DNA of 64,000 nucleotides from Rhodohalobacter sulfatireducens (GTDB taxonomy: Bacteria; Bacteroidota; Rhodothermia; Balneolales; Balneolaceae), in contig NZ_JAKLWS010000006.1 of NCBI RefSeq assembly GCF_022012475.1, positions 124,001 to 188,000 of the forward strand, read 5' to 3'. The notes beneath the pieces were generated by a model, which saw nothing but the letters and a program-made list of their open reading frames with translations, had not been told where the DNA came from and made no database searches. The first letter of the stretch is position 1; each line of letters starts with the position of its first letter. Position numbers and translations under genes: made by a program. This document shows, one piece after another, positions 1 through 64,000 of the stretch.

Positions 1-1439
1 GGACGTATTCCAATCCATACCATAAAAATGACAAGAGGAATCAGGAGTCCAATTTCTCTCCCATTCAAGTCTAACAATTTCTTATTCTCTTCATTGGTAA
101 TTGGCCCGAACATCACTCGCTGGTACATCCACAACATATATGCAGCCGCAAGAATTACACCGATTGCTGCAAGTACTGCATATACTTTATTGGCATATAA
201 CTCTGAGAAAAATGAGCCATTCAAAATCAGGAATTCACCTACAAAACCATTTAAGCCCGGAAGGCCGATGGATGCGAGCGTCGCTATCATGAAAAAAGTT
301 GCGAAAACAGGCATCTGTTTTGCAATCCCGCCAAAATCTGAGATTTGCCGTGTATGAGCCCTGTCGTATATCATTCCTACTATCAGGAAGAGAGCGCCGG
401 TAGACAGTCCGTGGTTAATCATCTGTATAACCGCACCTTGAACAGCTACCGTGTTAAATGCAAAAATTCCAAGTACAACAAAACCAAGGTGACTGACCGA
501 TGAGTAGGCAACCAATTTCTTCACATCTTTCTGTACCATTGCCACAAGAGCCCCATAAATAATTCCGATAACTGCAAGTATGGCCATCATCGGAGCGAAT
601 TCTGCAAACGCATTCGGAAATACAGGGAGACACACTCTAACCAATCCATAGGTACCCAACTTCAACATGATGGCAGCCAACACCACAGACCCAGCGGTTG
701 GCGCTTCGGTGTGAGCGTAGGGCAACCATGTATGAAAAGGAAAAAGTGGTACTTTAATACAAAATGCCAACGCAAACGCCAGGAACAACCAGGTTTGCTC
801 AACCAATCCTAAAGTAAACTCAGGACTTGAGATAAATCTCCAGTCGGCCGAAAATTCAAAAACTCCGGTTGCTGCACCTGCACTGTAGCCAAGGTAAATG
901 AGTGCAACAAGCATAATAAGTGATCCAACAAGCGTATATATAAAGAACTTGATTGTTGCACGAACTTTATCACTCCCGCCCCAAATTCCAATAAGGAAGT
1001 ACATTGGAATCAAAGACAGTTCAAAGAAAACGTAAAAGACTACGAGATCAAGAGAAGCAAATACACCGAGTGAGGCTGTCTGTAATATCAACAGCATGGA
1101 ATAATATCCCATCAAACTCTTTTTGATGGAGTTCCATGATGAGAGAATCACAATAGGCCCCATCAATGTGGTAAGCATAAACAGGAGGAGGCTTAAACCA
1201 TCCAGGCCTACGAGATATTTCACATCCATTCCCGAAAAAACCGGAGAGCCTTCTGTTACATATTGGGGAATTGCAGAGTTCGCAACATCAAACTGGAATA
1301 AAAGCGGCAGCGACAATAAGAACGTGATGCTTGTCACAACAAGGCTGGTCCATTTTACAGCTTCATCATTCCGAAATACCAAGAATGCAAGAATCCCAAT
1401 CAGCGGGAAATAGATGGTAAGATTTAATAAAAACTCCAT
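1..1439 (-). CDS. nuoM: NADH-quinone oxidoreductase subunit M (partial, C-terminus cut)
   Basis: This is a membrane proton-pumping subunit of complex I. I read it on the minus strand from the ATG at 1439-1437 to the window edge, about 479 codons with no stop, so the C-terminus lies outside. The translation is strongly hydrophobic and carries the antiporter-type hallmarks: a TM5 glutamate in FFELSLIPMYF, a TM7 lysine in IKVPLFPFHTWLP, a TM8 lysine in AAIMLKLGTYG, and the glutamate of GFVGEFLIL that NuoM has where NuoL has lysine. It starts 18 bases after the nuoL stop, so the two are co-transcribed. nuoN would be expected next, outside the window. Confidence 0.95.
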   Translation of the reverse strand, partial: MEFLLNLTIYFPLIGILAFLVFRNDEAVKWTSLVVTSITFLLSLPLLFQFDVANSAIPQYVTEGSPVFSGMDVKYLVGLDGLSLLLFMLTTLMGPIVILSSWNSIKKSLMGYYSMLLILQTASLGVFASLDLVVFYVFFELSLIPMYFLIGIWGGSDKVRATIKFFIYTLVGSLIMLVALIYLGYSAGAATGVFEFSADWRFISSPEFTLGLVEQTWLFLAFALAFCIKVPLFPFHTWLPYAHTEAPTAGSVVLAAIMLKLGTYGLVRVCLPVFPNAFAEFAPMMAILAVIGIIYGALVAMVQKDVKKLVAYSSVSHLGFVVLGIFAFNTVAVQGAVIQMINHGLSTGALFLIVGMIYDRAHTRQISDFGGIAKQMPVFATFFMIATLASIGLPGLNGFVGEFLILNGSFFSELYANKVYAVLAAIGVILAAAYMLWMYQRVMFGPITNEENKKLLDLNGREIGLLIPLVIFMVWIGIR

Positions 1440-1456
1440 AGAATATTGTCAGATGC

Positions 1457-3475
1457 TTAAAACAGTAATATGGTTAAAACAAGAATCACTCCGAGAATAA
1501 GGAACAGCGCATAATTGCTGGCAACGCCGGTTTGGATATATCGCAGTAAACTTCCGGAAATTCGCACAGTTCCGGCGATCGCATTTACAAATCCGTCTAC
1601 AATTTTCATATCGAAAACAGCTAATACCTTATCCGAAAAATTCACGGTCGGGTGCACAATGGCGCCTTCGTACAGCTCATCGAGGCTGTACTTGTCTTTC
1701 CAGACTCGATAAAATGGACCGAATTTAGAAGCAATCCACGCATCGGATTCTTCCTGCTGATCGTTTCCGTACATTTTATAGGCAATATACACTGAAACAG
1801 CGGCAACGATAATGGCAAATGTCATTAGCGCCCATTCAGCTGTGCCGGATAACGTTAAAGGAATATCTGCTGCGATGGTATGAAGCCATTCATGCAGCCA
1901 GTTTATATGACCATCGCCGCCAAATGTTTTAGAAACAAAATTCGGTAATCCGATAAATCCACCAACTATCGAGAGGCCTGCAAGCGACCACAGGGCAGTC
2001 GTCATAGTAGCAGGACTTTCATGGAGATATTCTTCTGAGCCTTCAGTGCCGTTAATCAATTTTGGAAGTTTAAAACTGCCGTGGAAGGTGGTAAATGTGA
2101 GCCGGAACATATAGAAAGCAGTCAGAAATGCTGTAATTGTAGCCACGCCCCAAAGAATGAAATACATCGCACCGGCATACTCTCCAAAGCCCATGTTAAA
2201 CGCATGCATTACAATTTCATCTTTCGAAAAGAACCCGGCAAGTGGTGGTATACCTGCAATTGCAATTGTAGCGATCAAAAACGTTTTATACGTTGATGGC
2301 ATATATTTTCTAAGCCCGCCCATATTTCGAATATCCTGCGGATCGAAATGCACATCTTTGCCTTTATCATGCAATTTATGCTCTACATGTTCCATTGTAT
2401 GAATCACTGAACCAGAACCGAGGAAGAGACAAGCTTTGAAAAAGGCGTGTGTTACAACATGAAAGATAGCTGCCGTAAACGCACCAGACCCCAAAGCTAA
2501 AAACATGAATCCAAGCTGAGAGACGGTTGAGTAAGCGAGAACTCCTTTAATATCATACTGGGTAATTGCTATTGTGGCAGCTACAATTGCCGTAAGTGCC
2601 CCTATAACCGCAACAATCATCATTACTTCAGGACTCATCACAAACATTGGGGACATCCGCGTAATCAAATAAATTCCGGAGGTTACCATTGTTGCAGCGT
2701 GAATCAGGGCAGAAACGGGTGTCGGGCCTGCCATTGCATCGGGTAGCCAGACAAAAAGCGGAATCTGCGCACTCTTTCCGGTAGCCCCAATCAGTATCAA
2801 CAAACCAATCCAAAAAATATCATTCCCGGAGAAAGCCTCAAGGCTGGTAAGTATAACCTCAAAATTAAGGCTTCCAATGGTTTCAAAAATCATAAAGATG
2901 GCAATCAGAAAAGCAAAGTCCCCCACCCTATTGTACAGAAAGGCTTTTTTCGCTGCGTCAGACTTACTCATGTCTGTATACCAAAAACCGATCAAAAGGT
3001 AAGAACAAAGTCCTACACCCTCCCAACCAAGGAATAACAGAAGTAGATTATCTGCCAAAACCAGGTTAAGCATCGCGAAGATAAAAAGATTCAGGTAGGC
3101 AAAGAATTTCCAAAATCCTTCGTCATGCGCCATATACCCAATTGAGTATAGGTGAATCAACGAACCGACACCCGTTACGACCAATGTCATGATCAGGGAA
3201 AGCTGATCGACCTGGTAAGCGATATCAACGCTGAAGCTGCCGGTTTCCATCCAGGTAAAAAGATGCGCAAAGGCAGCGGCGGATTCAGAATCGAAATTTA
3301 AAAAGAGTGTGAGTGCACAAAGGAATGGAATAAAAACCGCAAGATTGGCAAGTATCCCAATTAAGGTTTTTTTACTGCGGTATGCAGTCGAGGATAGCCC
3401 TAAAATTCCATTAATTAAAAAACCGAGTAGCGGTAAACCTATAATTAGACTTACGAGCGCTGTAGGTGATTCCAT
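1457..3475 (-). CDS. nuoL: NADH-quinone oxidoreductase subunit L
   Basis: This is the most distal proton-pumping subunit of complex I, 672 aa, the usual length for the family. The key residues are visible: Glu152 in the LGWEGVG motif of TM5, Lys234 in the GKSAQIPLFVWLPDAM motif of TM7, and the GFFSKDEI motif of TM12. A long hydrophilic and helical C-terminal part fits the NuoL lateral helix and final anchor. It is the first gene of a minus-strand nuoL-nuoM unit. Its 5' flank is a 282-base divergent region shared with the Mrp operon. NuoJ and NuoK, which normally sit immediately upstream, are 13.6 kb away. Confidence 0.97.
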   Translation of the reverse strand: MESPTALVSLIIGLPLLGFLINGILGLSSTAYRSKKTLIGILANLAVFIPFLCALTLFLNFDSESAAAFAHLFTWMETGSFSVDIAYQVDQLSLIMTLVVTGVGSLIHLYSIGYMAHDEGFWKFFAYLNLFIFAMLNLVLADNLLLLFLGWEGVGLCSYLLIGFWYTDMSKSDAAKKAFLYNRVGDFAFLIAIFMIFETIGSLNFEVILTSLEAFSGNDIFWIGLLILIGATGKSAQIPLFVWLPDAMAGPTPVSALIHAATMVTSGIYLITRMSPMFVMSPEVMMIVAVIGALTAIVAATIAITQYDIKGVLAYSTVSQLGFMFLALGSGAFTAAIFHVVTHAFFKACLFLGSGSVIHTMEHVEHKLHDKGKDVHFDPQDIRNMGGLRKYMPSTYKTFLIATIAIAGIPPLAGFFSKDEIVMHAFNMGFGEYAGAMYFILWGVATITAFLTAFYMFRLTFTTFHGSFKLPKLINGTEGSEEYLHESPATMTTALWSLAGLSIVGGFIGLPNFVSKTFGGDGHINWLHEWLHTIAADIPLTLSGTAEWALMTFAIIVAAVSVYIAYKMYGNDQQEESDAWIASKFGPFYRVWKDKYSLDELYEGAIVHPTVNFSDKVLAVFDMKIVDGFVNAIAGTVRISGSLLRYIQTGVASNYALFLILGVILVLTILLF

Positions 3476-3757
3476 TTAACAGGTTACTTAGTTTTGGCGC
3501 TTATAACAGTAACTGAAATATTTCAGCCACATTTTCAGGTGGCAAAGATACAAAAATCTACTCCAAGTTAAACTCAAAAGAGAGGAAATATCAGCAAATT
3601 TTAATTTTTTTTGATGTCTCAGTCTTTCAGTTAATATTGAGAAAATTTTAGCCTCATTTATTAAGCCAAAAAAAATGGGAAATCGGAAAACCAATAAAAG
3701 TTGCAAAAATTAATTGCAGGTAATTCTACTTTTTTAATAAGTTAAATCTGTTTCAAA
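3476..3757. promoter_or_regulatory. Divergent intergenic region, nuoL / mrpE
   Basis: This AT-rich gap of 282 bases separates the divergently transcribed nuoL (minus) and mrpE (plus) and must hold promoters for both. A 72-codon minus-strand reading frame here has a low-complexity translation and no recognisable family, so I treat it as non-coding. I see no clear operator palindrome. Confidence 0.5.
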
Positions 3758-3787
3758 ATGACGGGGCCACCTGCTACAAATAAACTG

Positions 3788-4345
3788 ATGTCCAAGTTTT
3801 CATTTTTTAGTATCACATTGTCGTTCATCTCGCTAATGCTCTTCTGGATTGCCATGAGCGGTTTTCTCGATGCTATACACCTTACGTTCGGTGTCCTCTC
3901 AGTTGGTGGTGTGTTGATGTTAAACTATCAGCTTAAAAAGCACCGTTTCTACACCGATGACATGGATAATCTTGATGAGCTTCGCCTTTTTCGCGCAGCT
4001 TATTACTTCTTTTGGCTCATTTATCAAATTATAATTGCCGGTTTTCATGTACTCGGAATTATACTGCGGCCGTCAATGCCCATTGAACCCAGTATCATAA
4101 AATTCAGAGTGGATCTTCCGAGCTCACACGCAAAAATGATCCTTGGAAACTCAATCACTCTCACGCCGGGAACTCTCACGATTGACATAGAAGGAGATCT
4201 GTTCATCGTACATTCACTCGATGATGCATCTTTCGAAAGTTTAAAAAACGATGAAATGCCTCGACAGGTGTTACAACTTTTTGATAAAGAAGACCGCTCC
4301 GTAATCCGTGATTTTGAAATCATTAAAAGTGCGGAGGAAATCTGA
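3788..4345 (+). CDS. mrpE: Na+/H+ antiporter subunit E (MrpE/MnhE)
   Basis: Membrane subunit of a multisubunit cation/proton antiporter. The protein has two or three N-terminal membrane segments (roughly residues 5-45 and 70-95), then a soluble C-terminal domain with the MrpE pattern ILRPSMPIEPSIIKFRVDLPS and NSITLTPGTLTIDIEGDLFIVH. I chose ATG 3788 (185 aa), which begins MSKFSFF; an in-frame ATG at 3758 would add ten polar residues. Its stop overlaps the next start by one base (TGATG), and a GGAGG sits just before that start, so it is translationally coupled to mrpF. Confidence 0.93.
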   Translation: MSKFSFFSITLSFISLMLFWIAMSGFLDAIHLTFGVLSVGGVLMLNYQLKKHRFYTDDMDNLDELRLFRAAYYFFWLIYQIIIAGFHVLGIILRPSMPIEPSIIKFRVDLPSSHAKMILGNSITLTPGTLTIDIEGDLFIVHSLDDASFESLKNDEMPRQVLQLFDKEDRSVIRDFEIIKSAEEI

Positions 4346-4617
4346 TGCATACATTTTTTCTTCTGAGCGCTATTGTATTAACCATAATTATTGCTGTACC
4401 GCTGGTTCGGGTGTTGAAAGGCCCAACTGTTTTCGACCGGCTCCTTGCAACAAATGCCATCGCAACAAAGACTATTGTACTGATCTGTATTATTGGTTAC
4501 CTGTACGGTCGCATCGACATGTTTATTGATATCACTCTGGCTTATGCCATTCTTGGCTTTGTGGGGTCATTGGTAATTGCAAAATATGTTATCTCATCAA
4601 AAGTAGTTCGAGACTGA
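4345..4617 (+). CDS. mrpF: Na+/H+ antiporter subunit F (MrpF)
   Basis: Small membrane subunit of the Mrp antiporter, 90 aa, which is the normal family size. It has three predicted helices and the family motif LVRVLKGPTVFDRLLATNAIATKT near residues 20-43, followed by IDITLAYAILGFVGSLVIAKY. It overlaps mrpE by one base and ends one base before mrpG. Its placement between E and G is the standard Mrp order. Confidence 0.94.
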   Translation: MHTFFLLSAIVLTIIIAVPLVRVLKGPTVFDRLLATNAIATKTIVLICIIGYLYGRIDMFIDITLAYAILGFVGSLVIAKYVISSKVVRD

Positions 4618-4618
4618 T

Positions 4619-4945
4619 ATGGCCATTCAAAACATCATTTGCATTATACTGGTTGTGATTGGCATCGTCTTTATGCTGATGGGAAGCATTGGAATATTGC
4701 GTCTTCCCGATTTTTACTCCCGCTCTCATGCCACCAGTAAAAGTGATACACTTGGAATTCTTTTTGTGATATCCGGTCTAGTGGTTTATGAAGGCTTTAC
4801 ACTTAGCGGGATCAAACTGATTTTGATTATTCTTTTTATTGCACTGGCAAACCCAATTGGTACCCATGCACTTGCGCGATCTGCCTTGCAACGTGGCCTT
4901 AAACCATTTTTTAATGATAGCGCTAAAAAGGGAGGTAAATCATGA
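4619..4945 (+). CDS. mrpG: Na+/H+ antiporter subunit G (MrpG)
   Basis: Small membrane subunit of the Mrp antiporter, 108 aa. The family signature is clear: GSIGILRLPDFYSRSHATSKSDTLG at about residues 22-46, followed by the ANPIGTHALARSA motif near residue 80. It overlaps the following DUF4040 gene by four bases (ATGA), with a GGGAGG ribosome site just upstream of that overlap. Confidence 0.95.
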   Translation: MAIQNIICIILVVIGIVFMLMGSIGILRLPDFYSRSHATSKSDTLGILFVISGLVVYEGFTLSGIKLILIILFIALANPIGTHALARSALQRGLKPFFNDSAKKGGKS

Positions 4946-5187
4946 TTTGGGAGTTAGAACTTATCCTTTACCTCTTTTTAGTAATATCGGGTTTAGTGGC
5001 ACTTAAAGTCAGAGATCTGTTAGTGGCTGTAGTGATGATGTCTGTATATAGTTTTATCATGGCATTGCTTTTTGTTTCTATGGGTGCCGTTGATGTCGGA
5101 TTTACCGAAGCCGTCATTGGTGCCGGAGTTACCGGTATCTTATTTGTTGTCGTTGTCTATCAAACCACAAGAAAATCTAAAGATTGA
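4942..5187 (+). CDS. MbhD-like DUF4040 subunit (equivalent to part of MrpA C-terminus)
   Basis: An 81-aa protein of three membrane helices that resembles MbhD of membrane-bound hydrogenases and the DUF4040 segment found within the C-terminal part of MrpA. The visible signature is KVRDLLVAVVMMSVYSF followed by GAVDVGFTEAVIGAGVTGI; the acidic residue in DVGFTEA is a conserved feature. Here the segment is a free-standing polypeptide, as in archaeal and Mbh-like systems, rather than fused to a long MrpA. It overlaps mrpG by four bases and the next gene by four bases. Confidence 0.88.
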   Translation: MIWELELILYLFLVISGLVALKVRDLLVAVVMMSVYSFIMALLFVSMGAVDVGFTEAVIGAGVTGILFVVVVYQTTRKSKD

Positions 5188-5489
5188 AATACCTTAAAGC
5201 TCTCATATTGGTCACTTTTGCTGTGCTATTGATTTATGCAGCTGCAGATCTCCCATTCCGGGGTGATCCCGACAATCGTATGCACGACGAACGAAGTATG
5301 ACCAATACACCGGTTGCAGGAAATTACTATATCCAGGAAGCTTATCACGATGCACACACACCCAATATTGTTACCGTTGTTTTGGGCGATTACAGAAGCA
5401 TTGATACGTTTGGTGAACAGGTGGTTATTTATACGGCCGGAATAATTACGCTTCTTGTTCTCAGGAGAACTCGTAGGAGGTCCTCATGA
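5184..5489 (+). CDS. MbhE-like antiporter subunit
   Basis: A 101-aa protein with one N-terminal helix, a periplasmic loop and one C-terminal helix. It contains the MbhE pattern NIVTVVLGDYRSIDTFGEQVVIYTAG at about residues 58-83, which also occurs at the extreme C-terminus of long MrpA proteins. The start is a TTG at 5184 inside the preceding stop; the next in-frame ATG (5281) would remove the membrane helix, so TTG is preferred. It ends in a basic tail (RRTRRRSS) and overlaps mrpB by four bases. Confidence 0.85.
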   Translation: MKYLKALILVTFAVLLIYAAADLPFRGDPDNRMHDERSMTNTPVAGNYYIQEAYHDAHTPNIVTVVLGDYRSIDTFGEQVVIYTAGIITLLVLRRTRRRSS

Positions 5490-5926
5490 GAAGTCAATTT
5501 GATAGCCCCATTATTGTTCTTGGAGCGCGTTTACTTACTCCATACATCATGGTATTTGGGCTCTATGTAATATTCCACGGGCACTACAGTCCCGGAGGAG
5601 GTTTCCAGGGGGGTACACTCCTGGCCGCAGCTGTATTGCTGATTCGAGTGGCAACCGGCCGCAGAGTATCTCGCCTTCAGATTCAGGAGTTTGCTACTAC
5701 TCCACTGGCAGTGATTGGAGTAATCATATACTTTGCAACAGGTTTTGCGGTAATGATTACCGGGGGGTATTTTCTTGATTATGGCCAACTTCCCATTCCC
5801 GGAATGGACCCTGTATGGCTTCGATATACAGGCATACTAATCATTGAAGTTGGAATTGGATTGGCAGTTATGGCTATTCTCGTCATGATATTTGACAATA
5901 TGGTGAAAGGGGAGGATTATGCTTGA
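5486..5926 (+). CDS. mrpB: Na+/H+ antiporter subunit B (MrpB/MnhB)
   Basis: A 146-aa membrane subunit with four predicted helices. The MnhB signature is strong: LLTPYIMVFGLYVIFHGHYSPGGGFQGG at residues 15-42, then LDYGQLPIPG and an IEVGIGLAVMA segment. A near-consensus AGGAGG lies just upstream of the ATG. It overlaps mrpC by eight bases. Confidence 0.94.
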   Translation: MRSQFDSPIIVLGARLLTPYIMVFGLYVIFHGHYSPGGGFQGGTLLAAAVLLIRVATGRRVSRLQIQEFATTPLAVIGVIIYFATGFAVMITGGYFLDYGQLPIPGMDPVWLRYTGILIIEVGIGLAVMAILVMIFDNMVKGEDYA

Positions 5927-6290
5927 TTTCTTTTTTGGACATTATGCGTATTGGTTTTCCATCATACTGTTTAGTATAGGTATGTATGGAATGCTCTTTA
6001 AAAAAACACTCATCAAAAAGATTATCGGGCTGTCCATATTGCAGTCATCAGTCATCCTGTTTTTTGTTTCTGTGGCTTCAAAAGTGGATGCAACTGTTCC
6101 CGTATACGATTATAATATTCCCGTTGAAAATGTGGCGAATTATATGAACCCTCTGCCACACACACTTATGCTTACGGCTATTGTTGTAGGTGTAGCTACA
6201 TTAGGAGTAGCCTTCACACTTTTAATTGCCATCTACAATCGGTATCAAACATTGGATGAACAGGAACTGATAGAAAGAATCCATGATTGA
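5919..6290 (+). CDS. mrpC: Na+/H+ antiporter subunit C (MrpC, NuoK-like)
   Basis: A 123-aa, three-helix subunit homologous to NuoK. It has the family features FSIGMYGMLFKKTLIKKIIGLSI near the N-terminus and DYNIPVENVANYMNPLPHTLMLTAIVVGVATLGVAF near residue 65-105, with the PLPHTLMLTAIVVG motif typical of MrpC. It overlaps mrpB by eight bases and mrpD by eight bases, consistent with a tightly coupled operon. Confidence 0.95.
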   Translation: MLDFFFGHYAYWFSIILFSIGMYGMLFKKTLIKKIIGLSILQSSVILFFVSVASKVDATVPVYDYNIPVENVANYMNPLPHTLMLTAIVVGVATLGVAFTLLIAIYNRYQTLDEQELIERIHD

Positions 6291-7773
6291 GACACAAATT
6301 CCTGCTCTTATTGCTTTAGCGTTTGTATTGTTTGCTATACTTATACCTGTATTCAGTCTTTGGCGAAGTGAGCTTGCACAGCCGTTAGCAGTGGTTGGAT
6401 CAGGTTTAGCTGCCACACTATCGCTTTTTGGATTTATTAATTATTTGAACAACGGTGCCATTCGTTACTTTTTTGGGGGGTGGGAACCACCAATTGGCAT
6501 TGAATTTGTTTACGATGGCTTATCGGCCTTCATGGTTTTGGTGATTAACACCATTGCCCTGCTCGTTCTGATACATTCCAAGCATATCTCGAAAAGAGAG
6601 TTCCCGGGCAAAGAGATGCCATACTTTACAATGGCCATGCTGATGATGCTCGGATTCAATGGAATGGTTCTTACGGGAGACCTTTTTAACTTCTATGTAT
6701 TTCTTGAGATTTCATCTCTTGCCAGTTATGCCCTGATTGCGATTGGTGAAAAACAAGCACCCTTTTCAGCTTTTAGGTATTTGATTATCGGAACTACCGG
6801 CGGGACACTATACCTGCTTGGAATAGGATTCTTGTACACCGTTACAGGTACACTCAATTTAATCGATATGTCTGCGATGCTGCCGATGGTCGCCGATAAT
6901 ACCGCAGTTATTGCAGCATTGATTTTAATGATCGTGGGAATTGGCGTGAAAGCCGCCCTTTTCCCAATGCATGGCTGGCTGCCCGATGCTTACACTTACG
7001 CCTCTTCCAGCTCTACGGCTCTCATCGCACCTATTGGTACGAAAGTTGCCGCGTACATGCTGTTCCGCATTGTTCTCTATCTCTTTGGGGTTGAACTGAT
7101 TGATGCCGTTGCGCCACTCACAACCGTTATTGGTGTATTGGCATGTATTGGAATTCTGTATGGTTCAATAATGGCTATTGCCCAAACCGAACTGAAGCGG
7201 ATGTTGGCTTTTAGTAGTATTTCGCAGATCGGTTATATCATTATGGGACTGAGCCTTGCAAACCCATTTGGATTTGCTGGAGCTTTGCTACACGTTGTTA
7301 ATCACGCGGCAATGAAAGCCTGTTTATTTTTGGTTTCAGGAAATTTGAGGCTGAAAGAGGGCCATACGAATATCACCCGGTTCGATGATTCATTCAGAAA
7401 AAAATACCCCTGGACAATGGCCTCTTTTACAGTTGCAGCTATTTCCATGGTTGGACTGCCACCGCTTGCAGGATTTTTTAGCAAGTGGTACCTGGCACTC
7501 GGAACTATTGATAATGAAAACTGGCTCTTTTTAGCCGTTATTCTTGTAAGTTCGCTGCTCAATGCAGTGTACTTCTTCAGAATCCTGGAAAAAGTATACA
7601 TGAAAAATCCCGATGCAGCTGACAAAGAAACGATTGCCGCTGATGTTAAAAGAAATGAGGTATCAACCAGTATGTTAACACCAACAATTATTTTGGCACT
7701 CAGCCTTTTTGTGATCGGTTTTGCTAATGCAGTGATCGTTGGATTTTTGATGAATATTTTTCCAATGCAATAA
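6283..7773 (+). CDS. mrpD: Na+/H+ antiporter subunit D (first D-type subunit)
   Basis: An antiporter-like subunit of about 14 helices, 496 aa, homologous to NuoM/NuoN. The conserved charged residues of the ion path are present: Glu142 in FLEISSLASYAL (TM5), Lys223 in GVKAALFPMHGWLPDA (TM7), the lysine of APIGTKVAAY (TM8) and the lysine of GFFSKWYLALG (TM12). It overlaps mrpC by eight bases. It is followed, after 24 bases, by a second D-type subunit. Confidence 0.95.
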   Translation: MIETQIPALIALAFVLFAILIPVFSLWRSELAQPLAVVGSGLAATLSLFGFINYLNNGAIRYFFGGWEPPIGIEFVYDGLSAFMVLVINTIALLVLIHSKHISKREFPGKEMPYFTMAMLMMLGFNGMVLTGDLFNFYVFLEISSLASYALIAIGEKQAPFSAFRYLIIGTTGGTLYLLGIGFLYTVTGTLNLIDMSAMLPMVADNTAVIAALILMIVGIGVKAALFPMHGWLPDAYTYASSSSTALIAPIGTKVAAYMLFRIVLYLFGVELIDAVAPLTTVIGVLACIGILYGSIMAIAQTELKRMLAFSSISQIGYIIMGLSLANPFGFAGALLHVVNHAAMKACLFLVSGNLRLKEGHTNITRFDDSFRKKYPWTMASFTVAAISMVGLPPLAGFFSKWYLALGTIDNENWLFLAVILVSSLLNAVYFFRILEKVYMKNPDAADKETIAADVKRNEVSTSMLTPTIILALSLFVIGFANAVIVGFLMNIFPMQ

Positions 7774-7797
7774 TTTTTAAATGTTAATTAACGATTG

Positions 7798-9279
7798 ATG
7801 GACATCTCTATCGTCCCTTTACTGGCAATTTTGGTATCACTGGTGGCTGTGCCATTGATTCTTTTCAGTTCGTCGAAGCCTAATCTTCGTGAGGGTTGGA
7901 CTATCCTTGCCGGTGTTATAAAATTTGGGCTCGTTCTATCGCTACTCCCAGGTGCCATAGATGGGCAAACGGTAAGTCTGCACTTGTTCGATCTGGCACC
8001 CGGTATGCCATTTGAATTGGCTGCCGATCCTATTGGTGTCTTCTTTGCCGTCATCGCATCCGGATTATGGATATTTACTTCCTTCTACTCTATCGGTTAT
8101 ATGCGCGGAGCGGGTGAAAAGAAACAAACCAGGTATTTTGCAAGTTTTGCCATCTGCCTGTCGGCCACGATCGGGATCGCCTTTTCAGCTAATCTGTTGA
8201 CATTTATCGTATTCTACGAAATGCTCACGCTGGCCACCTATCCTCTTGTTATTCACAAGGAAACCAAAAAAGCGATCAACGCCGGCCGAAAGTACTTGGC
8301 ATATACTCTTACCGCCGGACTTTTGTTGATTGCAGCCGCCGGACTTACGTACTACTACACCGGTTCTATTGAATTTAATCCCGGCGGAATTTTTGCCGAT
8401 GCCAATGTACCTCACACTGCAATGTTGATTATATTCATCCTCTTTTTAGGTGGAGTTGGTGTAAAAGCGGGCATCATGCCACTTCATAGCTGGCTTCCTT
8501 CTGCTATGGCCGCGCCAACCCCGGTTAGTGCACTTTTGCACGCTGTGGCTGTTGTAAAATCAGGTGTGTTTGCTGTAATTCGTGTTGTTGGATATGTTTT
8601 TGGAACCGATGTAATGGCTTCCTATGGATTAAATGATATTCTGATCGTACTTGCAGGCGCAACTATTATTTTGGCTTCGCTACTGGCATTTGCCCAAGAC
8701 AATTTGAAACGTCGGCTGGCATATTCTACGGTCGGTCATTTATCATACATTGTTTTAGGTGTAGCACTTTTAACACCTCTCGGAATGCAGGGCGGTATTA
8801 TGCATATCGCTGCACATGCTACCATGAAAATTACTTTATTCTTTTGCGCTGGAGCAATTTATGTGAACCTTCATCGCGAGAATATCAGTAACCTGAACGG
8901 CATCGCAAAAGTAATGCCCTGGACAATGGCAGCCTTCACCATCGGCTCGATGGGATTGGCCGGAGTGCCGCCACTCAACGGATTTGTGAGCAAGTGGTTT
9001 CTGGCATTGGGGTCTCTTGAAGGTGAAATGGTTTTACCACTTATAATCCTGATTATCAGTGGAATTTTAAATGTGGGTTATTTCTTCCCCATCATTCAAA
9101 GAGCTTATTTTAGAAAAGGGGAAGGCTTGGAGAATTATGGTGAGGCTTCACCATTTATGGTGATACCACTATTTGCTACGGCCGTTCTCTCCATATTTTT
9201 TGGCATGTTCCCGAACCTCTTTTTTAACTTTTTTGATTTGGCAACATCGATTGCAGGCACGTTATTTACCGGAGGATAA
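7798..9279 (+). CDS. Second D-type antiporter subunit (proton_antipo_M family)
   Basis: A 493-aa multi-helix protein of the NuoL/M/N-MrpA/D superfamily. Glu141 (FYEMLTLATYPLV), Lys223 (GVKAGIMPLHSWLPSAM), the TM8 lysine (HAVAVVKSGVF) and the TM12 lysine (GFVSKWFLALG) are all retained, so it looks competent for ion translocation. The HAVAVVKSG stretch, with a histidine before the lysine, resembles MrpA and NuoL more than MrpD, so it may fill the role of the MrpA N-terminal domain. I start at ATG 7798; a TTG one codon upstream is an alternative. Confidence 0.92.
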   Translation: MDISIVPLLAILVSLVAVPLILFSSSKPNLREGWTILAGVIKFGLVLSLLPGAIDGQTVSLHLFDLAPGMPFELAADPIGVFFAVIASGLWIFTSFYSIGYMRGAGEKKQTRYFASFAICLSATIGIAFSANLLTFIVFYEMLTLATYPLVIHKETKKAINAGRKYLAYTLTAGLLLIAAAGLTYYYTGSIEFNPGGIFADANVPHTAMLIIFILFLGGVGVKAGIMPLHSWLPSAMAAPTPVSALLHAVAVVKSGVFAVIRVVGYVFGTDVMASYGLNDILIVLAGATIILASLLAFAQDNLKRRLAYSTVGHLSYIVLGVALLTPLGMQGGIMHIAAHATMKITLFFCAGAIYVNLHRENISNLNGIAKVMPWTMAAFTIGSMGLAGVPPLNGFVSKWFLALGSLEGEMVLPLIILIISGILNVGYFFPIIQRAYFRKGEGLENYGEASPFMVIPLFATAVLSIFFGMFPNLFFNFFDLATSIAGTLFTGG

Positions 9280-9306
9280 AATGATCAATATTAACTCTAT
9301 AGCACT

Positions 9307-9522
9307 ATGAAAACCTGGCACTGGGTCGCTCTCGGAATATTGACCGTTATTAGTCTTATTCTGGAGTTTACATTTTTGGCAGATTATGATTCTCACTGGT
9401 GGAATAGTATCCCCGGATTCTACATCATTTGGGGCTTTTTAGGCTGTGTAGCTATTATCTATGTATCAAAATGGCTGGGTAAACTTTTCATCTTCAGACC
9501 TGAGCAGTACTATGATCGTTGA
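9307..9522 (+). CDS. Small membrane protein inside Mrp operon
   Basis: A 71-aa protein with two predicted membrane helices (about residues 5-25 and 35-57) joined by a short aromatic and acidic loop (DYDSHWWNSIPG) and ending in a charged tail (FRPEQYYDR). I do not assign it to a named Mrp or Nuo subunit. It sits between the second and third D-type subunits and overlaps the third by 11 bases, so it is very likely translated and may be an accessory subunit of the same complex. Confidence 0.75.
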   Translation: MKTWHWVALGILTVISLILEFTFLADYDSHWWNSIPGFYIIWGFLGCVAIIYVSKWLGKLFIFRPEQYYDR

Positions 9523-11230
9523 TTTACTCTTCATACCGGCGGTAATTGTTATACTGGGAGCTTTTCTGCTTCCGTTGTTGCCTCAAAAATTACGGGCTAC
9601 TGCTTTCTTGGTATTCCCGTTAATTGCTTTAGGGATGTTGTGGCAATTGCCGAACGGATATACCCTAACTCTTCCTTTCGGAAACTACGAACTGGTTCCT
9701 GTCTACGTTGATTCCCTGAGTAAAATTTTCGGCAGTATCTTTGCAATGATTGCCGTAATCGGCGGGATTTATGCATTTCATATCAAAGATCTAGGACAAC
9801 AAAGCTCTGCCCTGGTGTATGGCGGTGGAGCTCTTGGCGTTACCTTGGCCGGTGATTTCTTTACATTGATTATTTTTTGGGAACTGATGGCCATCAGCTC
9901 AACATATCTTATCTGGGCACGAAAAACAGACGAAACAGACCGTGCAGGAATGCGCTACCTACTCGTGCATATTTTTGGCGGAGGCCTTCTGTTAAGTGGA
10001 ATTATTTGGCACGTCTCTGAAACTGGTTCAATCTTAATTGAAAATCTCCCGGATGTTTATACTTTTTCATCAGTCTTAATACTACTCGGTGTAGCCCTTA
10101 ACACGGCCATTCCACCCCTTCATGCCTGGCTGGCGGATGCCTATCCTAAAGCCACTGTAACCGGCGCTGTTTTCATGAGCGCATTTACAACAAAATCTGC
10201 CGTATATGTACTGGTACGTGTATTTCCGGGATGGGAAATTTTAATTTGGTTTGGCGTGATAATGGCCCTTTACGGCGTTGTATATGCTGTACTGGCAAAC
10301 GACATTCGTCAAATCCTAGCATATCACATCATCAGCCAGGTTGGTTATATGGTAACGGGTGTAGGTATCGGAACTGAAATGGCATTGAATGGAACAACAG
10401 CGCACGCATTCAGCCACATTCTTTATAAATCTCTCTTGTTCATGGGAGCCGGAGCCGTCCTCTATTCAACAGGAAAAAGCAAACTCACGGAGCTTGGCGG
10501 TTTTGCCAGCAAGATGAAAGCCGTAGTATTTCTGTATATGATCGGTGCATTTTCAATTTCAGGATTTCCACTATTCAATGGATTCATCAGTAAATCTATG
10601 GTGGTAAGTGCTGCCGGTTACGCACATTTCGAAACCGTTATGCTGCTTTTGATCCTCGCTTCAGTCGGTACATTTTTACATACCGGTCTGAAACTGCCCT
10701 ATTTTACATGGTTTGGTGAGTCTAAAAGTGAAATTACCGTTGGGCCTGTCCCCTTCAATATGCTTATTGCGATGGGAATAGGAGCCTTTTTCTGTACACT
10801 TTTCGGAATCTTTCCGGGACTTCTTTACCAGTATCTCCCCTATCCGGTGGATTACGAACCATACACGATCTATCACCTGGTAGAGATGATACAAATTCTT
10901 GTCTTTACTTATATCGGCTTCTGGATTCTCAGAAAAAAACTGGAGGGGGATCCAAAAATTGCATTGGATACAGACTGGTTCTATCGAAAAGCCCGCCCTG
11001 TAACTGAGAAAGTTTTCGTTACATATGTTGACAAACTCTACGGTTATGCCGAAAACGCAACTCTTTGGATGGCCGGATTTTTAACAAAACAGTTCAAAAA
11101 TCCGCTGGTTTGGCTCAACCCTTTTACGGACACTGAACAGGAAGCCGCAAAATACAGCCATGCCGTAGAAGTTGTGATGAGTTTTATTCTGCTTAGTTTT
11201 GTGATATTTGCGATCATTTATTTCATTTGA
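9512..11230 (+). CDS. Third D-type antiporter-like subunit
   Basis: A 572-aa multi-helix member of the proton_antipo_M family. I start at ATG 9512; a longer frame from 9461 would run 62 bases into the 71-aa gene with non-hydrophobic sequence. Glu124 (FWELMAISS), Lys228 (TTKSAVYVL) and the TM12 lysine (GFISKSMVV) are present. The TM7 lysine seven residues before the PLHAWL histidine is replaced by Asn197 (GVALNTAIPPLHAWL). The C-terminus is about 80 residues longer than in the two sister subunits, with a soluble segment (LDTDWFYRKARP) and a final anchor. It closes the operon. Confidence 0.92.
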   Translation: MIVDLLFIPAVIVILGAFLLPLLPQKLRATAFLVFPLIALGMLWQLPNGYTLTLPFGNYELVPVYVDSLSKIFGSIFAMIAVIGGIYAFHIKDLGQQSSALVYGGGALGVTLAGDFFTLIIFWELMAISSTYLIWARKTDETDRAGMRYLLVHIFGGGLLLSGIIWHVSETGSILIENLPDVYTFSSVLILLGVALNTAIPPLHAWLADAYPKATVTGAVFMSAFTTKSAVYVLVRVFPGWEILIWFGVIMALYGVVYAVLANDIRQILAYHIISQVGYMVTGVGIGTEMALNGTTAHAFSHILYKSLLFMGAGAVLYSTGKSKLTELGGFASKMKAVVFLYMIGAFSISGFPLFNGFISKSMVVSAAGYAHFETVMLLLILASVGTFLHTGLKLPYFTWFGESKSEITVGPVPFNMLIAMGIGAFFCTLFGIFPGLLYQYLPYPVDYEPYTIYHLVEMIQILVFTYIGFWILRKKLEGDPKIALDTDWFYRKARPVTEKVFVTYVDKLYGYAENATLWMAGFLTKQFKNPLVWLNPFTDTEQEAAKYSHAVEVVMSFILLSFVIFAIIYFI

Positions 11231-11341
11231 GGATATGCAATCTAACTGAATGGATAACTATATAAAGCTGTTAGATACCAGTCCGGCTTTTAAAAATATC
11301 CAATTTTACACCTCACTGCTTTTTATTCTATTTTAGACGGC

Positions 11342-12421
11342 ATGACTCTATTAATATTTTATTTAATTCTGGCGATTGGCGTCTCCTTTTTGTGCTCAAT
11401 TCTGGAGGCAGTATTGTTGTCCATCACTCCATCATACATAGCCGTTTTGGAAAAGAATGGACATGAATCGGGTGTGATTTTACGTTCGCTAAAAAAAGAT
11501 ATCGACCGGCCACTTTCAGCAATCTTAAGTTTGAACACGATTGCTCACACCATTGGAGCTGCTGGTGTAGGCGCACAGGCACAAGTTGTGTTTGGGAATA
11601 CCTATGTTACCATCACATCAATCGTATTAACATTGATGATTTTGATCTTTTCTGAAATAATTCCAAAAACCTTAGGCGCAACCTATTGGAAAAAACTTTC
11701 CGGGTTCGCTGCTCGAACTACAAAAGGTTTGATTATTGTAACCTATCCCCTTGTACTTCTATCAAAAGGAATTACAAACCTACTCTCAAGCGAGGAAAAA
11801 CAACCCTCTGTGAGCCGGGAAGAATTTAGTGCTATGGCTGATTTGGGACATGAAGAGGGCATTTTTGAAGAAGAAGAGTCAAATATTTTTAAAAACCTCA
11901 TTCGCTTTAACTCGCTGCGGGTAAAAGATATTATGACTCCGCGAATTGTGGTTGTAAAGTTTCCCGAAGTAAAAACTATCCAGGAAGTTATGGATTCCAA
12001 AGAGGAGCTTCGGGTTTCGCGTATCCCGGTGTATGGTAAAAACGAAGAAGATGTAACCGGCTACATTTTAAAGAACGATCTTTACCTGGCTTACTCCCAG
12101 GGCGGGGGCACAAAAACGCTCCAGGACATTAAACGTGAAGTGCTCATTATCCCTGAAAATATTTCCATCAAAACCCTGTTTGAGCGGCTCCTGGAGTCGC
12201 AGGAACATATTGCTGTTGTTGTTGATGAGTACGGTGGTTTTTCAGGAGTTGTAACGATGGAGGATGTTGTAGAAACACTACTTGGCATGGAAATCGTTGA
12301 TGAGATTGACGCTATTGATGACATGCAGAAACTGGCACGCCAGAAATGGAGAGAACGCGCGAAGAGACTTGGTATACCCCTTCCCGGTTCTGTAGAAAGC
12401 GAAGAGAAAGACTCAGCCTGA
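11342..12421 (+). CDS. CNNM/DUF21 and CBS-domain membrane protein (HlyC/CorC-type, short)
   Basis: A 359-aa protein. The first about 130 residues are a CNNM (DUF21) transmembrane domain, including the FSEIIPKTLGA motif near residue 103-113. A helical linker (SREEFSAMADLGHEEGIFEEEE) leads into a CBS pair at roughly 195-315, with VKDIMTPR and VVVDEYGGFSGVVTMEDVVE motifs. Such proteins are linked to magnesium or other cation handling. The C-terminal CorC_HlyC domain that many relatives carry is absent; only a charged tail of about 45 residues follows. It lies 111 bases after the Mrp operon and its end overlaps the convergent next gene by nine bases. Confidence 0.9.
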   Translation: MTLLIFYLILAIGVSFLCSILEAVLLSITPSYIAVLEKNGHESGVILRSLKKDIDRPLSAILSLNTIAHTIGAAGVGAQAQVVFGNTYVTITSIVLTLMILIFSEIIPKTLGATYWKKLSGFAARTTKGLIIVTYPLVLLSKGITNLLSSEEKQPSVSREEFSAMADLGHEEGIFEEEESNIFKNLIRFNSLRVKDIMTPRIVVVKFPEVKTIQEVMDSKEELRVSRIPVYGKNEEDVTGYILKNDLYLAYSQGGGTKTLQDIKREVLIIPENISIKTLFERLLESQEHIAVVVDEYGGFSGVVTMEDVVETLLGMEIVDEIDAIDDMQKLARQKWRERAKRLGIPLPGSVESEEKDSA

Positions 12422-13066
12422 AGTTATCATCGGTGTCCGATTCGAAAATGGCTCGGTTTGTTCAACTTTGTCGAGCATCCAGGTTGCCACGTCTGCTCTT
12501 TTTATCGTGTCCAGCAACCCATAGTGGTTTGTTTGCTTGGTTCTTCCCGTCGGTTCACCATTCAGAAGGGTAACCGGACGAACAGACATCCAGTCAAGAT
12601 CGCTTCTTTCAAAAATGGATTCCATTTCTGCTAGTTCTTGATATGACTTTTTTATGTTGCTATTTGAAATCACCCATTTTATAACCGGATGTACCTGTCT
12701 AAAACTCTCCCTTACACCGCCCGCACTAATACCAATGAAGCGATTCACTCCAAACTTGGGCATAAGATCTATCAGAATCTCCGCTGCGCCAGTTGTAAGA
12801 TCGTCAGGTGAAGTAAGTGAAGACCATGGATTCAATGAATTCTTTCTCTTGATTCCTAATACCGAGAGAACGGCATCAGTACCTTCAAAGCCTCTCTTGA
12901 GGATCTCCTCATCCAGCACTGATCCCCTTATCACTTCACAATTTTCGGAAAGTTTAAATGTAGTTTCTTTCCTCGCAATAGCCTTAACCTTATAGTTTCT
13001 CTCTTTTGCAAGCTGAACAATCCATTTTCCGCATCCGCCGGATGCACCTAATATCAACAGTTTCAT
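12413..13066 (-). CDS. NAD(P)-binding epimerase/NmrA-like protein
   Basis: A 217-aa Rossmann-fold protein of the atypical SDR/NmrA type. The N-terminal dinucleotide-binding motif is LGASGGCGKWIVQLA (residues 6-20), followed by a basic residue after beta-2 (AIARKE) that suggests NADP(H). The central RFIGISAGG segment fits the SDR_a5 pattern. The substrate is unknown. It overlaps the upstream lipoprotein gene by four bases (ATGA), so the two form a small operon, and it converges with the CBS gene. Confidence 0.82.
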   Translation of the reverse strand: MKLLILGASGGCGKWIVQLAKERNYKVKAIARKETTFKLSENCEVIRGSVLDEEILKRGFEGTDAVLSVLGIKRKNSLNPWSSLTSPDDLTTGAAEILIDLMPKFGVNRFIGISAGGVRESFRQVHPVIKWVISNSNIKKSYQELAEMESIFERSDLDWMSVRPVTLLNGEPTGRTKQTNHYGLLDTIKRADVATWMLDKVEQTEPFSNRTPMITSG

Positions 13067-13452
13067 TGATTCCTAATTTGTAGACGAACCCTGTAATCTT
13101 TTTTATCTATTTGTTCCGGGTGTTCTGGATAAGGTTTCAAACTGATTAGTTTAATCAAATGATTTGAAATTATGGTATCACGAGGTTCGAGGTATGTGTT
13201 TAAATTAATTTCACGATCATCAATTCGAATTTGAACCTTTCCATTCCCGGCCCAAACGCATGTTCCATTTATTGGACAGCGTGAATCCTCAGAAACATCC
13301 AAAAATTCAACCAAAGTTTTATCTGGCCCAACGTTTGTCATTTCCCCAAAATTTAGTTCAAACTCTTCCCCGTAATCTTGTACATTTTGAGTTACTGGAC
13401 TTCGACATGCACTCAATAGTATCAGCAAAACAATTATTTTGAATCTTCTCAT
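13063..13452 (-). CDS. Small lipoprotein
   Basis: A 129-aa protein with an N-terminal lipoprotein signal: basic start, hydrophobic stretch and lipobox LLSAC ending at Cys16. The rest is a beta-rich soluble domain with a cysteine pair in CPINGTCVWAGNGKVQI (about residues 58-74), a pattern seen in small uncharacterised Bacteroidota lipoproteins. No enzymatic motif is visible. It is first of a two-gene minus-strand unit with the NmrA-like gene. Confidence 0.75.
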   Translation of the reverse strand: MRRFKIIVLLILLSACRSPVTQNVQDYGEEFELNFGEMTNVGPDKTLVEFLDVSEDSRCPINGTCVWAGNGKVQIRIDDREINLNTYLEPRDTIISNHLIKLISLKPYPEHPEQIDKKDYRVRLQIRNQ

Positions 13453-13622
13453 AAATAAGTTTCCTGAAGGTGCTAACTATTCATATATAAATACACCTTA
13501 GAAATGTGTACTACCTATCTGCTTGGCAGTTCTGATTTTATCGTCATAGTGCAAAGTTTTGTTTTTGGATTCTTACATCCTCAATACGATCTTCTTTATG
13601 GAATTTAAAAAACACGTATATA

Positions 13623-14141
13623 ATGATAGTTATTGTTATGGGGGTATCGGGGTGTGGAAAAACAACCATCGGGCGGATGTTAGCGTCCAGGCTGGACCTT
13701 CCCTTCTTTGATGCCGATAACTTTCATCCCGAAACCAATGTTGAAAAAATGCGATCGGGCATTCCTCTTACAGATGAGGATCGCAAACCCTGGCTCCAAA
13801 ATTTGAGTGATTTGATGAGGAAATGGAATAAGGACAATGGTGCCATCCTTGCTTGCTCTGCACTCAAAAAAGCTTACAGGGATCTCCTGACAGAAGGATT
13901 TAACGAAGAAGAGGTCATATTCATCTTCCTTAATGGTTCAAAGAAATTGATCTCTGAAAGACTGAATAAACGAGAAGGGCACTATATGCCGGCAGAACTG
14001 CTTGACTCACAATTTGAAGCACTGGAAAAGCCGCAAGAGGCTATCTGGATTTCTATTGAGCCTGAACCAGAGAATATCGCCGAAAAAATTATTTCAAAAT
14101 TACCATTGGATTGTTATCAGCATTCAAAAGAAAAAACTTAA
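13623..14141 (+). CDS. gntK: Gluconokinase
   Basis: A cytosolic kinase that phosphorylates D-gluconate to 6-phosphogluconate, 172 aa, the usual length. It opens with the P-loop GVSGCGKTT (residues 7-15), then FFDADNFHPETNVEKMRSGIPLTDEDRKPWL, the substrate-binding signature of the family, and LACSALKKAYRDLL near residue 79-92. It heads a three-gene operon with 6-phosphogluconate dehydrogenase and a gluconate permease, so gluconate uptake, activation and decarboxylation are encoded together. Confidence 0.95.
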   Translation: MIVIVMGVSGCGKTTIGRMLASRLDLPFFDADNFHPETNVEKMRSGIPLTDEDRKPWLQNLSDLMRKWNKDNGAILACSALKKAYRDLLTEGFNEEEVIFIFLNGSKKLISERLNKREGHYMPAELLDSQFEALEKPQEAIWISIEPEPENIAEKIISKLPLDCYQHSKEKT

Positions 14142-14157
14142 AAAATTAGACCAGTAC

Positions 14158-15585
14158 ATGAACAGCTCACAAATTGGCCTCTACGGATTAGGTGTTATGG
14201 GACAAAACCTGGCCTTGAACCTGGAGGATAATGGCTTCTCAGTAAGTGTTTTTAACAGAAAAGCACCCGGCGAAGAAACTATCGTTCAAGAATTTATTGA
14301 GAACGAGGGCAAGGGGAAGAATTTTTATGGCGCTGAATCCATTAAATCGTTTTTTGAATCACTTAAAACGCCGCGAAAAATCTTAATCATGGTTAAAGCC
14401 GGAAAACCGGTTGATCACGTTCTTTCTAATTTTCTCTCGTATCTCGAAAGGGGAGATATTATTATTGATGGTGGCAATTCTCACTACAAAGATACAATGC
14501 GCAGGAAGGAGGAACTAAAAAAGATTGGCGTACGATATGTTGGGATGGGCGTTTCGGGTGGAGAACAGGGAGCACGGTTTGGCCCCAGCCTTATGCCGGG
14601 CGGCACACCTGGTACATGGCCGGAAATTCAGCCATTTTTTGAAAAAATTGCGGCAAAAGCATTTGACGGATCTCCCTGTTGCAAATGGGTTGGCGAAGAC
14701 GGAGCCGGTCATTTTGTAAAGATGGTCCACAACGGGATTGAGTACGCGGATATGCAACTAATTTCTGAAGCATACCATATTCTGAAAGAATCACTGGGAT
14801 TGGAAGCAGTCGAGATCGGTAAGATTTTTGAATCCTGGAATGATAGATCTCTGAACAGCTACCTGATTGAAATCACTTCCAAAATTTTTATGGTCTCTGA
14901 TGATGACGGACTCCCCCTCGTTGAAAAAATCCTGGATTGTGCGGCACAAAAAGGAACGGGACGATGGACAGCTATTGAAGCGTTTGAAAATAACGTTGCT
15001 TTACCCGGAATTTCCCAGGCTGTCATTGCAAGGTTTTTCTCAAATTTAATTGAGATTCGAGATGAGTTTTCTAAGACTCAACGACCCATTCTTAAAGCTT
15101 CAGCCAACAAAGAGAAATTGATTGGAAATCTTGAAAAAACTCTGCTGGCCTGCCGATTAGCCGCGTATGCGGAGGGTTTTTTTATGATTTCATCCGTAAG
15201 TGATGAATTTGAATGGAATATCAATTACTCTGCGATTGCAAAAATTTGGCAGGGTGGATGTATTATTCGATCCGCACTGCTTAAAGAAATTGAACAGGCA
15301 TTTCAAAAAGAGCCCGACTTGAAACATCTCATTCTGTTTGATGAGTTTTCTGAACAGTTATCAGATCTTCAGGCATCCTGGAGATCGGTAGTTGGCCATG
15401 CTGTATACTCCGGGATTCCTGTTCCCTGCATGTCAGCCTATTTAAGCTTATATGATACACTACGATCCAAATCGCTGCCGGCGAATTTAATCCAGGCACA
15501 GCGGGACTTTTTTGGAGCGCACACTTACGAACGCATCGATAAACCCAGGGGACAGTTTTTCCACACCGACTGGGAAAATCAATAA
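14158..15585 (+). CDS. gnd: 6-phosphogluconate dehydrogenase (decarboxylating)
   Basis: Converts 6-phosphogluconate to ribulose 5-phosphate and CO2 with NADP+, the last oxidative step of the pentose phosphate pathway. I start at ATG 14158 (475 aa); the frame extends upstream into gntK but that part is unrelated. The nucleotide fold GLYGLGVMGQNLALNL is at residues 7-22, IDGGNSHY near 103, GVSGGEQGARFGPSLMPGG near 130-150 and the catalytic GHFVKMVHNGIEYADMQ near 184-200, with the proton-shuttling lysine retained. Confidence 0.96.
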   Translation: MNSSQIGLYGLGVMGQNLALNLEDNGFSVSVFNRKAPGEETIVQEFIENEGKGKNFYGAESIKSFFESLKTPRKILIMVKAGKPVDHVLSNFLSYLERGDIIIDGGNSHYKDTMRRKEELKKIGVRYVGMGVSGGEQGARFGPSLMPGGTPGTWPEIQPFFEKIAAKAFDGSPCCKWVGEDGAGHFVKMVHNGIEYADMQLISEAYHILKESLGLEAVEIGKIFESWNDRSLNSYLIEITSKIFMVSDDDGLPLVEKILDCAAQKGTGRWTAIEAFENNVALPGISQAVIARFFSNLIEIRDEFSKTQRPILKASANKEKLIGNLEKTLLACRLAAYAEGFFMISSVSDEFEWNINYSAIAKIWQGGCIIRSALLKEIEQAFQKEPDLKHLILFDEFSEQLSDLQASWRSVVGHAVYSGIPVPCMSAYLSLYDTLRSKSLPANLIQAQRDFFGAHTYERIDKPRGQFFHTDWENQ

Positions 15586-15603
15586 ATCAATCACAATAAT
15601 TTC

Positions 15604-16962
15604 ATGGAAAATTTTCAACTACTAGCTGCCACCATACTTGGGGTTGGACTCCTCTTAGTTTTAGTTACACGTTTTAAGATTAACGCCTTCATCTCTCTGC
15701 TTATCGCAAGTATATTTGTTGGCTTAGGAGCCGGAATGCCGGCAGCAGACGTCCTCAGTAGTATGCAGGAGGGAATGGGCGGTACGCTTGGGTTCGTAGC
15801 AACTGTGGTGGGGCTTGGTGCTATATTTGGACAGATCCTCGAGCATTCGGGAGGAGCAGAATCGGTGGCCCGAACACTTATTCGAAAATTTGGCCGTGAT
15901 AAAGCATCCTGGTCGATGGTTATTACAGGTTTTGTTGTTGCGATCCCCGTTTTCCTTGATGTGGGTTTTATCATTTTAGTTCCACTCATCTATGCACTCT
16001 CACGTGATACCGGTAAATCATTGCTCTATTACGGCATTCCACTTCTTGCAGGACTTGCCGTCACACATGCGTTCATTCCTCCAACCCCGGGTCCCATCGC
16101 CGTAGCAGATATTTTGGGAGCAGATTTGGGATGGGTAATCTTATTCGGTTTTATAGTTGGAATTCCAACTGCCATCATTGCAGGACCCGTATTTGGAAAG
16201 TATATAGCGAATAGGATTCACGTTCCGGTTCCGGATTATGTTGAAATGGATGAACATCACGACGATGAAGATGCCGACCTACCCCCTTTCTCCCTTCTTA
16301 TTCTGATAATATCCGTGCCCCTGATATTAATTTTGGGAAACACCATTACGGAAGCACTTCTGGATCAAGCGGTTATTGAGCCACAATTCTGGACAGAGAC
16401 ACTCATTTTTATCGGTCATCCATTTAGTGCATTAACGGCTGCCGTTCTGATTGCAATGTACTGGTTAGGGGTGCGTCGTGGAACTACTCGTGATACATTA
16501 TCTGAATTGAGCATGGAGGCAATGAAACCCGCGGGTGTAATCATTTTAATTACTGGAGCCGGTGGAGTCTTCAAACAAGTCCTGATAAACAGCGGCGTAG
16601 GTGATATGCTTGCAGGCGGTATGGCCGACCTTGGATTGCCATTGATTGTTTTAGCATGGTTGATTGCAATGGCTGTTCGAGTAACTCAAGGATCGGCTAC
16701 TGTTGCTATGATAACTGCTGCCGGAATTCTGTCACCAATCCTTGTTTCATTTGATGTAAGCGAACCACATAAAGCCTTAATCGTGTTAGCAATTGCTGCC
16801 GGGGCTACAACTTTATCTCATGTAAACGATAGCGGTTTTTGGTTGGTGAACCGATACTTTGGGATGAGTGAAAAAGACACTTTAAAATCCTGGACGGTTA
16901 TGGAAACAATCATCTCTTTGGTGGGATTCTCTCTTGCTTTTGCACTCAGCTTTTTTGTTTGA
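15604..16962 (+). CDS. gntP: Gluconate permease (GntP family)
   Basis: An inner-membrane gluconate:H+ symporter, 452 aa with about 12-14 helices. Family features are LGLGAIFGQILEHSGGAESVA-type sequence near residue 75-95, HAFIPPTPGPIAVADILGADLGWV near 155-178 and the C-terminal LSHVNDSGFWLVNRYFG motif near 401-417. It is the last gene of the gluconate operon, 18 bases after gnd. Related substrates such as other aldonates cannot be excluded from sequence alone. Confidence 0.94.
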   Translation: MENFQLLAATILGVGLLLVLVTRFKINAFISLLIASIFVGLGAGMPAADVLSSMQEGMGGTLGFVATVVGLGAIFGQILEHSGGAESVARTLIRKFGRDKASWSMVITGFVVAIPVFLDVGFIILVPLIYALSRDTGKSLLYYGIPLLAGLAVTHAFIPPTPGPIAVADILGADLGWVILFGFIVGIPTAIIAGPVFGKYIANRIHVPVPDYVEMDEHHDDEDADLPPFSLLILIISVPLILILGNTITEALLDQAVIEPQFWTETLIFIGHPFSALTAAVLIAMYWLGVRRGTTRDTLSELSMEAMKPAGVIILITGAGGVFKQVLINSGVGDMLAGGMADLGLPLIVLAWLIAMAVRVTQGSATVAMITAAGILSPILVSFDVSEPHKALIVLAIAAGATTLSHVNDSGFWLVNRYFGMSEKDTLKSWTVMETIISLVGFSLAFALSFFV

Positions 16963-17000
16963 AATCTATCTCTTACTCCAAAGCAAAGGCTTTATACTTC

Positions 17001-17071
17001 TTTTTTCGAAAAAAGCCACAAAAGCACAAAAAACACTAAAATAATTTTGTGCTTTTGTAATTTAGTGGCTT
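17001..17071. repeat. Nested AT-rich hairpins between gntP and nuoK
   Basis: Two inverted repeats lie in the convergent gap. One is the 14-base perfect palindrome at 17001-17014 (TTTTTTCGAAAAAA). The second pairs 17013-17019 with 17065-17071 (AAGCCAC/GTGGCTT) and 17020-17031 with 17045-17056 (AAAAGCACAAAA/TTTTGTGCTTTT), with an eight-base bulge. It could act as a bidirectional terminator for the converging gntP and nuoK transcripts and resembles dispersed intergenic repeats of other bacteria. Confidence 0.6.
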
Positions 17072-17109
17072 ATTGATCTGCAATAACCCCCTTTTGGTAA
17101 TGAAAATAA

Positions 17110-17412
17110 TTACCAGCGAAGCAGATTCACTTTAGTAATATCTACAGAGAGGTTGTTTCTGAAGATGGCCAAAATAATTGCAAGCCCGATTACAGCTTCG
17201 GCTGCAGCCACCGCTAATGAAAAGAATACCAATATCTGTCCGGTTACATCTCCGTGATACGAACTGAATGAGATGAGTGTGAGATTCACTGCGTTGAGCA
17301 TCAGCTCCACACACATAAAAATTACAATCGCATTTCTTCGAATGAGAACACCAACCAATCCTATTGTAAACAGAACTGCGCTTAGTGCTAAATACCAATC
17401 AATCTCAATCAT
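17110..17412 (-). CDS. nuoK: NADH-quinone oxidoreductase subunit K
   Basis: A three-helix membrane subunit of complex I, exactly 100 aa as is typical. The essential glutamates are present: the one in [15 protein letters not shown] (Glu36) and the one in [13 protein letters not shown] (Glu72). It overlaps nuoJ by four bases. Downstream of it there is no nuoL; the transcript instead meets the convergent gntP gene. Confidence 0.96.
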
Positions 17413-17930
17413 TCTGATGCTCCGTTATTACTTTTTTTATATTGCGCAATCATGAGTGCACCGACAACTGCGGCTGTTAAGAGTATCGCCGTCATTTCAA
17501 ATGCGAAAAGATAATCTGTGTAAAGTACATCACCTAATGCTTCAACGGTTCCCGCAGTTTCCATTTCCGGTGATATTTCCGGAAGAAGATCGGCAACACC
17601 CTCCAGGCTGTACAGTATCAAGCTGAGAGTTACCACTCCAAGAAAAAAAGCAGAAATGTATTTGGCGCGCACTTTACTAAAGAGTGATCTTTCATCGTCC
17701 AAATTCAATAGCATGATGACGAAGAGAAAAAGTACCATAATGGCACCTGCATAAACTAAAATCTGAATCAAGGCGAGAAATTGTGCCTGCAACAACAGGT
17801 AGATCCCGGCTATTGAAACCATATTGAGCACTAAAAAAAGTGCACTGTTTACAGTGTTTCTGTTGAGAACCATTCCCAGTCCCGACCCAATGGTCAGAAC
17901 TGCAAGAAAAATAAATATAAATGTATCCAT
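17409..17930 (-). CDS. nuoJ: NADH-quinone oxidoreductase subunit J
   Basis: A membrane subunit of complex I, 173 aa, five predicted helices. Family features include [34 protein letters not shown] (residues 47-80), which contains the pi-bulge TM3 region, and the final [25 protein letters not shown] segment. It is the first gene of the two-gene nuoJ-nuoK unit. The gene upstream is uppP on the same strand, 77 bases away, not nuoI. Confidence 0.95.
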
Positions 17931-18007
17931 TCTGATCGTTTAATTACACGAGCGTTAAGGTACCCAAATTTAAAAATGCCATCAAGCGAATTGACGCTTT
18001 TTCGTAG

Positions 18008-18823
18008 TTAAAAAAAATAGATGATCCCTGCGATGCCTACAACCCAGCAGTAATATGAAAAATAGTAGAACTTTGCGTTCTTCAAGAGCTTCACTAGATA
18101 ACTCAGGGCCAGGTAACCGGAAATAAATGAAGTAAAAAAACCAGCCACAAGTGTTATAACTGCTGCCGCTTCAATACCGGTTTCCATTAAGTCCATCATA
18201 GCGAGTAACATCGCTCCTGCGAGAACCGGTAAAACCATTAAAAAAGAGAAATTGGCAACCTCCTCACGCTTCATCCCTGTAAACAGTCCTATAGAAATAG
18301 TTGAACCCGAACGACTAATACCAGGTATGATGGCAAAAGCCTGAGCAATTCCCATGATTAAACTCCGAATACCATTGACCTTTTCTTCTGGAGACTTAAC
18401 AAATTTTGTTGAAAACAGAAGTGTGCCGGTTACCAACAGCATGCAGGAGACAAAAAAGGGATTCAAAAAAAGTTCTTCAATTTTATCCTGTAATGTAAAA
18501 CCTATAATCATTGCAGGGATCATACTGATGAGAATATAATAAGAGAACTTCACATTAGAATTTGTCTTATACATTCCAATTCTCAGTCCATTGGGCGTTA
18601 GACTTTTGAACAGATCCCCCAGGATTTCTGCAATCAGTTTTCGATAATAAAGTACGATACTACAAAACGAACCAAAGTGGACAACAATCTCGAAAGTGAT
18701 GCCAGCCTCCAAGTCTCGTCCAAAGAGTGAACGGGCTAACACAAGATGACCGGAGCTGCTCACGGGAAGAAACTCAGTAATACCTTGTAGTATTCCAAGA
18801 AAAATTGCTTGTAATAAATCCAT
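18008..18823 (-). CDS. uppP: Undecaprenyl-diphosphatase (UppP/BacA)
   Basis: A polytopic membrane enzyme that dephosphorylates undecaprenyl diphosphate for cell-wall lipid carrier recycling, 271 aa. The two active-site signatures are visible: GILQGITEFLPVSSSGHLVLA (about residues 11-31) and PGISRSGSTISIGLFTGMKRE (about 167-187). It lies upstream of nuoJ on the same strand with a 77-base gap, so it could be co-transcribed with nuoJK. Confidence 0.96.
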   Translation of the reverse strand: MDLLQAIFLGILQGITEFLPVSSSGHLVLARSLFGRDLEAGITFEIVVHFGSFCSIVLYYRKLIAEILGDLFKSLTPNGLRIGMYKTNSNVKFSYYILISMIPAMIIGFTLQDKIEELFLNPFFVSCMLLVTGTLLFSTKFVKSPEEKVNGIRSLIMGIAQAFAIIPGISRSGSTISIGLFTGMKREEVANFSFLMVLPVLAGAMLLAMMDLMETGIEAAAVITLVAGFFTSFISGYLALSYLVKLLKNAKFYYFSYYCWVVGIAGIIYFF

Positions 18824-18992
18824 TTAAAAGTCTTTTATAATCGGGGAAACCATCTTTTAAAATTTTTGAAAATTGCGGGTTTGAGAGATCAAAATTTTGC
18901 AGCTAACCATTATTATTCGTTCATTATAACCCGCATTTAAGAGTTTGAAAAGATACCAAATTGAACATCAACATCTAACTGAAATTTGATAT

Positions 18993-19991
18993 ATGAGCAC
19001 TTCTGTTGATATGCAGGCACTGGGTGAAAAAATTGAAAAACACAGTGCGTTTATAGATGATATTTATTCCGAGCTGAACAAAGTGATTGTAGGTCAGCGA
19101 TACATGATTGACCGATTGTTAATTGGGCTTTTGGCTGATGGCCATGTGCTTCTTGAGGGTGTTCCGGGACTTGCAAAAACATTGACAGTCTCTTCCCTTG
19201 CTACTGTTATTAATACAAAGTTTCAGCGAATCCAGTTTACTCCAGATCTCTTGCCTGCCGATCTGATCGGTACTCTGATTTATAACCAAAAAGAGATGAA
19301 GTTTACGGTTAAAAAGGGTCCGATCTTCTCAAATATAGTTTTAGCTGATGAAATCAACCGTTCGCCCGCAAAAGTTCAAAGTGCTTTACTGGAAGCCATG
19401 CAAGAGCGGCAGGTAACTATTGGGGAGGAAACATTTAAGCTGGAAGTACCATTTCTTGTTTTGGCTACTCAGAATCCAGTAGAGCAAGAAGGGACCTACA
19501 CCCTGCCTGAAGCCCAGGTGGATCGGTTTATGCTAAAACTAAAGATCGGTTACCCCTCCAAAAGCGAAGAACTTGAAATTATGCGAAGGATGGCAAAAAC
19601 CGGGGAGAAAGAGGAACTTAAACACGTTGTTACACCTGAACATATCCTGAATGCCCGGGAGGTTATCAACGAAATTTATGTGGATGAAAAAGTAGAACGT
19701 TATATTGTGGATCTTATCTTCGCAACAAGAGATCCAGATGATTATAATATTACCGAGTTGGAAGATCTGATTTCATTCGGCGCCTCCCCCAGGGCATCTA
19801 TAAACATGAATCTTGCAGCCAGGGCGCACGCTTTCATGCAACACCGTGCATACGTAACTCCTGAAGATGTTCGAACAGTTACTCTTGATATTTTACGACA
19901 TAGGATCATACCAACATTTGAAGCTGAAGCAGAAAACATAACCACAGAGGATATCATTAAAAAGATCTTGTCGAACGTTCAGGTTCCTTAA
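18993..19991 (+). CDS. MoxR-family AAA+ ATPase
   Basis: A 332-aa cytosolic AAA+ ATPase thought to act as a chaperone for maturation of protein complexes. Walker A has the MoxR form GVPGLAKT near residue 54-61, Walker B is VLADEINRSP near 116, and sensor 1 is LATQNPVEQEGTYTLPEAQVDRF near 162-184. MoxR genes are usually followed by DUF58 and von Willebrand-type genes. None are present here: the gene is followed by a hairpin and an AT-rich gap. Confidence 0.93.
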   Translation: MSTSVDMQALGEKIEKHSAFIDDIYSELNKVIVGQRYMIDRLLIGLLADGHVLLEGVPGLAKTLTVSSLATVINTKFQRIQFTPDLLPADLIGTLIYNQKEMKFTVKKGPIFSNIVLADEINRSPAKVQSALLEAMQERQVTIGEETFKLEVPFLVLATQNPVEQEGTYTLPEAQVDRFMLKLKIGYPSKSEELEIMRRMAKTGEKEELKHVVTPEHILNAREVINEIYVDEKVERYIVDLIFATRDPDDYNITELEDLISFGASPRASINMNLAARAHAFMQHRAYVTPEDVRTVTLDILRHRIIPTFEAEAENITTEDIIKKILSNVQVP

Positions 19992-20001
19992 AAAAGTAAA
20001 G

Positions 20002-20030
20002 CACCGGGAGTTATGTTCCCGGTGTAATTT
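20002..20030 (+). terminator. Rho-independent terminator after moxR
   Basis: A perfect 8-bp stem pairs 20002-20009 (CACCGGGA) with 20017-20024 (TCCCGGTG) around a 7-base loop. It starts 10 bases after the moxR stop and is followed by a mixed AT run (TAATTTTATT). The weak U-tract makes termination efficiency uncertain. Confidence 0.65.
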
Positions 20031-20352
20031 TATTCCGCTTCTCTATCTTATTATTTATCTCTCTCCAGGTAAAAGTACTTCTTCTTCTATCCATTCTTAC
20101 TCAGTGAATGTGAAGTATTACTATACATTTTTAAAAGCAAAATAAATCAAATTTTAATTTGACATTTGCATTAAATTTATATCAAGAATAGATATACTTT
20201 CTCATAAATAAGAGTATATCTTAATATTATTTAGAATTTATTTAGGGTATTAAATTATCTATTATAAATTTAAAGCTTGACTTATGTAGATTTTAAGTAT
20301 TTATTAATGTTAGTTATAACATGATTAGATCATAACTCATAATTCAATAATT
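20025..20352. other. AT-rich intergenic region before the 84-aa gene
   Basis: About 330 bases of very AT-rich sequence with no convincing reading frame or RNA motif. Runs such as TAATATTATTTAGAATTTATTTAGGG and several TATA-rich tracts make it a likely promoter region for the 84-aa gene, but no conserved operator is recognised. The base composition is clearly lower in GC than the neighbouring genes. Confidence 0.4.
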
Positions 20353-20607
20353 ATGAAAATTAACTTTGTACCAAGATCTAAAATCAAAGTATCGAGAAAG
20401 AGCAGATCAAAATACCAAGAATTACGAGAAGCTATTGCAAAACTAAAGCCGGAAGGTGACGCTATTCGGGTTGAGTACTCAACTAAAAAAGAGTTAAACT
20501 CTATAAGAAATGTGGCCTATACGTACAACAGAGAGACGAATAGCAATGTTAAAAGTACGACGAATGCTTCTAAAGATGCCGTTTTTTTCTTTGTTGAAAA
20601 GCAATAA
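20353..20607 (+). CDS. Small basic hypothetical protein
   Basis: An 84-aa protein rich in Lys, Arg, Ser and Asn; I do not recognise it. The N-terminal half (FVPRSKIKVSRKSRSKYQEL) is strongly basic and could bind nucleic acid. The second half has a beta-like IRVEYSTKKELNS segment and ends VFFFVEKQ. There is no signal peptide or membrane helix. It stands alone, flanked by an AT-rich gap and by the rpsA terminator. An ATG follows a run of A residues rather than a clear Shine-Dalgarno site. Confidence 0.6.
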   Translation: MKINFVPRSKIKVSRKSRSKYQELREAIAKLKPEGDAIRVEYSTKKELNSIRNVAYTYNRETNSNVKSTTNASKDAVFFFVEKQ

Positions 20608-20621
20608 ACTGATATTGGGTC

Positions 20622-20656
20622 TATAAAAAAAGGCCTCCTGTAAAAACAAGAGGCCT
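20622..20656 (-). terminator. Terminator of rpsA (hairpin usable from both sides)
   Basis: A 7-bp perfect stem pairs 20631-20637 (AGGCCTC) with 20650-20656 (GAGGCCT). Read on the minus strand it is followed by a strong T-run (TTTTTT at 20630-20625), 35 bases after the rpsA stop, a classic intrinsic terminator. On the plus strand the trailing sequence is TTGAAA, so it would work less well for the 84-aa gene. Confidence 0.85.
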
Positions 20657-20690
20657 TTGAAACTTTGCTAATATTATGAATTAGCAAGAA

Positions 20691-22664
20691 TTAATTTTCG
20701 CTGTTTTTCTCTTTCTCAGCAAGTTTATCTGCCAAACCGGAAACTTCACCCAGGGTTGGAGTGCCTGTTTCAATATCCTCTGATTTCTGAGGACTTTTCT
20801 TCGATTTTGGCTTTCTTTTCTTCACATCATCTTCGTCCTGAGATAGCTCAATAGTTTTACTAGACTCATCGAACTCAACAACGTAGCCTTCAATTTTATC
20901 TCCTTCACTGAAGTTCTCTTTCAAGTCCTCAACGGACTCTTTAAGTTTGCTTCCAGCGAGGAAAGCATCAACGCCAAGATCCATCTTAACAAACATTCCT
21001 TTGTCTGTAATTTTGGAAATTTCGCCTTCAACCTTCGAGCCAATTCCATACTCTTCCGCGTATTTCTCCCACGGATTTTCCTGAACTTGCTTGTGGCCAA
21101 GTGTGATTCTACGGTTGTCGAAATCGACGGCAAGAATTACCACTTCAATCTCCTGCCCTTTATCAACTACTTCATTCGGGTGCTCAACTTTTTCCGTCCA
21201 GCTTAAGTCAGAAACATGGATAAGTCCATCAATTCCGGGTTCAAGCTCAACAAACACACCAAAGTTGGTGAGGTTTCGGACTTCTCCTTTGTGGGAGGAA
21301 CCGATAGGATACCGATCCAGAAGGTCTTCCCAAGGATCTTTCTCGAGTTGCTTGACGCCGAGAGAAATTTTCTTCTCATCTTCGTTGATATTCAGAACCA
21401 CACATTCAATGATGTCATCTTTCTGAACCAGTTGAGATGGGTGTTTGATATGCTGTGTCCAACTCATTTCACTGATGTGAATCAAGCCTTCAACGCCTTT
21501 CTCAAGCTCAATAAAAGCACCGTAATCGGCAATAGAAACCACTCGTCCCTGAACTCGCATATTTTCAGGATATTTCTCATAGATCTCATCCCATGGATGC
21601 GGTTGAAGTTGCTTCAATCCAAGAGATACTCGTTTGGATTCTTCATCAAAGTCGATTACTGCAACGTTCATACGTTGATCGAGTTTCACGATCTCTTCCG
21701 GATGCTCAACACGGCCCCATGAAAGATCAGTAATGTGCAACAGTCCGTCCACACCACCAAGATCGATAAATACACCGAAGTCGGTAATATTCTTCACTAT
21801 ACCTTCGAGAACCTGACCGGCTTCAATCGTTTCGAGAATTTCTTGTCGCTGATCTTCAAGATCAGATTCAATCAATGCTCTGTGTGAAACAACTACGTTT
21901 TCAGCCTGCATGTTGAGTTTCACAACCTGGAATTCCATGGTTTTACCAACATAGGCGTCGAAGTCGCGAACAGGGCGAACATCAATTTGAGAACCGGGTA
22001 GGAAGGCGTCAATTCCAAACACATCCACGACCATACCACCTTTAATACGTCGCTGGATATAACCTTCGATAACTTCGCCGGTTTCATAAGAATTTTCGAG
22101 GTTTTCCCAGGCCTGAAGGATATCCGCTTTTTTACGGGAAAGAATCAATTGCCCTTCCCTGTCTTCTACTTTATCGAGGAAAACCTCAACTTCATCGCCG
22201 GGTGCCAGGTTTTCAAGTACTTTGTCAGAAAATTCATTAGCCTGTACAATACCCTCAGACTTAAATCCGATATCAACAATTACATACTTCTCATCAACGG
22301 ATACAACAATTCCGGTTACAATCTCTTTTTCTTCAATTTCACTGAGAGTGTTCTCATACATTCCGGCCAACTCATGAAATTCTTCATCTGTGTAATCTTC
22401 TGAAGCAGCCTGGAGTTGATCAAATGTATAGGTCTTTCCATCTACTTCTCCGGTAAAAGTAGGAACTGATTCTTCTATACTCTCTTCTTCTTCCGTTGTC
22501 TCTTCTGTTTCTTCTACTTCTTCTGATGCTTCTTCCGTTTCAGCAACGGTTTCTTCAGTTTCTACTGTTTCCTCAACCTCAGCCCCTTCCGTTGAAGTTT
22601 CGGTTGCTACAGTAGTATCGACTTCTTCTTGTTGTTCTTTGTTTTTGTTTACGTCTTCTGTCAT
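20691..22664 (-). CDS. rpsA: 30S ribosomal protein S1
   Basis: RNA-binding ribosomal protein needed to load structured mRNA, 657 aa. Six S1 repeats span about residues 110-600, with recognisable blocks such as GIVKNITDFGVFIDLGGVDGLLHITDLSWG, GRVVSIADYGAFIELEKGVEGLIHISEMSW and GEVRNLTNFGVFVELEPGIDGLIHVSDLSW. The protein begins with about 75 residues almost entirely of Glu, Thr, Val and Ala, and ends in a Lys/Ser/Glu-rich tail. It is downstream of cmk on the same strand (53-base gap), the common cmk-rpsA order. Confidence 0.97.
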   Translation of the reverse strand: MTEDVNKNKEQQEEVDTTVATETSTEGAEVEETVETEETVAETEEASEEVEETEETTEEEESIEESVPTFTGEVDGKTYTFDQLQAASEDYTDEEFHELAGMYENTLSEIEEKEIVTGIVVSVDEKYVIVDIGFKSEGIVQANEFSDKVLENLAPGDEVEVFLDKVEDREGQLILSRKKADILQAWENLENSYETGEVIEGYIQRRIKGGMVVDVFGIDAFLPGSQIDVRPVRDFDAYVGKTMEFQVVKLNMQAENVVVSHRALIESDLEDQRQEILETIEAGQVLEGIVKNITDFGVFIDLGGVDGLLHITDLSWGRVEHPEEIVKLDQRMNVAVIDFDEESKRVSLGLKQLQPHPWDEIYEKYPENMRVQGRVVSIADYGAFIELEKGVEGLIHISEMSWTQHIKHPSQLVQKDDIIECVVLNINEDEKKISLGVKQLEKDPWEDLLDRYPIGSSHKGEVRNLTNFGVFVELEPGIDGLIHVSDLSWTEKVEHPNEVVDKGQEIEVVILAVDFDNRRITLGHKQVQENPWEKYAEEYGIGSKVEGEISKITDKGMFVKMDLGVDAFLAGSKLKESVEDLKENFSEGDKIEGYVVEFDESSKTIELSQDEDDVKKRKPKSKKSPQKSEDIETGTPTLGEVSGLADKLAEKEKNSEN

Positions 22665-22717
22665 TTAGTTACCTGTTAAATACTGCTGCAATTCGACTTT
22701 CGAAATGCAGGGTTTAA

Positions 22718-23383
22718 TTATTGTTTTAGTTTAATTTTGTCTCTGATGATACCGACCATTTCATCAATTTGTTCTTCAAATGTTTTACCGGTTGTATCAA
22801 TTAAGATTGCATTTTCATCTTTTTTAAGCGGATCTGCAGCGCGGCTGCTGTCCTGATGATCCCTGTTTTTTAGATTATCCTTTACTTCTTCAAAAGAAAT
22901 TGAAGGATCATCAGAAATCAACTCACGATAACGACGCTTTGCCCGTTCCTCCAATGATGCAATCATATAAAACTTAAGATCGGCATCCGGAAAAACCGCT
23001 GTTCCCAGATCACGTCCGTCCGCTATATAAGCATCACTCATAACAAGCTTTCTCATATATTGATTCACAAACTTCCGTGCCTCTGGTTGGGCTGCCATTT
23101 CACTTACATGATTAGCAACTTGCTGGGTTCGAATATCTTTCGTGATATCTTCACCATTCACATTTATAATGAATGTTTGATTTCGATATTCTGCATCCAG
23201 CTTTACGCCCGGCAATATTTTAAAGAACTCCGGCAGATCAGGTTTATCGTTCATCAACCAAAGATATGTAAGCGCTCTGTACAGCGCACCCGAATCGAGA
23301 TATTGGATATCGAGCAATTCGGCTATTTTCTTTGCGGTAGAACTTTTGCCGGATCCGGCCGGCCCATCAATTACAATGATCAT
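22718..23383 (-). CDS. cmk: Cytidylate kinase
   Basis: Phosphorylates CMP and dCMP with ATP, 221 aa. The P-loop is GPAGSGKSSTAKKIAE (residues 7-22), followed by YLDSGALYRALTYL, and the nucleotide-binding DGRDLGTAVFPDADLKFYMIASLEERAKRR block near residues 122-151. It starts a cmk-rpsA unit divergent from rpsT, with 127 bases between the two start codons. Confidence 0.97.
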   Translation of the reverse strand: MIIVIDGPAGSGKSSTAKKIAELLDIQYLDSGALYRALTYLWLMNDKPDLPEFFKILPGVKLDAEYRNQTFIINVNGEDITKDIRTQQVANHVSEMAAQPEARKFVNQYMRKLVMSDAYIADGRDLGTAVFPDADLKFYMIASLEERAKRRYRELISDDPSISFEEVKDNLKNRDHQDSSRAADPLKKDENAILIDTTGKTFEEQIDEMVGIIRDKIKLKQ

Positions 23384-23510
23384 ATCAGAGAACAGCTAAA
23401 TTAAATTTTTTCTGCTTAACATTCAATCACTTCTTGTAAGTTGAATTCAGAAGCGTTAATTTTGTGGTTCTGTAAACTATAAAAGTATTATAAAATTTTA
23501 TTGATTCGTT

Positions 23511-23765
23511 ATGCCACAGCATCAATCAGCAATCAAAAGAATGCGCCAGAACAAAAAGCGCAGAACTCACAATAATGCACGACGTTCTAAAATGAGAACG
23601 CTCGTAAAAAAAGTATTAGACGCAAAAGATAAGGAACAAGCGGAAAAACATCTCAAAGAAGCCGTTAGTTTAATCGACAGGCTGGCTGTAAAAAATGTGA
23701 TTCACCCGAATCGTGCAGCTCGAAAAAAATCGCAACTTACCACGCACGTAAATAACCTGTCGTAA
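23511..23765 (+). CDS. rpsT: 30S ribosomal protein S20
   Basis: Primary 16S-binding ribosomal protein, 84 aa, normal length. It is highly basic with the family N-terminus HQSAIKRMRQNKKRRTHNNARRSKMRTL and the C-terminal VKNVIHPNRAARKKSQLTTHV motif. It ends two bases before the gpmI start, so the two are probably co-transcribed. Confidence 0.97.
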   Translation: MPQHQSAIKRMRQNKKRRTHNNARRSKMRTLVKKVLDAKDKEQAEKHLKEAVSLIDRLAVKNVIHPNRAARKKSQLTTHVNNLS

Positions 23766-23767
23766 CA

Positions 23768-25273
23768 TTGTCGAAAGCTCTGCTTGTTATATTAGATGGT
23801 TTCGGTATTGCCGAAAATCCTGAAGTCAGTGCCGTTGATAAGGCAAACAAACCTTATTTTGATTCTCTCATCAAGAAGTATCCGCACGCTCAGCTTTCAG
23901 CCAGCGGCGAAGATGTAGGATTACCGGACGGTCAGTTTGGAAATTCCGAAGTAGGACACCTTAATATTGGGGCCGGCCGAATTGTATGGCAGGAACTTTC
24001 CAGGATCAATAAATCGATCAGAGAGGGTGACTTTTTCGAAAATGAGATCCTTACTACTGCATTTGGTAAAGCCAAAGAGAGAGAAAAAATCCATTTTATG
24101 GGCCTTTTTTCTGATGGCGGTGTCCACAGTAATAACGAGCACCTGTATGCCCTGCTTGAGATGGCCAAGAAGTATGATCTTGAAAATGCCTATGTGCACG
24201 CGTTTACCGATGGACGAGACACCTCACCACATGGCGGTGCTGAATATTTAAAGCAGTTTGAGCAAAAGGCAGATGAGATCGGTGTCGGAACAATGGCTTC
24301 CGTAGTGGGAAGGTATTACGCTATGGATCGTGATAATCGCTGGGAACGAACTCAAAAAGCTTACGACCTTCTGATTCATGGAAAAGGTACAGAGGTAGAT
24401 GAAGCTTCTGAAGTGTTTGAGCAGAGCTATGCAAAAGATGTGACCGACGAATTTTTAGAACCGTACCGAATCAATACCGCGAAGAACAGCCGAATTGAAA
24501 AAGGTGATGTGGTTGTATTCTTTAATATTCGCGGAGATCGTGCACGACAAATCACAAAAGCATTTTTCCAGGTTGGAGATATTCCTTTTAAAATGGAAAA
24601 CCTGGATCTTCATTACGTAACTTTTACGGATTACGATGATACATTCAACTCATTTGCCCACGTAGCCTTCCCTCCCACTCGTCTCAAAAATACAATTGGA
24701 GAGTTTGTTAGCGCACAGGGATTAAAACAGCTGCGAATAGCAGAAACAGAAAAATATCCACATGTTACTTACTTTTTTAACGGTGGAGAAGAAACTCCTA
24801 GTGAGGGTGAAGACCGGGTTATGGTTCCGAGCCCCAAAGTTGCTACTTACGATCTTCAACCTGAAATGAGCGCGCCGGAAGTTGGAGATAAAGTGGTAGA
24901 AGGCCTTCAAAAAGATTACAATCTCGTAATTGTAAATTTTGCAAATCCCGATATGGTAGGCCATACCGGAGATATGGACGCAGCTATAAAAGCTGTGGAA
25001 ACCGTTGACGAGCAACTTAAAAAAGTAACTGAAACTGCCACTAAGAATGGATATGAAGTTTTGGTCATTGCCGATCATGGGAATGCAGACTGTATGGTCC
25101 AGCCGGATGGGAGCCCGCACACGGCTCATACGGCTGTTCCTGTACCAGTTGTACTCGTATCCGAAAGAGATATATCACTTGAGAATGGCATATTGGCAGA
25201 TGTTTCTCCAACACTTCTAAAAATGATGGATCTGGAACAGCCTGATGAGATGACCCGGTCATCTTTGTTTTAA
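23768..25273 (+). CDS. gpmI: 2,3-bisphosphoglycerate-independent phosphoglycerate mutase
   Basis: Interconverts 3- and 2-phosphoglycerate in glycolysis using two Mn2+ ions, 501 aa. Metal-site Asp10 (VILDGFGI) and the phosphoserine nucleophile Ser60 (GQFGNSEVGHLNIGAGR) are visible, as are FTDGRDTSPHGG near 149 and the C-terminal VIADHGNADCM and SPHTAHTAVPVP metal-binding blocks. The start is a TTG, which gives the expected SKALLVILDGFG N-terminus; no ATG is available before the catalytic Asp10. Confidence 0.96.
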   Translation: MSKALLVILDGFGIAENPEVSAVDKANKPYFDSLIKKYPHAQLSASGEDVGLPDGQFGNSEVGHLNIGAGRIVWQELSRINKSIREGDFFENEILTTAFGKAKEREKIHFMGLFSDGGVHSNNEHLYALLEMAKKYDLENAYVHAFTDGRDTSPHGGAEYLKQFEQKADEIGVGTMASVVGRYYAMDRDNRWERTQKAYDLLIHGKGTEVDEASEVFEQSYAKDVTDEFLEPYRINTAKNSRIEKGDVVVFFNIRGDRARQITKAFFQVGDIPFKMENLDLHYVTFTDYDDTFNSFAHVAFPPTRLKNTIGEFVSAQGLKQLRIAETEKYPHVTYFFNGGEETPSEGEDRVMVPSPKVATYDLQPEMSAPEVGDKVVEGLQKDYNLVIVNFANPDMVGHTGDMDAAIKAVETVDEQLKKVTETATKNGYEVLVIADHGNADCMVQPDGSPHTAHTAVPVPVVLVSERDISLENGILADVSPTLLKMMDLEQPDEMTRSSLF

Positions 25274-25426
25274 AAAATTCATTTCACTTCTCAGTTTATT
25301 TCAAATTCCTTTTTAATTGTTTGCATTTGCATATTCACCATACTACTTTCGTAGGTGAATGAACTAAAAAACTACTTCAATCGTTAAGCTACAAAGTTAG
25401 CAACGACAAATCTTTTAGGTCCCGCT

Positions 25427-28027
25427 ATGGAGGGTAATTTTTCAAGTAAAGTTCGTGATGTAATTCAATTCAGCCGAGAAGAAGCTCTGCGGTTAGGCCA
25501 TGACTATATTGGCACTGAGCATCTTATCTTGGGAATCGTTCGATTGGGCGACGGAGTCGCTATTCGAATACTTAAGAATCTGAATTGCGATCTATTTAAG
25601 CTCAAAAAAACTATCGAAGACACAGTTCGAGGTACCGGAGGTACAGTTACTGTAGGGAATATCCCGCTTACCAAACAGGCTGAAAAGGTACTCCGTATTA
25701 CTTATCTCGAAGCAAAACTTTATAAAAGTGACACAATAGGAACTGAACATCTTCTGTTATCTCTCCTAAGGGATGAAGAAAATATTGCTGCTCAGATATT
25801 GCAACAATTTAGTGTGTCGTACGACGCTGTGCGTGAAGAACTTGACATGATCATCTCCGGAAATACCCGAGATACAGATCAAAAAGATACCCGAACAGCA
25901 AGTTCTTCTACACCGCCGTCTTCATCTAAAGGTTCACAATCATCCGGCAGCTCCAGAGAAAAGAAAATGGAAAAGTCAAAAACACCAGTACTTGACAATT
26001 TTGGCAGAGATCTTACCCAACTCGCTGAGGATGGTAAACTCGATCCGATTATAGGAAGAGAAAAAGAAATCGAGCGTGTGGCGCAGGTTCTGAGCCGCCG
26101 CAAGAAGAATAACCCAGTTCTGATTGGAGAACCGGGAGTAGGAAAAACTGCAATAGCCGAAGGCTTGGCATCAAGAATTATTGAACGAAAAGTATCTCGC
26201 GTTCTCTACGATAAGCGCGTAATTGCATTGGATCTTGCTGCACTTGTAGCAGGCACGAAGTATCGTGGTCAGTTTGAAGAACGGATGAAAGCGGTAATGG
26301 GTGAACTCGAGAAGACCGATAATGTAATTCTATTTATCGATGAGCTGCATACCATTGTCGGAGCCGGCGGTGCAAGTGGTTCACTGGATGCATCGAACAT
26401 GCTGAAACCGGCCCTCGCAAGAGGCGAAGTTCAGGCCATCGGTGCCACTACATTGAACGAATACCGACAGTTTATAGAAAAAGACGGTGCTCTCGAAAGG
26501 CGATTCCAGAAAATTATGGTCGATCCGACAACGATTGAGGAAACGCTTGAAATTCTTACACAAATTAAAGGGAAATACGAAAAACATCACAGTGTTCGGT
26601 ATAGCGAAGACGCTATTGATGCATGTGTGAAACTTACAGACCGGTACGTAACCGATCACTTCCTTCCCGATAAGGCAATTGATGCGCTGGATGAAGCTGG
26701 CGCTCGTGTTCACTTATCAAACATTACCGTTCCGGATCATATTCTTGAACTCGAAGATGAGATCGAAAAAACAAGCCAGGAGAAAAATTCTATGGTCAAA
26801 AAGCAGCGGTTTGAAGAAGCTGCACGCCTCCGGGATACCGAGAAGCGATTGATTGAAGAATTAGACCAGGCTCAGAAGGAATGGGAGAAAGAATCAGAAC
26901 ACATTGTTTACGATGTATCCGATGAGGATGTAGCATCTGTTGTTGCCATGATGAGCGGAGTTCCCGTCAACAAGATCAGCCAGAAAGAAGGTCAGAAACT
27001 TCTTCACATGAAAGAGGAGCTTGGCAAGAATATTGTTGGTCAGGAGGAAGCGATCAATAAACTCACAAAAGCCATTCAAAGAACGCGAGCCGGATTAAAA
27101 GATCCTTCGCGTCCTATTGGGTCATTCATATTCCTCGGGCCTACCGGTGTAGGTAAAACTGAAATGGCGAAAGTACTTGCAAAATACCTGTTTGATAAGG
27201 AAGAAGCCCTGATTCGAATTGATATGAGTGAGTACATGGAAAAATTCAGTGTCTCGCGACTTGTTGGTGCGCCTCCGGGATACGTAGGCTATGAAGAAGG
27301 TGGAATTCTGACTGAAAAAGTTCGAAGAAAACCATACAGTGTTGTACTTCTCGATGAAATTGAGAAGGCTCACCCGGATGTGTTTAATATTCTCCTGCAG
27401 GTTCTGGATGACGGAATCCTGACGGATAGTCTCGGCAGAAAAGTTGATTTCAGGAATACAATTATTATCATGACATCAAATATTGGTGCTCGTGATATCA
27501 GAAATATGGGTAAAGGAATCGGTTTCTCAGCAGGTGACGGAGAGTTCGACTATGCTCAGATGAAGTCGACCATTCAAGATGCACTGAAGAAAGTTTTCAA
27601 CCCCGAGTTTCTGAACAGAATAGATGATGTTCTGACATTCAGACCACTCGAAAGAGATGATATATTCAAGATAATTGATATTCTTTCTGATGAACTCTTC
27701 GTGAGAATTCGAAACCTCGGATATGAACTTGAGCTCACAAAAGGGGCCAAGGATTTCATCACCGACAAAGGATTCGATCAAAAATATGGAGCGCGTCCAC
27801 TAAAACGTGCCATCCAGAAATATGTGGAAGATCCTCTCGCTGAAGAGCTCTTAGGGGTGGATCATCCCGAAGGATCGCTCATCAAAATTAAGATGAATAA
27901 ATCCCGTGACGGACTCGAATTCGATTGGACTGAACCTGAATCATCAGCTGCTGAAGCAGAAAATGGAGATGACGGAGATCAGGACAATTCAACCTCCGAA
28001 GAATCAGAGCAGGAAGCGAAAGCCTGA
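25427..28027 (+). CDS. clpC: ATP-dependent Clp protease ATPase subunit ClpC
   Basis: AAA+ unfoldase that feeds ClpP, 866 aa. Two Clp N-repeats fill residues 1-145, a Ser-rich linker follows, and the first AAA module has Walker [10 protein letters not shown] near residue 236 and [19 protein letters not shown]-domain lies near 440-490 and the second AAA module has GPTGVGKTE and [16 protein letters not shown]. The C-terminal 30 residues are an acidic Glu/Asp/Ser tail. The ATG sits next to a GGAGGG stretch that lies inside the first codons, so the ribosome site is not canonical. Confidence 0.96.
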
Positions 28028-28051
28028 TAAAAGGTACATAAGAATTGATGC

Positions 28052-28085
28052 AAAGCACGTGGCCGGTGGTCACGTGCTTTTTTTA
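28052..28085 (+). terminator. Rho-independent terminator of clpC
   Basis: A perfect 10-bp stem pairs 28052-28061 with 28071-28080 (AAAGCACGTG/CACGTGCTTT), loop of nine bases, followed by an uninterrupted T-run to 28084. It starts 25 bases after the clpC stop. Confidence 0.92.
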
Positions 28086-28212
28086 TGGAATCAACTTTTC
28101 GAATCTCAGGAGTTAAAGTTCACAAAGTTGTTGAATAAAATAGCTGTTGTGAGAGCTCTGTTTTGTGCTTTATCCAATATTTGGCACGAACAGTATCTGC
28201 AAAATTACAATT

Positions 28213-29316
28213 CTAAAAAACCACATCCACCAGAAGGTTACGATTCAAACCTGATATTGAATAGGAGTTAGAACCCGTTACAGATAAAGCCACGCGATCA
28301 ATATTCAGGGTGGAAATTGAAAATGGCACATCTTCCCTGGCAATTTCAAGTTCCGATATACTAACAGCCGTAATTTCCGGTTCTTCTATTGTCATACCAC
28401 TTTGTGAGCCGCCGAGTGCAATAATTGTTTGAGCTTCAGGATCGTAACCGGCAAAAAGAATAGAGCTCCTTGATGAAGCACTTCCGAGTCTGTTGCCACT
28501 TAGAATTTCATAAACCTGAACTCTGCCGCTGGAATAGATTGTAAGATGTGTCGAATCTGTATTTAGCGTTGCACCGATCAGATCTTCATCACTTGTTTGT
28601 TGAAAAAGTTCATTCCCAAACCTGTCATACACGGTCGCAGTATGTCCACCGGCCCCTGCGGTGACCAGCGTAATAAACCCACCACTCTCACTGATCCGAA
28701 CATCCCTGATTTCATCTTCTCTGCTATTGAAAAAAAGGTCTGTATCCTGCTCACCGTAAACAATTTGTGCCCTTGAACCAGTCTCTGGCCCATAAGCAAT
28801 AACCGGGTTGTAAAGTACAATGGTACTTCCAAATGGATTTGATGCCAACTGCGATTCCTGCTCTCCATCCGTACTCCCCGAACTATTTGAAACCTGGTAA
28901 CTTGTCTCCCCTTTTGCATTCAAAAAAGTAAAGTTAGCCACATTGTCACGAAGCACGATATCTCCATTATCGAATTGATATGTATTAATTGTGTTATCTG
29001 ATGGGGTAAAAAATTGGAGGGCTCGTTCGATAAAAAGGTCACCTTCTGCATTGTAGCTCATCAGGTTAATCCCATTGCTTCTCTGTAAAAATGAAGCTCT
29101 GCGGTTTGATGATGAGAACGACCAAGCTTCAGGATTCGCTATTTGAGCAGATCCTAAAACAAACTGGTTGCCGGAGACAATCACAGTACCATCACCGGCT
29201 GAAAATGTATTGTCAGAAAAGGAGCTCTGAGCCGGGTCAGATTCTATCTCTATCGACTGAGAAAAAAGAGATGGTGAATAACTGATGAAAATAAGTACGG
29301 TAAAAAGAAACTTCAT
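28213..29316 (-). CDS. Secreted beta-propeller-like protein
   Basis: A 367-aa exported protein of unknown function. I start at ATG 29316, which gives a clean signal peptide (MKFLFTVLIFISYSPSLFSQ); the frame extends 12 codons further upstream without hydrophobic character. The mature part is made of repeated short beta-strand units, with phrases such as VYDRFGNELFQQTS and IFYSGR-like strands that look like blades of a propeller, and many Ser, Asn and Asp residues. No catalytic motif is seen. It is divergent from the following glycosyltransferase. Confidence 0.72.
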   Translation of the reverse strand: MKFLFTVLIFISYSPSLFSQSIEIESDPAQSSFSDNTFSAGDGTVIVSGNQFVLGSAQIANPEAWSFSSSNRRASFLQRSNGINLMSYNAEGDLFIERALQFFTPSDNTINTYQFDNGDIVLRDNVANFTFLNAKGETSYQVSNSSGSTDGEQESQLASNPFGSTIVLYNPVIAYGPETGSRAQIVYGEQDTDLFFNSREDEIRDVRISESGGFITLVTAGAGGHTATVYDRFGNELFQQTSDEDLIGATLNTDSTHLTIYSSGRVQVYEILSGNRLGSASSRSSILFAGYDPEAQTIIALGGSQSGMTIEEPEITAVSISELEIAREDVPFSISTLNIDRVALSVTGSNSYSISGLNRNLLVDVVF

Positions 29317-29386
29317 CGAATGATAGGTTAATGTTGTTATATTCAAATTCACTTAAAGAACGAGAATTTTGTAATGAAATGCATTG

Positions 29387-30358
29387 ATGTTCTACTCCAT
29401 TATCATACCGGTATACAACCGACCGGATGAAATCTATGAGTTGCTCGAGAGCCTGACCAAACAGACCTACACAAACTTTGAAGTGCTAATTGTAGAAGAT
29501 GGTTCCGAAAAAACTTCTAAAGATGTTGTTGATGAATTCTCAAACCGGCTCAACATCAGTTACTATTACAAAGATAACAGCGGACAGGGATTCTCGAGAA
29601 ACTACGGTTTTGAGCGTGCAAATGGTGAATATTATGTGATGTTTGATTCAGACTGTATCATACCGCAGCACTATTTTGAAACTGTAAATGCATTTCTATC
29701 ACAAAATCCTGTTGATGCCTGGGGCGGTCCGGATCGCGCTCATCCCTCTTTCACTCAACTACAGAAAGCGATTAATTTTAGTATGACCTCCTTTTTTACG
29801 ACCGGTGGCATCCGTGGATTAAAGAGAAAAATGGGTACATTTCATCCAAGGAGTTTCAATATGGGAATCAGCCGCGAGGTGTATGAAAAGATCGGTGGAT
29901 ATAAAATTACCCGGATGGGAGAAGATCTTGAGTTTAGCATGCGCATCATTAAAAGTGGATTTAAGTCAGCATTGATTGCAGATGCCTATGTATATCACAA
30001 ACGTCGAACAAGTCTTCGTCAATTTTTTTGGCAGTTACACTTTTTTGGCCGGGCTCGTATAAATATCAGGCGATTTTATCCCGAAGAAGTAAAACTCGTT
30101 CACCTCTTCCCCACTTTCTTTTTTATCGGTTTAATTCTTTCGGTAGCGTTCTTAGTACTCAATATTGCAATGCTTAAACAGTTTTATCTCCTCTACATTC
30201 TATATGCCATATTACTTTTTGCAAGTGCGTTTATAAAAGAGAAAAGCTTCAAGATTGCATTACTTTCTATCGTAACCGCTTTTACTCAACTCTCTGCGTA
30301 TTCCATTGGATTCCTTTCAGAATTATCAAAAGATTTATTGAAAAAAACGAAAATTTAA
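29387..30358 (+). CDS. Family 2 glycosyltransferase, membrane-anchored
   Basis: A 323-aa GT-A fold glycosyltransferase. The N-terminus SIIIPVYNRPDEIYELLESL, the DNSGQGFSRNYGFERANGEYYVMFDSDC block containing the DxD motif (DSD near residue 89), and MGEDLEFSMRI near residue 180 (acceptor-side ED) are typical of GT2 enzymes. Two or three hydrophobic helices follow at about residues 243-310, suggesting membrane attachment. The sugar and acceptor cannot be told from sequence. ATG 29387 is chosen; a TTG one codon upstream is an alternative. Confidence 0.9.
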   Translation: MFYSIIIPVYNRPDEIYELLESLTKQTYTNFEVLIVEDGSEKTSKDVVDEFSNRLNISYYYKDNSGQGFSRNYGFERANGEYYVMFDSDCIIPQHYFETVNAFLSQNPVDAWGGPDRAHPSFTQLQKAINFSMTSFFTTGGIRGLKRKMGTFHPRSFNMGISREVYEKIGGYKITRMGEDLEFSMRIIKSGFKSALIADAYVYHKRRTSLRQFFWQLHFFGRARINIRRFYPEEVKLVHLFPTFFFIGLILSVAFLVLNIAMLKQFYLLYILYAILLFASAFIKEKSFKIALLSIVTAFTQLSAYSIGFLSELSKDLLKKTKI

Positions 30359-30458
30359 CCCGGTTTGAAATTGCAATCAGATTCAAAAACTTTTATCTTA
30401 TGATTCTTTTGACAATCTGATACAAACAAACCCATTCATTGATTTTTGAATGGAGTTA

Positions 30459-30532
30459 CGGGGAGTGGCGCAGGCCGGTAGCGCATTCGCTTTGGGAGCG
30501 AAGGGTCGCAGGTTCAAATCCTGTCTCCCCGA
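30459..30532 (+). tRNA. tRNA-Pro(TGG)
   Basis: A 74-base cloverleaf. The acceptor pairs 30459-30465 (CGGGGAG) with 30525-30531 (CTCCCCG), the anticodon stem pairs 30486-30490 with 30498-30502, and the anticodon TGG is at 30493-30495. The T-loop is TTCAAAT. CCA is not encoded. Confidence 0.95.
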
Positions 30533-30569
30533 CATAATATTTAGTTTTGACATATTGCTTTGAATAGTT

Positions 30570-30654
30570 TGGGAAATGCCCCAGGCTGGCAACAAATCCC
30601 GACAGGCTTGTCGGGAGGGTCGCAGGTTTCCCGACTCCTCGGGATCTCCCCGAC
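30570..30654 (+). pseudogene. Degenerate tRNA-Pro copy carrying two GC-rich palindromes
   Basis: This 85-base stretch resembles the neighbouring tRNA-Pro in three places: the D-arm region (CAGGCTGG against CAGGCCGG), 13 identical bases at 30616-30628 (AGGGTCGCAGGTT) and 10 identical bases at 30645-30654 (TCTCCCCGAC). The anticodon arm is replaced by the palindrome TCCCGAC-N6-GTCGGGA (30597-30616) and the T-loop side by TCCCGA-N4-TCGGGA (30629-30644). It cannot fold as a decoding tRNA. Confidence 0.6.
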
Positions 30655-30743
30655 TTTTAGGAAGGTTGAATTGTGAATGTTGGATTCATTGCGGGCGCGA
30701 TTGAAATTCGCCATTCAACACTCAACAATCTTCATTCCAATTA

Positions 30744-30817
30744 GCGCCCATAGCTCAACTGGATAGAGCAACGGCCTTCTAAGCCGTAGGTTACAGGTTC
30801 GACTCCTGTTGGGCGTA
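30744..30817 (+). tRNA. tRNA-Arg(TCT)
   Basis: A 74-base cloverleaf. The acceptor GCGCCCA (30744-30750) pairs with TGGGCGT (30810-30816) with a G-T at the first pair. The anticodon stem ACGGC/GCCGT flanks loop CTTCTAA, and the anticodon TCT is at 30778-30780. CCA is not encoded. Confidence 0.94.
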
Positions 30818-30892
30818 CGAAGGTTTCTTGATTTGAATGATTGACAATCATTAATTTGTATTTATACGTCATTCAGAGGTGACTTTAACAAA

Positions 30893-30963
30893 GGCGACAT
30901 GGCCGAGTGGTTAGGCAGAGGTCTGCAAAACCTCGTACGGCGGTTCGAATCCGCCTGTCGCCT
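30893..30963 (+). tRNA. tRNA-Cys(GCA)
   Basis: A 71-base cloverleaf with acceptor GGCGACA (30893-30899) pairing with TGTCGCC (30956-30962) and the expected T discriminator. The anticodon GCA is at 30925-30927. CCA is not encoded. Confidence 0.95.
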
Positions 30964-30985
30964 CTTTTTTTATTGGATATATTTT

Positions 30986-31058
30986 GCCGCGTTCGTCTAG
31001 GGGTTTAGGACGCCGCCCTTTCACGGCGGTAACACGGGTTCGAATCCCGTACGCGGTA
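30986..31058 (+). tRNA. tRNA-Glu(TTC), copy 1
   Basis: A 73-base cloverleaf with acceptor GCCGCGT (30986-30992) pairing with ACGCGGT (31051-31057), a G-T first pair, and anticodon TTC at 31020-31022. The T-loop is TTCGAAT. It differs from copy 2 at a single T-loop base. Confidence 0.95.
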
Positions 31059-31064
31059 CATTAT

Positions 31065-31139
31065 GGAGCTTGTAGCTCAGTTGGTTAGAGCGCCAGGTTG
31101 TGGCCCTGGAGGCCGTGGGTTCAAATCCCATCAGGCTCC
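31065..31139 (+). tRNA. tRNA-His(GTG)
   Basis: Cloverleaf with an extra 5' G at 31065 opposite the C discriminator at 31139, the hallmark of tRNA-His. The acceptor GAGCTTG (31066-31072) pairs with CAGGCTC (31132-31138) with one T-G pair. The anticodon is GTG in loop TTGTGGC. The next three bases happen to be CCA. Confidence 0.95.
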
Positions 31140-31158
31140 CCATTTCAGTGAACATTTC

Positions 31159-31212
31159 ACAGTGATCAGTTATCAGAAGGAACAGTCTTTATCTCTGATA
31201 ACTGATCACTGT
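31159..31212. repeat. Perfect 19-bp inverted repeat between tRNA-His and tRNA-Glu copy 2
   Basis: 31159-31177 (ACAGTGATCAGTTATCAGA) is perfectly complementary to 31194-31212, with a 16-base loop. A short T-run (TTTTA) follows, so it might act as a processing or termination hairpin, but the stem is much longer than the terminators elsewhere in the window. Confidence 0.85.
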
Positions 31213-31231
31213 TTTATTGTGAAGCTGTTCT

Positions 31232-31304
31232 GCCGCGTTCGTCTAGGGGTTTAGGACGCCGCCCTTTCACGGCGGTAACACGGGTTCAAATCCCGTACGC
31301 GGTA
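31232..31304 (+). tRNA. tRNA-Glu(TTC), copy 2
   Basis: A 73-base cloverleaf identical to copy 1 except for the T-loop, TTCAAAT instead of TTCGAAT. Identity extends a few bases on both sides, indicating a recent tandem duplication around tRNA-His. The anticodon TTC lies in the loop CTTTCAC. Confidence 0.95.
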
Positions 31305-31308
31305 CATA

Positions 31309-31351
31309 AGAAATCCCGGACCTCTCAAAAAGACCCGGGATTTCTTGTTTT
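31309..31351 (+). terminator. Rho-independent terminator of the tRNA cluster
   Basis: An 11-bp perfect stem pairs 31309-31319 (AGAAATCCCGG) with 31335-31345 (CCGGGATTTCT) and is followed by TTGTTTT. It starts four bases after the last tRNA. It also lies in the 3' flank of the convergent DsrE-like gene. Confidence 0.88.
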
Positions 31352-31398
31352 AACAGGTTGATCTGATGAATTTCTGGCTTTTTATGCCATTTAAACTA

Positions 31399-31920
31399 TT
31401 ATGTGAATATAATTTCAGCACCGGCAGATTTCTCATAGAACTCTCCGACTGTGATTATGCCGTCTACTTGCTCACAGAAATCAGATTCATCTAAATGAAA
31501 CATGTCTACTGTAGCTTTACATGCATAAATTTCGGCTCCAGTATCGTGTATCATCTCTATAAACTCCCTGACAGGAGGAATATCTAAATTTTCCATTTCC
31601 TCTTTCATCTTCTTAGTTGCAAAAGATGACATCCCCGGTAGGCCTCCCAGCATTGTTGGTATATGCATAGCTGGATTCCCAACGGTAGGTACTTTTAGAT
31701 TATCCATCTTATCATTGATGATTGCTTCGAGGCCAAAAAATGTAAAGAATAGCGTTGCTTCTATTCCCTCCATCCGGGCTCCGTTTCCCATAATCAAACC
31801 CGGGTACACACCATCCAAAGATCCTTTTGAGATGATGAGCGATACTTTTTTAATTGGCTCTTTTGATGATTTTATCTCATCCAATCCTTTTGTTTTTTCT
31901 TTAGTTACAAATTGTGTCAT
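31399..31920 (-). CDS. DsrE/DsrF/DrsH-like family protein
   Basis: A 173-aa protein of the DsrE-like (COG2210-type) superfamily, which includes sulfur-carrier and persulfide-transfer proteins. Residues 24-35 form the first beta strand (KKVSLIISKGSL), GLIMGNGARMEGIEATLFFTFFGL follows, and the putative carrier cysteine is Cys134 in YACKATVDMF; a second cysteine is Cys149. It has a strong AGGAGGGA ribosome site. It is the last gene of a three-gene operon with a TusE-like protein and an SQR-like flavoprotein, which supports a role in sulfane-sulfur handling. Confidence 0.9.
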   Translation of the reverse strand: MTQFVTKEKTKGLDEIKSSKEPIKKVSLIISKGSLDGVYPGLIMGNGARMEGIEATLFFTFFGLEAIINDKMDNLKVPTVGNPAMHIPTMLGGLPGMSSFATKKMKEEMENLDIPPVREFIEMIHDTGAEIYACKATVDMFHLDESDFCEQVDGIITVGEFYEKSAGAEIIFT

Positions 31921-31935
31921 AGTAATTCCCTCCTT

Positions 31936-32253
31936 TTAAATACAACCTTTTGGTTTTGGTAATCCGGCAATTTTTGCAGCTTTTTTAGCCGGCCCTTTTG
32001 GAAATAACTGGTAAAGTTCTTTCGTAGAAACACCGCTTTCTTTCGTCAATTTTCTGATAGACGGCGCATCCCCCTGCTCGTCAAATTCCTTTTGGATATA
32101 TTTAATCACTTTCCAATGGCGGTCAGTCAATTCACCTACATCCTCAATATTTGCTAACTCCTGGGCTAGTTCTTCCGACCAATCCTCGCGATTCGCCAGG
32201 TGTCCGTCTTGATCAAGTAGAACTGTTTTTTCTTGTTTGGTTTCTGAAGTCAT
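31936..32253 (-). CDS. TusE/DsrC-family sulfur relay protein
   Basis: A 105-aa protein with the DsrC/TusE fold: LDQDGHLANREDWSEELAQELA at the N-terminus and the C-terminal arm YQLFPKGPAKKAAKIAGLPKPKGCI. The penultimate Cys104 that accepts persulfide is present. The second cysteine that true DsrC proteins carry about eleven residues earlier is alanine (Ala93), so this is a TusE-type, single-cysteine member rather than a partner of dissimilatory sulfite reductase. It lies between the flavoprotein and DsrE-like genes. Confidence 0.93.
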   Translation of the reverse strand: MTSETKQEKTVLLDQDGHLANREDWSEELAQELANIEDVGELTDRHWKVIKYIQKEFDEQGDAPSIRKLTKESGVSTKELYQLFPKGPAKKAAKIAGLPKPKGCI

Positions 32254-32273
32254 CTTTTTACCTCGATTTTATT

Positions 32274-33542
32274 TTATAGTTGTAAAGTCTTTGTCTCCTG
32301 TTCCTCTTTTTCCGGTACGATCTTTCCTGCCATCGACATTTGCGATTCTAACGGAAGGTCTCTCCCTTTGATTAACATGTTCCAATAAAGCCACTTGAAT
32401 CCCATTTTCCCGATATGATTCATTTTGGTTTCTTTTAAGAGAGAAAATGGCCCAATGCCAGGTATTGGGAATTTTCCGGGGAGTGGTTCAGTATCGTAGT
32501 TAAAGTCTATAAGAAGCCCCTTGCCATCTCCCGATTCGATAAAGCAGTTCGCATGCCCGTCAAACGATGCAGTGAGCGGTTCACCATTAATATGGCTCAA
32601 AAGATTTTCGAAAAGCACATCTGATTCAAAATGGGCAACCGATCCCGCTTTTGATGAAGGAAGATTTGTTGCATCACCAATTACAAATATATTCTCCCAG
32701 TTTTCTGATTGCAGGGTATGATTATCAGTCGGAATAAAATTCAGTTCATCTCCCATTTCACTCTTCTCAATAGCCTCTATTCCCATATTTGTTGGAATCG
32801 TTACTAAAAGATCGAACTCAACTTCTCTTTCATCCCAGGAGATAATTTTCTTCTCTTCATTATCAACCCGCCCAATATTGAATTCTGTAACAAGATTAAT
32901 ATTCTTCTCTTCTAAAAAATTACCTAATTCTCTTGCGGCAATCGGTTTCGTAAATGCGGCATCGAGAGGGGTGACAAATATGATTTCCACCTTGTCTCGC
33001 ATTCCTTTTTTCTTGAAATAATCATCTGCAAGAAATAGAAATTCTAAAGGAGCTACCGGGCATTTGATCGGCATTTCGGCAATATTCAAGACCAGCTTTC
33101 CACCTTCCCAATCATCCAAAAACTCTGCCAATGCCAAAGCTCCTTCAATGGTATAAAAATCAAATATTGATTTCTTCCAGAGCTCATCGGTCATCCCCTC
33201 GATTTCGTCAGGTCGTATCTCTGTGCCCGTTGCAATAATCAAATAATCGTAGGAAAGAACATCACCACTCGACAAGTGTACCTTGTTTTCCTCCGGTTTG
33301 ATCAAATCTATCTCAGAAACGATAACATTCGTGTCCTTAGGAAAGAAATTTTTCTTGGGTTTGATAACATCTTCCTTTGAATAAATTCCGAATGGTATAA
33401 ACAAAAACCCTGGTTGATAATAGTGTGTTTCGTCTTTATCGACTATGGTGAGTCTAAATTCGTCTGACTTCAGGGCTTTACTGAGCTTGTTGGCCATCAT
33501 TGTTCCCGAAGTCCCTGCTCCTAATATGAGGATATCTTTCAT
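32274..33542 (-). CDS. Sulfide:quinone oxidoreductase-like flavoprotein
   Basis: A 422-aa FAD-dependent oxidoreductase of the SQR/NDH-2 type. The FAD motif ILGAGTSGTMMANKL is at residues 6-20, a second ATGTEIRPDEIEG block near 104, and the FAD-ribityl motif FVIGDATNLPSSKAGSVAHFE near 286-306. Two cysteines, Cys161 (KCPVAPLEF) and Cys333 (GHANCFIE), occupy positions consistent with the redox cysteine pair of SQRs. A C-terminal amphipathic part (GFKWLYWNMLIKG) suggests membrane attachment. A strong AGGAGGGA precedes the ATG. It is first in the operon, downstream of the palindromic promoter at 33727-33815. Confidence 0.88.
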   Translation of the reverse strand: MKDILILGAGTSGTMMANKLSKALKSDEFRLTIVDKDETHYYQPGFLFIPFGIYSKEDVIKPKKNFFPKDTNVIVSEIDLIKPEENKVHLSSGDVLSYDYLIIATGTEIRPDEIEGMTDELWKKSIFDFYTIEGALALAEFLDDWEGGKLVLNIAEMPIKCPVAPLEFLFLADDYFKKKGMRDKVEIIFVTPLDAAFTKPIAARELGNFLEEKNINLVTEFNIGRVDNEEKKIISWDEREVEFDLLVTIPTNMGIEAIEKSEMGDELNFIPTDNHTLQSENWENIFVIGDATNLPSSKAGSVAHFESDVLFENLLSHINGEPLTASFDGHANCFIESGDGKGLLIDFNYDTEPLPGKFPIPGIGPFSLLKETKMNHIGKMGFKWLYWNMLIKGRDLPLESQMSMAGKIVPEKEEQETKTLQL

Positions 33543-34142
33543 GATTGTTCCCTCCTGTAGTTGTATAGTGAAGAATCTCTTTTTTCTTTAACCTAATTTA
33601 AATTTGATAAAAAATATTTGTTAAAATTTCTATCGTTAAATAGGTCAAATTAATTAATGAAGATGATTCATTTCATCCGTTTGATTGCGCCTAGAATGTT
33701 TTTTGTTTGTTTGTTAATGATGCGATAAATATGGTTATAATTGTAATTAAGAGGAAGGGTACTTAATCTGATTGGGTAATAAGGGCATTCCCTACAATAG
33801 TAGGGATTTCCCCTAAAAACAGTAGATACTGGTGAGATAATAAAGACGATTAAAAAATTTTGTTATTTATTGGATCCTCTGCCCGTTTGTAGGTGAAGAA
33901 TTTGTACATAAACTTTTCCGCTTTCGAAAACTGCTCACCCTAAATTGAAATTTCTGAAATTATAATTTATCAAATCTACATATTCGAATAGTTTATTATT
34001 GATTTAGTGACTGGTTTTAAATAACCTGTTTTATATATGCTTTGCTCAAAGTCTATATCATAAAAAAATTCGGGAATCTAATTTCTGAGGTCAATTTATC
34101 CCGAGAACGAACTATCTATTGATTAATCTAAATGGAGTGAAT
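33543..34142. other. 600-base divergent regulatory gap, SQR operon / Gfo-Idh gene
   Basis: An AT-rich gap between the minus-strand SQR operon and the plus-strand oxidoreductase. Its central part, 33727-33815, is the conserved promoter module described separately. The rest, including 33820-34130, shows no reading frame, RNA motif or other repeat that I can support. Confidence 0.6.
33727..33815 (-). promoter_or_regulatory. NreC-like tandem palindromes and promoter of the SQR-TusE-DsrE operon
   Basis: Reading toward the operon, the module has a 15-bp near-palindrome at 33801-33815 (TAGGGATTTCCCCTA on the plus strand), a 6-base spacer, a second at 33780-33794 (TAAGGGCATTCCCTA), another 6-base spacer, then 33761-33773 (AATCAGATTAAGT on the minus strand), and a core-promoter-like TAACCATATTT at 33737-33727. 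The same elements with the same spacing occur at 56167-56255. The palindromes resemble TAGGG-N4-CCCTA, the published NreC site of staphylococci, with one extra central base. Confidence 0.8.
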
Positions 34143-35549
34143 ATGTCTAATATTTCTCGTAAAAATTTTCTGCGAAACAGTGCCCTCGGTTTGGCCGGTT
34201 TTGCTATTGCCCCAAAAAGCGGAAAAGCCGCTGAACGATTTGAGGAACTGAAAGACCGTGACTGGAAGAAAAAATTTCAGGCAAATGATCAAATTCAAAT
34301 TGCTACCATCGGCATGGGGATTATCGCCCATTTTGATACGCCAACTGCTTTAGAGGTGCCCGGTGTAAAAATGGTTGCTGCGGCAGACTGCTATGACTCA
34401 AGACTGGTTCGAACAAAAGAAGTGTTTGGCGATGATGTCTTTACCACAAAAGACTATAGAGAGATCCTTGAACGAGATGATGTTGATGCCGTGCTGCTCT
34501 GTACACCCGACCACTGGCATGCAAAACACTCCATCGACTTTTTAGGCGCCGGCAAGCATGTGTACTGCGAAAAACCGATGGTACAAAGAATTGATGAAGG
34601 ACTCGACGTGATCAATGCCGATCAGAATAGTAATGCAGTTTTGCAGGTAGGAAGCCAGTTTACCAGCGACATGATTTTCCAAAAAGCTAAGGAACTTTAT
34701 GAATCCGGTGCGATCGGGACTTTGAACCAGGTGGTTGCCGTTTACAATCGTAACTCTTCACTTGGGGCATGGCAATATTCTATGCCTGAGGATGCTACAC
34801 CGGATACAGTTGACTGGGATACATTCCTCGGTGATGCACCTGACCGCCCCTGGGATCCTAAACGATTTTTCAGATGGAGATGCTACGACGATTACGGAAC
34901 TGGTGTTCCCGGCGATCTTTTTGTACATCTCTTTACCGGTATTCATACGGTTCTCGGTGCCGTTGGCCCCACACATGTTTCCGGTACAGGCGGTCTACGA
35001 TCCTGGTTTGACGGACGTGAAGCGCCGGATGTAATTAATGGCCAATACCACTACCCTGAAACTGACAATCATCCGGATTTTACGCTGACCCTTCAAAGTA
35101 ACCTTGCCGATGGCGGAGGAACGGGTACACGATTCCAGTTTATCGGGGATGAAGGTGCTATGGAAATTGCACCCGGAAATTCTGTTAAACTGACTCGAAT
35201 CCCAAGAAGAGAACCTTCTATGGATGATCTCCAGGGATATAACTCGCTTCTGACATTTTCAGAAGAAGTACAGGAAGAGTTCAAGCAGAACTACAGGGAA
35301 CAACATGCTGATGAGGTTGAATACCAACCTGAAATGAATCAGACAGAAGAATTCCGAACTCCAGACGGATACGATTCAAGGCTGGACCACTTCGTCAATT
35401 TCTTTGATTCCATAAGGAACGGCACCCCTGTATTTGAAGATTCCACTTTTGGATTCAGAGCTGCAGCCCCTGCCCTTTTAACAAATACAAGTTTGAAGGA
35501 GCAACGCGTTGTTCGTTGGGATCCAGAGAATATGAGAGTTCCCTCTTAA
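34143..35549 (+). CDS. Gfo/Idh/MocA-family oxidoreductase, exported
   Basis: A 468-aa NAD(P)-dependent sugar-type oxidoreductase. I start at ATG 34143 because it has GGAG six bases upstream and yields a Tat-like signal (SRKNFLRNSALGLAGFAIAP); the frame starts earlier at 34119 without support. The Rossmann motif is IGMGIIAHFDTPTALEVPGV near residue 52, and the family signature is CEKPMVQRIDEGLDVI near 140. The C-terminal half contains the GFO_IDH_MocA dimer domain. The substrate is unknown; secreted members often act on glycosides. Confidence 0.9.
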   Translation: MSNISRKNFLRNSALGLAGFAIAPKSGKAAERFEELKDRDWKKKFQANDQIQIATIGMGIIAHFDTPTALEVPGVKMVAAADCYDSRLVRTKEVFGDDVFTTKDYREILERDDVDAVLLCTPDHWHAKHSIDFLGAGKHVYCEKPMVQRIDEGLDVINADQNSNAVLQVGSQFTSDMIFQKAKELYESGAIGTLNQVVAVYNRNSSLGAWQYSMPEDATPDTVDWDTFLGDAPDRPWDPKRFFRWRCYDDYGTGVPGDLFVHLFTGIHTVLGAVGPTHVSGTGGLRSWFDGREAPDVINGQYHYPETDNHPDFTLTLQSNLADGGGTGTRFQFIGDEGAMEIAPGNSVKLTRIPRREPSMDDLQGYNSLLTFSEEVQEEFKQNYREQHADEVEYQPEMNQTEEFRTPDGYDSRLDHFVNFFDSIRNGTPVFEDSTFGFRAAAPALLTNTSLKEQRVVRWDPENMRVPS

Positions 35550-35566
35550 TTAAACCCTATAAACAA

Positions 35567-35605
35567 AAACCCTGCTCAGCATCAAACCGGGCAGGGTTTT
35601 TTTAT
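35567..35605 (+). terminator. Rho-independent terminator of the Gfo/Idh gene
   Basis: A 9-bp stem pairs 35567-35575 (AAACCCTGC) with 35591-35599 (GCAGGGTTT) and is followed by a T-run. It lies 18 bases after the stop and between convergent genes, so it may serve both. Confidence 0.88.
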
Positions 35606-35621
35606 GTGCAAATATATTGAA

Positions 35622-36080
35622 TTAGTCCATCGCCTGTGTAACTTGCGTATCGTACACTTTTACATCCGCCCAAAGACTTTCGTATTGATCGATGAACTCC
35701 ATATGGTCAGGGTGTTCGGCATAAACTTCATAATCATCCATCGTTTCAAACCAGGTAAAGATCGAATAGCCAAATGAGTGATCGGTTACCTCTCGATCCG
35801 GAGTACCGGCCGGGACTCCCATTTCAGATCTATAGATCTCTTCGATAGAAAGAAGCGCCTCAAGTCCCTCCTCAAATTGCTGTCGTTCTTCTTCTGTTAC
35901 ATCTTCATTCAGATAAAAATAAACCGTGTGTTGCAGCATACCGATAGTGTTTTCTGTGGTTGAGGTTGATATCTCGTTTGATGATTCGCTTTGCATCTCC
36001 ATTGAATTATCCTGGCTCTGCTGGCATGCAGTTGCAAAAAATGCAAGAGCTAACGTAAGAACAAAAAGAGTCCGTTTCAT
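35622..36080 (-). CDS. Lipoprotein with stress-responsive A/B barrel (Dabb) domain
   Basis: A 152-aa lipoprotein with signal MKRTLFVLTLALAFFATAC and lipobox cysteine at 19. A Gln/Ser/Glu-rich linker of about 30 residues precedes a ferredoxin-like Dabb domain (MLQHTVYFYLNEDVTEEERQQFEEGLEAL, then the FTWFETMDDYEVYAEHPDHMEFIDQY block). Dabb domains are dimeric alpha-beta barrels of uncertain function in bacteria. Convergent with the Gfo/Idh gene. Confidence 0.85.
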   Translation of the reverse strand: MKRTLFVLTLALAFFATACQQSQDNSMEMQSESSNEISTSTTENTIGMLQHTVYFYLNEDVTEEERQQFEEGLEALLSIEEIYRSEMGVPAGTPDREVTDHSFGYSIFTWFETMDDYEVYAEHPDHMEFIDQYESLWADVKVYDTQVTQAMD

Positions 36081-36223
36081 ATCCCTGAATTAGTTAAAGT
36101 TTGAGTTTTAGCCTTGGCAATATACATATTGATATCTGTTTTCTCTATTTAGTGATTTATTCCTTGAATTTTCCTACATCTATTTTTATCGATATAATTT
36201 CACATCAAAGTTAATGACCTTTT

Positions 36224-36652
36224 ATGCCAACTATCAATCCATACCTCAATTTCCAGGGAAACACCGAAGAAGCATTCATATTCTATCAATCCATATTCGG
36301 CGGTGAGTTTATCGGGGGAATTACCCGGTTCAGTGATACCCCTGAAGGCAATAACTTGCCTGAAAATGAACGAGACAAAGTTATGCATATCGCCCTGCCA
36401 ATCGGCGATCGGAATATGATTATGGGAACAGACGCTCTTGAATCAATGAACCAAACTGTCGAACAAGGAAGTAACTTTTATATTTCTATCCAGGCCGACA
36501 GCAAAGAGCAAGCCGATCAATATTTCAACGGCCTTTCTGACGAAGCCGAAATCGAGATGGAGATGCAGAATATGTTTTGGGGTGATTACTTCGGAATGCT
36601 AACGGATAAATTCGGTATTAAATGGATGGTTAGTTTTTCTGAAAATAGTTAG
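36224..36652 (+). CDS. VOC-family (PhnB-like) protein
   Basis: A 142-aa single-domain member of the vicinal oxygen chelate superfamily, PhnB/YjdN type. The N-terminus NPYLNFQGNTEEAFIFYQSIFGGEF and the C-terminal FWGDYFGMLTDKFGIKWMVSF pattern are diagnostic. PhnB-like proteins bear the fold of glyoxalase but their reaction is generally unknown. It stands alone. Confidence 0.92.
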   Translation: MPTINPYLNFQGNTEEAFIFYQSIFGGEFIGGITRFSDTPEGNNLPENERDKVMHIALPIGDRNMIMGTDALESMNQTVEQGSNFYISIQADSKEQADQYFNGLSDEAEIEMEMQNMFWGDYFGMLTDKFGIKWMVSFSENS

Positions 36653-36846
36653 TACGAAACATCACCATAGAAACTACAGATATCTACGAATGTCCTGCCG
36701 GACAAACAATCATTACCCTTTCAAAACTCATCAGCTCGGGTTTTCTATGATTGGTTTTGCTAACCCCGGACTGTGGACTTTTCTGTCCTTGTCCGAGGCT
36801 ATTCATATTTCGCCCTTTCACGGCACTTCTATCCTATGATTAATTT

Positions 36847-39075
36847 CTATTTTTGAAAGATTATATTCTGTTCAAGATCCTCAATCTGAATTTTAAACTC
36901 GCCTTCTTCGGTGATCCACTCATTGTCTCTTCCTACAAAAGCGAGATCATCTGCAGTGATTGAGAAACGAACGGTTTGAGTTTCGCCGGGTTCTAAATTA
37001 ACCTTTTCAAATCCGCGGAGCCGTTTAACAGGTGGTGTGATGCTTGCCACGAGATCACTCACGTAGAGCTGAACCACATCTTTTCCAGCCATTTCACCCG
37101 AATTCGTGATATCCACGGAGATCTCCAGTTCATCATCAGCACCAAATGTGGCTTTACTCACTGTCAGATTGCTATAATCGTAACTTGTATAGCTTAAACC
37201 AGTACCAAATTCCCACTCAGGGTTAAATCCAAGTGGCCCCACTTCATCCGTGTAGTTATGATCATACGGCACGATATCATTCGAATCGCTTGGGTAGGTA
37301 AATGGCAGGTGTCCGCTTGGATTTTGGTCTCCAAACAGAATATCAGCAATGGCTCGCCCTCCTTCATGCGCCGGCAGGTATGCCATCACAATTCCATCCG
37401 CTTCAGGAACAATATCATTAATTATTCTCGGCCGTCCTTCAACCATCACCAACACAATAGGCGTTCCGGTTGCCGCTACCTGTTTTACAAGTTCACGCTG
37501 AGCTTCCGGTAGATGCATATCAGAAAGATCCCCCGGCATTTCTGTATATGTAGCCTCACCAATCGCTATGACGGCAACATCTGATTCCCGAGCCGCCTGA
37601 ACTACAACGTCAATATCAATTTCTTCATCGATGGATGTTCCCTCCGCATAATTCACATTGTTTTCTCCGATCTCATCGCGAATAGCATCCAGGATTGTTT
37701 TCTTCCCGGGAGTATCATACTGCGGATCATCTCCCTGCCAGGTTCGGCTCCATCCCCCATTCAAATAGATCAATGAATGGGCGGTTGGGCCGGTAACTAA
37801 CACATTGGCCTCTTTACTTAAAGGAAGAATTTCGGCCTCATTTTTCAAAAGTGTGATCGATTCAACTGCTGTTTGATAACTCGCCTGTTGATGTTCATTT
37901 GAAGCGAATTTCGAATAATCAATATCCGGATGATAGGCTTGATCAAACAATCCGAGCAGGAATTTCACTCTCAAAATTCTTTCGACGGATTCATTAATCC
38001 GGCTCATCGGTACTTCCCCTTCTTCAACCAGCTCTTTCAGCAATCGGGGAAACTCCAGGTCAAGCGGAACCATGCTCATGTCTACACCGGCATTGATCGC
38101 GACTTTGATCGATTCTTTGTAATCTTTTGTGATTTTATGTCGATCGTGCAAATAGATAATATCTGCCCAGTCGCTCACAGCAATTCCTTTAAAACCAAGT
38201 TCATCGCGTAATAAACCCGTCAAAATCTCTTCATTTGCGTGAACCGGAATTCCATTCACTTCACCCGAATTGATCATTACCGTATGTACTCCCGCATCAA
38301 ATACAGCTTCAAATGGGGGTAGAATATGTTCGCGGAGCTGAATGTCAGGAATCCAAGCCACCGTCCGGTCATGCCCGGAAGCCGGAAGACTGTACCCAAG
38401 AAAATGTTTGGCCGTTGCGGCTACCCGATACGGACTGCTTACGTCATCTCCCTGGAAACCTTCTACCATGGCCTCTCCCATTTTTGATGCAAGGTGTACA
38501 TCCTCACCAAATGTCTCCCAAAATCGCGGCCATTCAGGGTTCCTTCCTATATCAAGTACAGGTGAAAAATTCCATGGAATCCATGATGCACGGGTTTCAT
38601 AAGCAGAAATTCGTGATCCCTCCCGGATCAAATCCGTATTCCAGGTTGCCGCCATCCCGATCTGTTGTGGAAAAAGTGTTGACCCCATTGTATAGTTCGC
38701 TCCATGAACGGAATCAATGCCATAAATGACAGGAATTCCGGTCGGTTTTTCGTCGATTGCCATATCTTGGATTTGACGGATCACACTATGCCATTCATCA
38801 AGGGTGTAGGCGTGACCTGCTACATTCAAAATGGAACCAACGCGGTAATTTAGCAACACATTTCGCAGGCTCTCTTCATTCAGCTCATCCGGTTCTGCAC
38901 CCGGTGTTGAAACCATGTCGATAGCCAGTTGCGTCATCTCTCCCACTTTGTCCGTGAGGGTCATTGTTTGCATCACAGAATCAACTTTTTGGGAGATCTG
39001 TTCTTCCGTTAACTGGGCCAAACTATCTATAGCAGTCATTCCAATAATTAAAATGGTTAACAGTATTTTTTTCAT
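36847..39075 (-). CDS. Glycoside hydrolase family 3 beta-glucosidase, secreted
   Basis: A 742-aa exported beta-glucosidase/xylosidase of the BglX type. A signal peptide fills residues 1-20. The TIM-barrel domain carries the nucleophile Asp302 in GFKGIAVSDWADI and the substrate-binding AKHFLGY motif at 222-228. The alpha/beta sandwich (about 400-610) and a C-terminal fibronectin type III-like domain (about 650-740) follow. Length and domain order match BglX enzymes. It is monocistronic as far as the flanks show. Confidence 0.95.
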   Translation of the reverse strand: MKKILLTILIIGMTAIDSLAQLTEEQISQKVDSVMQTMTLTDKVGEMTQLAIDMVSTPGAEPDELNEESLRNVLLNYRVGSILNVAGHAYTLDEWHSVIRQIQDMAIDEKPTGIPVIYGIDSVHGANYTMGSTLFPQQIGMAATWNTDLIREGSRISAYETRASWIPWNFSPVLDIGRNPEWPRFWETFGEDVHLASKMGEAMVEGFQGDDVSSPYRVAATAKHFLGYSLPASGHDRTVAWIPDIQLREHILPPFEAVFDAGVHTVMINSGEVNGIPVHANEEILTGLLRDELGFKGIAVSDWADIIYLHDRHKITKDYKESIKVAINAGVDMSMVPLDLEFPRLLKELVEEGEVPMSRINESVERILRVKFLLGLFDQAYHPDIDYSKFASNEHQQASYQTAVESITLLKNEAEILPLSKEANVLVTGPTAHSLIYLNGGWSRTWQGDDPQYDTPGKKTILDAIRDEIGENNVNYAEGTSIDEEIDIDVVVQAARESDVAVIAIGEATYTEMPGDLSDMHLPEAQRELVKQVAATGTPIVLVMVEGRPRIINDIVPEADGIVMAYLPAHEGGRAIADILFGDQNPSGHLPFTYPSDSNDIVPYDHNYTDEVGPLGFNPEWEFGTGLSYTSYDYSNLTVSKATFGADDELEISVDITNSGEMAGKDVVQLYVSDLVASITPPVKRLRGFEKVNLEPGETQTVRFSITADDLAFVGRDNEWITEEGEFKIQIEDLEQNIIFQK

Positions 39076-39242
39076 TGTAAGAGATATTTGTTGATGAGTA
39101 CTTTTATGATTTTCTTAAAAGCAATTTATTATCAATATAGAAATCAGATGAGAACCATTTAAAAAGAATTTTAACAGGTAAACCAATCTTAAGAGAAGTA
39201 GATGTTTCCTTCCAACTCTAAAACCTTTTATCTTAAAATGAT

Positions 39243-40100
39243 ATGAAGTGGATTGAGCCGAAGAAATATCTGAAAAAGTTGGAGCTCTCTGAGTTTCCCC
39301 AGGCAGATATCATCCAGTTAAAATACCCGGTGTTGTTATGCCATGGCTATGGGGGGTTTTCTACGTTACTCTCTCCCGCCCCAATGCATAAACCTTGCAT
39401 GAGGCTCCGTAGCTTTGGTATTCATGCATTCGCACCAAACATTGTTCCTTATGGCACGATCTCAACTCGAGCTGAGCAGTGGGTACGAATTATGGGCATA
39501 CTTCAAGATAAGTACGGATATGAGAAGCTGAATGTAGTTGCGCACAGTATGGGCGGGCTTGATATGCGGTTCGCCATTGCAAAACTTGGTGCAGATGAAT
39601 CCGTTGCATCCCTGACCACAATTGCCACTCCACACAGGGGCACGAGCCTTGCAGAACTTGTACTCAACTCGCCGGACACCATCCGGGAAAAACTGGCAGA
39701 GTTTGTGGACTGGTTTGGCGAGAGTATTTATCCAACAACAAAAAGTGATGCCGTAGCCGCCGTTCAGCAGTTGACGCGGGAATATGTTACTGAGAAGTTT
39801 AACCCATCCATTCTTAATACTGATGGTGTTCAATACTTCTCTTACAGTGCTGCGGTTGGCAAAGGAACAGAGCAGCCACTCCATCCAATTTATCGTCTAC
39901 AAAATCAGCTCATTTTTCAGAATGAAGGCATTAATGATTCATTTGTAACGGATGAGAGTGCAAAATGGGGCAAGCACCTTGGAACGCTTCCAATCAGTCA
40001 TCTTGAACAGATCGAAATACAAGTTAATAAAGATCGTAAACCCCTGGTTGAAAATTTTTGGCTTGAACTGGCAAAGAATCTGAAGAAGAGTGGATTGTAG
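39243..40100 (+). CDS. Alpha/beta-hydrolase, triacylglycerol lipase-like
   Basis: A 285-aa lipase-like protein. The nucleophile elbow AHSMGG places the catalytic serine at Ser102, and the oxyanion motif is VLLCHGYGGF at 30-39. ATPHRGTS near residue 127 is typical of bacterial lipases of the LipA/EstA type. No signal peptide is seen, so it may be cytosolic or use another route. The remaining catalytic acid and histidine are not assigned. Confidence 0.87.
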   Translation: MKWIEPKKYLKKLELSEFPQADIIQLKYPVLLCHGYGGFSTLLSPAPMHKPCMRLRSFGIHAFAPNIVPYGTISTRAEQWVRIMGILQDKYGYEKLNVVAHSMGGLDMRFAIAKLGADESVASLTTIATPHRGTSLAELVLNSPDTIREKLAEFVDWFGESIYPTTKSDAVAAVQQLTREYVTEKFNPSILNTDGVQYFSYSAAVGKGTEQPLHPIYRLQNQLIFQNEGINDSFVTDESAKWGKHLGTLPISHLEQIEIQVNKDRKPLVENFWLELAKNLKKSGL

Positions 40101-40135
40101 TATTTCTTTCAATCAGAACAATGACAAAACAATTC

Positions 40136-40900
40136 TTAAAACTCGATATCCCTTAAATCATCCAAAAGAGAGTAGGCAGTCAAATCATATTGGATGGGTG
40201 TGAGTGAAGCAAATCCCTTTTCGATGGCAGAGATGTCGTTGTTTTCGTCTTCATCGAGGAGCTGGAACTTGCCGGTCATCCAGTAGTAGGAACGGTTGTG
40301 AGGATCGATTCTGCCTTCGAACTCTTCCACGTAACGGCTATTGGCCTGCCGAACCCACTTAATGCCTTTCAGGGGTCCTGAGGGTGCATTTAAATTCAAT
40401 GTCACACCTTTTGGAAGTCCGTGATTCAGAACATATCCAATTACTTTTCTGGCCGCGTCCTTGCAACCACTTAAATCAGCATCTTCATCAAAATCTGTAC
40501 AGGAAACGGCAATAGATGGATATCCAAGAATAGTTCCCTCCGTGGCGGCACTAACGGTTCCCGAATACAGAATGTTAATCCCCGCATTACTCCCGTGATT
40601 GATACCACTCACCACCAAATCCGGTTTCCTCTTTAGAAGTTGGTTATGTGCCAGTTTTACTGAATCGGCCGGAGTTCCGGAAACCGCCTGGCCGTTAAAT
40701 CGATTGTCAATTCGGAAAGCTCGAGCACGAAGTGGTGTTGAAATCGTAATGGAGTGCCCCACTGCACTTTGTTGACGGTCAGGCGCAATGATCTCTACAT
40801 CACCAAACTCATCTGCAACATCCGCAAGTGCTTTAATACCGTTCGAAAAGATACCATCATCGTTGCAAACTAAAATCAACGGTTTTTGGTAATCACTCAT
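40136..40900 (-). CDS. surE: 5'/3'-nucleotidase SurE
   Basis: A divalent-metal-dependent nucleoside monophosphatase, 254 aa. The metal-binding Asp pair is Asp14-Asp15 in LVCNDDGIFSNGIKALA, with IIAPDRQQSAVGHSITI near 38-54 and VSGINHGSNAGINILYSGTVSAATEGT near 97-123, all diagnostic of SurE. Confidence 0.96.
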   Translation of the reverse strand: MSDYQKPLILVCNDDGIFSNGIKALADVADEFGDVEIIAPDRQQSAVGHSITISTPLRARAFRIDNRFNGQAVSGTPADSVKLAHNQLLKRKPDLVVSGINHGSNAGINILYSGTVSAATEGTILGYPSIAVSCTDFDEDADLSGCKDAARKVIGYVLNHGLPKGVTLNLNAPSGPLKGIKWVRQANSRYVEEFEGRIDPHNRSYYWMTGKFQLLDEDENNDISAIEKGFASLTPIQYDLTAYSLLDDLRDIEF

Positions 40901-41132
40901 AAAATCCTAACTGATTTGGGGTATATATCAAATAAAATAGAATGTAAAAGTATGGATTATTGAGACAGGGATACAGGAGAAATTTAGAATACCACACTCA
41001 CTTAGACATTGTATGTCTTCTTTGTTAATCACGAAAGAATTCATAATTGAAAATTTCAACACATTCTGATTTAACAGCTTTCTCAGACATTCGAAGTCTC
41101 TACCGTTAAATCTACTACCCAACTACTCTTCT

Positions 41133-41960
41133 CTAACTATACTGCTCATCTACGTTCGGAAAATCGCCGCTTTTAACGTCTTTAATGTAGTGGGTTACGG
41201 CATCTGTCATCTTGCTGTGAAGATCTTCGTATCGGCGGAGGAAACGCGGTGAGAAATCCTTGTTGAGGCCCAACATGTCATGGATTACCAATACCTGGCC
41301 ATCACACTGACGACCAGCGCCAATGCCAATTGTTGGAACAGAAACAGAATCAGTCACTTTTTTTGCAAGATCAGCAGGAATCTTTTCTAGAACGATGGAA
41401 AAAACGCCCGCTTCCTCAAGAGCTTTTGCATCCTCAAGAAGTTGATCTGCCTCCTGTTCCTCTTTTGCACGAACTTTATACGTGCCGAATTTATAAATAC
41501 TTTGCGGGGTAAGTCCCAAATGTCCCATAACAGGAATTCCCGCATCTACGATTCTTTGTACGGTCGAACAGATCGACTTGCCACCCTCCAGTTTAACTGC
41601 ATGTGCACCGGCTTCTTTCATCATTCTTCCGGCACTTATCAGCGCTTCTTTTGCCGTAACCTGGTAACTCATGAAAGGCAGATCAGCAATCACCAATGCC
41701 CGTTCCACCCCTCGTACAACGCAGGATGTGTGGTAGATCATGTGATCCATTGTCATTGGTATGGTAGTGTCATGTCCGGCCATCACGTTGCTGGCGGAAT
41801 CACCTACTAAGATTACTTCAACACCTGCTCCATCGATAATTCCTGCCATTGTATAGTCATACGCGGTGAGCATACTGATCTTCTCCCCGTTCCGCTTCAT
41901 TTCTACAACGGTCTGTGTCGTAATCTTTTCGGGCCGTTCTGATCTCTTTTGCGTACTCAT
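41133..41960 (-). CDS. panB: 3-methyl-2-oxobutanoate hydroxymethyltransferase
   Basis: First committed enzyme of pantothenate synthesis; it transfers a hydroxymethyl group from methylene-tetrahydrofolate to 2-oxoisovalerate. 275 aa. Visible blocks are [48 protein letters not shown] near the N-terminus (metal-binding Asp in LVGDS), EGGKS and [15 protein letters not shown]. It overlaps fabZ by four bases (ATGA), which suggests translational coupling. Confidence 0.97.
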
Positions 41961-42394
41961 ACTTTATCCCGTGGTACAATCGCGGCGGATGCAACCAGTT
42001 CACAAACTTTATTTCCGTCAACGGTAGCCGTGCCCTCCATTGTTGCAAAATTTCTGCGCATGTTCGTCAGTATTACTTCCATTTTTAGCTGATCTCCGGG
42101 TACTACCTGTTTCCTGAATTTTGCGTTTTGAATTCCGGTAAATACAATCAGCGACTTATCCGGATCATCCACTTTGTTCTTCAACATAAGAATACAACCA
42201 CTTTGAGCCATCGCTTCAACTTGCAATACAGCAGGCATGATTGGCCTGCCCGGAAAGTGGCCGTTAAAAAACTCTTCATTAGCAGTAACGTTCTTGATGG
42301 TGAGTATCCGTTCCTCTTCAAGTTCAAGGACTCTATCGACGAGTAAAAAGGGATATCGGTGGGGCAGGTAATTTCTTATTTCTTGAATGTCCAT
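41957..42394 (-). CDS. fabZ: 3-hydroxyacyl-[acyl-carrier-protein] dehydratase FabZ
   Basis: A 145-aa hot-dog fold dehydratase of fatty-acid elongation. The catalytic His46 ([11 protein letters not shown]) and Glu60 (VLQVEAMAQ) are present, and the N-terminus [23 protein letters not shown] is typical. In many Bacteroidota-type genomes it is fused to LpxC, but here it is a single domain. It is upstream of and overlaps panB. Confidence 0.96.
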
Positions 42395-42540
42395 GAATTA
42401 GTACGTTTAGTGATTTTATACTCCTATCTTTCTTTTTTAGGGAGATAATCAGGTTTGATGTAAGATGTTGGTTTTCCAGGTAAGAAGAAACCTGAACATC
42501 ATTTCAACTGATAATCTTTTTAAAGCAAGATCTGAATATA

Positions 42541-43236
42541 CTAATTCTCTCCCACCGTACCCACATATATGTAAGATATTCCGCCTGTTAGTTTTACAGC
42601 TCTCTTTTCACTGAAAACATCTGCATCGTCCATCAGATTGATGAATTTCTCACCGGCGGGAAATTTAGCGCTTGTTTCGGGCAAGTAGGTATATGCTTCG
42701 CGATTTCCACTAATGAATCCGCCTATTGCCGGCATCACATGTTTGCTGTAGATTTCATAAGGAATTCGAACAGCGCCTTTGGGTTGACCAAATTCCAGTA
42801 CAACAACTCGACCCCCCGGTCTTACAACACGCGCCATCTCCTTCAGGCAAACCAGTGGATCGTCCACATTTCGAATTCCAAACGCAATACTGGCGATGTC
42901 GAATGTGTTGTCTTCGTATGGCAGGTCCATTGCATCGGCCACTTCAAAAGTCACCACAAGATTTTCCATATCTGCTTTGGCCGGAGCATGCTCAATCATC
43001 TCCTGGCAAAAATCAGTGCCGGTCACCTCACCTTCATGGCCTACAGCTTTTTTGAATTCAATCGCGAGATCGCCTGTTCCCGTAGCGCAATCCAACACCT
43101 TATTGCCGGGCTTAGCCCCACTTTCCAGCACTGTTTTCTTTCGCCATGCATTATGCACGCCAAATGAAAGAATACTGTTGATGCGGTCGTAATCGTCCGC
43201 AATGTCGGCAAACATGTTTTTTACTTTTTCACTCAT
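42541..43236 (-). CDS. ubiE: Demethylmenaquinone methyltransferase (UbiE/MenG)
   Basis: A 231-aa SAM-dependent C-methyltransferase that makes menaquinone. The family blocks are FADIADDYDRINSILSFGVHNAWRKKTV at the N-terminus, the SAM motif VLDCATGTGDLAI near 48, and FGIRNVDDPLVCLKEMARVVRPGGRVVVLEF near 119-149. It follows the histidine phosphatase gene with a five-base gap, so the two are probably one transcript. Confidence 0.95.
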   Translation of the reverse strand: MSEKVKNMFADIADDYDRINSILSFGVHNAWRKKTVLESGAKPGNKVLDCATGTGDLAIEFKKAVGHEGEVTGTDFCQEMIEHAPAKADMENLVVTFEVADAMDLPYEDNTFDIASIAFGIRNVDDPLVCLKEMARVVRPGGRVVVLEFGQPKGAVRIPYEIYSKHVMPAIGGFISGNREAYTYLPETSAKFPAGEKFINLMDDADVFSEKRAVKLTGGISYIYVGTVGEN

Positions 43237-43241
43237 AATCG

Positions 43242-43871
43242 TCAGTCCGTTGTAAGCATTTCAAGATGATCGGTCTTATTCAGGTAAACAGGTTCAAACG
43301 AACCATTTTTAAAAATCAGGTGATTTACAGCACCGTTTCCATGTTCAACTTTATGCATATTTTTTAGTCCAATTCCCAGCCACTCCGAAAGTAAAATCCG
43401 TATTAAACGACCGTGGATGAATAACATGATTGTCTGAGAATCAGCACCATTGATATACGATCTGGCAGCCGTATCAGCCCTTTGAAATACCTCTTCGGGA
43501 GATTCTCCTCCCGGAATTTTGAGTGAAACATCTCCATTCTTCCATCCATTTTGCAAATCATTCAGCTCATCTGAGATCTCCTCCATATAAACTCCTTCAA
43601 AGTCCCCGAAGTCCATCTCGTCGAGATCTCTGTTTTTTTGGACAGTGAGGTCGGTCTTTTTTTCATAAGCAGATGCTGTTTGCCACGCTCGTGTTAAGCT
43701 GCTGCTTATTATCGATGTCGAATGATAATTTGTAAGATACTCGGCAAGATATTTTGCCTGAGTTCTTCCCAAACCATTCAGCGGCGCATCAATACCCCGC
43801 CCCTGTAACAATCCTTTTCGGTTAAATTCTGTCTCGCCATGGCGGGCTACAAATAAATGAATCAGACTCAT
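43242..43871 (-). CDS. Histidine phosphatase (phosphoglycerate mutase-like)
   Basis: A 209-aa branch-1 histidine phosphatase. The phosphohistidine motif ARHGETEFNRKGLLQGRG places the nucleophile at His11, and the second acid-base block is LDEMDFGDFEGVYMEEI near 82. The late histidine is in MLFIHGRLIRILL. It could be a cobalamin-type or GpmB-like phosphatase; the substrate is not evident. Its start overlaps the stop of the upstream membrane gene by one base. Confidence 0.9.
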   Translation of the reverse strand: MSLIHLFVARHGETEFNRKGLLQGRGIDAPLNGLGRTQAKYLAEYLTNYHSTSIISSSLTRAWQTASAYEKKTDLTVQKNRDLDEMDFGDFEGVYMEEISDELNDLQNGWKNGDVSLKIPGGESPEEVFQRADTAARSYINGADSQTIMLFIHGRLIRILLSEWLGIGLKNMHKVEHGNGAVNHLIFKNGSFEPVYLNKTDHLEMLTTD

Positions 43872-44503
43872 TACTTCTTTTTGTTGAACTTTAATACTGC
43901 TTCCTGAACGTGCTGATCTAACTTTTCAACCTCTTTTGGAGGCATATTTTGGTAAATTGAGTACCTGACTAGAACCATTTTTAAGACTCTGTCATTCAAA
44001 GGCAGTTTATCATCTGATTTTTTATCCTGCAACTTGTCCCAACCCCTTCGCAGCAGGCCAACTTTAAACAGGAAAAAGAAAATTATACCAAGCACAACCG
44101 CTGTATACATTCCGCTCATGCCCATGTAACTCAGAACAAGCGCTGCCAACAAAAGTTGGAAAAAATCCAAATTAAAAAAGGACAGAAGCGGAGTCATCAC
44201 AATATTAACAAATGCACTTTTCTTATGATACCAAAGAGCATGAAACCCAAGCGCAATACCTGCCGCTATCCAGGGATTGACAATAAAGGCTAAAACGAAA
44301 TACAATATTAATGCCAGCGAATCGGCACTGTCAATCCAGGTGACTGCTTTTTTGATAAGGGTTTCAAAGTTATACTTATCAAGTAAACCCGGTACATATT
44401 CTTTAATCGTATCGCGGGTGGCATGGAACCAATGTCCTCCGGATGTAACCGTGGAAAAGGGGGTTTCAAGGATATTTTGGGAGTGAGATCGACGTGATTT
44501 CAT
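43871..44503 (-). CDS. Hypothetical membrane protein
   Basis: A 210-aa protein that I do not recognise. It has an N-terminal soluble segment, hydrophobic helices at about residues 60-85 (two closely spaced), 95-145 (two or three) and a Lys/Asp-rich C-terminal soluble part ending NMPPKEVEKLDQHVQEAVLKFNKKK. No enzymatic motif is seen. It is the first gene of a minus-strand unit with the histidine phosphatase and ubiE. Confidence 0.7.
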   Translation of the reverse strand: MKSRRSHSQNILETPFSTVTSGGHWFHATRDTIKEYVPGLLDKYNFETLIKKAVTWIDSADSLALILYFVLAFIVNPWIAAGIALGFHALWYHKKSAFVNIVMTPLLSFFNLDFFQLLLAALVLSYMGMSGMYTAVVLGIIFFFLFKVGLLRRGWDKLQDKKSDDKLPLNDRVLKMVLVRYSIYQNMPPKEVEKLDQHVQEAVLKFNKKK

Positions 44504-44682
44504 AAGGTCAAAAGATAGGCTCTATTGGACTAAAATGATACTAATCGTATAACTCTCATTTATTAAAAATAATGAAGAGGTATTAAATTAAAATTTATTC
44601 ACTAATCAACACACTGTGTAGTCATCTCTGAGATTCGTAATGACTCTAAGTTTCTCTGTTTCTTTTATGAGGAATTTATTAA

Positions 44683-45381
44683 TTACGCCCGTGCTACAGT
44701 TAAAATTCCGGAAGAAACCTCGTTCACTTCATACAACGTTTTTGCCAACTCAAACGTGGTAGCACCGGTTGTGAAGACATCATCTACTACAACACACTTT
44801 CGATTTAGAACTAATTTCGGTTCTTTAACTTGAAAAGCACCTTTTAAATTTTTTGAGCGCTCTTCCAATGTTAAACCTGTTTGGGTTTTGGTCTTCCTGA
44901 CACGCTTAATGGCTCCCTTCTTTATGATAGTCCACCCGGTGGACCTGCTCACTCCTTCTGCCAACGCTCTTGCCTGGTTGTATCCTCTCTTTCTTCTTTT
45001 CTTTACATGCAGTGGAACCGGAATGATGACTGGATTCAAATCGTCTATATATTTCAGCTCTTCTGTGGACTGTTGATGTAAAAAATCTTTTCCCAGCAAA
45101 TAGCCAAGTTCAATCCCAACACCTCTCATAAAGTGATATTTGAGTTTGTGCAGCAGATCCTGCAGGTAACCGCCTTTGTCGAAAAACCACATTGTATAGA
45201 TAAATGCCGCTGATTGAGGAAGAATTTCTTTTCTTGCCAAACCAGCACTTTCAAATCTTTTTCCGCGGCACAGGGAACAAATCGAGTTCTCATCACTATT
45301 TGTAGATGAACCGCAACACACACAAGTGGGCGGAAAAACAACTTCAGTGTATGTTTTATATATTTTTTTAAATATCTCCAT
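44683..45381 (-). CDS. ComF-family phosphoribosyltransferase-like protein
   Basis: A 232-aa ComF/GntX-type protein. An N-terminal zinc-finger-like cluster (CVCCGSSTNSDENSICSLC near residue 19-38) precedes a PRT domain with the PRPP motif VVVDDVFTTGAT near residue 196. ComF in competent bacteria helps single-strand DNA uptake, while in others the role is unclear. Monocistronic on the minus strand, divergent from the RodZ-like gene. Confidence 0.9.
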   Translation of the reverse strand: MEIFKKIYKTYTEVVFPPTCVCCGSSTNSDENSICSLCRGKRFESAGLARKEILPQSAAFIYTMWFFDKGGYLQDLLHKLKYHFMRGVGIELGYLLGKDFLHQQSTEELKYIDDLNPVIIPVPLHVKKRRKRGYNQARALAEGVSRSTGWTIIKKGAIKRVRKTKTQTGLTLEERSKNLKGAFQVKEPKLVLNRKCVVVDDVFTTGATTFELAKTLYEVNEVSSGILTVARA

Positions 45382-45504
45382 ATCTGTATGAACCGAAAAC
45401 TTGAAAATCCTTACATTCTTTTAAATTTATTGTGTTTTGGTTCTTTATGAATGTGTTACAATTCGTTAGATTTATTAAAAACTATTTGATAAAAAATTGC
45501 TTGT

Positions 45505-46716
45505 ATGCCGGCTATAGGTAAAGACCTCTCTAAAATTCGTTCTCATCTTGGCTTGTCGATCCAGGATATTCAGCATGAAACAAAAATTCCAGTCTCCACG
45601 CTCAGAAGCATAGAAAATGGCTCTATTTTCGATCATCCTGAAGAAAACCAAACCTACATCAGGAGTTTCGTACGCAGCTACGGGCGAGCCTTGAAGATTG
45701 ATGACGAGGTGATGATCAATGCACTCGATCAACATGAAATCGGGAACTACAACAACTTACTGTTGGAGAACTACCCGGAGCTCGACCCGGAAATATCGGC
45801 AGGTCCGCAGCCTGAAGACGATAAGAAATCTGAGCAGGATCCAGACAAAAAAGAGTCTGACGATGAACCAGAAGAGCAACTTATCGATATACAGGGTTTC
45901 GAGAAAGACCATGATGAGGAAAAGACGGAAATAAAACAGATAGAGATTTCAGACGAACCGGTTGATGATTCTCCACAAAAAGAATCTACAACCGATAAGG
46001 AAACTCCTTCAACCCATAGTACAAAACCTAAGATCAACGATACGGAAAAATCGGTCAAAAGTGTTGACTGGGCCGACGTTGGCAGAAAATTCAACCAGGA
46101 AAAGAAACATACACCAATCTGGATTATTGGCCTGATTATTATCCTGCTTATTGCAGCTTTTGTCAGTTATTTTCTCTATCAAAATGGTTTTCTCAGTTTT
46201 GACAGACTGATGCAAAACGATCAGCAGGAACAGGTATCTTCCGGAAATGAAATGTCTCAAAGAAATTTATCACTTGATCTGTCTGATTCACTATCATCAT
46301 CAGAAACCGGGTCAACGCCTCAACCTGAAACTACAAATGAACAGGAACCGTCTACCGAACTGGATGATGTTCTTGAACTGACTGTGTATGCCGCATACGA
46401 CGTTTTAGGTCCGGTTCGGGTCTGGAGCGATCTGAAGCCAAGGATGGATCCATACTGGCTGGAACAGGGTACCGCCATGAATTTTGAGTTTGAAGATACT
46501 ATTCGGGTTCGGGGTTCATACTCCAATCTTCTTTTGTTGAAAGACGGTCATCTTGTTGAGAATGCAGCCCAGGAGTTTTTCTCAGAGGAGGAAGATTATA
46601 TTGAACTCACTCGAGATTTTTTCAATTCCGATCCAAAATGGTCAACTTCCATAGAGTACCAACTTCCAGAAGGAGTTTCACCACCTGATTCAATCGCTAT
46701 CCGGCCCACCTTTTAA
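45505..46716 (+). CDS. RodZ-like helix-turn-helix membrane protein
   Basis: A 403-aa protein with an N-terminal HTH_25-type helix-turn-helix (residues 5-70, LGLSIQDIQHETKIPVSTLRSIENG), a very acidic Glu/Asp/Lys/Ser-rich linker (about 95-200), one membrane helix at 205-225 and a C-terminal soluble domain. The overall layout matches RodZ, which links MreB to cell-wall synthesis in rod-shaped cells. The C-terminal VRVWSDLKPRMDPYWLEQGTAMNFEFEDTIRVRGSYSN part fits the DUF4115 region of RodZ proteins. It lies 12 bases upstream of ligA. Confidence 0.85.
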   Translation: MPAIGKDLSKIRSHLGLSIQDIQHETKIPVSTLRSIENGSIFDHPEENQTYIRSFVRSYGRALKIDDEVMINALDQHEIGNYNNLLLENYPELDPEISAGPQPEDDKKSEQDPDKKESDDEPEEQLIDIQGFEKDHDEEKTEIKQIEISDEPVDDSPQKESTTDKETPSTHSTKPKINDTEKSVKSVDWADVGRKFNQEKKHTPIWIIGLIIILLIAAFVSYFLYQNGFLSFDRLMQNDQQEQVSSGNEMSQRNLSLDLSDSLSSSETGSTPQPETTNEQEPSTELDDVLELTVYAAYDVLGPVRVWSDLKPRMDPYWLEQGTAMNFEFEDTIRVRGSYSNLLLLKDGHLVENAAQEFFSEEEDYIELTRDFFNSDPKWSTSIEYQLPEGVSPPDSIAIRPTF

Positions 46717-48729
<2,013 letters not shown>

Positions 48730-48850
48730 TCTCGACGACCTTCAGCAAATAATTCAACGTTTGGTTCTCTTTTATTAATCAGAAACCCTTCTTATACTTT
48801 TGTTTTCCACAATAGCGTAATAATCGCGTGGAAACTATAACTGAATCCAC

Positions 48851-51214
48851 ATGAGTATTCTAAAAAAACTCGGTCTAGGGCAAAAAAAACGGGAAGCAGC
48901 CCCTAATATCGGCGCCAATAAAATAAAGGAACAAAAAGAGACTGCAGAAAAGAAAAACAGGTACCTGCGGGCCCTGATTGTTATCTGTTTCCTGCTCGTG
49001 ATATTAATCACTCTTCCGGGATCAACATTCCAAAGTGTTTCAAATTACTCTGTTGGAGAACCCTGGAGATCGGATGATTTAACGGCTCCTTTTACGTTTG
49101 CCATCCAAAAGACAGCCGAGGAAATTCAACAAGAGCGCCAGCAGATTCGCCGTCAAACAGCACCCATCTTTCATGTCGCCCCGGAAGCGCGAGCTGATGC
49201 AGAAGCAGCAATCGACTCTTTATATCGCAATCTGCAACCCGTTCTCGACAGCTTTATTCAGTGGCAGCAATCCAAACAGCAACAAGACGGATCAGCTGCG
49301 AATGACAGTTTACGGCATCTACAGGAGCGTGCTTTCTCGAATGTTGAACTCGACTCTTCTTCCTGGAATACCATTCTTGAAAATTACTCTGCAGTAACAC
49401 TTAACAATCAACCTCAGGAACGAACTGTCGTTGCTCAAATCAGAAACCAGGTTCAAAACCTGACAAACTCTCTGATGTCAGACGGTATTATTAATCGGAG
49501 TAAGGAAAATCTTGAGAGTGATGAAATTACAATCCGTGATTTAGAGGACCGAACAGAGCGCATAGTGAGTATTGAAAGCGTAAAAGATCCATCCGAGATC
49601 GATGAATTTGCTCAACGCCATCTAAATAGAATATTTATACCTGAAGTGGCCCAGGCTGCAATACAGATATTTAACCAGGTTATTAAACCCAACTTGATCT
49701 ACAGCGAAGCCGCGACCAACGAATTACTCTCCGAAAAACTATCTGATATCTCCCCTACCAAAGGAGCGGTAGATCAGGGACAAATTATTATCCGAACCGG
49801 GGACATCATCACCCCTGAAACAGCGAATGTTCTTCGAAGCCTGGCCGAAGCGCGTGCACAAACAGCTTCGACATTGGAACGATGGCTTCGATTCCTGGGC
49901 GAGTCGATTGTAATTGTAATGGCCACCCTTATGTTCCTGTTCTACATATTTCTATATCGAAGAAGTATTTTCAATCAACCTTCCATGCTTCTATTGGTTT
50001 TCCTTGTAATGGGGGTTGTGTCTTTGGCCAGTATTCTAATCTACCCGATTGATGTCGTAAACAGTTACATCATTCCGCTTTCCATTGCTCCGATTATTCT
50101 TACCATAATTTTTGATTCACGTGTTGGACTGATGGCAACGATTACGCTTGCTATCATCACCGGGTTAGTTCACGACAATAATTTCGAATACCTGGTCGCA
50201 ACAACGGCAGCATGTACACTGGGAGTCTTTTCCGTTCGCGATATTAAAAAGAGATCTCAATTTTTCTTTATCACACCCGGTATTGTTTTTATCACGTATT
50301 TCATAATTATTTCCGGGTTTAGCCTGACCAGGCTAAGCGGATGGGAAAATTTTTGGCCCGATCTTTTATACATCGCCATTAACTCTGTTTTTATTCTCTT
50401 TACCTATCCCCTTATTCTTCTGTTTGAAAAATTGTTTAAAATCACAACAGATTTTACTCTTCTTGAACTGGCAGATACCAACCTCCCATTGATGAAGGAG
50501 TTGATGGGGAAAGCCCCCGGTACGTTTCATCACAGCCTGCAGGTTGCCAATCTTGCCGATTCGGCCGCTTCACAAATTGGTGCAAACGCCCTTCAATGTC
50601 GTGTCGGCGCCATGTATCACGATATTGGTAAAATGGTGAAACCAAGTTATTTCATTGAAAATCAGAATAAAACCAATGAACATGAGAAGCTGAAACCACG
50701 AATGAGTACTCTGGTTATAAAAGCCCATGTGAGTGAGGGAGTAAAAATTGCTGAAGAGCACAATTTGCCGAAAGTGATCATTGAATTTATCAAAACGCAT
50801 CATGGAACCTCCCTCATCAAATATTTTCATAAAAAAGCGTCGGATGAAGAGCAGGGAGTTCAAGATGAAGATTTTCGATACGACGGCCCGATTCCATACA
50901 CCAAAGAACAGGGAATTTTAATGCTCGCCGACAGCGTAGAAGCCGCATGCCGGTCGATGAAAGAACCGAGCTACAATAAGCTTGAAAACCGGATTCATCA
51001 AGTTGTTGATAACCACATTCACGACGGTCAGTTGAGTAATTGTCCGCTTACATTCAGGCAGATTCAGATTATCAAAGATTCATTTCTAAGTATTTTGAAA
51101 GGTGTTTATCATTCGCGTATTGAATATCCCGAAGATGAGAAACAGAAAAAGGGAAAAGCTCCAAGTAATGAACCCAAGCAACAGCCTGAACCCTCAAATA
51201 CTTCTGAAGAGTAA
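48851..51214 (+). CDS. 7TM-HD phosphohydrolase (PgpH/YqfF family)
   Basis: A 787-aa membrane protein of the PgpH family, whose characterised members hydrolyse c-di-AMP. The domain order is a short cytosolic tail, one helix (about 40-60), an extracytoplasmic 7TMR-HDED region (60-340), seven helices (about 345-540) and a cytosolic HD domain (545-760). HD motifs GTFHHSLQVANLADSA, MYHDIGKM and IEFIKTHHGTSLIKYF are intact, so it looks catalytically active. Confidence 0.93.
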   Translation: MSILKKLGLGQKKREAAPNIGANKIKEQKETAEKKNRYLRALIVICFLLVILITLPGSTFQSVSNYSVGEPWRSDDLTAPFTFAIQKTAEEIQQERQQIRRQTAPIFHVAPEARADAEAAIDSLYRNLQPVLDSFIQWQQSKQQQDGSAANDSLRHLQERAFSNVELDSSSWNTILENYSAVTLNNQPQERTVVAQIRNQVQNLTNSLMSDGIINRSKENLESDEITIRDLEDRTERIVSIESVKDPSEIDEFAQRHLNRIFIPEVAQAAIQIFNQVIKPNLIYSEAATNELLSEKLSDISPTKGAVDQGQIIIRTGDIITPETANVLRSLAEARAQTASTLERWLRFLGESIVIVMATLMFLFYIFLYRRSIFNQPSMLLLVFLVMGVVSLASILIYPIDVVNSYIIPLSIAPIILTIIFDSRVGLMATITLAIITGLVHDNNFEYLVATTAACTLGVFSVRDIKKRSQFFFITPGIVFITYFIIISGFSLTRLSGWENFWPDLLYIAINSVFILFTYPLILLFEKLFKITTDFTLLELADTNLPLMKELMGKAPGTFHHSLQVANLADSAASQIGANALQCRVGAMYHDIGKMVKPSYFIENQNKTNEHEKLKPRMSTLVIKAHVSEGVKIAEEHNLPKVIIEFIKTHHGTSLIKYFHKKASDEEQGVQDEDFRYDGPIPYTKEQGILMLADSVEAACRSMKEPSYNKLENRIHQVVDNHIHDGQLSNCPLTFRQIQIIKDSFLSILKGVYHSRIEYPEDEKQKKGKAPSNEPKQQPEPSNTSEE

Positions 51215-51225
51215 ATCATCCTGCA

Positions 51226-52137
51226 ATGAAGGGCTTTGAACGAGAGCTTAAACAGTATCTTCAGTTCATTAAACTTGAAAAAGGCCTGTCCAAAAATTCC
51301 GTTGTCTCCTATCAAAATGATCTGAATCGATACATCGACTTTCTCGTGGAAGAGTTGAAGATTCGGGACCTGGGCGGGGTTACCCACTCTCACATTGAAC
51401 AATACCTGGACCTTCTTACCGATATGGGGCTGGCTGTTAGCACCATCGCGCGGAACATCTCCAGCATTCGCAGCTTCCACGAATTTGCATTGGTTGAAAA
51501 ACTGGCTGAAGCAAATCCCGCTGAACTGATAGATCTCCCAAAAAAGGCTCAAAAACTCCCCGAAGTTCTGGATGCACACGAAATTGAACGAATAATTAAT
51601 GCCGCCGACCGAACTACTTCCGCAGGTATTCGGGATGCTGCGATTCTTGAAACACTCTATGCCAGCGGTATGCGCGTGAGTGAACTTACCGATCTTGAAA
51701 TGAACCGCCTTTTCTTTGAAATCGGGTTTATCCGGGTGATTGGGAAGGGAAACAAGGAACGTCTCGTGCCGATTGGCGAAGTGGCACAGCAAGCCATTGA
51801 GCATTACATCGAAACGGCACGGCAGGAGTTCATGAGTGATAGGCATCCCGGGAAAAGTGAAAACAAGCTATTCCTGAATCAGCGCGGCGGGCCGTTGAGC
51901 CGAATGAGCATCTGGAATATCGTGAACAAATATGCCGACAAGGCAGAGATTAAAAAAAATGTCTATCCTCACATTTTCCGGCACTCCTTTGCCACACATC
52001 TACTTGAGGGCGGCGCTGACCTCCGGGCGGTCCAGGAGATGCTCGGGCACACCTCCATCATAACAACTGAGATCTACACACACGTAGACCGTTCCCTGCT
52101 GCACCAGGTTCACAAGCAGTTTCACCCACGGGCCTGA
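51226..52137 (+). CDS. Tyrosine recombinase XerD/XerC
   Basis: A 303-aa site-specific recombinase of the Xer type used for chromosome-dimer resolution. The N-terminal SAM-like DNA-binding domain (residues 1-95) and the full catalytic set are present: Arg150 (SGMRVSEL), Lys174 (GKGNKER), His249/Arg252 (HIFRHSFATH), His275 (LGHTSI) and Tyr284 (EIYTHVD). I cannot tell XerC from XerD here. It is 11 bases after the 7TM-HD gene and shows no sign of being part of a mobile element. Confidence 0.93.
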   Translation: MKGFERELKQYLQFIKLEKGLSKNSVVSYQNDLNRYIDFLVEELKIRDLGGVTHSHIEQYLDLLTDMGLAVSTIARNISSIRSFHEFALVEKLAEANPAELIDLPKKAQKLPEVLDAHEIERIINAADRTTSAGIRDAAILETLYASGMRVSELTDLEMNRLFFEIGFIRVIGKGNKERLVPIGEVAQQAIEHYIETARQEFMSDRHPGKSENKLFLNQRGGPLSRMSIWNIVNKYADKAEIKKNVYPHIFRHSFATHLLEGGADLRAVQEMLGHTSIITTEIYTHVDRSLLHQVHKQFHPRA

Positions 52138-52169
52138 CAAGTAAGGTTTCAAGTTCCAAGTTCCGGGTT

Positions 52170-52457
52170 TCAAGTGAAGAACAGTTCGTCGTTTACTTCC
52201 TGTACCATTCGCCAGGTAAAGGTTTGTGTATCCATCACCAGGTGGAAATAACGCTGTTCGTCGGTTCGCACCACATAGTGATATTGATACCCCTTTCCCA
52301 CCCGTTCCCGGTGAACTTTTCGAATCTGTGTGATCTTGTGTTTAGCACCCTGTCTCGTTTCAAACCGATATGGCGTAACATGATGAGGGATATCGGGATT
52401 CTTAAATCCACGCATGATATTCAGTACATTGATAGGCGGAAATTTATTGTCTTCCAT
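52170..52457 (-). CDS. Hypothetical protein
   Basis: A 95-aa soluble protein that I do not recognise. It is rich in aromatic and charged residues: FETRQGAKHKITQIRKVHRERVGKGYQYHYVVRT near the middle, then RYFHLVMDTQTFTWRMVQEVNDELFF. The alternating strand-like pattern suggests a small beta-rich fold. It is convergent with the Xer gene and divergent from xseA. No signal peptide is present. Confidence 0.65.
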   Translation of the reverse strand: MEDNKFPPINVLNIMRGFKNPDIPHHVTPYRFETRQGAKHKITQIRKVHRERVGKGYQYHYVVRTDEQRYFHLVMDTQTFTWRMVQEVNDELFFT

Positions 52458-52587
52458 AAGCGTAAAATTTAATGCATTTACAGGTTACACATGTTTTACA
52501 CATATATCAAGTGGCTGCGATAATTTTTTCTTGTTCCGACTTGATTCTCCGTTGGACATTGAACTCTGAAACAGTGATTTTTGAGTC

Positions 52588-53922
52588 ATGAGTAACCAAA
52601 TTCCATTTGCATTTGACGTACCGACCGTATCGGAGCTGACTGACAAAATCAAAACTCTTCTGGAAAATAATTTCCGGGATATTTTGGTTGAGGGTGAGAT
52701 AAGTAATGTAAACCAGAGCCGTAACGGTCATTTCTATTTTACGGTGAAAGATGATGATGCACAGCTCCCCTGTGTAATCTGGCGAAGTACAGCAGCACGG
52801 TTGGATGTAGAACTGCAGGATGGCCAGCAGGTGGTTTTGGGTGGCGATCTCCAGGTGTACCCGCCGCACGGGCGTTATCAATTGATTGTGTCGCTGGTAC
52901 AGCAAGCCGGTGTGGGGCGCCTTCAGAAAAAGTTTGAAGAGCTCAAACGAAAACTCGAAGAAGAGGGATTGTTTGATGATGCCGCTAAAAAACCACTCCC
53001 CGCATTTCCATTTCGCTTTGGGGTGATCACCTCCTCTACCGGTGCCGCCTTTCACGACATTCAATCCACGTTTCAACAGCGGTGGCCGGTGGCAACGTTG
53101 TATCTCCATCATGCAAGTGTACAAGGATTGCAGGCAGCCGGCGAACTGGTTAAAGCCATTGAATATTTCGATAACCAGGATAACCCAGTGGATATCATCA
53201 TTATCGGACGAGGCGGCGGTTCACTTGAAGATCTTTGGCCGTTTAATGAGGAGACAGTTGCGCGTACAATTTTCAACTGTTCCATCCCGGTTGTAAGTGC
53301 GGTTGGACATGAAGTTGATTTCAGTATTTCTGATTTTGTAGCGGATGCGCGGGCAGCAACTCCCACCCAGGCGGTCACTATCTCAACCCCGGATATCAAC
53401 GAATTACGATTTCAGGTTGAAGACGACCTTCAAAAACTTGAATCTCTCATCAAGCAGAAGTTTCAATATTATCGTGATTATGTAGACCGGTTGGCTCATT
53501 CGCATGCTCTGCTCGTTGTCCAGGAAAAACTGAAGATCCACCGGAACAACGTTGAAAATCTATCTGAAAAACTCCGGAGTCGCTTCAGACAAATAGTAAC
53601 GGAACGTCAGTCCAAAATTCAGCACATGGCGAACCAAGTAGAACAGAAGAATCCAAAGCATGCAGTTCAACAGCATTTGGGAACAGTTGAATCACTTCGG
53701 GAGAAGCTTCACAACAGGGCCGTAACAGTTCAGTCCAAGAAAGAATCCACGTATAAGGAAGTATTTGCTAAACTACGGGAGATCAACCCAAAAGCACCCC
53801 TGGAGCGTGGTTTTTCCCGGATTCTGCAAGATGGAAAATGGGTACGAAGCCGTTCAGATTTTGAAACAGAAAAAGATCTGCACATCGAATGGAGAGATGG
53901 TGTAACAAAGGTTTCAAAGTAA
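52588..53922 (+). CDS. xseA: Exodeoxyribonuclease VII large subunit
   Basis: Large, catalytic subunit of the single-strand exonuclease VII, 444 aa. The N-terminal OB domain (residues 1-100, with EGEISNVNQSRNGHFYFTVKDDDAQLPCVIW) precedes the exonuclease core with RFGVITSSTGAAFHDI near 140, IIGRGGGSLEDLWPFNEE near 208 and VSAVGHEVDFSISDFVADARAATPTQAV near 235. A long coiled-coil spans about 270-400. No small subunit (xseB) is adjacent in this window. Confidence 0.95.
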   Translation: MSNQIPFAFDVPTVSELTDKIKTLLENNFRDILVEGEISNVNQSRNGHFYFTVKDDDAQLPCVIWRSTAARLDVELQDGQQVVLGGDLQVYPPHGRYQLIVSLVQQAGVGRLQKKFEELKRKLEEEGLFDDAAKKPLPAFPFRFGVITSSTGAAFHDIQSTFQQRWPVATLYLHHASVQGLQAAGELVKAIEYFDNQDNPVDIIIIGRGGGSLEDLWPFNEETVARTIFNCSIPVVSAVGHEVDFSISDFVADARAATPTQAVTISTPDINELRFQVEDDLQKLESLIKQKFQYYRDYVDRLAHSHALLVVQEKLKIHRNNVENLSEKLRSRFRQIVTERQSKIQHMANQVEQKNPKHAVQQHLGTVESLREKLHNRAVTVQSKKESTYKEVFAKLREINPKAPLERGFSRILQDGKWVRSRSDFETEKDLHIEWRDGVTKVSK

Positions 53923-54000
53923 GCTGAAGAAGCATAAAAACTTATAAAGAGTCAGATATTTGTTAGATTCAAATAATTATTCAAACTTGAAGTTTATTAT

Positions 54001-55425
54001 ATGAATACACTTGTAACGGGTTTTAATAAAGAGGTTCGAAACCTGTTGGTTAATGCCCTGAGTCAACGTCATCATGATGTGTTTGTGTCGGAACCCACGC
54101 ATGAAGCTTTAAAAAAGATTAATGAAAATAGTATCTCTCTGATTATCATCAGTGATTATTCCGACGAAGCTATTCAATTCTGTAAACTGATCCGTGCCCG
54201 AGAGTATGGTCGTAAATACACGATTTTTGCAGTCATAACCCAGGATCAAACTGATTTCTTGGATAAATTAATTGATGCGGATATTGACCAATATATCATT
54301 GAATCACTGTTTGATGAACAACGACTGGATGTACGCCTTGCTTTTGCTGAAAAAATGGCCCGTAATAAAGAGGGACAGTTTCTTATCGAACAAAAATTGC
54401 GGGAGAGTGAAGCACGGGCCCGAAGTATTTTAAGAACTACTGTAGATGCAATTATCACAATTGACAACCGCGGATCAGTACGAACATTCAATAAGGCGGC
54501 TGAAGATCTATTTCAGTATAAAAGCTCTGAAGTGATTGGTGAGAATGTAAAAATGTTGATGCCTCAACCCTATCGCCGGGAGCATGACGATTATATAGAT
54601 AATTACCATAGAACCGGTGACAGGAAAATTATCGGGATTGGCAGGGAAGTAACCGGAAAGCGTAAAGATGGGTCAACATTCCCGATGTATTTGGCCGTAA
54701 GTGAGGTAAATGTTAATAATCATCGGCTCTATACAGGTATCATTCGCGATATTTCTGAACAACGTAGACTGGAGCAGGAGGTTCTGCGAGTAAGTGAACA
54801 TGAACGTCACCGAATAGGGCAGGATCTTCATGATGGTCTGGGCCAGATGTTGACCGGGATCACCCTGATTAATAAAAATATAGCAGCTTCTCTGAGGGAT
54901 GAGGATCACCCTCTTGCTGTTGAAGTGGACGAAATTACTGATTTACTAAAAGAGGCAGACGAATATGCCCGTGGTTTATCAAGAAATTTGGTTCCGGTTG
55001 AACTCGATAGCAGTGGACTTGTTGCTGCACTGCAGCGGCTTGCAACGAATGCAGAGCGATTGTTCAATATAGAATGTGAACTTAAAAATACGCTAAATAT
55101 TCAATTTGATGACCCAACAAGCCTGACACACCTTTTCAGGATTGTACAGGAGGCAACGAGCAATGCAGTAAAACATGGGAATTCCTCTAAGGTTCAAGTC
55201 GATATGCAGGCAAATGATACCCAATTAACAGTAAAAATCGAGGACAACGGAACCGGTTTTGGCCCCGACTGGGATCAAAACAAAGGACTTGGCGTCCGAA
55301 TTATGAAGTTTCGGTCAAGATTAATCGGGGCTAACCTCGAAATTTCAGACAGCAGCCTGGGCGGAGCCGCCATTATTGTAACACTTTTATCCGTGGGATC
55401 ATCATATAAAATATTATCTTCTTAA
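54001..55425 (+). CDS. Sensor kinase: pseudo-receiver, FixL-type PAS, DegS/NreB-type kinase
   Basis: A 474-aa cytoplasmic histidine kinase. Residues 1-120 form a receiver-like domain that lacks the acidic pair at the usual start (LVTGFNKEV) and has an uncertain phosphoacceptor. Residues 135-255 are a PAS domain with the FixL signature MLMPQPYRREHDDYIDNYH and GREVTGKRKDGSTFPMYLAVSE. His195 aligns with the FixL haem ligand (His200) and Arg215 with Arg220, at the same 20-residue distance. The HisKA_3 phosphoacceptor is His277 (GQDLHDGLGQ) and the ATPase domain ends near 465. It has no membrane helix and lies 20 bases upstream of its likely partner regulator. Confidence 0.9.
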   Translation: MNTLVTGFNKEVRNLLVNALSQRHHDVFVSEPTHEALKKINENSISLIIISDYSDEAIQFCKLIRAREYGRKYTIFAVITQDQTDFLDKLIDADIDQYIIESLFDEQRLDVRLAFAEKMARNKEGQFLIEQKLRESEARARSILRTTVDAIITIDNRGSVRTFNKAAEDLFQYKSSEVIGENVKMLMPQPYRREHDDYIDNYHRTGDRKIIGIGREVTGKRKDGSTFPMYLAVSEVNVNNHRLYTGIIRDISEQRRLEQEVLRVSEHERHRIGQDLHDGLGQMLTGITLINKNIAASLRDEDHPLAVEVDEITDLLKEADEYARGLSRNLVPVELDSSGLVAALQRLATNAERLFNIECELKNTLNIQFDDPTSLTHLFRIVQEATSNAVKHGNSSKVQVDMQANDTQLTVKIEDNGTGFGPDWDQNKGLGVRIMKFRSRLIGANLEISDSSLGGAAIIVTLLSVGSSYKILSS

Positions 55426-55445
55426 TGAATTAAACTGAATAAATT

Positions 55446-56102
55446 ATGGCCGAAAATAAACAGATTTATATAGTCGACGATCACCCTTTAATGAGAAAAG
55501 GACTTGCAATGACCATTGATAAAGAGATGGGATTTGAAGTCTGCGGCCAGGCCGAAAGTGCAGAAAAAGCTTTAACAGAGATTATTGACTTAAAGCCCGA
55601 CGTAGCAGTGGTGGACATTTCACTTCCCGGTATGAATGGAATTGAGCTGATCAAAAATGTTCTGCACCAGGCACCCGATTTAAAAATACTGGTTGTCTCC
55701 CGGCATGACGAAGAGTTATATGCAGAACGTGCTATTCGAGCAGGTGCCAAAGGGTATCTGATGAAACTTGAAGCTGCCGAGGTTATGATCTCCGCAATTC
55801 GCCAAATTCTCAAAGGTGGTATCTACCTGAGTGATAATATCGGCACAAAATTGATTATGAAAATGGCTTCCGGAAACTCCGCTAAAAGTGATAATCCGCT
55901 TGATCTGCTCAGCGACCGGGAACTGGAAGTTTTTGAACTAACCGGTAAGGGATTGTCTACCAAAGAGATTGGAAAAAAACTGCATATCTCTGTAAAAACA
56001 GTAGAATCTCACCGGGCTAATATTAAAGATAAACTGCAGGTTGATACTGCAAACGAATTGATGCGTCACGCTGTTAAATGGGTTGAAGAGACAGCCAAAT
56101 AG
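55446..56102 (+). CDS. NarL/NreC/FixJ-type response regulator
   Basis: A 218-aa response regulator. The receiver has the acidic pair Asp11-Asp12, phosphoacceptor Asp57 (VAVVDISLPGMNG) and the lysine of GAKGYLMK near 107. A LuxR-type HTH spans about 150-215 with SDRELEVFELTGKGLSTKEIGKKLHISVKTVESHRANIKDKL. It is the cognate partner of the upstream kinase by position. The downstream porin promoter holds palindromes like the NreC target, so it probably regulates that operon and the SQR operon. Confidence 0.93.
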   Translation: MAENKQIYIVDDHPLMRKGLAMTIDKEMGFEVCGQAESAEKALTEIIDLKPDVAVVDISLPGMNGIELIKNVLHQAPDLKILVVSRHDEELYAERAIRAGAKGYLMKLEAAEVMISAIRQILKGGIYLSDNIGTKLIMKMASGNSAKSDNPLDLLSDRELEVFELTGKGLSTKEIGKKLHISVKTVESHRANIKDKLQVDTANELMRHAVKWVEETAK

Positions 56103-56332
56103 TAATGTTATGCTTATAATTACCGATTATTTACCAACACAAGTGCTCTCTTCTTTTCACATCTTTTAGGGGAAACCCCTACGGATATGGGGAATATCCT
56201 TACTATCTAATCAGATTAAGTCCCCTAACTCTTAATACCCTTTCTAACCATATTTGTATCGTCATCAAGAAACAAAAGATGACAACCGAGTAACGGTTAA
56301 ACAGATGAAAAAGATCATCTTCAACAATAATA
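56103..56332 (+). promoter_or_regulatory. Intergenic region with NreC-like tandem palindromes and promoter for the porin operon
   Basis: Within this 230-base gap, 56167-56181 is a perfect 15-bp palindrome (TAGGGGAAACCCCTA). After a 6-base spacer comes a related imperfect site at 56188-56202, then a further 6 bases and 56209-56221 (AATCAGATTAAGT, containing the palindrome AATCAGATT), and a core-promoter-like TAACCATATTT at 56245-56255. The same layout, in the same orientation relative to the gene, precedes the SQR operon at 33727-33815. A plausible start point lies about 80 bases before the porin ATG. Confidence 0.82.
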
Positions 56333-57622
56333 ATGACTAAAAAAATTATGAAAGCTTTAACAACAACCATAACAACATTTATATTCGCTTTACTATTTGT
56401 GAACATGGGTCTACAGGCTCAGGATTCAAGAGATCTTCAATACTATGTAGCTCCTGATCAAACAGGACTGAATGAATTTGAAGCTCCATTCACTACAGAT
56501 ATTGATTTCGACGGAGTTAACATTCGACTTGGTGGTTCCAACACCTTGCAGTTCCAGGGAATCAACCACGACAATGATGCCGGTGACCTCGCCGAATTGG
56601 AATCAAATTTCAACCTTGCCACTTCCAACCTCGATTTTGATGTGGCTCTTGCACCGGGATTAAGAATGCACCTGAGAACCTATCTTTCTTCTCAGCACCA
56701 TGCCGAAGCTTGGGTAAAAGGTGGATATCTGCAAATCGATACTTTTGATTTTATCGAAGAAGGATTTCTGTCAGGATTGAGCGATCACGTGCGGGTTAAA
56801 GTTGGTCATATGGAAAACAACTACGGCGACACTCACTTCCGACGAAGTGACAACGGTGCAACGATCCACAACCCTTTTGTTGGTAACTACATTATGGATT
56901 CGTTCACAACAGAAGTTGGTGGAGAAGTGTATCTTTATAATGGCCCTATTTTCGGTATGATCGGCTTGACCAATGGTAAATTGAATCAAAGCACAGTTGA
57001 AGGCCCAATTAAAGCAAAACCTTCCTTCCTCGCTAAAGTTGGTTACGACAGCCAGATAAATGACAATGTTCGTGTTCGATTAACAGGATCTCTATTCAGA
57101 GTTTCCCAAAATGGATCCATTTATCTCTACTCAGGTGACCGTGCCGGGTCAAGATATTATAACGTTATTACTCCTGGCAACTTCCGAGCAGGACGATTTT
57201 CACCTACCTTTACTCCAGGACGTGGTTCAGAACCGGCAGCCGGTGAAATGACCTCGATTATGATAAACCCATTCGTAAAAATTGGTGGCCTTGAATTCTT
57301 TGGTGTCTTTGAAAACGTATCCGGACAGATTGAAACCGAATCAAGTTCACGATCTTTTACCCAACTGGGTGCTGAACTCCTCTACAGATTTGGAGCCACA
57401 GAAGATTTTTACATCGGCGGACGTTATAATGCCGTATCAGGTGAGCACATTAGCGATGGTGACATCGACATCACCCGAGTAAATATTGGCGGTGGATGGT
57501 TCTTAACCAAGAACGTATTGACCAAACTTGAGTACGTAACTCAATCCTACGATAACTTCTCAGGGCCATATGCTGGAGCCGAATTCAGTGGAATTAATAT
57601 TGAAGCTGTTGTAAGTTTCTAA
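56333..57622 (+). CDS. Outer-membrane porin (OprO/OprP-like beta-barrel)
   Basis: A 429-aa exported outer-membrane protein. The N-terminus has a signal peptide (hydrophobic stretch TTFIFALLFVNMGLQAQ); MKALTTTITTF at 56348 is an alternative start. The mature part consists of alternating beta-strands of porin type (for example FDFDVALAPGLRMHLRTYLSS-like and VRVRLTGSLFRVSQNGSIYLYS), with long loops, and ends in a phenylalanine (AVVSF), the typical outer-membrane C-terminus. The transported solute is unknown. It is first in an operon downstream of the NreC-like palindromes. Confidence 0.85.
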   Translation: MTKKIMKALTTTITTFIFALLFVNMGLQAQDSRDLQYYVAPDQTGLNEFEAPFTTDIDFDGVNIRLGGSNTLQFQGINHDNDAGDLAELESNFNLATSNLDFDVALAPGLRMHLRTYLSSQHHAEAWVKGGYLQIDTFDFIEEGFLSGLSDHVRVKVGHMENNYGDTHFRRSDNGATIHNPFVGNYIMDSFTTEVGGEVYLYNGPIFGMIGLTNGKLNQSTVEGPIKAKPSFLAKVGYDSQINDNVRVRLTGSLFRVSQNGSIYLYSGDRAGSRYYNVITPGNFRAGRFSPTFTPGRGSEPAAGEMTSIMINPFVKIGGLEFFGVFENVSGQIETESSSRSFTQLGAELLYRFGATEDFYIGGRYNAVSGEHISDGDIDITRVNIGGGWFLTKNVLTKLEYVTQSYDNFSGPYAGAEFSGINIEAVVSF

Positions 57623-57653
57623 ATTGAAAAAGAACTAAATAAACTTAACCCCA

Positions 57654-57695
57654 AACAGGGCTGCTTTAAAAGTAGCCCTGTTATCTTAAATTTTT
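57654..57695 (+). terminator. Hairpin between porin and YceI genes
   Basis: A 9-bp perfect stem pairs 57654-57662 (AACAGGGCT) with 57674-57682 (AGCCCTGTT), followed by an AT-rich tract ending in five T residues. It lies 31 bases after the porin stop and only 20 bases before the first YceI gene, so it probably reduces read-through and makes porin more abundant than the YceI proteins. Confidence 0.75.
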
Positions 57696-57701
57696 AAACT
57701 C

Positions 57702-58307
57702 ATGCTTACTCAACGAATAATATCCGTTTTAGCACTCCTCTTTTTTATAGCAGGACCCGCATTAGGACAAAGTTTGACCCTTAATACACAAGGTGCTCAA
57801 GAGATGCACATTTATGGTGATTCCAACATTAAAAAATGGGATGCTGCCGTAAATCAAGTAAGTGGTTCATTGACATTACAAAATATTGAAAACTTAACTG
57901 CTGAAAATTTAACTGCAGAGAACTTTCAAAGTTTAACTCTAACAATACCTGTTGAGCAGATTGAATCTGAATCTGGTGGATTAACCAGTAATATTCATAA
58001 ATACTTAAAAGGAGATGACTATCCGAATATCACTTTCCAGTTGAATAACGTTACAGACATAACTGAACAGAACGGCTCACTATTGATTACTGCATCAGGA
58101 GTGGTAAATGCTGCAGGTTCAGACAACCCAGTGGAAATGCAAGTAACTGCAGATTTAACGGATGGTGGAATTCAATTTTCAGGGGCTCAGGAACTACTGA
58201 TGACTAATTTTAATATCGATCCACCCACTGCTGTATTTGGAACCATCCGTTCTAAAGACGAATTTAGAGTAGAATTTAACGTAAACTTTGGCCAAGAAGG
58301 TGTATAA
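57702..58307 (+). CDS. YceI-family secreted protein, copy 1
   Basis: A 201-aa exported lipid-binding beta-barrel of the YceI type. The signal peptide is MLTQRIISVLALLFFIAGPALGQ. YceI markers are the HIYGDSNIKKWDAAVNQVSGSLTL opening, IHKYLKGDDYPNITFQLNNV and TNFNIDPPTAVFGTIRSKDEFRVEF. YceI proteins bind isoprenoid-quinone-like lipids in known structures. The second copy is seven bases downstream. Confidence 0.9.
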   Translation: MLTQRIISVLALLFFIAGPALGQSLTLNTQGAQEMHIYGDSNIKKWDAAVNQVSGSLTLQNIENLTAENLTAENFQSLTLTIPVEQIESESGGLTSNIHKYLKGDDYPNITFQLNNVTDITEQNGSLLITASGVVNAAGSDNPVEMQVTADLTDGGIQFSGAQELLMTNFNIDPPTAVFGTIRSKDEFRVEFNVNFGQEGV

Positions 58308-58314
58308 TTAGAAT

Positions 58315-58953
58315 ATGAAAAACTTCCTATCCATAACATTTATTAAATACTTACTTCTTGTCAGTTTTTTACTGGCTGGTGTGGGGGAAGTTTTTTCATT
58401 TCAATCGACGTTTGTACCGCTAAGTGAAAGCAGGTTGTGGATTGAGGGTAGTTCCAATGTAAATGAATTTGAATGCCAGGCTGAAGAATATGATGGCGAA
58501 GCAACAATTCCACAAGAGGAAGACCCATTGGAAAATGTTGCACCTGTAGAAAACCAAATATTATCGATAAAGGTAGATATTCAGGTTGACAGTATAGAAT
58601 GCGGTAAACGAAAAATGAACCAGGATCTGCAAAAAGCACTACAAGCAGAAAAATATCCTCAGATCAGTTTCCTGTATCAAAGTGCTGAGTTGTTAAGCGA
58701 ACCGGAGAACCCGGACGATGGATTTCAACTTGAGGTTCAAGGATTGTTAACCATAGCAGGTACCACAAAGGAAATTAAATTTACGACGGAAGCGTACTAT
58801 ATAAATTCGGGAAGTGTACGTGCACGGGGTGGTACTACAATTAATATGACTGACTTTGGCGTTGAACCTCCCACTGCTTTGATGGGATTAATTCGGGCTA
58901 ACGAGGAACTCACCGTTAATTTTGATCTGATTGCCAAACCCAGAAATATATAG
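58315..58953 (+). CDS. YceI-family secreted protein, copy 2
   Basis: A 212-aa exported YceI protein, clearly diverged from copy 1. A signal peptide spans about residues 1-29 (FIKYLLLVSFLLAGVGEVFSFQ). The family blocks are LWIEGSSNVNEFECQAEEYDGEA, ALQAEKYPQISFLYQSAELL and INMTDFGVEPPTALMGLIRANEELTVNFDL. Two cysteines (in FECQAEE and IECGKRK) could form a disulfide. It lies between copy 1 and the nitroreductase-like gene. Confidence 0.9.
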   Translation: MKNFLSITFIKYLLLVSFLLAGVGEVFSFQSTFVPLSESRLWIEGSSNVNEFECQAEEYDGEATIPQEEDPLENVAPVENQILSIKVDIQVDSIECGKRKMNQDLQKALQAEKYPQISFLYQSAELLSEPENPDDGFQLEVQGLLTIAGTTKEIKFTTEAYYINSGSVRARGGTTINMTDFGVEPPTALMGLIRANEELTVNFDLIAKPRNI

Positions 58954-58963
58954 AGTAAGAGAG

Positions 58964-59635
58964 ATGTTAAAAAAATGGATCGATGAGATTCGTAAACAAT
59001 CGGATCTCTATAAGTCAAACTGTTGGAAATATCACATATCGGGAAATGTAATTGAACTTTCCATTTTGCCAGATTACATGAAACAGAAGAAAACCTATCG
59101 ATGTTCCGTGATTTCTGTAGGCCAGGTACTAAAAGCTCTATCGAAAAAGATCGAAAAAGAAAATCTAAACTTTCATATTCAAAGTTTTTCAAATCTTGAA
59201 AATCCGGAAATTGTAGCAACAATTCGAACGGATGAAAAAAATGAATTTACCGGTAATTCCAGTCTCAAAGAAAAAAGTTACGACTCGAAGCAGGATGTAG
59301 CTTCATTGACTCAAACAATTGCGAAGAAATATAAACTTGAAGTTCAAGAGGTGGAAGCTACTTCACAATTGAATTTGGAGGAAATATCAACTGAGAACTA
59401 TCCAAGATGGATAGCTGTTTATTCCACCTTCAACAATCCGTTTACGTGGTTGAATATTGGCTATTTTAAAGAATCTCTTCGAAATGAGTTTGCAGGTCTC
59501 CCATCATCACAAAAATCCTGTTTTTTAGATTTTTGTGATGCTAAGGCAAATGAATTCCCAAGCTTGAAGATTCCCGAAAGTAAATATGTCCAGTTACTGA
59601 TAGGTATTCAGCCGATAAGTGTATCTGTCGAATAA
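58964..59635 (+). CDS. Hypothetical protein, possibly nitroreductase-like (Acg type)
   Basis: A 223-aa soluble protein starting at ATG 58964 (upstream codons overlap the YceI stop). The first half, SNCWKYHISGNVIELSILPDYMKQ then SVGQVLKALSKKIEKENLNFHIQSF, resembles the N-terminal half of Acg-family nitroreductases (HNxQPWxF...), but the HN-QPW motif itself is changed to SNCWKY. The end, KYVQLLIGIQPISV, resembles the family's last strand. It is about 100 residues shorter than typical Acg proteins. The assignment is tentative; the protein is otherwise unrecognised. Confidence 0.5.
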   Translation: MLKKWIDEIRKQSDLYKSNCWKYHISGNVIELSILPDYMKQKKTYRCSVISVGQVLKALSKKIEKENLNFHIQSFSNLENPEIVATIRTDEKNEFTGNSSLKEKSYDSKQDVASLTQTIAKKYKLEVQEVEATSQLNLEEISTENYPRWIAVYSTFNNPFTWLNIGYFKESLRNEFAGLPSSQKSCFLDFCDAKANEFPSLKIPESKYVQLLIGIQPISVSVE

Positions 59636-59641
59636 ACCTCG

Positions 59642-60088
59642 CTATTTTTTTTCAACTGTTGAAATAATTTCCACATCATTCAACATTGTTTTATGAACCG
59701 GACATTTTTTAGAGATTTCAAGTAGCCGGTTCAATTGCTCTTCGCTTAAATCTCCCTTCACTATCAAGTCTTTTTCAATTTTATCAATGCGGGCTTTGGG
59801 GTCGTCACAATCTTCACAATCCTCAGCATGAGCTTTATGGTGCCGCATTTCAACATAAATATCTTCAACCGGCCACTCTTTTCTGTCGGCATACATCTTT
59901 AACGTTATGACAGTACAAGAACCAAGCGACATTAAAAGATAGTCATACGGATCCGGCCCCTCATCTTTGCCGCCAACATGTTCCGGTTCATCGGCAATTA
60001 ACTCATGCTTACCGGCTGTCATAACTGTTTTATAGTTCTCTTCTCCTAAATGAAAATGAACAATTTTCTTCTTGTCTGAATCTGACAT
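59642..60088 (-). CDS. OsmC-family protein
   Basis: A 148-aa OsmC/YhfA-type protein. The two cysteines of the thiol peroxidase site are in SLGSCTVITLKMYADRKEWP (near residue 58) and KKCPVHKTML (near 129). HELIADEPEHVGGKDEGPDPYDYLLMSLG is the family N-terminal block. OsmC proteins reduce organic hydroperoxides. A third cysteine cluster (CEDCDD) is a variable region. Convergent with the nitroreductase-like gene. Confidence 0.93.
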   Translation of the reverse strand: MSDSDKKKIVHFHLGEENYKTVMTAGKHELIADEPEHVGGKDEGPDPYDYLLMSLGSCTVITLKMYADRKEWPVEDIYVEMRHHKAHAEDCEDCDDPKARIDKIEKDLIVKGDLSEEQLNRLLEISKKCPVHKTMLNDVEIISTVEKK

Positions 60089-60841
60089 ATTAAATTTTGT
60101 TTATTACTGTTGATGTCGTTTGGCAATAATACAATTTAATTTTGAATTGGATATAACGATAGATTCAAATCACGTACAATTATACTTAATGACGCCTCTT
60201 CGGTTAAGAGAGGGCTTTGCAGAAACAAAGATTTATTTTTCCCAAGTAGTCGGGATCGTACCTCCTCATTGTCCCGAGGGATCCCTTTGGGGCGCTCAAA
60301 CTGACGTACTATTGAGCGCAGTGGAGCAGCCTGCCCCGAACCGTCGGGGAAGTCGAAATACCCCCAGTATTTCAAAGCCCTCTAAGACTTATCCTAGGAA
60401 CTTTTTTTCTCCCATCGGGATTCCTGCGGGGGAAGGAGGCAATGGGGGTATAACCAGAACGTGATATTGAGAATTTTTCCAGATATCCGACCCAATCAAT
60501 GTTCACAAGGCCATCCCCCTTTTCCCAGAACAGCTTTCGGGATCGCTTTTCGCTAAAGCGTTCAAAAAATGAGTCCATTCCCAACTGGTCAAGTGTGAAG
60601 TGAAAAGTCAGTTGTTCCCCTTTGCCATTGCCAAAAACTTAGATCAAGTGCAGAATTGTCTTGTAGATGACAGAATAGTTCTTCCAGAAAGCCAAACTCT
60701 TCATTATTCAAATGATCCTTTCAAATACCGGTTGAGGTATCACTAGAAACGATTTCTTAACAATCTGGTCATCAAAAGCTAACAATTGGAACATCCTCAA
60801 ATAACATTCGATGGTTTTATTCTAAATAAACATCATCTACC
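60089..60841. other. 753-base intergenic region with repeat-rich element
   Basis: No gene is convincing here; the reading frames at 60120-60464 (plus) and 60372-60584 (minus) are low-complexity and cross palindromes. The centre (60209-60383) holds an inverted-repeat element described separately. The stretch from 60470 to 60841 looks like plain AT-rich non-coding sequence and probably includes the promoter of the downstream phosphoesterase. Confidence 0.6.
60209..60383. repeat. Inverted-repeat-bounded element with internal palindromes
   Basis: The outer arms 60209-60219 (AGAGGGCTTTG) and 60373-60383 (CAAAGCCCTCT) are perfectly complementary over 11 bases. Inside are the palindromes CCCCGA-ACCG-TCGGGG (60334-60349) and a segment around AGGGATCCCT (near 60278). 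The element is about 175 bases, does not encode a protein and resembles a REP or MITE-type unit. Confidence 0.6.
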
Positions 60842-61657
60842 ATGATAAAAAGACCGATCGACATTGTTGTCCTATCAGACATACATCTTGGAACCGTTGG
60901 TTGCCATGCACTTGAACTGCTTCAATACCTGAACTCCATCGATCCAAAAATCATGATTTTAAACGGTGATTTTGTGGATGTGTGGAATTTCAGAAAGTAT
61001 TACTGGCCGGAATCTCACATGATGGTTCTTCGGACGATGTTAACCATGATGACCAACGGTACCGACATATACTACCTGACCGGAAATCACGATGAAGTTC
61101 TCAGAAAAGTATCCAGCCTGCAACTGGGGCCCCTCTTTATTCGGGATAAGCTGATTCTTGAATTGAACGGAGAAAAAGTCTGGATTTTCCACGGAGATAT
61201 TTTTGATATCACCATGAAGCACAGCAAGTGGGTAGCCAAAATTGGTGGGAAAGGCTACGATTTGTTGATTCTGCTAAACAGGATCATCAACAGAATCACT
61301 GAAAAGTTTGGCCGTGGGAAATTGTCGCTCTCCAAGAAGATTAAAAACAGTGTAAAAAAGGCGGTTCGGTTTATTGAGGATTTTGAAACTACGGCAATTG
61401 AACTCGCCATCGACCAGGGATATGACTATGTGATCTGCGGGCATATCCATCAACCCAAAATCAGGGGTTATGAAAATGAAAAAGGCTCAGTTATTTACAT
61501 GAATTCGGGAGATTGGGTAGAGAATCTAACCGCCCTTGAGTTTGATGGAGACGAATGGAGCATGTTCAAATTCAGAGAAGAGGATTTTGCCCAGGACGAA
61601 CGCATCGAAAAGTTGATCCGCTCTCACAAACGTAATTCACAGGTTTATATCAAATGA
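60842..61657 (+). CDS. Metallophosphoesterase, LpxH-like (UDP-2,3-diacylglucosamine pyrophosphatase family)
   Basis: A 271-aa calcineurin-like phosphoesterase. Metal motifs are DIVVLSDIHLGTVG (residues 7-20), LNGDFVDVWN near 39-48, TGNHDE near 80 and GHIHQPKIRG with IWIFHGDIFD near 115. LpxH-like enzymes hydrolyse UDP-2,3-diacylglucosamine in lipid A synthesis; relatives of this extended type in Bacteroidota-like genomes are also annotated so, without proof. Its end overlaps the next gene by four bases (ATGA). Confidence 0.88.
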   Translation: MIKRPIDIVVLSDIHLGTVGCHALELLQYLNSIDPKIMILNGDFVDVWNFRKYYWPESHMMVLRTMLTMMTNGTDIYYLTGNHDEVLRKVSSLQLGPLFIRDKLILELNGEKVWIFHGDIFDITMKHSKWVAKIGGKGYDLLILLNRIINRITEKFGRGKLSLSKKIKNSVKKAVRFIEDFETTAIELAIDQGYDYVICGHIHQPKIRGYENEKGSVIYMNSGDWVENLTALEFDGDEWSMFKFREEDFAQDERIEKLIRSHKRNSQVYIK

Positions 61658-62709
61658 AAATACTTTATGGAATACAGGGAACGGGTCATGGTCACATTAG
61701 CAGAGCGCGGGAAATTATCCCGATTCTCTCCCAAAAAGCAGATGTGGATGTACTGGTAAGCGGCTATAACTGTAGCATGAACCTGGAAGATATTGATGTG
61801 ATTCAGAAAAGGGGAATCAGCCTTACATATGATTCTGAAGGCAGCGTTTCTTACCTGAAAACTGCACTCAACCTCAAGCCTATCACATTTGTTCGCGATA
61901 TCCAGGCCTTAAACGTAAAAGAGTACAACCTAATCGTTTCCGATTTTGAACCGGTGACAGCCTGGGTTTCTCAACAAAAAAATGTTTTCTCGATTGCACT
62001 CAGTCATCAGGCATCATTTGTCTCTGAAAAGTCTCCCCGGCCGGCAAAACGATCTGTGATTGGCGAACAAATCTTGAAACATTTTGCACCCTGTACGACA
62101 CACATTGGTTTTCATTTTAAAATGTACGATTCATTCATCCTACCTCCCATTATCCGCAGAGATGTTCGGTCGCTCTCTCCAAAAAAAGGTTCTCATGTTA
62201 CCGTTTACCTGCCTGCTTTTAATCATCAAAAATTACTTCAAAAATTTCTTAGGGTGCCGGAAGTTGAATGGCACATTTTTTCACCTGCATGCGAGAATTC
62301 ATATAATGTGATGAATGTGACGGTTAACCCGGTTGGAAACAAAACGTTCCTGGACAGCATGAAAAACAGTTTTGGGGTGATTACAGGGGCCGGATTTGAA
62401 ACTTGTGCCGAGGCGATGTTCCTTGGGAAAAAGCTGCTTGCAATACCAATATCTAACCAGTATGAACAGTATTGCAACGCAGCAGCCTTGAAAAAAATGG
62501 GGGTTCAGACTATTCGAAAAGTGGATGAATCTTTCGTAGACATACTACGGAATTGGGTGGATCAAACTCCCGCAGTAGAGCTTTCAGAAATTGCCGATAC
62601 CTCAAAGTTAGTTGATCTGCTCATAAAACTGGGGATAAAACAACAGAGCCCCATTCAATCCGAAGATCTTCTTGAAAAAGAAGTAAGCAGGCCATTTTTA
62701 ACAGTTTAG
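61654..62709 (+). CDS. Glycosyltransferase-like protein (MJ1255/VC2487 family)
   Basis: A 351-aa protein of the MJ1255/VC2487 family, a GT-B fold glycosyltransferase-like group. The N-terminus ILYGIQGTGHGHISRAREIIPIL is diagnostic. The C-terminal half has GVITGAGFETCAEAMFLGKKLLAIPISNQYEQYCNAAAL, a UDP-sugar-binding pattern. It is co-transcribed with the LpxH-like gene (overlap of four bases). The role is unknown but glycolipid modification is plausible. Confidence 0.88.
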   Translation: MKILYGIQGTGHGHISRAREIIPILSQKADVDVLVSGYNCSMNLEDIDVIQKRGISLTYDSEGSVSYLKTALNLKPITFVRDIQALNVKEYNLIVSDFEPVTAWVSQQKNVFSIALSHQASFVSEKSPRPAKRSVIGEQILKHFAPCTTHIGFHFKMYDSFILPPIIRRDVRSLSPKKGSHVTVYLPAFNHQKLLQKFLRVPEVEWHIFSPACENSYNVMNVTVNPVGNKTFLDSMKNSFGVITGAGFETCAEAMFLGKKLLAIPISNQYEQYCNAAALKKMGVQTIRKVDESFVDILRNWVDQTPAVELSEIADTSKLVDLLIKLGIKQQSPIQSEDLLEKEVSRPFLTV

Positions 62710-62713
62710 CACG

Positions 62714-63235
62714 TTACTCGCCAATTCCCGGCAGATATTTTTCATTAATAATATTCAGGTGATGGAGCTCATGGCCGGTGATCACATAACCGGTTGCTCT
62801 CACCGTAAATGAGAACTCACTAATTGTGCCTCTTCTGAGAAGCTCTTCTTCCGTGAAATTTGAGAAGAGAGCAAGAGTTGCTTGTCGGGTGGCATCGTAC
62901 TGCTCTTGGAGCTGATCTAATGACTGTTCGTTGAAATTTGTCTCTTTCATGTAGAGATCCTGGTCAAATCCCTGCAGCGGTTTCGACTCTCCCCTGGCAA
63001 GGCATAGTGCCCGGTAGTTGAAGATTCTCTCTGTATCAATAATGTGGCCAAAGACCTGTTTTAGGGTCCATTTTCCCTCTCCATATCGATACATTGCATC
63101 ACCATCAGATAACCCTTGAAAAAGATTTTTCATCTCTTGTGCATTAGACCGAAGCTGATCTTCAAGCGGTACATTATTACTAAGTTTTATATAGCGTGCA
63201 TAAAATTCGCCATATTCATTATGTTCGATCTTCAT
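62714..63235 (-). CDS. DinB-family protein
   Basis: A 173-aa four-helix-bundle protein of the DinB/DUF664 superfamily. The metal-binding histidines fit the pattern: His64 in QVFGHIIDTERI and the pair HELHH near 155-159. The N-terminal MYRYGEGKWTLKQVFGH block is typical. These proteins are often thiol-transferases or metal-dependent hydrolases; function here is unknown. Convergent with the glycosyltransferase. Confidence 0.92.
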   Translation of the reverse strand: MKIEHNEYGEFYARYIKLSNNVPLEDQLRSNAQEMKNLFQGLSDGDAMYRYGEGKWTLKQVFGHIIDTERIFNYRALCLARGESKPLQGFDQDLYMKETNFNEQSLDQLQEQYDATRQATLALFSNFTEEELLRRGTISEFSFTVRATGYVITGHELHHLNIINEKYLPGIGE

Positions 63236-63543
63236 AATATCATTAAGGGTTCATGAATATTAGAGTTCAAAAGTCAGCGTATGAGTGTATCAATACAGTT
63301 TTTAGATAACATGTAAATCTACTCATTGGAGTCATCGGATGAGTATATTGAAAGTGGAACGATAGCTAAAGACAAATTTACTCATCCGATGACTTGTACC
63401 TGTTTCAAAATAATAAAAAAGGCCCTGATCAACAGAGCCTTTTCCCTATCGGTGACTAGATTACCCCTCATTACACACCCTTTTCGAGGGCTGGCAAGAG
63501 GGGTAGTGCAATGATCAACATTTTATTATCAAAATCACATTTA
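63236..63543. other. 308-base intergenic region
   Basis: It contains a perfect 15-bp inverted repeat (63331-63345 with 63379-63393, GTCATCGGATGAGTA and its complement, 33-base loop) and the hairpin at 63420-63437 listed as a terminator. The rest shows no reading frame I would accept. Confidence 0.7.
63414..63437 (-). terminator. Hairpin terminator for the partial minus-strand gene
   Basis: AGGC-C-CTG and CAG-A-GCCT (63420-63427 and 63433-63440 approximately) form an eight-pair stem with one mismatch around a short loop. Read on the minus strand it is followed by TTTTTTATTATT. It is about 105 bases after the stop of the gene ending at 63544. Confidence 0.6.
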
Positions 63544-64000
63544 TTATTCAACGGAATGTGTCGAAACATTTGTAACCGCATTCTGCTCGCCACCTGCATA
63601 TGAGATCGTTTCATATGGTATCAAAACTCCGTCGGCTTCTCTCCAATCGCTCGATACCACTTTAACTTCTACCTGCTCGCCCGCCTGGGGATCAAACTGT
63701 CGGTAAGTTCTCACTATTGGGTAGGATGTTTCAGGGTCAAGATACAGGTGTAGTGTCGGCTCTGCCTCAACGCGGATGTGAGCCAACTCTTGTCCTTCCA
63801 TCTCTTCCATCCCCAAATACTCAACATTTAACTGATCTCTGTTGAGCGCAAGATAGACAGGGTGTCGATGGTACTCAGCCATTAACTGTTGCTTCTGTGC
63901 AGGCTGCATTGGCATTTCATTTCCGCCCATCTGCATTGAGCCTTCTCCATCCTCAATCTGCATGGTTACCTGGCCCATCGGCATGGTGACATCAGCCACC
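63544..64000 (-). CDS. Partial protein with LolA-like/outer-membrane lipoprotein-sorting-like C-terminal domain
   Basis: About 151 codons of a gene whose start lies beyond the window; the GTG at 63999 is not a credible start. The fragment begins with a Met/Gln/Gly-rich segment (MPMGQVTMQIEDGEGSMQMGG), then VYLALNRDQLNVEYLGMEEMEGQELAHIRVEAEPTLHLYLDPETSYPIVRTYRQ, which resembles the LolA-like/DUF4292 domains attached to the ends of secreted M16 peptidases or lipoproteins in this bacterial group. The parent protein cannot be named. Confidence 0.6.
   Translation of the reverse strand, partial: VADVTMPMGQVTMQIEDGEGSMQMGGNEMPMQPAQKQQLMAEYHRHPVYLALNRDQLNVEYLGMEEMEGQELAHIRVEAEPTLHLYLDPETSYPIVRTYRQFDPQAGEQVEVKVVSSDWREADGVLIPYETISYAGGEQNAVTNVSTHSVE

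Follow-up and report, generated by a model that had tools for sequence, protein, structure and literature searches.

Organization of the locus

The window analysed here is a stretch of 64,000 nucleotides from the genome of Rhodohalobacter sulfatireducens, and coordinates refer to it unless another contig is named. The open reading frame at 54001-55425 is a real gene with an ATG start, and of 27 genomes searched in the same genus, 22 have a full-length orthologue of 66-90% identity. It encodes a sensor histidine kinase, 20 bp downstream of which starts the gene of a response regulator, followed by the gene of a predicted porin-type barrel and two YceI genes. The features of this part of the window are:

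54001..55425, plus strand: sensor histidine kinase of 474 amino acids (pseudo-receiver, FixL-type PAS, HisKA_3, HATPase_c)
54001..54360, plus strand: predicted receiver fold, residues 1-120 (AlphaFold, VIA and hmmsearch CheY match; Pfam Response_reg sub-threshold)
54418..54753, plus strand: predicted FixL-type haem PAS domain, residues 140-251 (phmmer to FixL structures, NCBIfam FixL)
54583..54585, plus strand: codon of His195, equivalent of the haem ligand His200 of Bradyrhizobium FixL (BjFixL)
54643..54645, plus strand: codon of Arg215, equivalent of the distal Arg220 of BjFixL
54802..55002, plus strand: HisKA_3 dimerisation/phospho-acceptor domain (Pfam, alignment)
55126..55386, plus strand: HATPase_c, with invariant N388, D415xG417xG419 and G431 (VIA Z 17.4 to the VraS ATP-binding domain)
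55446..56102, plus strand: response regulator of NarL/DosR/VraR type, receiver (Asp57, Lys107) and LuxR/GerE DNA-binding domain
56167..56181: putative regulator box 1, TAGGGGAAACCCCTA, in the regulator-porin gap
56188..56202: putative regulator box 2, TGGGGAATATCCTTA, weaker, 21 bp from box 1
56209..56221, plus strand: conserved promoter element AATCAGATTAAGT (AATCAGA element), following the proximal box at an almost constant spacing
56333..57622, plus strand: predicted outer-membrane beta-barrel of porin type (low-confidence model, porin/OprP-like Foldseek matches, no Pfam family match)
57702..58307, plus strand: YceI-family protein 1 (Pfam)
58315..58953, plus strand: YceI-family protein 2 (Pfam)

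Catalytic half of the kinase

Pfam assigned residues 140-251 to PAS (3.5e-13), 268-334 to HisKA_3 (6.3e-11) and 376-462 to HATPase_c (9e-11), all above the curated cut-offs. His277 (codon 54829-54831) lies within QDLHDGLGQ, the HisKA_3 motif, and the HDxxxQ residues as well as the catalytic residues of the kinase are invariant among 24 orthologues. The two domains, together with His-Asp-x-x-x-Gln, mark the protein as a HisKA_3 histidine kinase; the sequence-only reading had likewise assigned the catalytic part to HisKA_3, with His277, rather than to HisKA. The kinase half matches several HisKA_3 families of NCBIfam; MctS (with its partner MctR), UhpB, NarQ and LiaS provide the best-scoring models for this half and for the regulator, but the scores are far below the equivalog cut-offs and the sensor domains differ.

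Predicted haem PAS domain

The PAS domain aligns without gaps to BjFixL (62 of 132 residues identical, 47%) and to Sinorhizobium FixL (RmFixL; 61 of 122, 50%), and the solved FixL haem domains match it in phmmer at about 1e-34, gap-free as well. The NCBIfam FixL model covers residues 126-258 only (1.8e-45), its 155.5 bits standing against a whole-protein cut-off of 850. In the gap-free alignments His195 and Arg215 fall opposite His200 and Arg220 of BjFixL with the same spacing, and Ile210 and Ile213 opposite Ile215 and Ile218, exactly as had been proposed from the letters of the sequence; His195 and Arg215 are invariant in 24 of 24 orthologues. Location of His195 in the F-alpha helix agrees with its ungapped alignment to His200, with a helix at residues 191-205 of the model (low pLDDT) and with its invariance. 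The full-length AlphaFold model is poor in the PAS domain (pLDDT below 50), for which reason it is not used to describe the structure of the haem pocket; a Foldseek search with this model still matches FixL structures at 43-48% identity.

At the position of the proximal Arg206 of BjFixL this protein has Asn201, a residue shared by all 24 orthologues of the genus and often seen in more distant members of the family. Arg206 is present in both BjFixL and RmFixL and may or may not be strictly defining for FixL. The title of the solved structure 2cmn ties a proximal Arg to FixL switching, and the substitution therefore suggests that switching may differ from that of FixL. Judged from its sequence, the gene product is very probably a gas sensor that works by haem, with a FixL-like sensing domain and a kinase half of another type.

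N-terminal pseudo-receiver

A five-fold beta-alpha receiver is predicted by AlphaFold for residues 1-120 with block pLDDT of 76-92, and this model matches solved receivers with VIA Z of 15-17. An hmmsearch match to CheY was obtained at 1e-4, while Pfam Response_reg stayed sub-threshold for the N-terminus, the best single orthologue reaching 1.9e-6. The usual acidic pair is replaced by G7/F8, which bears out the earlier description of a degenerate receiver, and the conserved receiver Lys is replaced by E101; 23 of 24 orthologues retain D52, which falls on the phospho-acceptor Asp in the alignment. Comparison of the domain with receivers of the partner regulators by hhalign gave a weak match (probability 3.9%, E 0.011), so the receiver assignment is based on the fold and on the CheY matches. 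In other families of the order the N-terminal module is swapped, for example for a GAF domain in L035, and the PAS-kinase core remains constant; this exchange makes the pseudo-receiver most likely an accessory module.

Distribution and age of the PAS-HisKA_3 design

Scanning of the GTDB species genomes with the PAS-kinase alignment yielded 80 loci, from phyla that include Balneolota, Rhodothermota, Verrucomicrobiota, Planctomycetota, Kiritimatiellota and Acidobacteriota. Of these loci, 73 retain the haem His together with the distal Arg; in the exceptions, three Acidobacteriota loci and four others, the residues are missing or the sequence is incomplete. The PAS-kinase tree groups by phylum, with 7 changes as compared to a possible minimum of 6 and a shuffled mean of 35.6. 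The spread across phyla and the phylum-following tree indicate that the fusion is old within the 80-locus set. Within the order, the kinase occurs in 36 of 58 related genomes at an identity of at least 47%.

A paralogue in the same genome (L002, C50:446589-447548) is a PAS-PAS-HisKA_3 kinase that has a regulator of its own and whose FixL-like PAS has lost the haem His. In the Acidobacteriota relatives L112, L113 and L115 the haem His is missing and so is the distal Arg, and hydrogenase-like genes were recognised by eye downstream of L113. At Verrucomicrobiota loci (L066-L081, L116) the kinase is found in linkage with a PocR-AraC regulator and with a gene for an acyl-CoA synthetase/GNAT acetyltransferase, and a TAGGGN5CCCTA-like site lies upstream in some of them.

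The sequence-only reading was right in its observations, namely a FixL-type haem PAS joined to a HisKA_3 kinase, and a degenerate receiver; the HisKA_3/HATPase_c kinase is intact, and a regulator of NarL type is encoded next to it. Its interpretation of the protein as an individual chimera, in which the NreB sensor was swapped for a FixL-type one, is not supported; occurrence of the fusion in at least four phyla and a tree that follows the phyla rule out a one-off event. A description of the pairing of FixL-type PAS with HisKA_3 was not found in the open-licence literature, which may miss most such papers, and the sensor design is apparently old, widespread and undescribed.

Response regulator and conserved neighbours

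The response regulator retains the receiver catalytic residues, and a relative of it was detected in nearly all of the wider loci. Among solved regulators VraR is the closest, DevR/DosR comes second and NarL next, and FixJ scores far lower. Downstream of the kinase-regulator pair, three Balneolota families have the predicted porin-type barrel and, where the contig extends that far, two YceI genes. The gene at 58931-59635, which belongs to no known family, is conserved after the YceI pair and has its own box-bearing promoter in related genomes. Elsewhere, the surroundings of the pair include nosZ (L058), a universal stress gene (L055) or nitroreductase genes (L061, L111); these neighbourhoods, each seen at single loci, fit low-oxygen control.

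Candidate regulator site

The regulator-porin gap, 230 bp long here, was compared across three families of the order, which provided 17 distinct gaps. TAGGGN5CCCTA is present exactly in 7 of the 17 (shuffled mean 0.007) and within one mismatch in 15 (shuffled mean 0.15, maximum 2), while the other spacers (1-4 and 6-9) gave 0-1 matches in the same gaps. This conservation makes TAGGGN5CCCTA the probable site of the regulator. The AATCAGA element is also found at single-box promoters before the gene following the YceI pair in related genomes, and in G019, where the porin-YceI operon is unlinked from the kinase, the exact box and the element are still there.

The exact box occurs at two places only in the 5.1-Mb genome, both within the window. 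When one mismatch was allowed, 30 places were recorded genome-wide as against 163 for a reversed-pattern control, and one-mismatch matches beyond the two promoters are therefore not counted as targets. Among 62 upstream regions outside Balneolota, 6 have the box within one mismatch (shuffled mean 0.21, maximum 3), and in Verrucomicrobiota it stands ahead of the PocR-AraC/kinase operon; these sequence matches are suggestive of a box outside Balneolota. Near the Rhodothermota loci little was found, and the evidence there is weak.

Exact boxes without the AATCAGA element stand near mtnA-like, YgaP-like and DksA/TraR-like genes in G018, G024, G015, G003 and G009 (L162-L165, L175), and may be targets or chance occurrences. 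The repeated GC-rich palindromes TAGGGC-NNN-GCCCTA of G008, G016 and G024 are probably an unrelated repeat family.

Sulfur operon and its promoter

The second exact box heads an operon of sulfur genes on the minus strand, with the following features:

33801..33815: second exact box of the whole genome, TAGGGGAAATCCCTA on the minus strand, at the head of the sulfur operon
33780..33794: weaker box with one mismatch, 21 bp away, in the sulfur-operon promoter
33658..33818, minus strand: promoter copy, 74% identical to the porin promoter
32274..33542, minus strand: type III sulfide:quinone oxidoreductase (NCBIfam NF049943, 667.8 bits, cut-off 525)
31936..32253, minus strand: DsrC/TusE-family sulfur relay protein (TIGR03342, 104 bits, cut-off 53.5; PF04358)
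31399..31920, minus strand: DsrE2-like sulfur carrier (PF13686, 1.4e-29; NF047629, 8e-26, below cut-off)

A search of the genome with the 171-bp porin promoter revealed one other copy, the sulfur-operon promoter (E 1.7e-21), the next best match having an E of 0.2. The promoters at 33658-33818 and 56160-56330 share 74% identity along some 160 bp. The sulfide:quinone oxidoreductase is present in only 3 of the 58 related genomes of the order, own genome included. The simplest reading is that the sulfur operon is a recent arrival to which a copy of the porin promoter was added, where we infer both the direction and the mechanism of the event.

Comparison with known systems

FixL senses oxygen by its PAS haem, and NreB uses an iron-sulfur centre. 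The present system resembles FixL-FixJ of Bradyrhizobium and Sinorhizobium in the haem PAS, with its His ligand, distal Arg and Ile pair, and in a LuxR-type partner regulator. It differs in having a HisKA_3 kinase in place of the HisKA of FixL, a score below the whole-protein cut-off for FixL, a regulator closer to VraR/DosR/NarL than to FixJ, and Asn201 in place of Arg206. The cbb3 oxidase, the classic target of FixL, seems to be missing; the genome has two terminal oxidases, judged by eye to be aa3-like and B-like, and no third COX1-family match was found in it. DosS/DosT-DosR of Mycobacterium likewise couples a HisKA_3-type kinase that carries a haem sensor to a regulator of NarL type, but its haem is held in a GAF domain, for which the protein encoded at 54001-55425 has no Pfam match.

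With NreB-NreC of Staphylococcus and Bacillus licheniformis the system shares a PAS-containing kinase, a NarL-type regulator and, putatively, a GC-rich palindromic site. The palindrome of NreC is TAGGGN4CCCTA, which the putative site TAGGGN5CCCTA conserved next to the porin operon resembles. The regulator earlier proposed to be NreC-like is a NarL-type regulator whose gene adjoins that of the kinase. A review describes the NreC site as a GC-rich palindrome (PMC8139620). The staphylococcal NreB carries a [4Fe-4S] cluster, whereas the PAS here is of FixL type. The four [4Fe-4S] cysteines of NreB are absent, as the only cysteines of the protein are C61 and C359, neither of them in the PAS domain, and an iron-sulfur sensor like NreB is ruled out.

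Proposed mechanism and alternative signals

The reading preferred here, to which we give a probability of roughly 0.6, is that of a soluble haem two-component system from an old and widespread family, having a kinase turned off by oxygen, paired boxes activating the porin-YceI-YceI and sulfur operons, and an accessory pseudo-receiver. Haem b would be bound in the PAS domain on His195, with Arg215 and Ile213 over its distal face. Without oxygen the kinase would be active, His277 being phosphorylated and the phosphate passed to Asp57 of the regulator, and oxygen on the haem would turn it off by analogy with FixL, in which the deoxy-haem kinase is active and oxygen switches it off. The phosphorylated regulator would bind the paired TAGGGN5CCCTA boxes, 21 bp or two helical turns apart, and would presumably activate, rather than repress, both the porin-YceI-YceI operon and the sulfide:quinone oxidoreductase-DsrC-DsrE2 operon that this genome has. 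The pseudo-receiver may modulate the dimer and would not be needed for haem sensing.

The main rival, which is unlikely, is a sulfide sensor, in which H2S bound by ferric haem would turn the kinase on and sulfide would induce the oxidoreductase operon and the porin-YceI genes. The sulfur operon as a target suits sulfide equally well, and one of the only two exact boxes stands at its head. Sulfide is the signal of NreBC in Bacillus licheniformis, where this system drives sqr-pdo (PMC9918477), and H2S at ferric haem turns on the haem kinase DosS (PMC9062744). However, with the oxidoreductase in 3 and the kinase in 36 of the 58 genomes, sulfide oxidation cannot be the core task of the kinase, and this disparity favours oxygen over sulfide as the signal. 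Moreover, near the copy of the sulfur operon in G034 no box within one mismatch was found, and the pocket residues are those of the oxygen sensor FixL.

That the haem kinase responds in the cell to another gas (NO or CO), or to the redox state of its haem, is improbable; sensors with a haem PAS or GAF domain generally bind several gases and L058 lies beside nosZ, but that neighbourhood was seen once only and the distal Arg-Ile arrangement is that of FixL. An ordinary signalling PAS without haem, with the pseudo-receiver or a partner protein as the real input, is the most improbable of all, for although Asn201 stands in place of Arg206 and the paralogue L002 lost the His and was yet kept, so that haem-free members exist, His195 and Arg215 are invariant in the orthologues and kept in 73 of the 80 distant loci, and the N-terminal module is exchanged between lineages.

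Biological implications

The locus most likely holds a two-component system for low oxygen which has gained a sulfur operon as a target. A broader reading, which we hold to be rather doubtful, would extend this account to a widespread uncharacterised family of FixL-type haem PAS-HisKA_3 kinases whose NarL-type regulators read TAGGGN5CCCTA from Balneolota to Verrucomicrobiota; through the copied promoter a sulfide-oxidation operon acquired horizontally would, in this genome, have come under the control of haem, and one kinase would integrate oxygen and sulfide.

If the preferred low-oxygen reading is true, FixL-type haem sensing also works via a kinase-regulator pair of the DosSR/NreBC kind, and the promoter copy before the rare sulfur operon would be a clear and testable example of promoter duplication bringing a new operon into a regulon. 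The reading would further identify the likely gas sensor in several phyla that have been little studied and tie this sensor to a DNA site and target genes open to direct tests.
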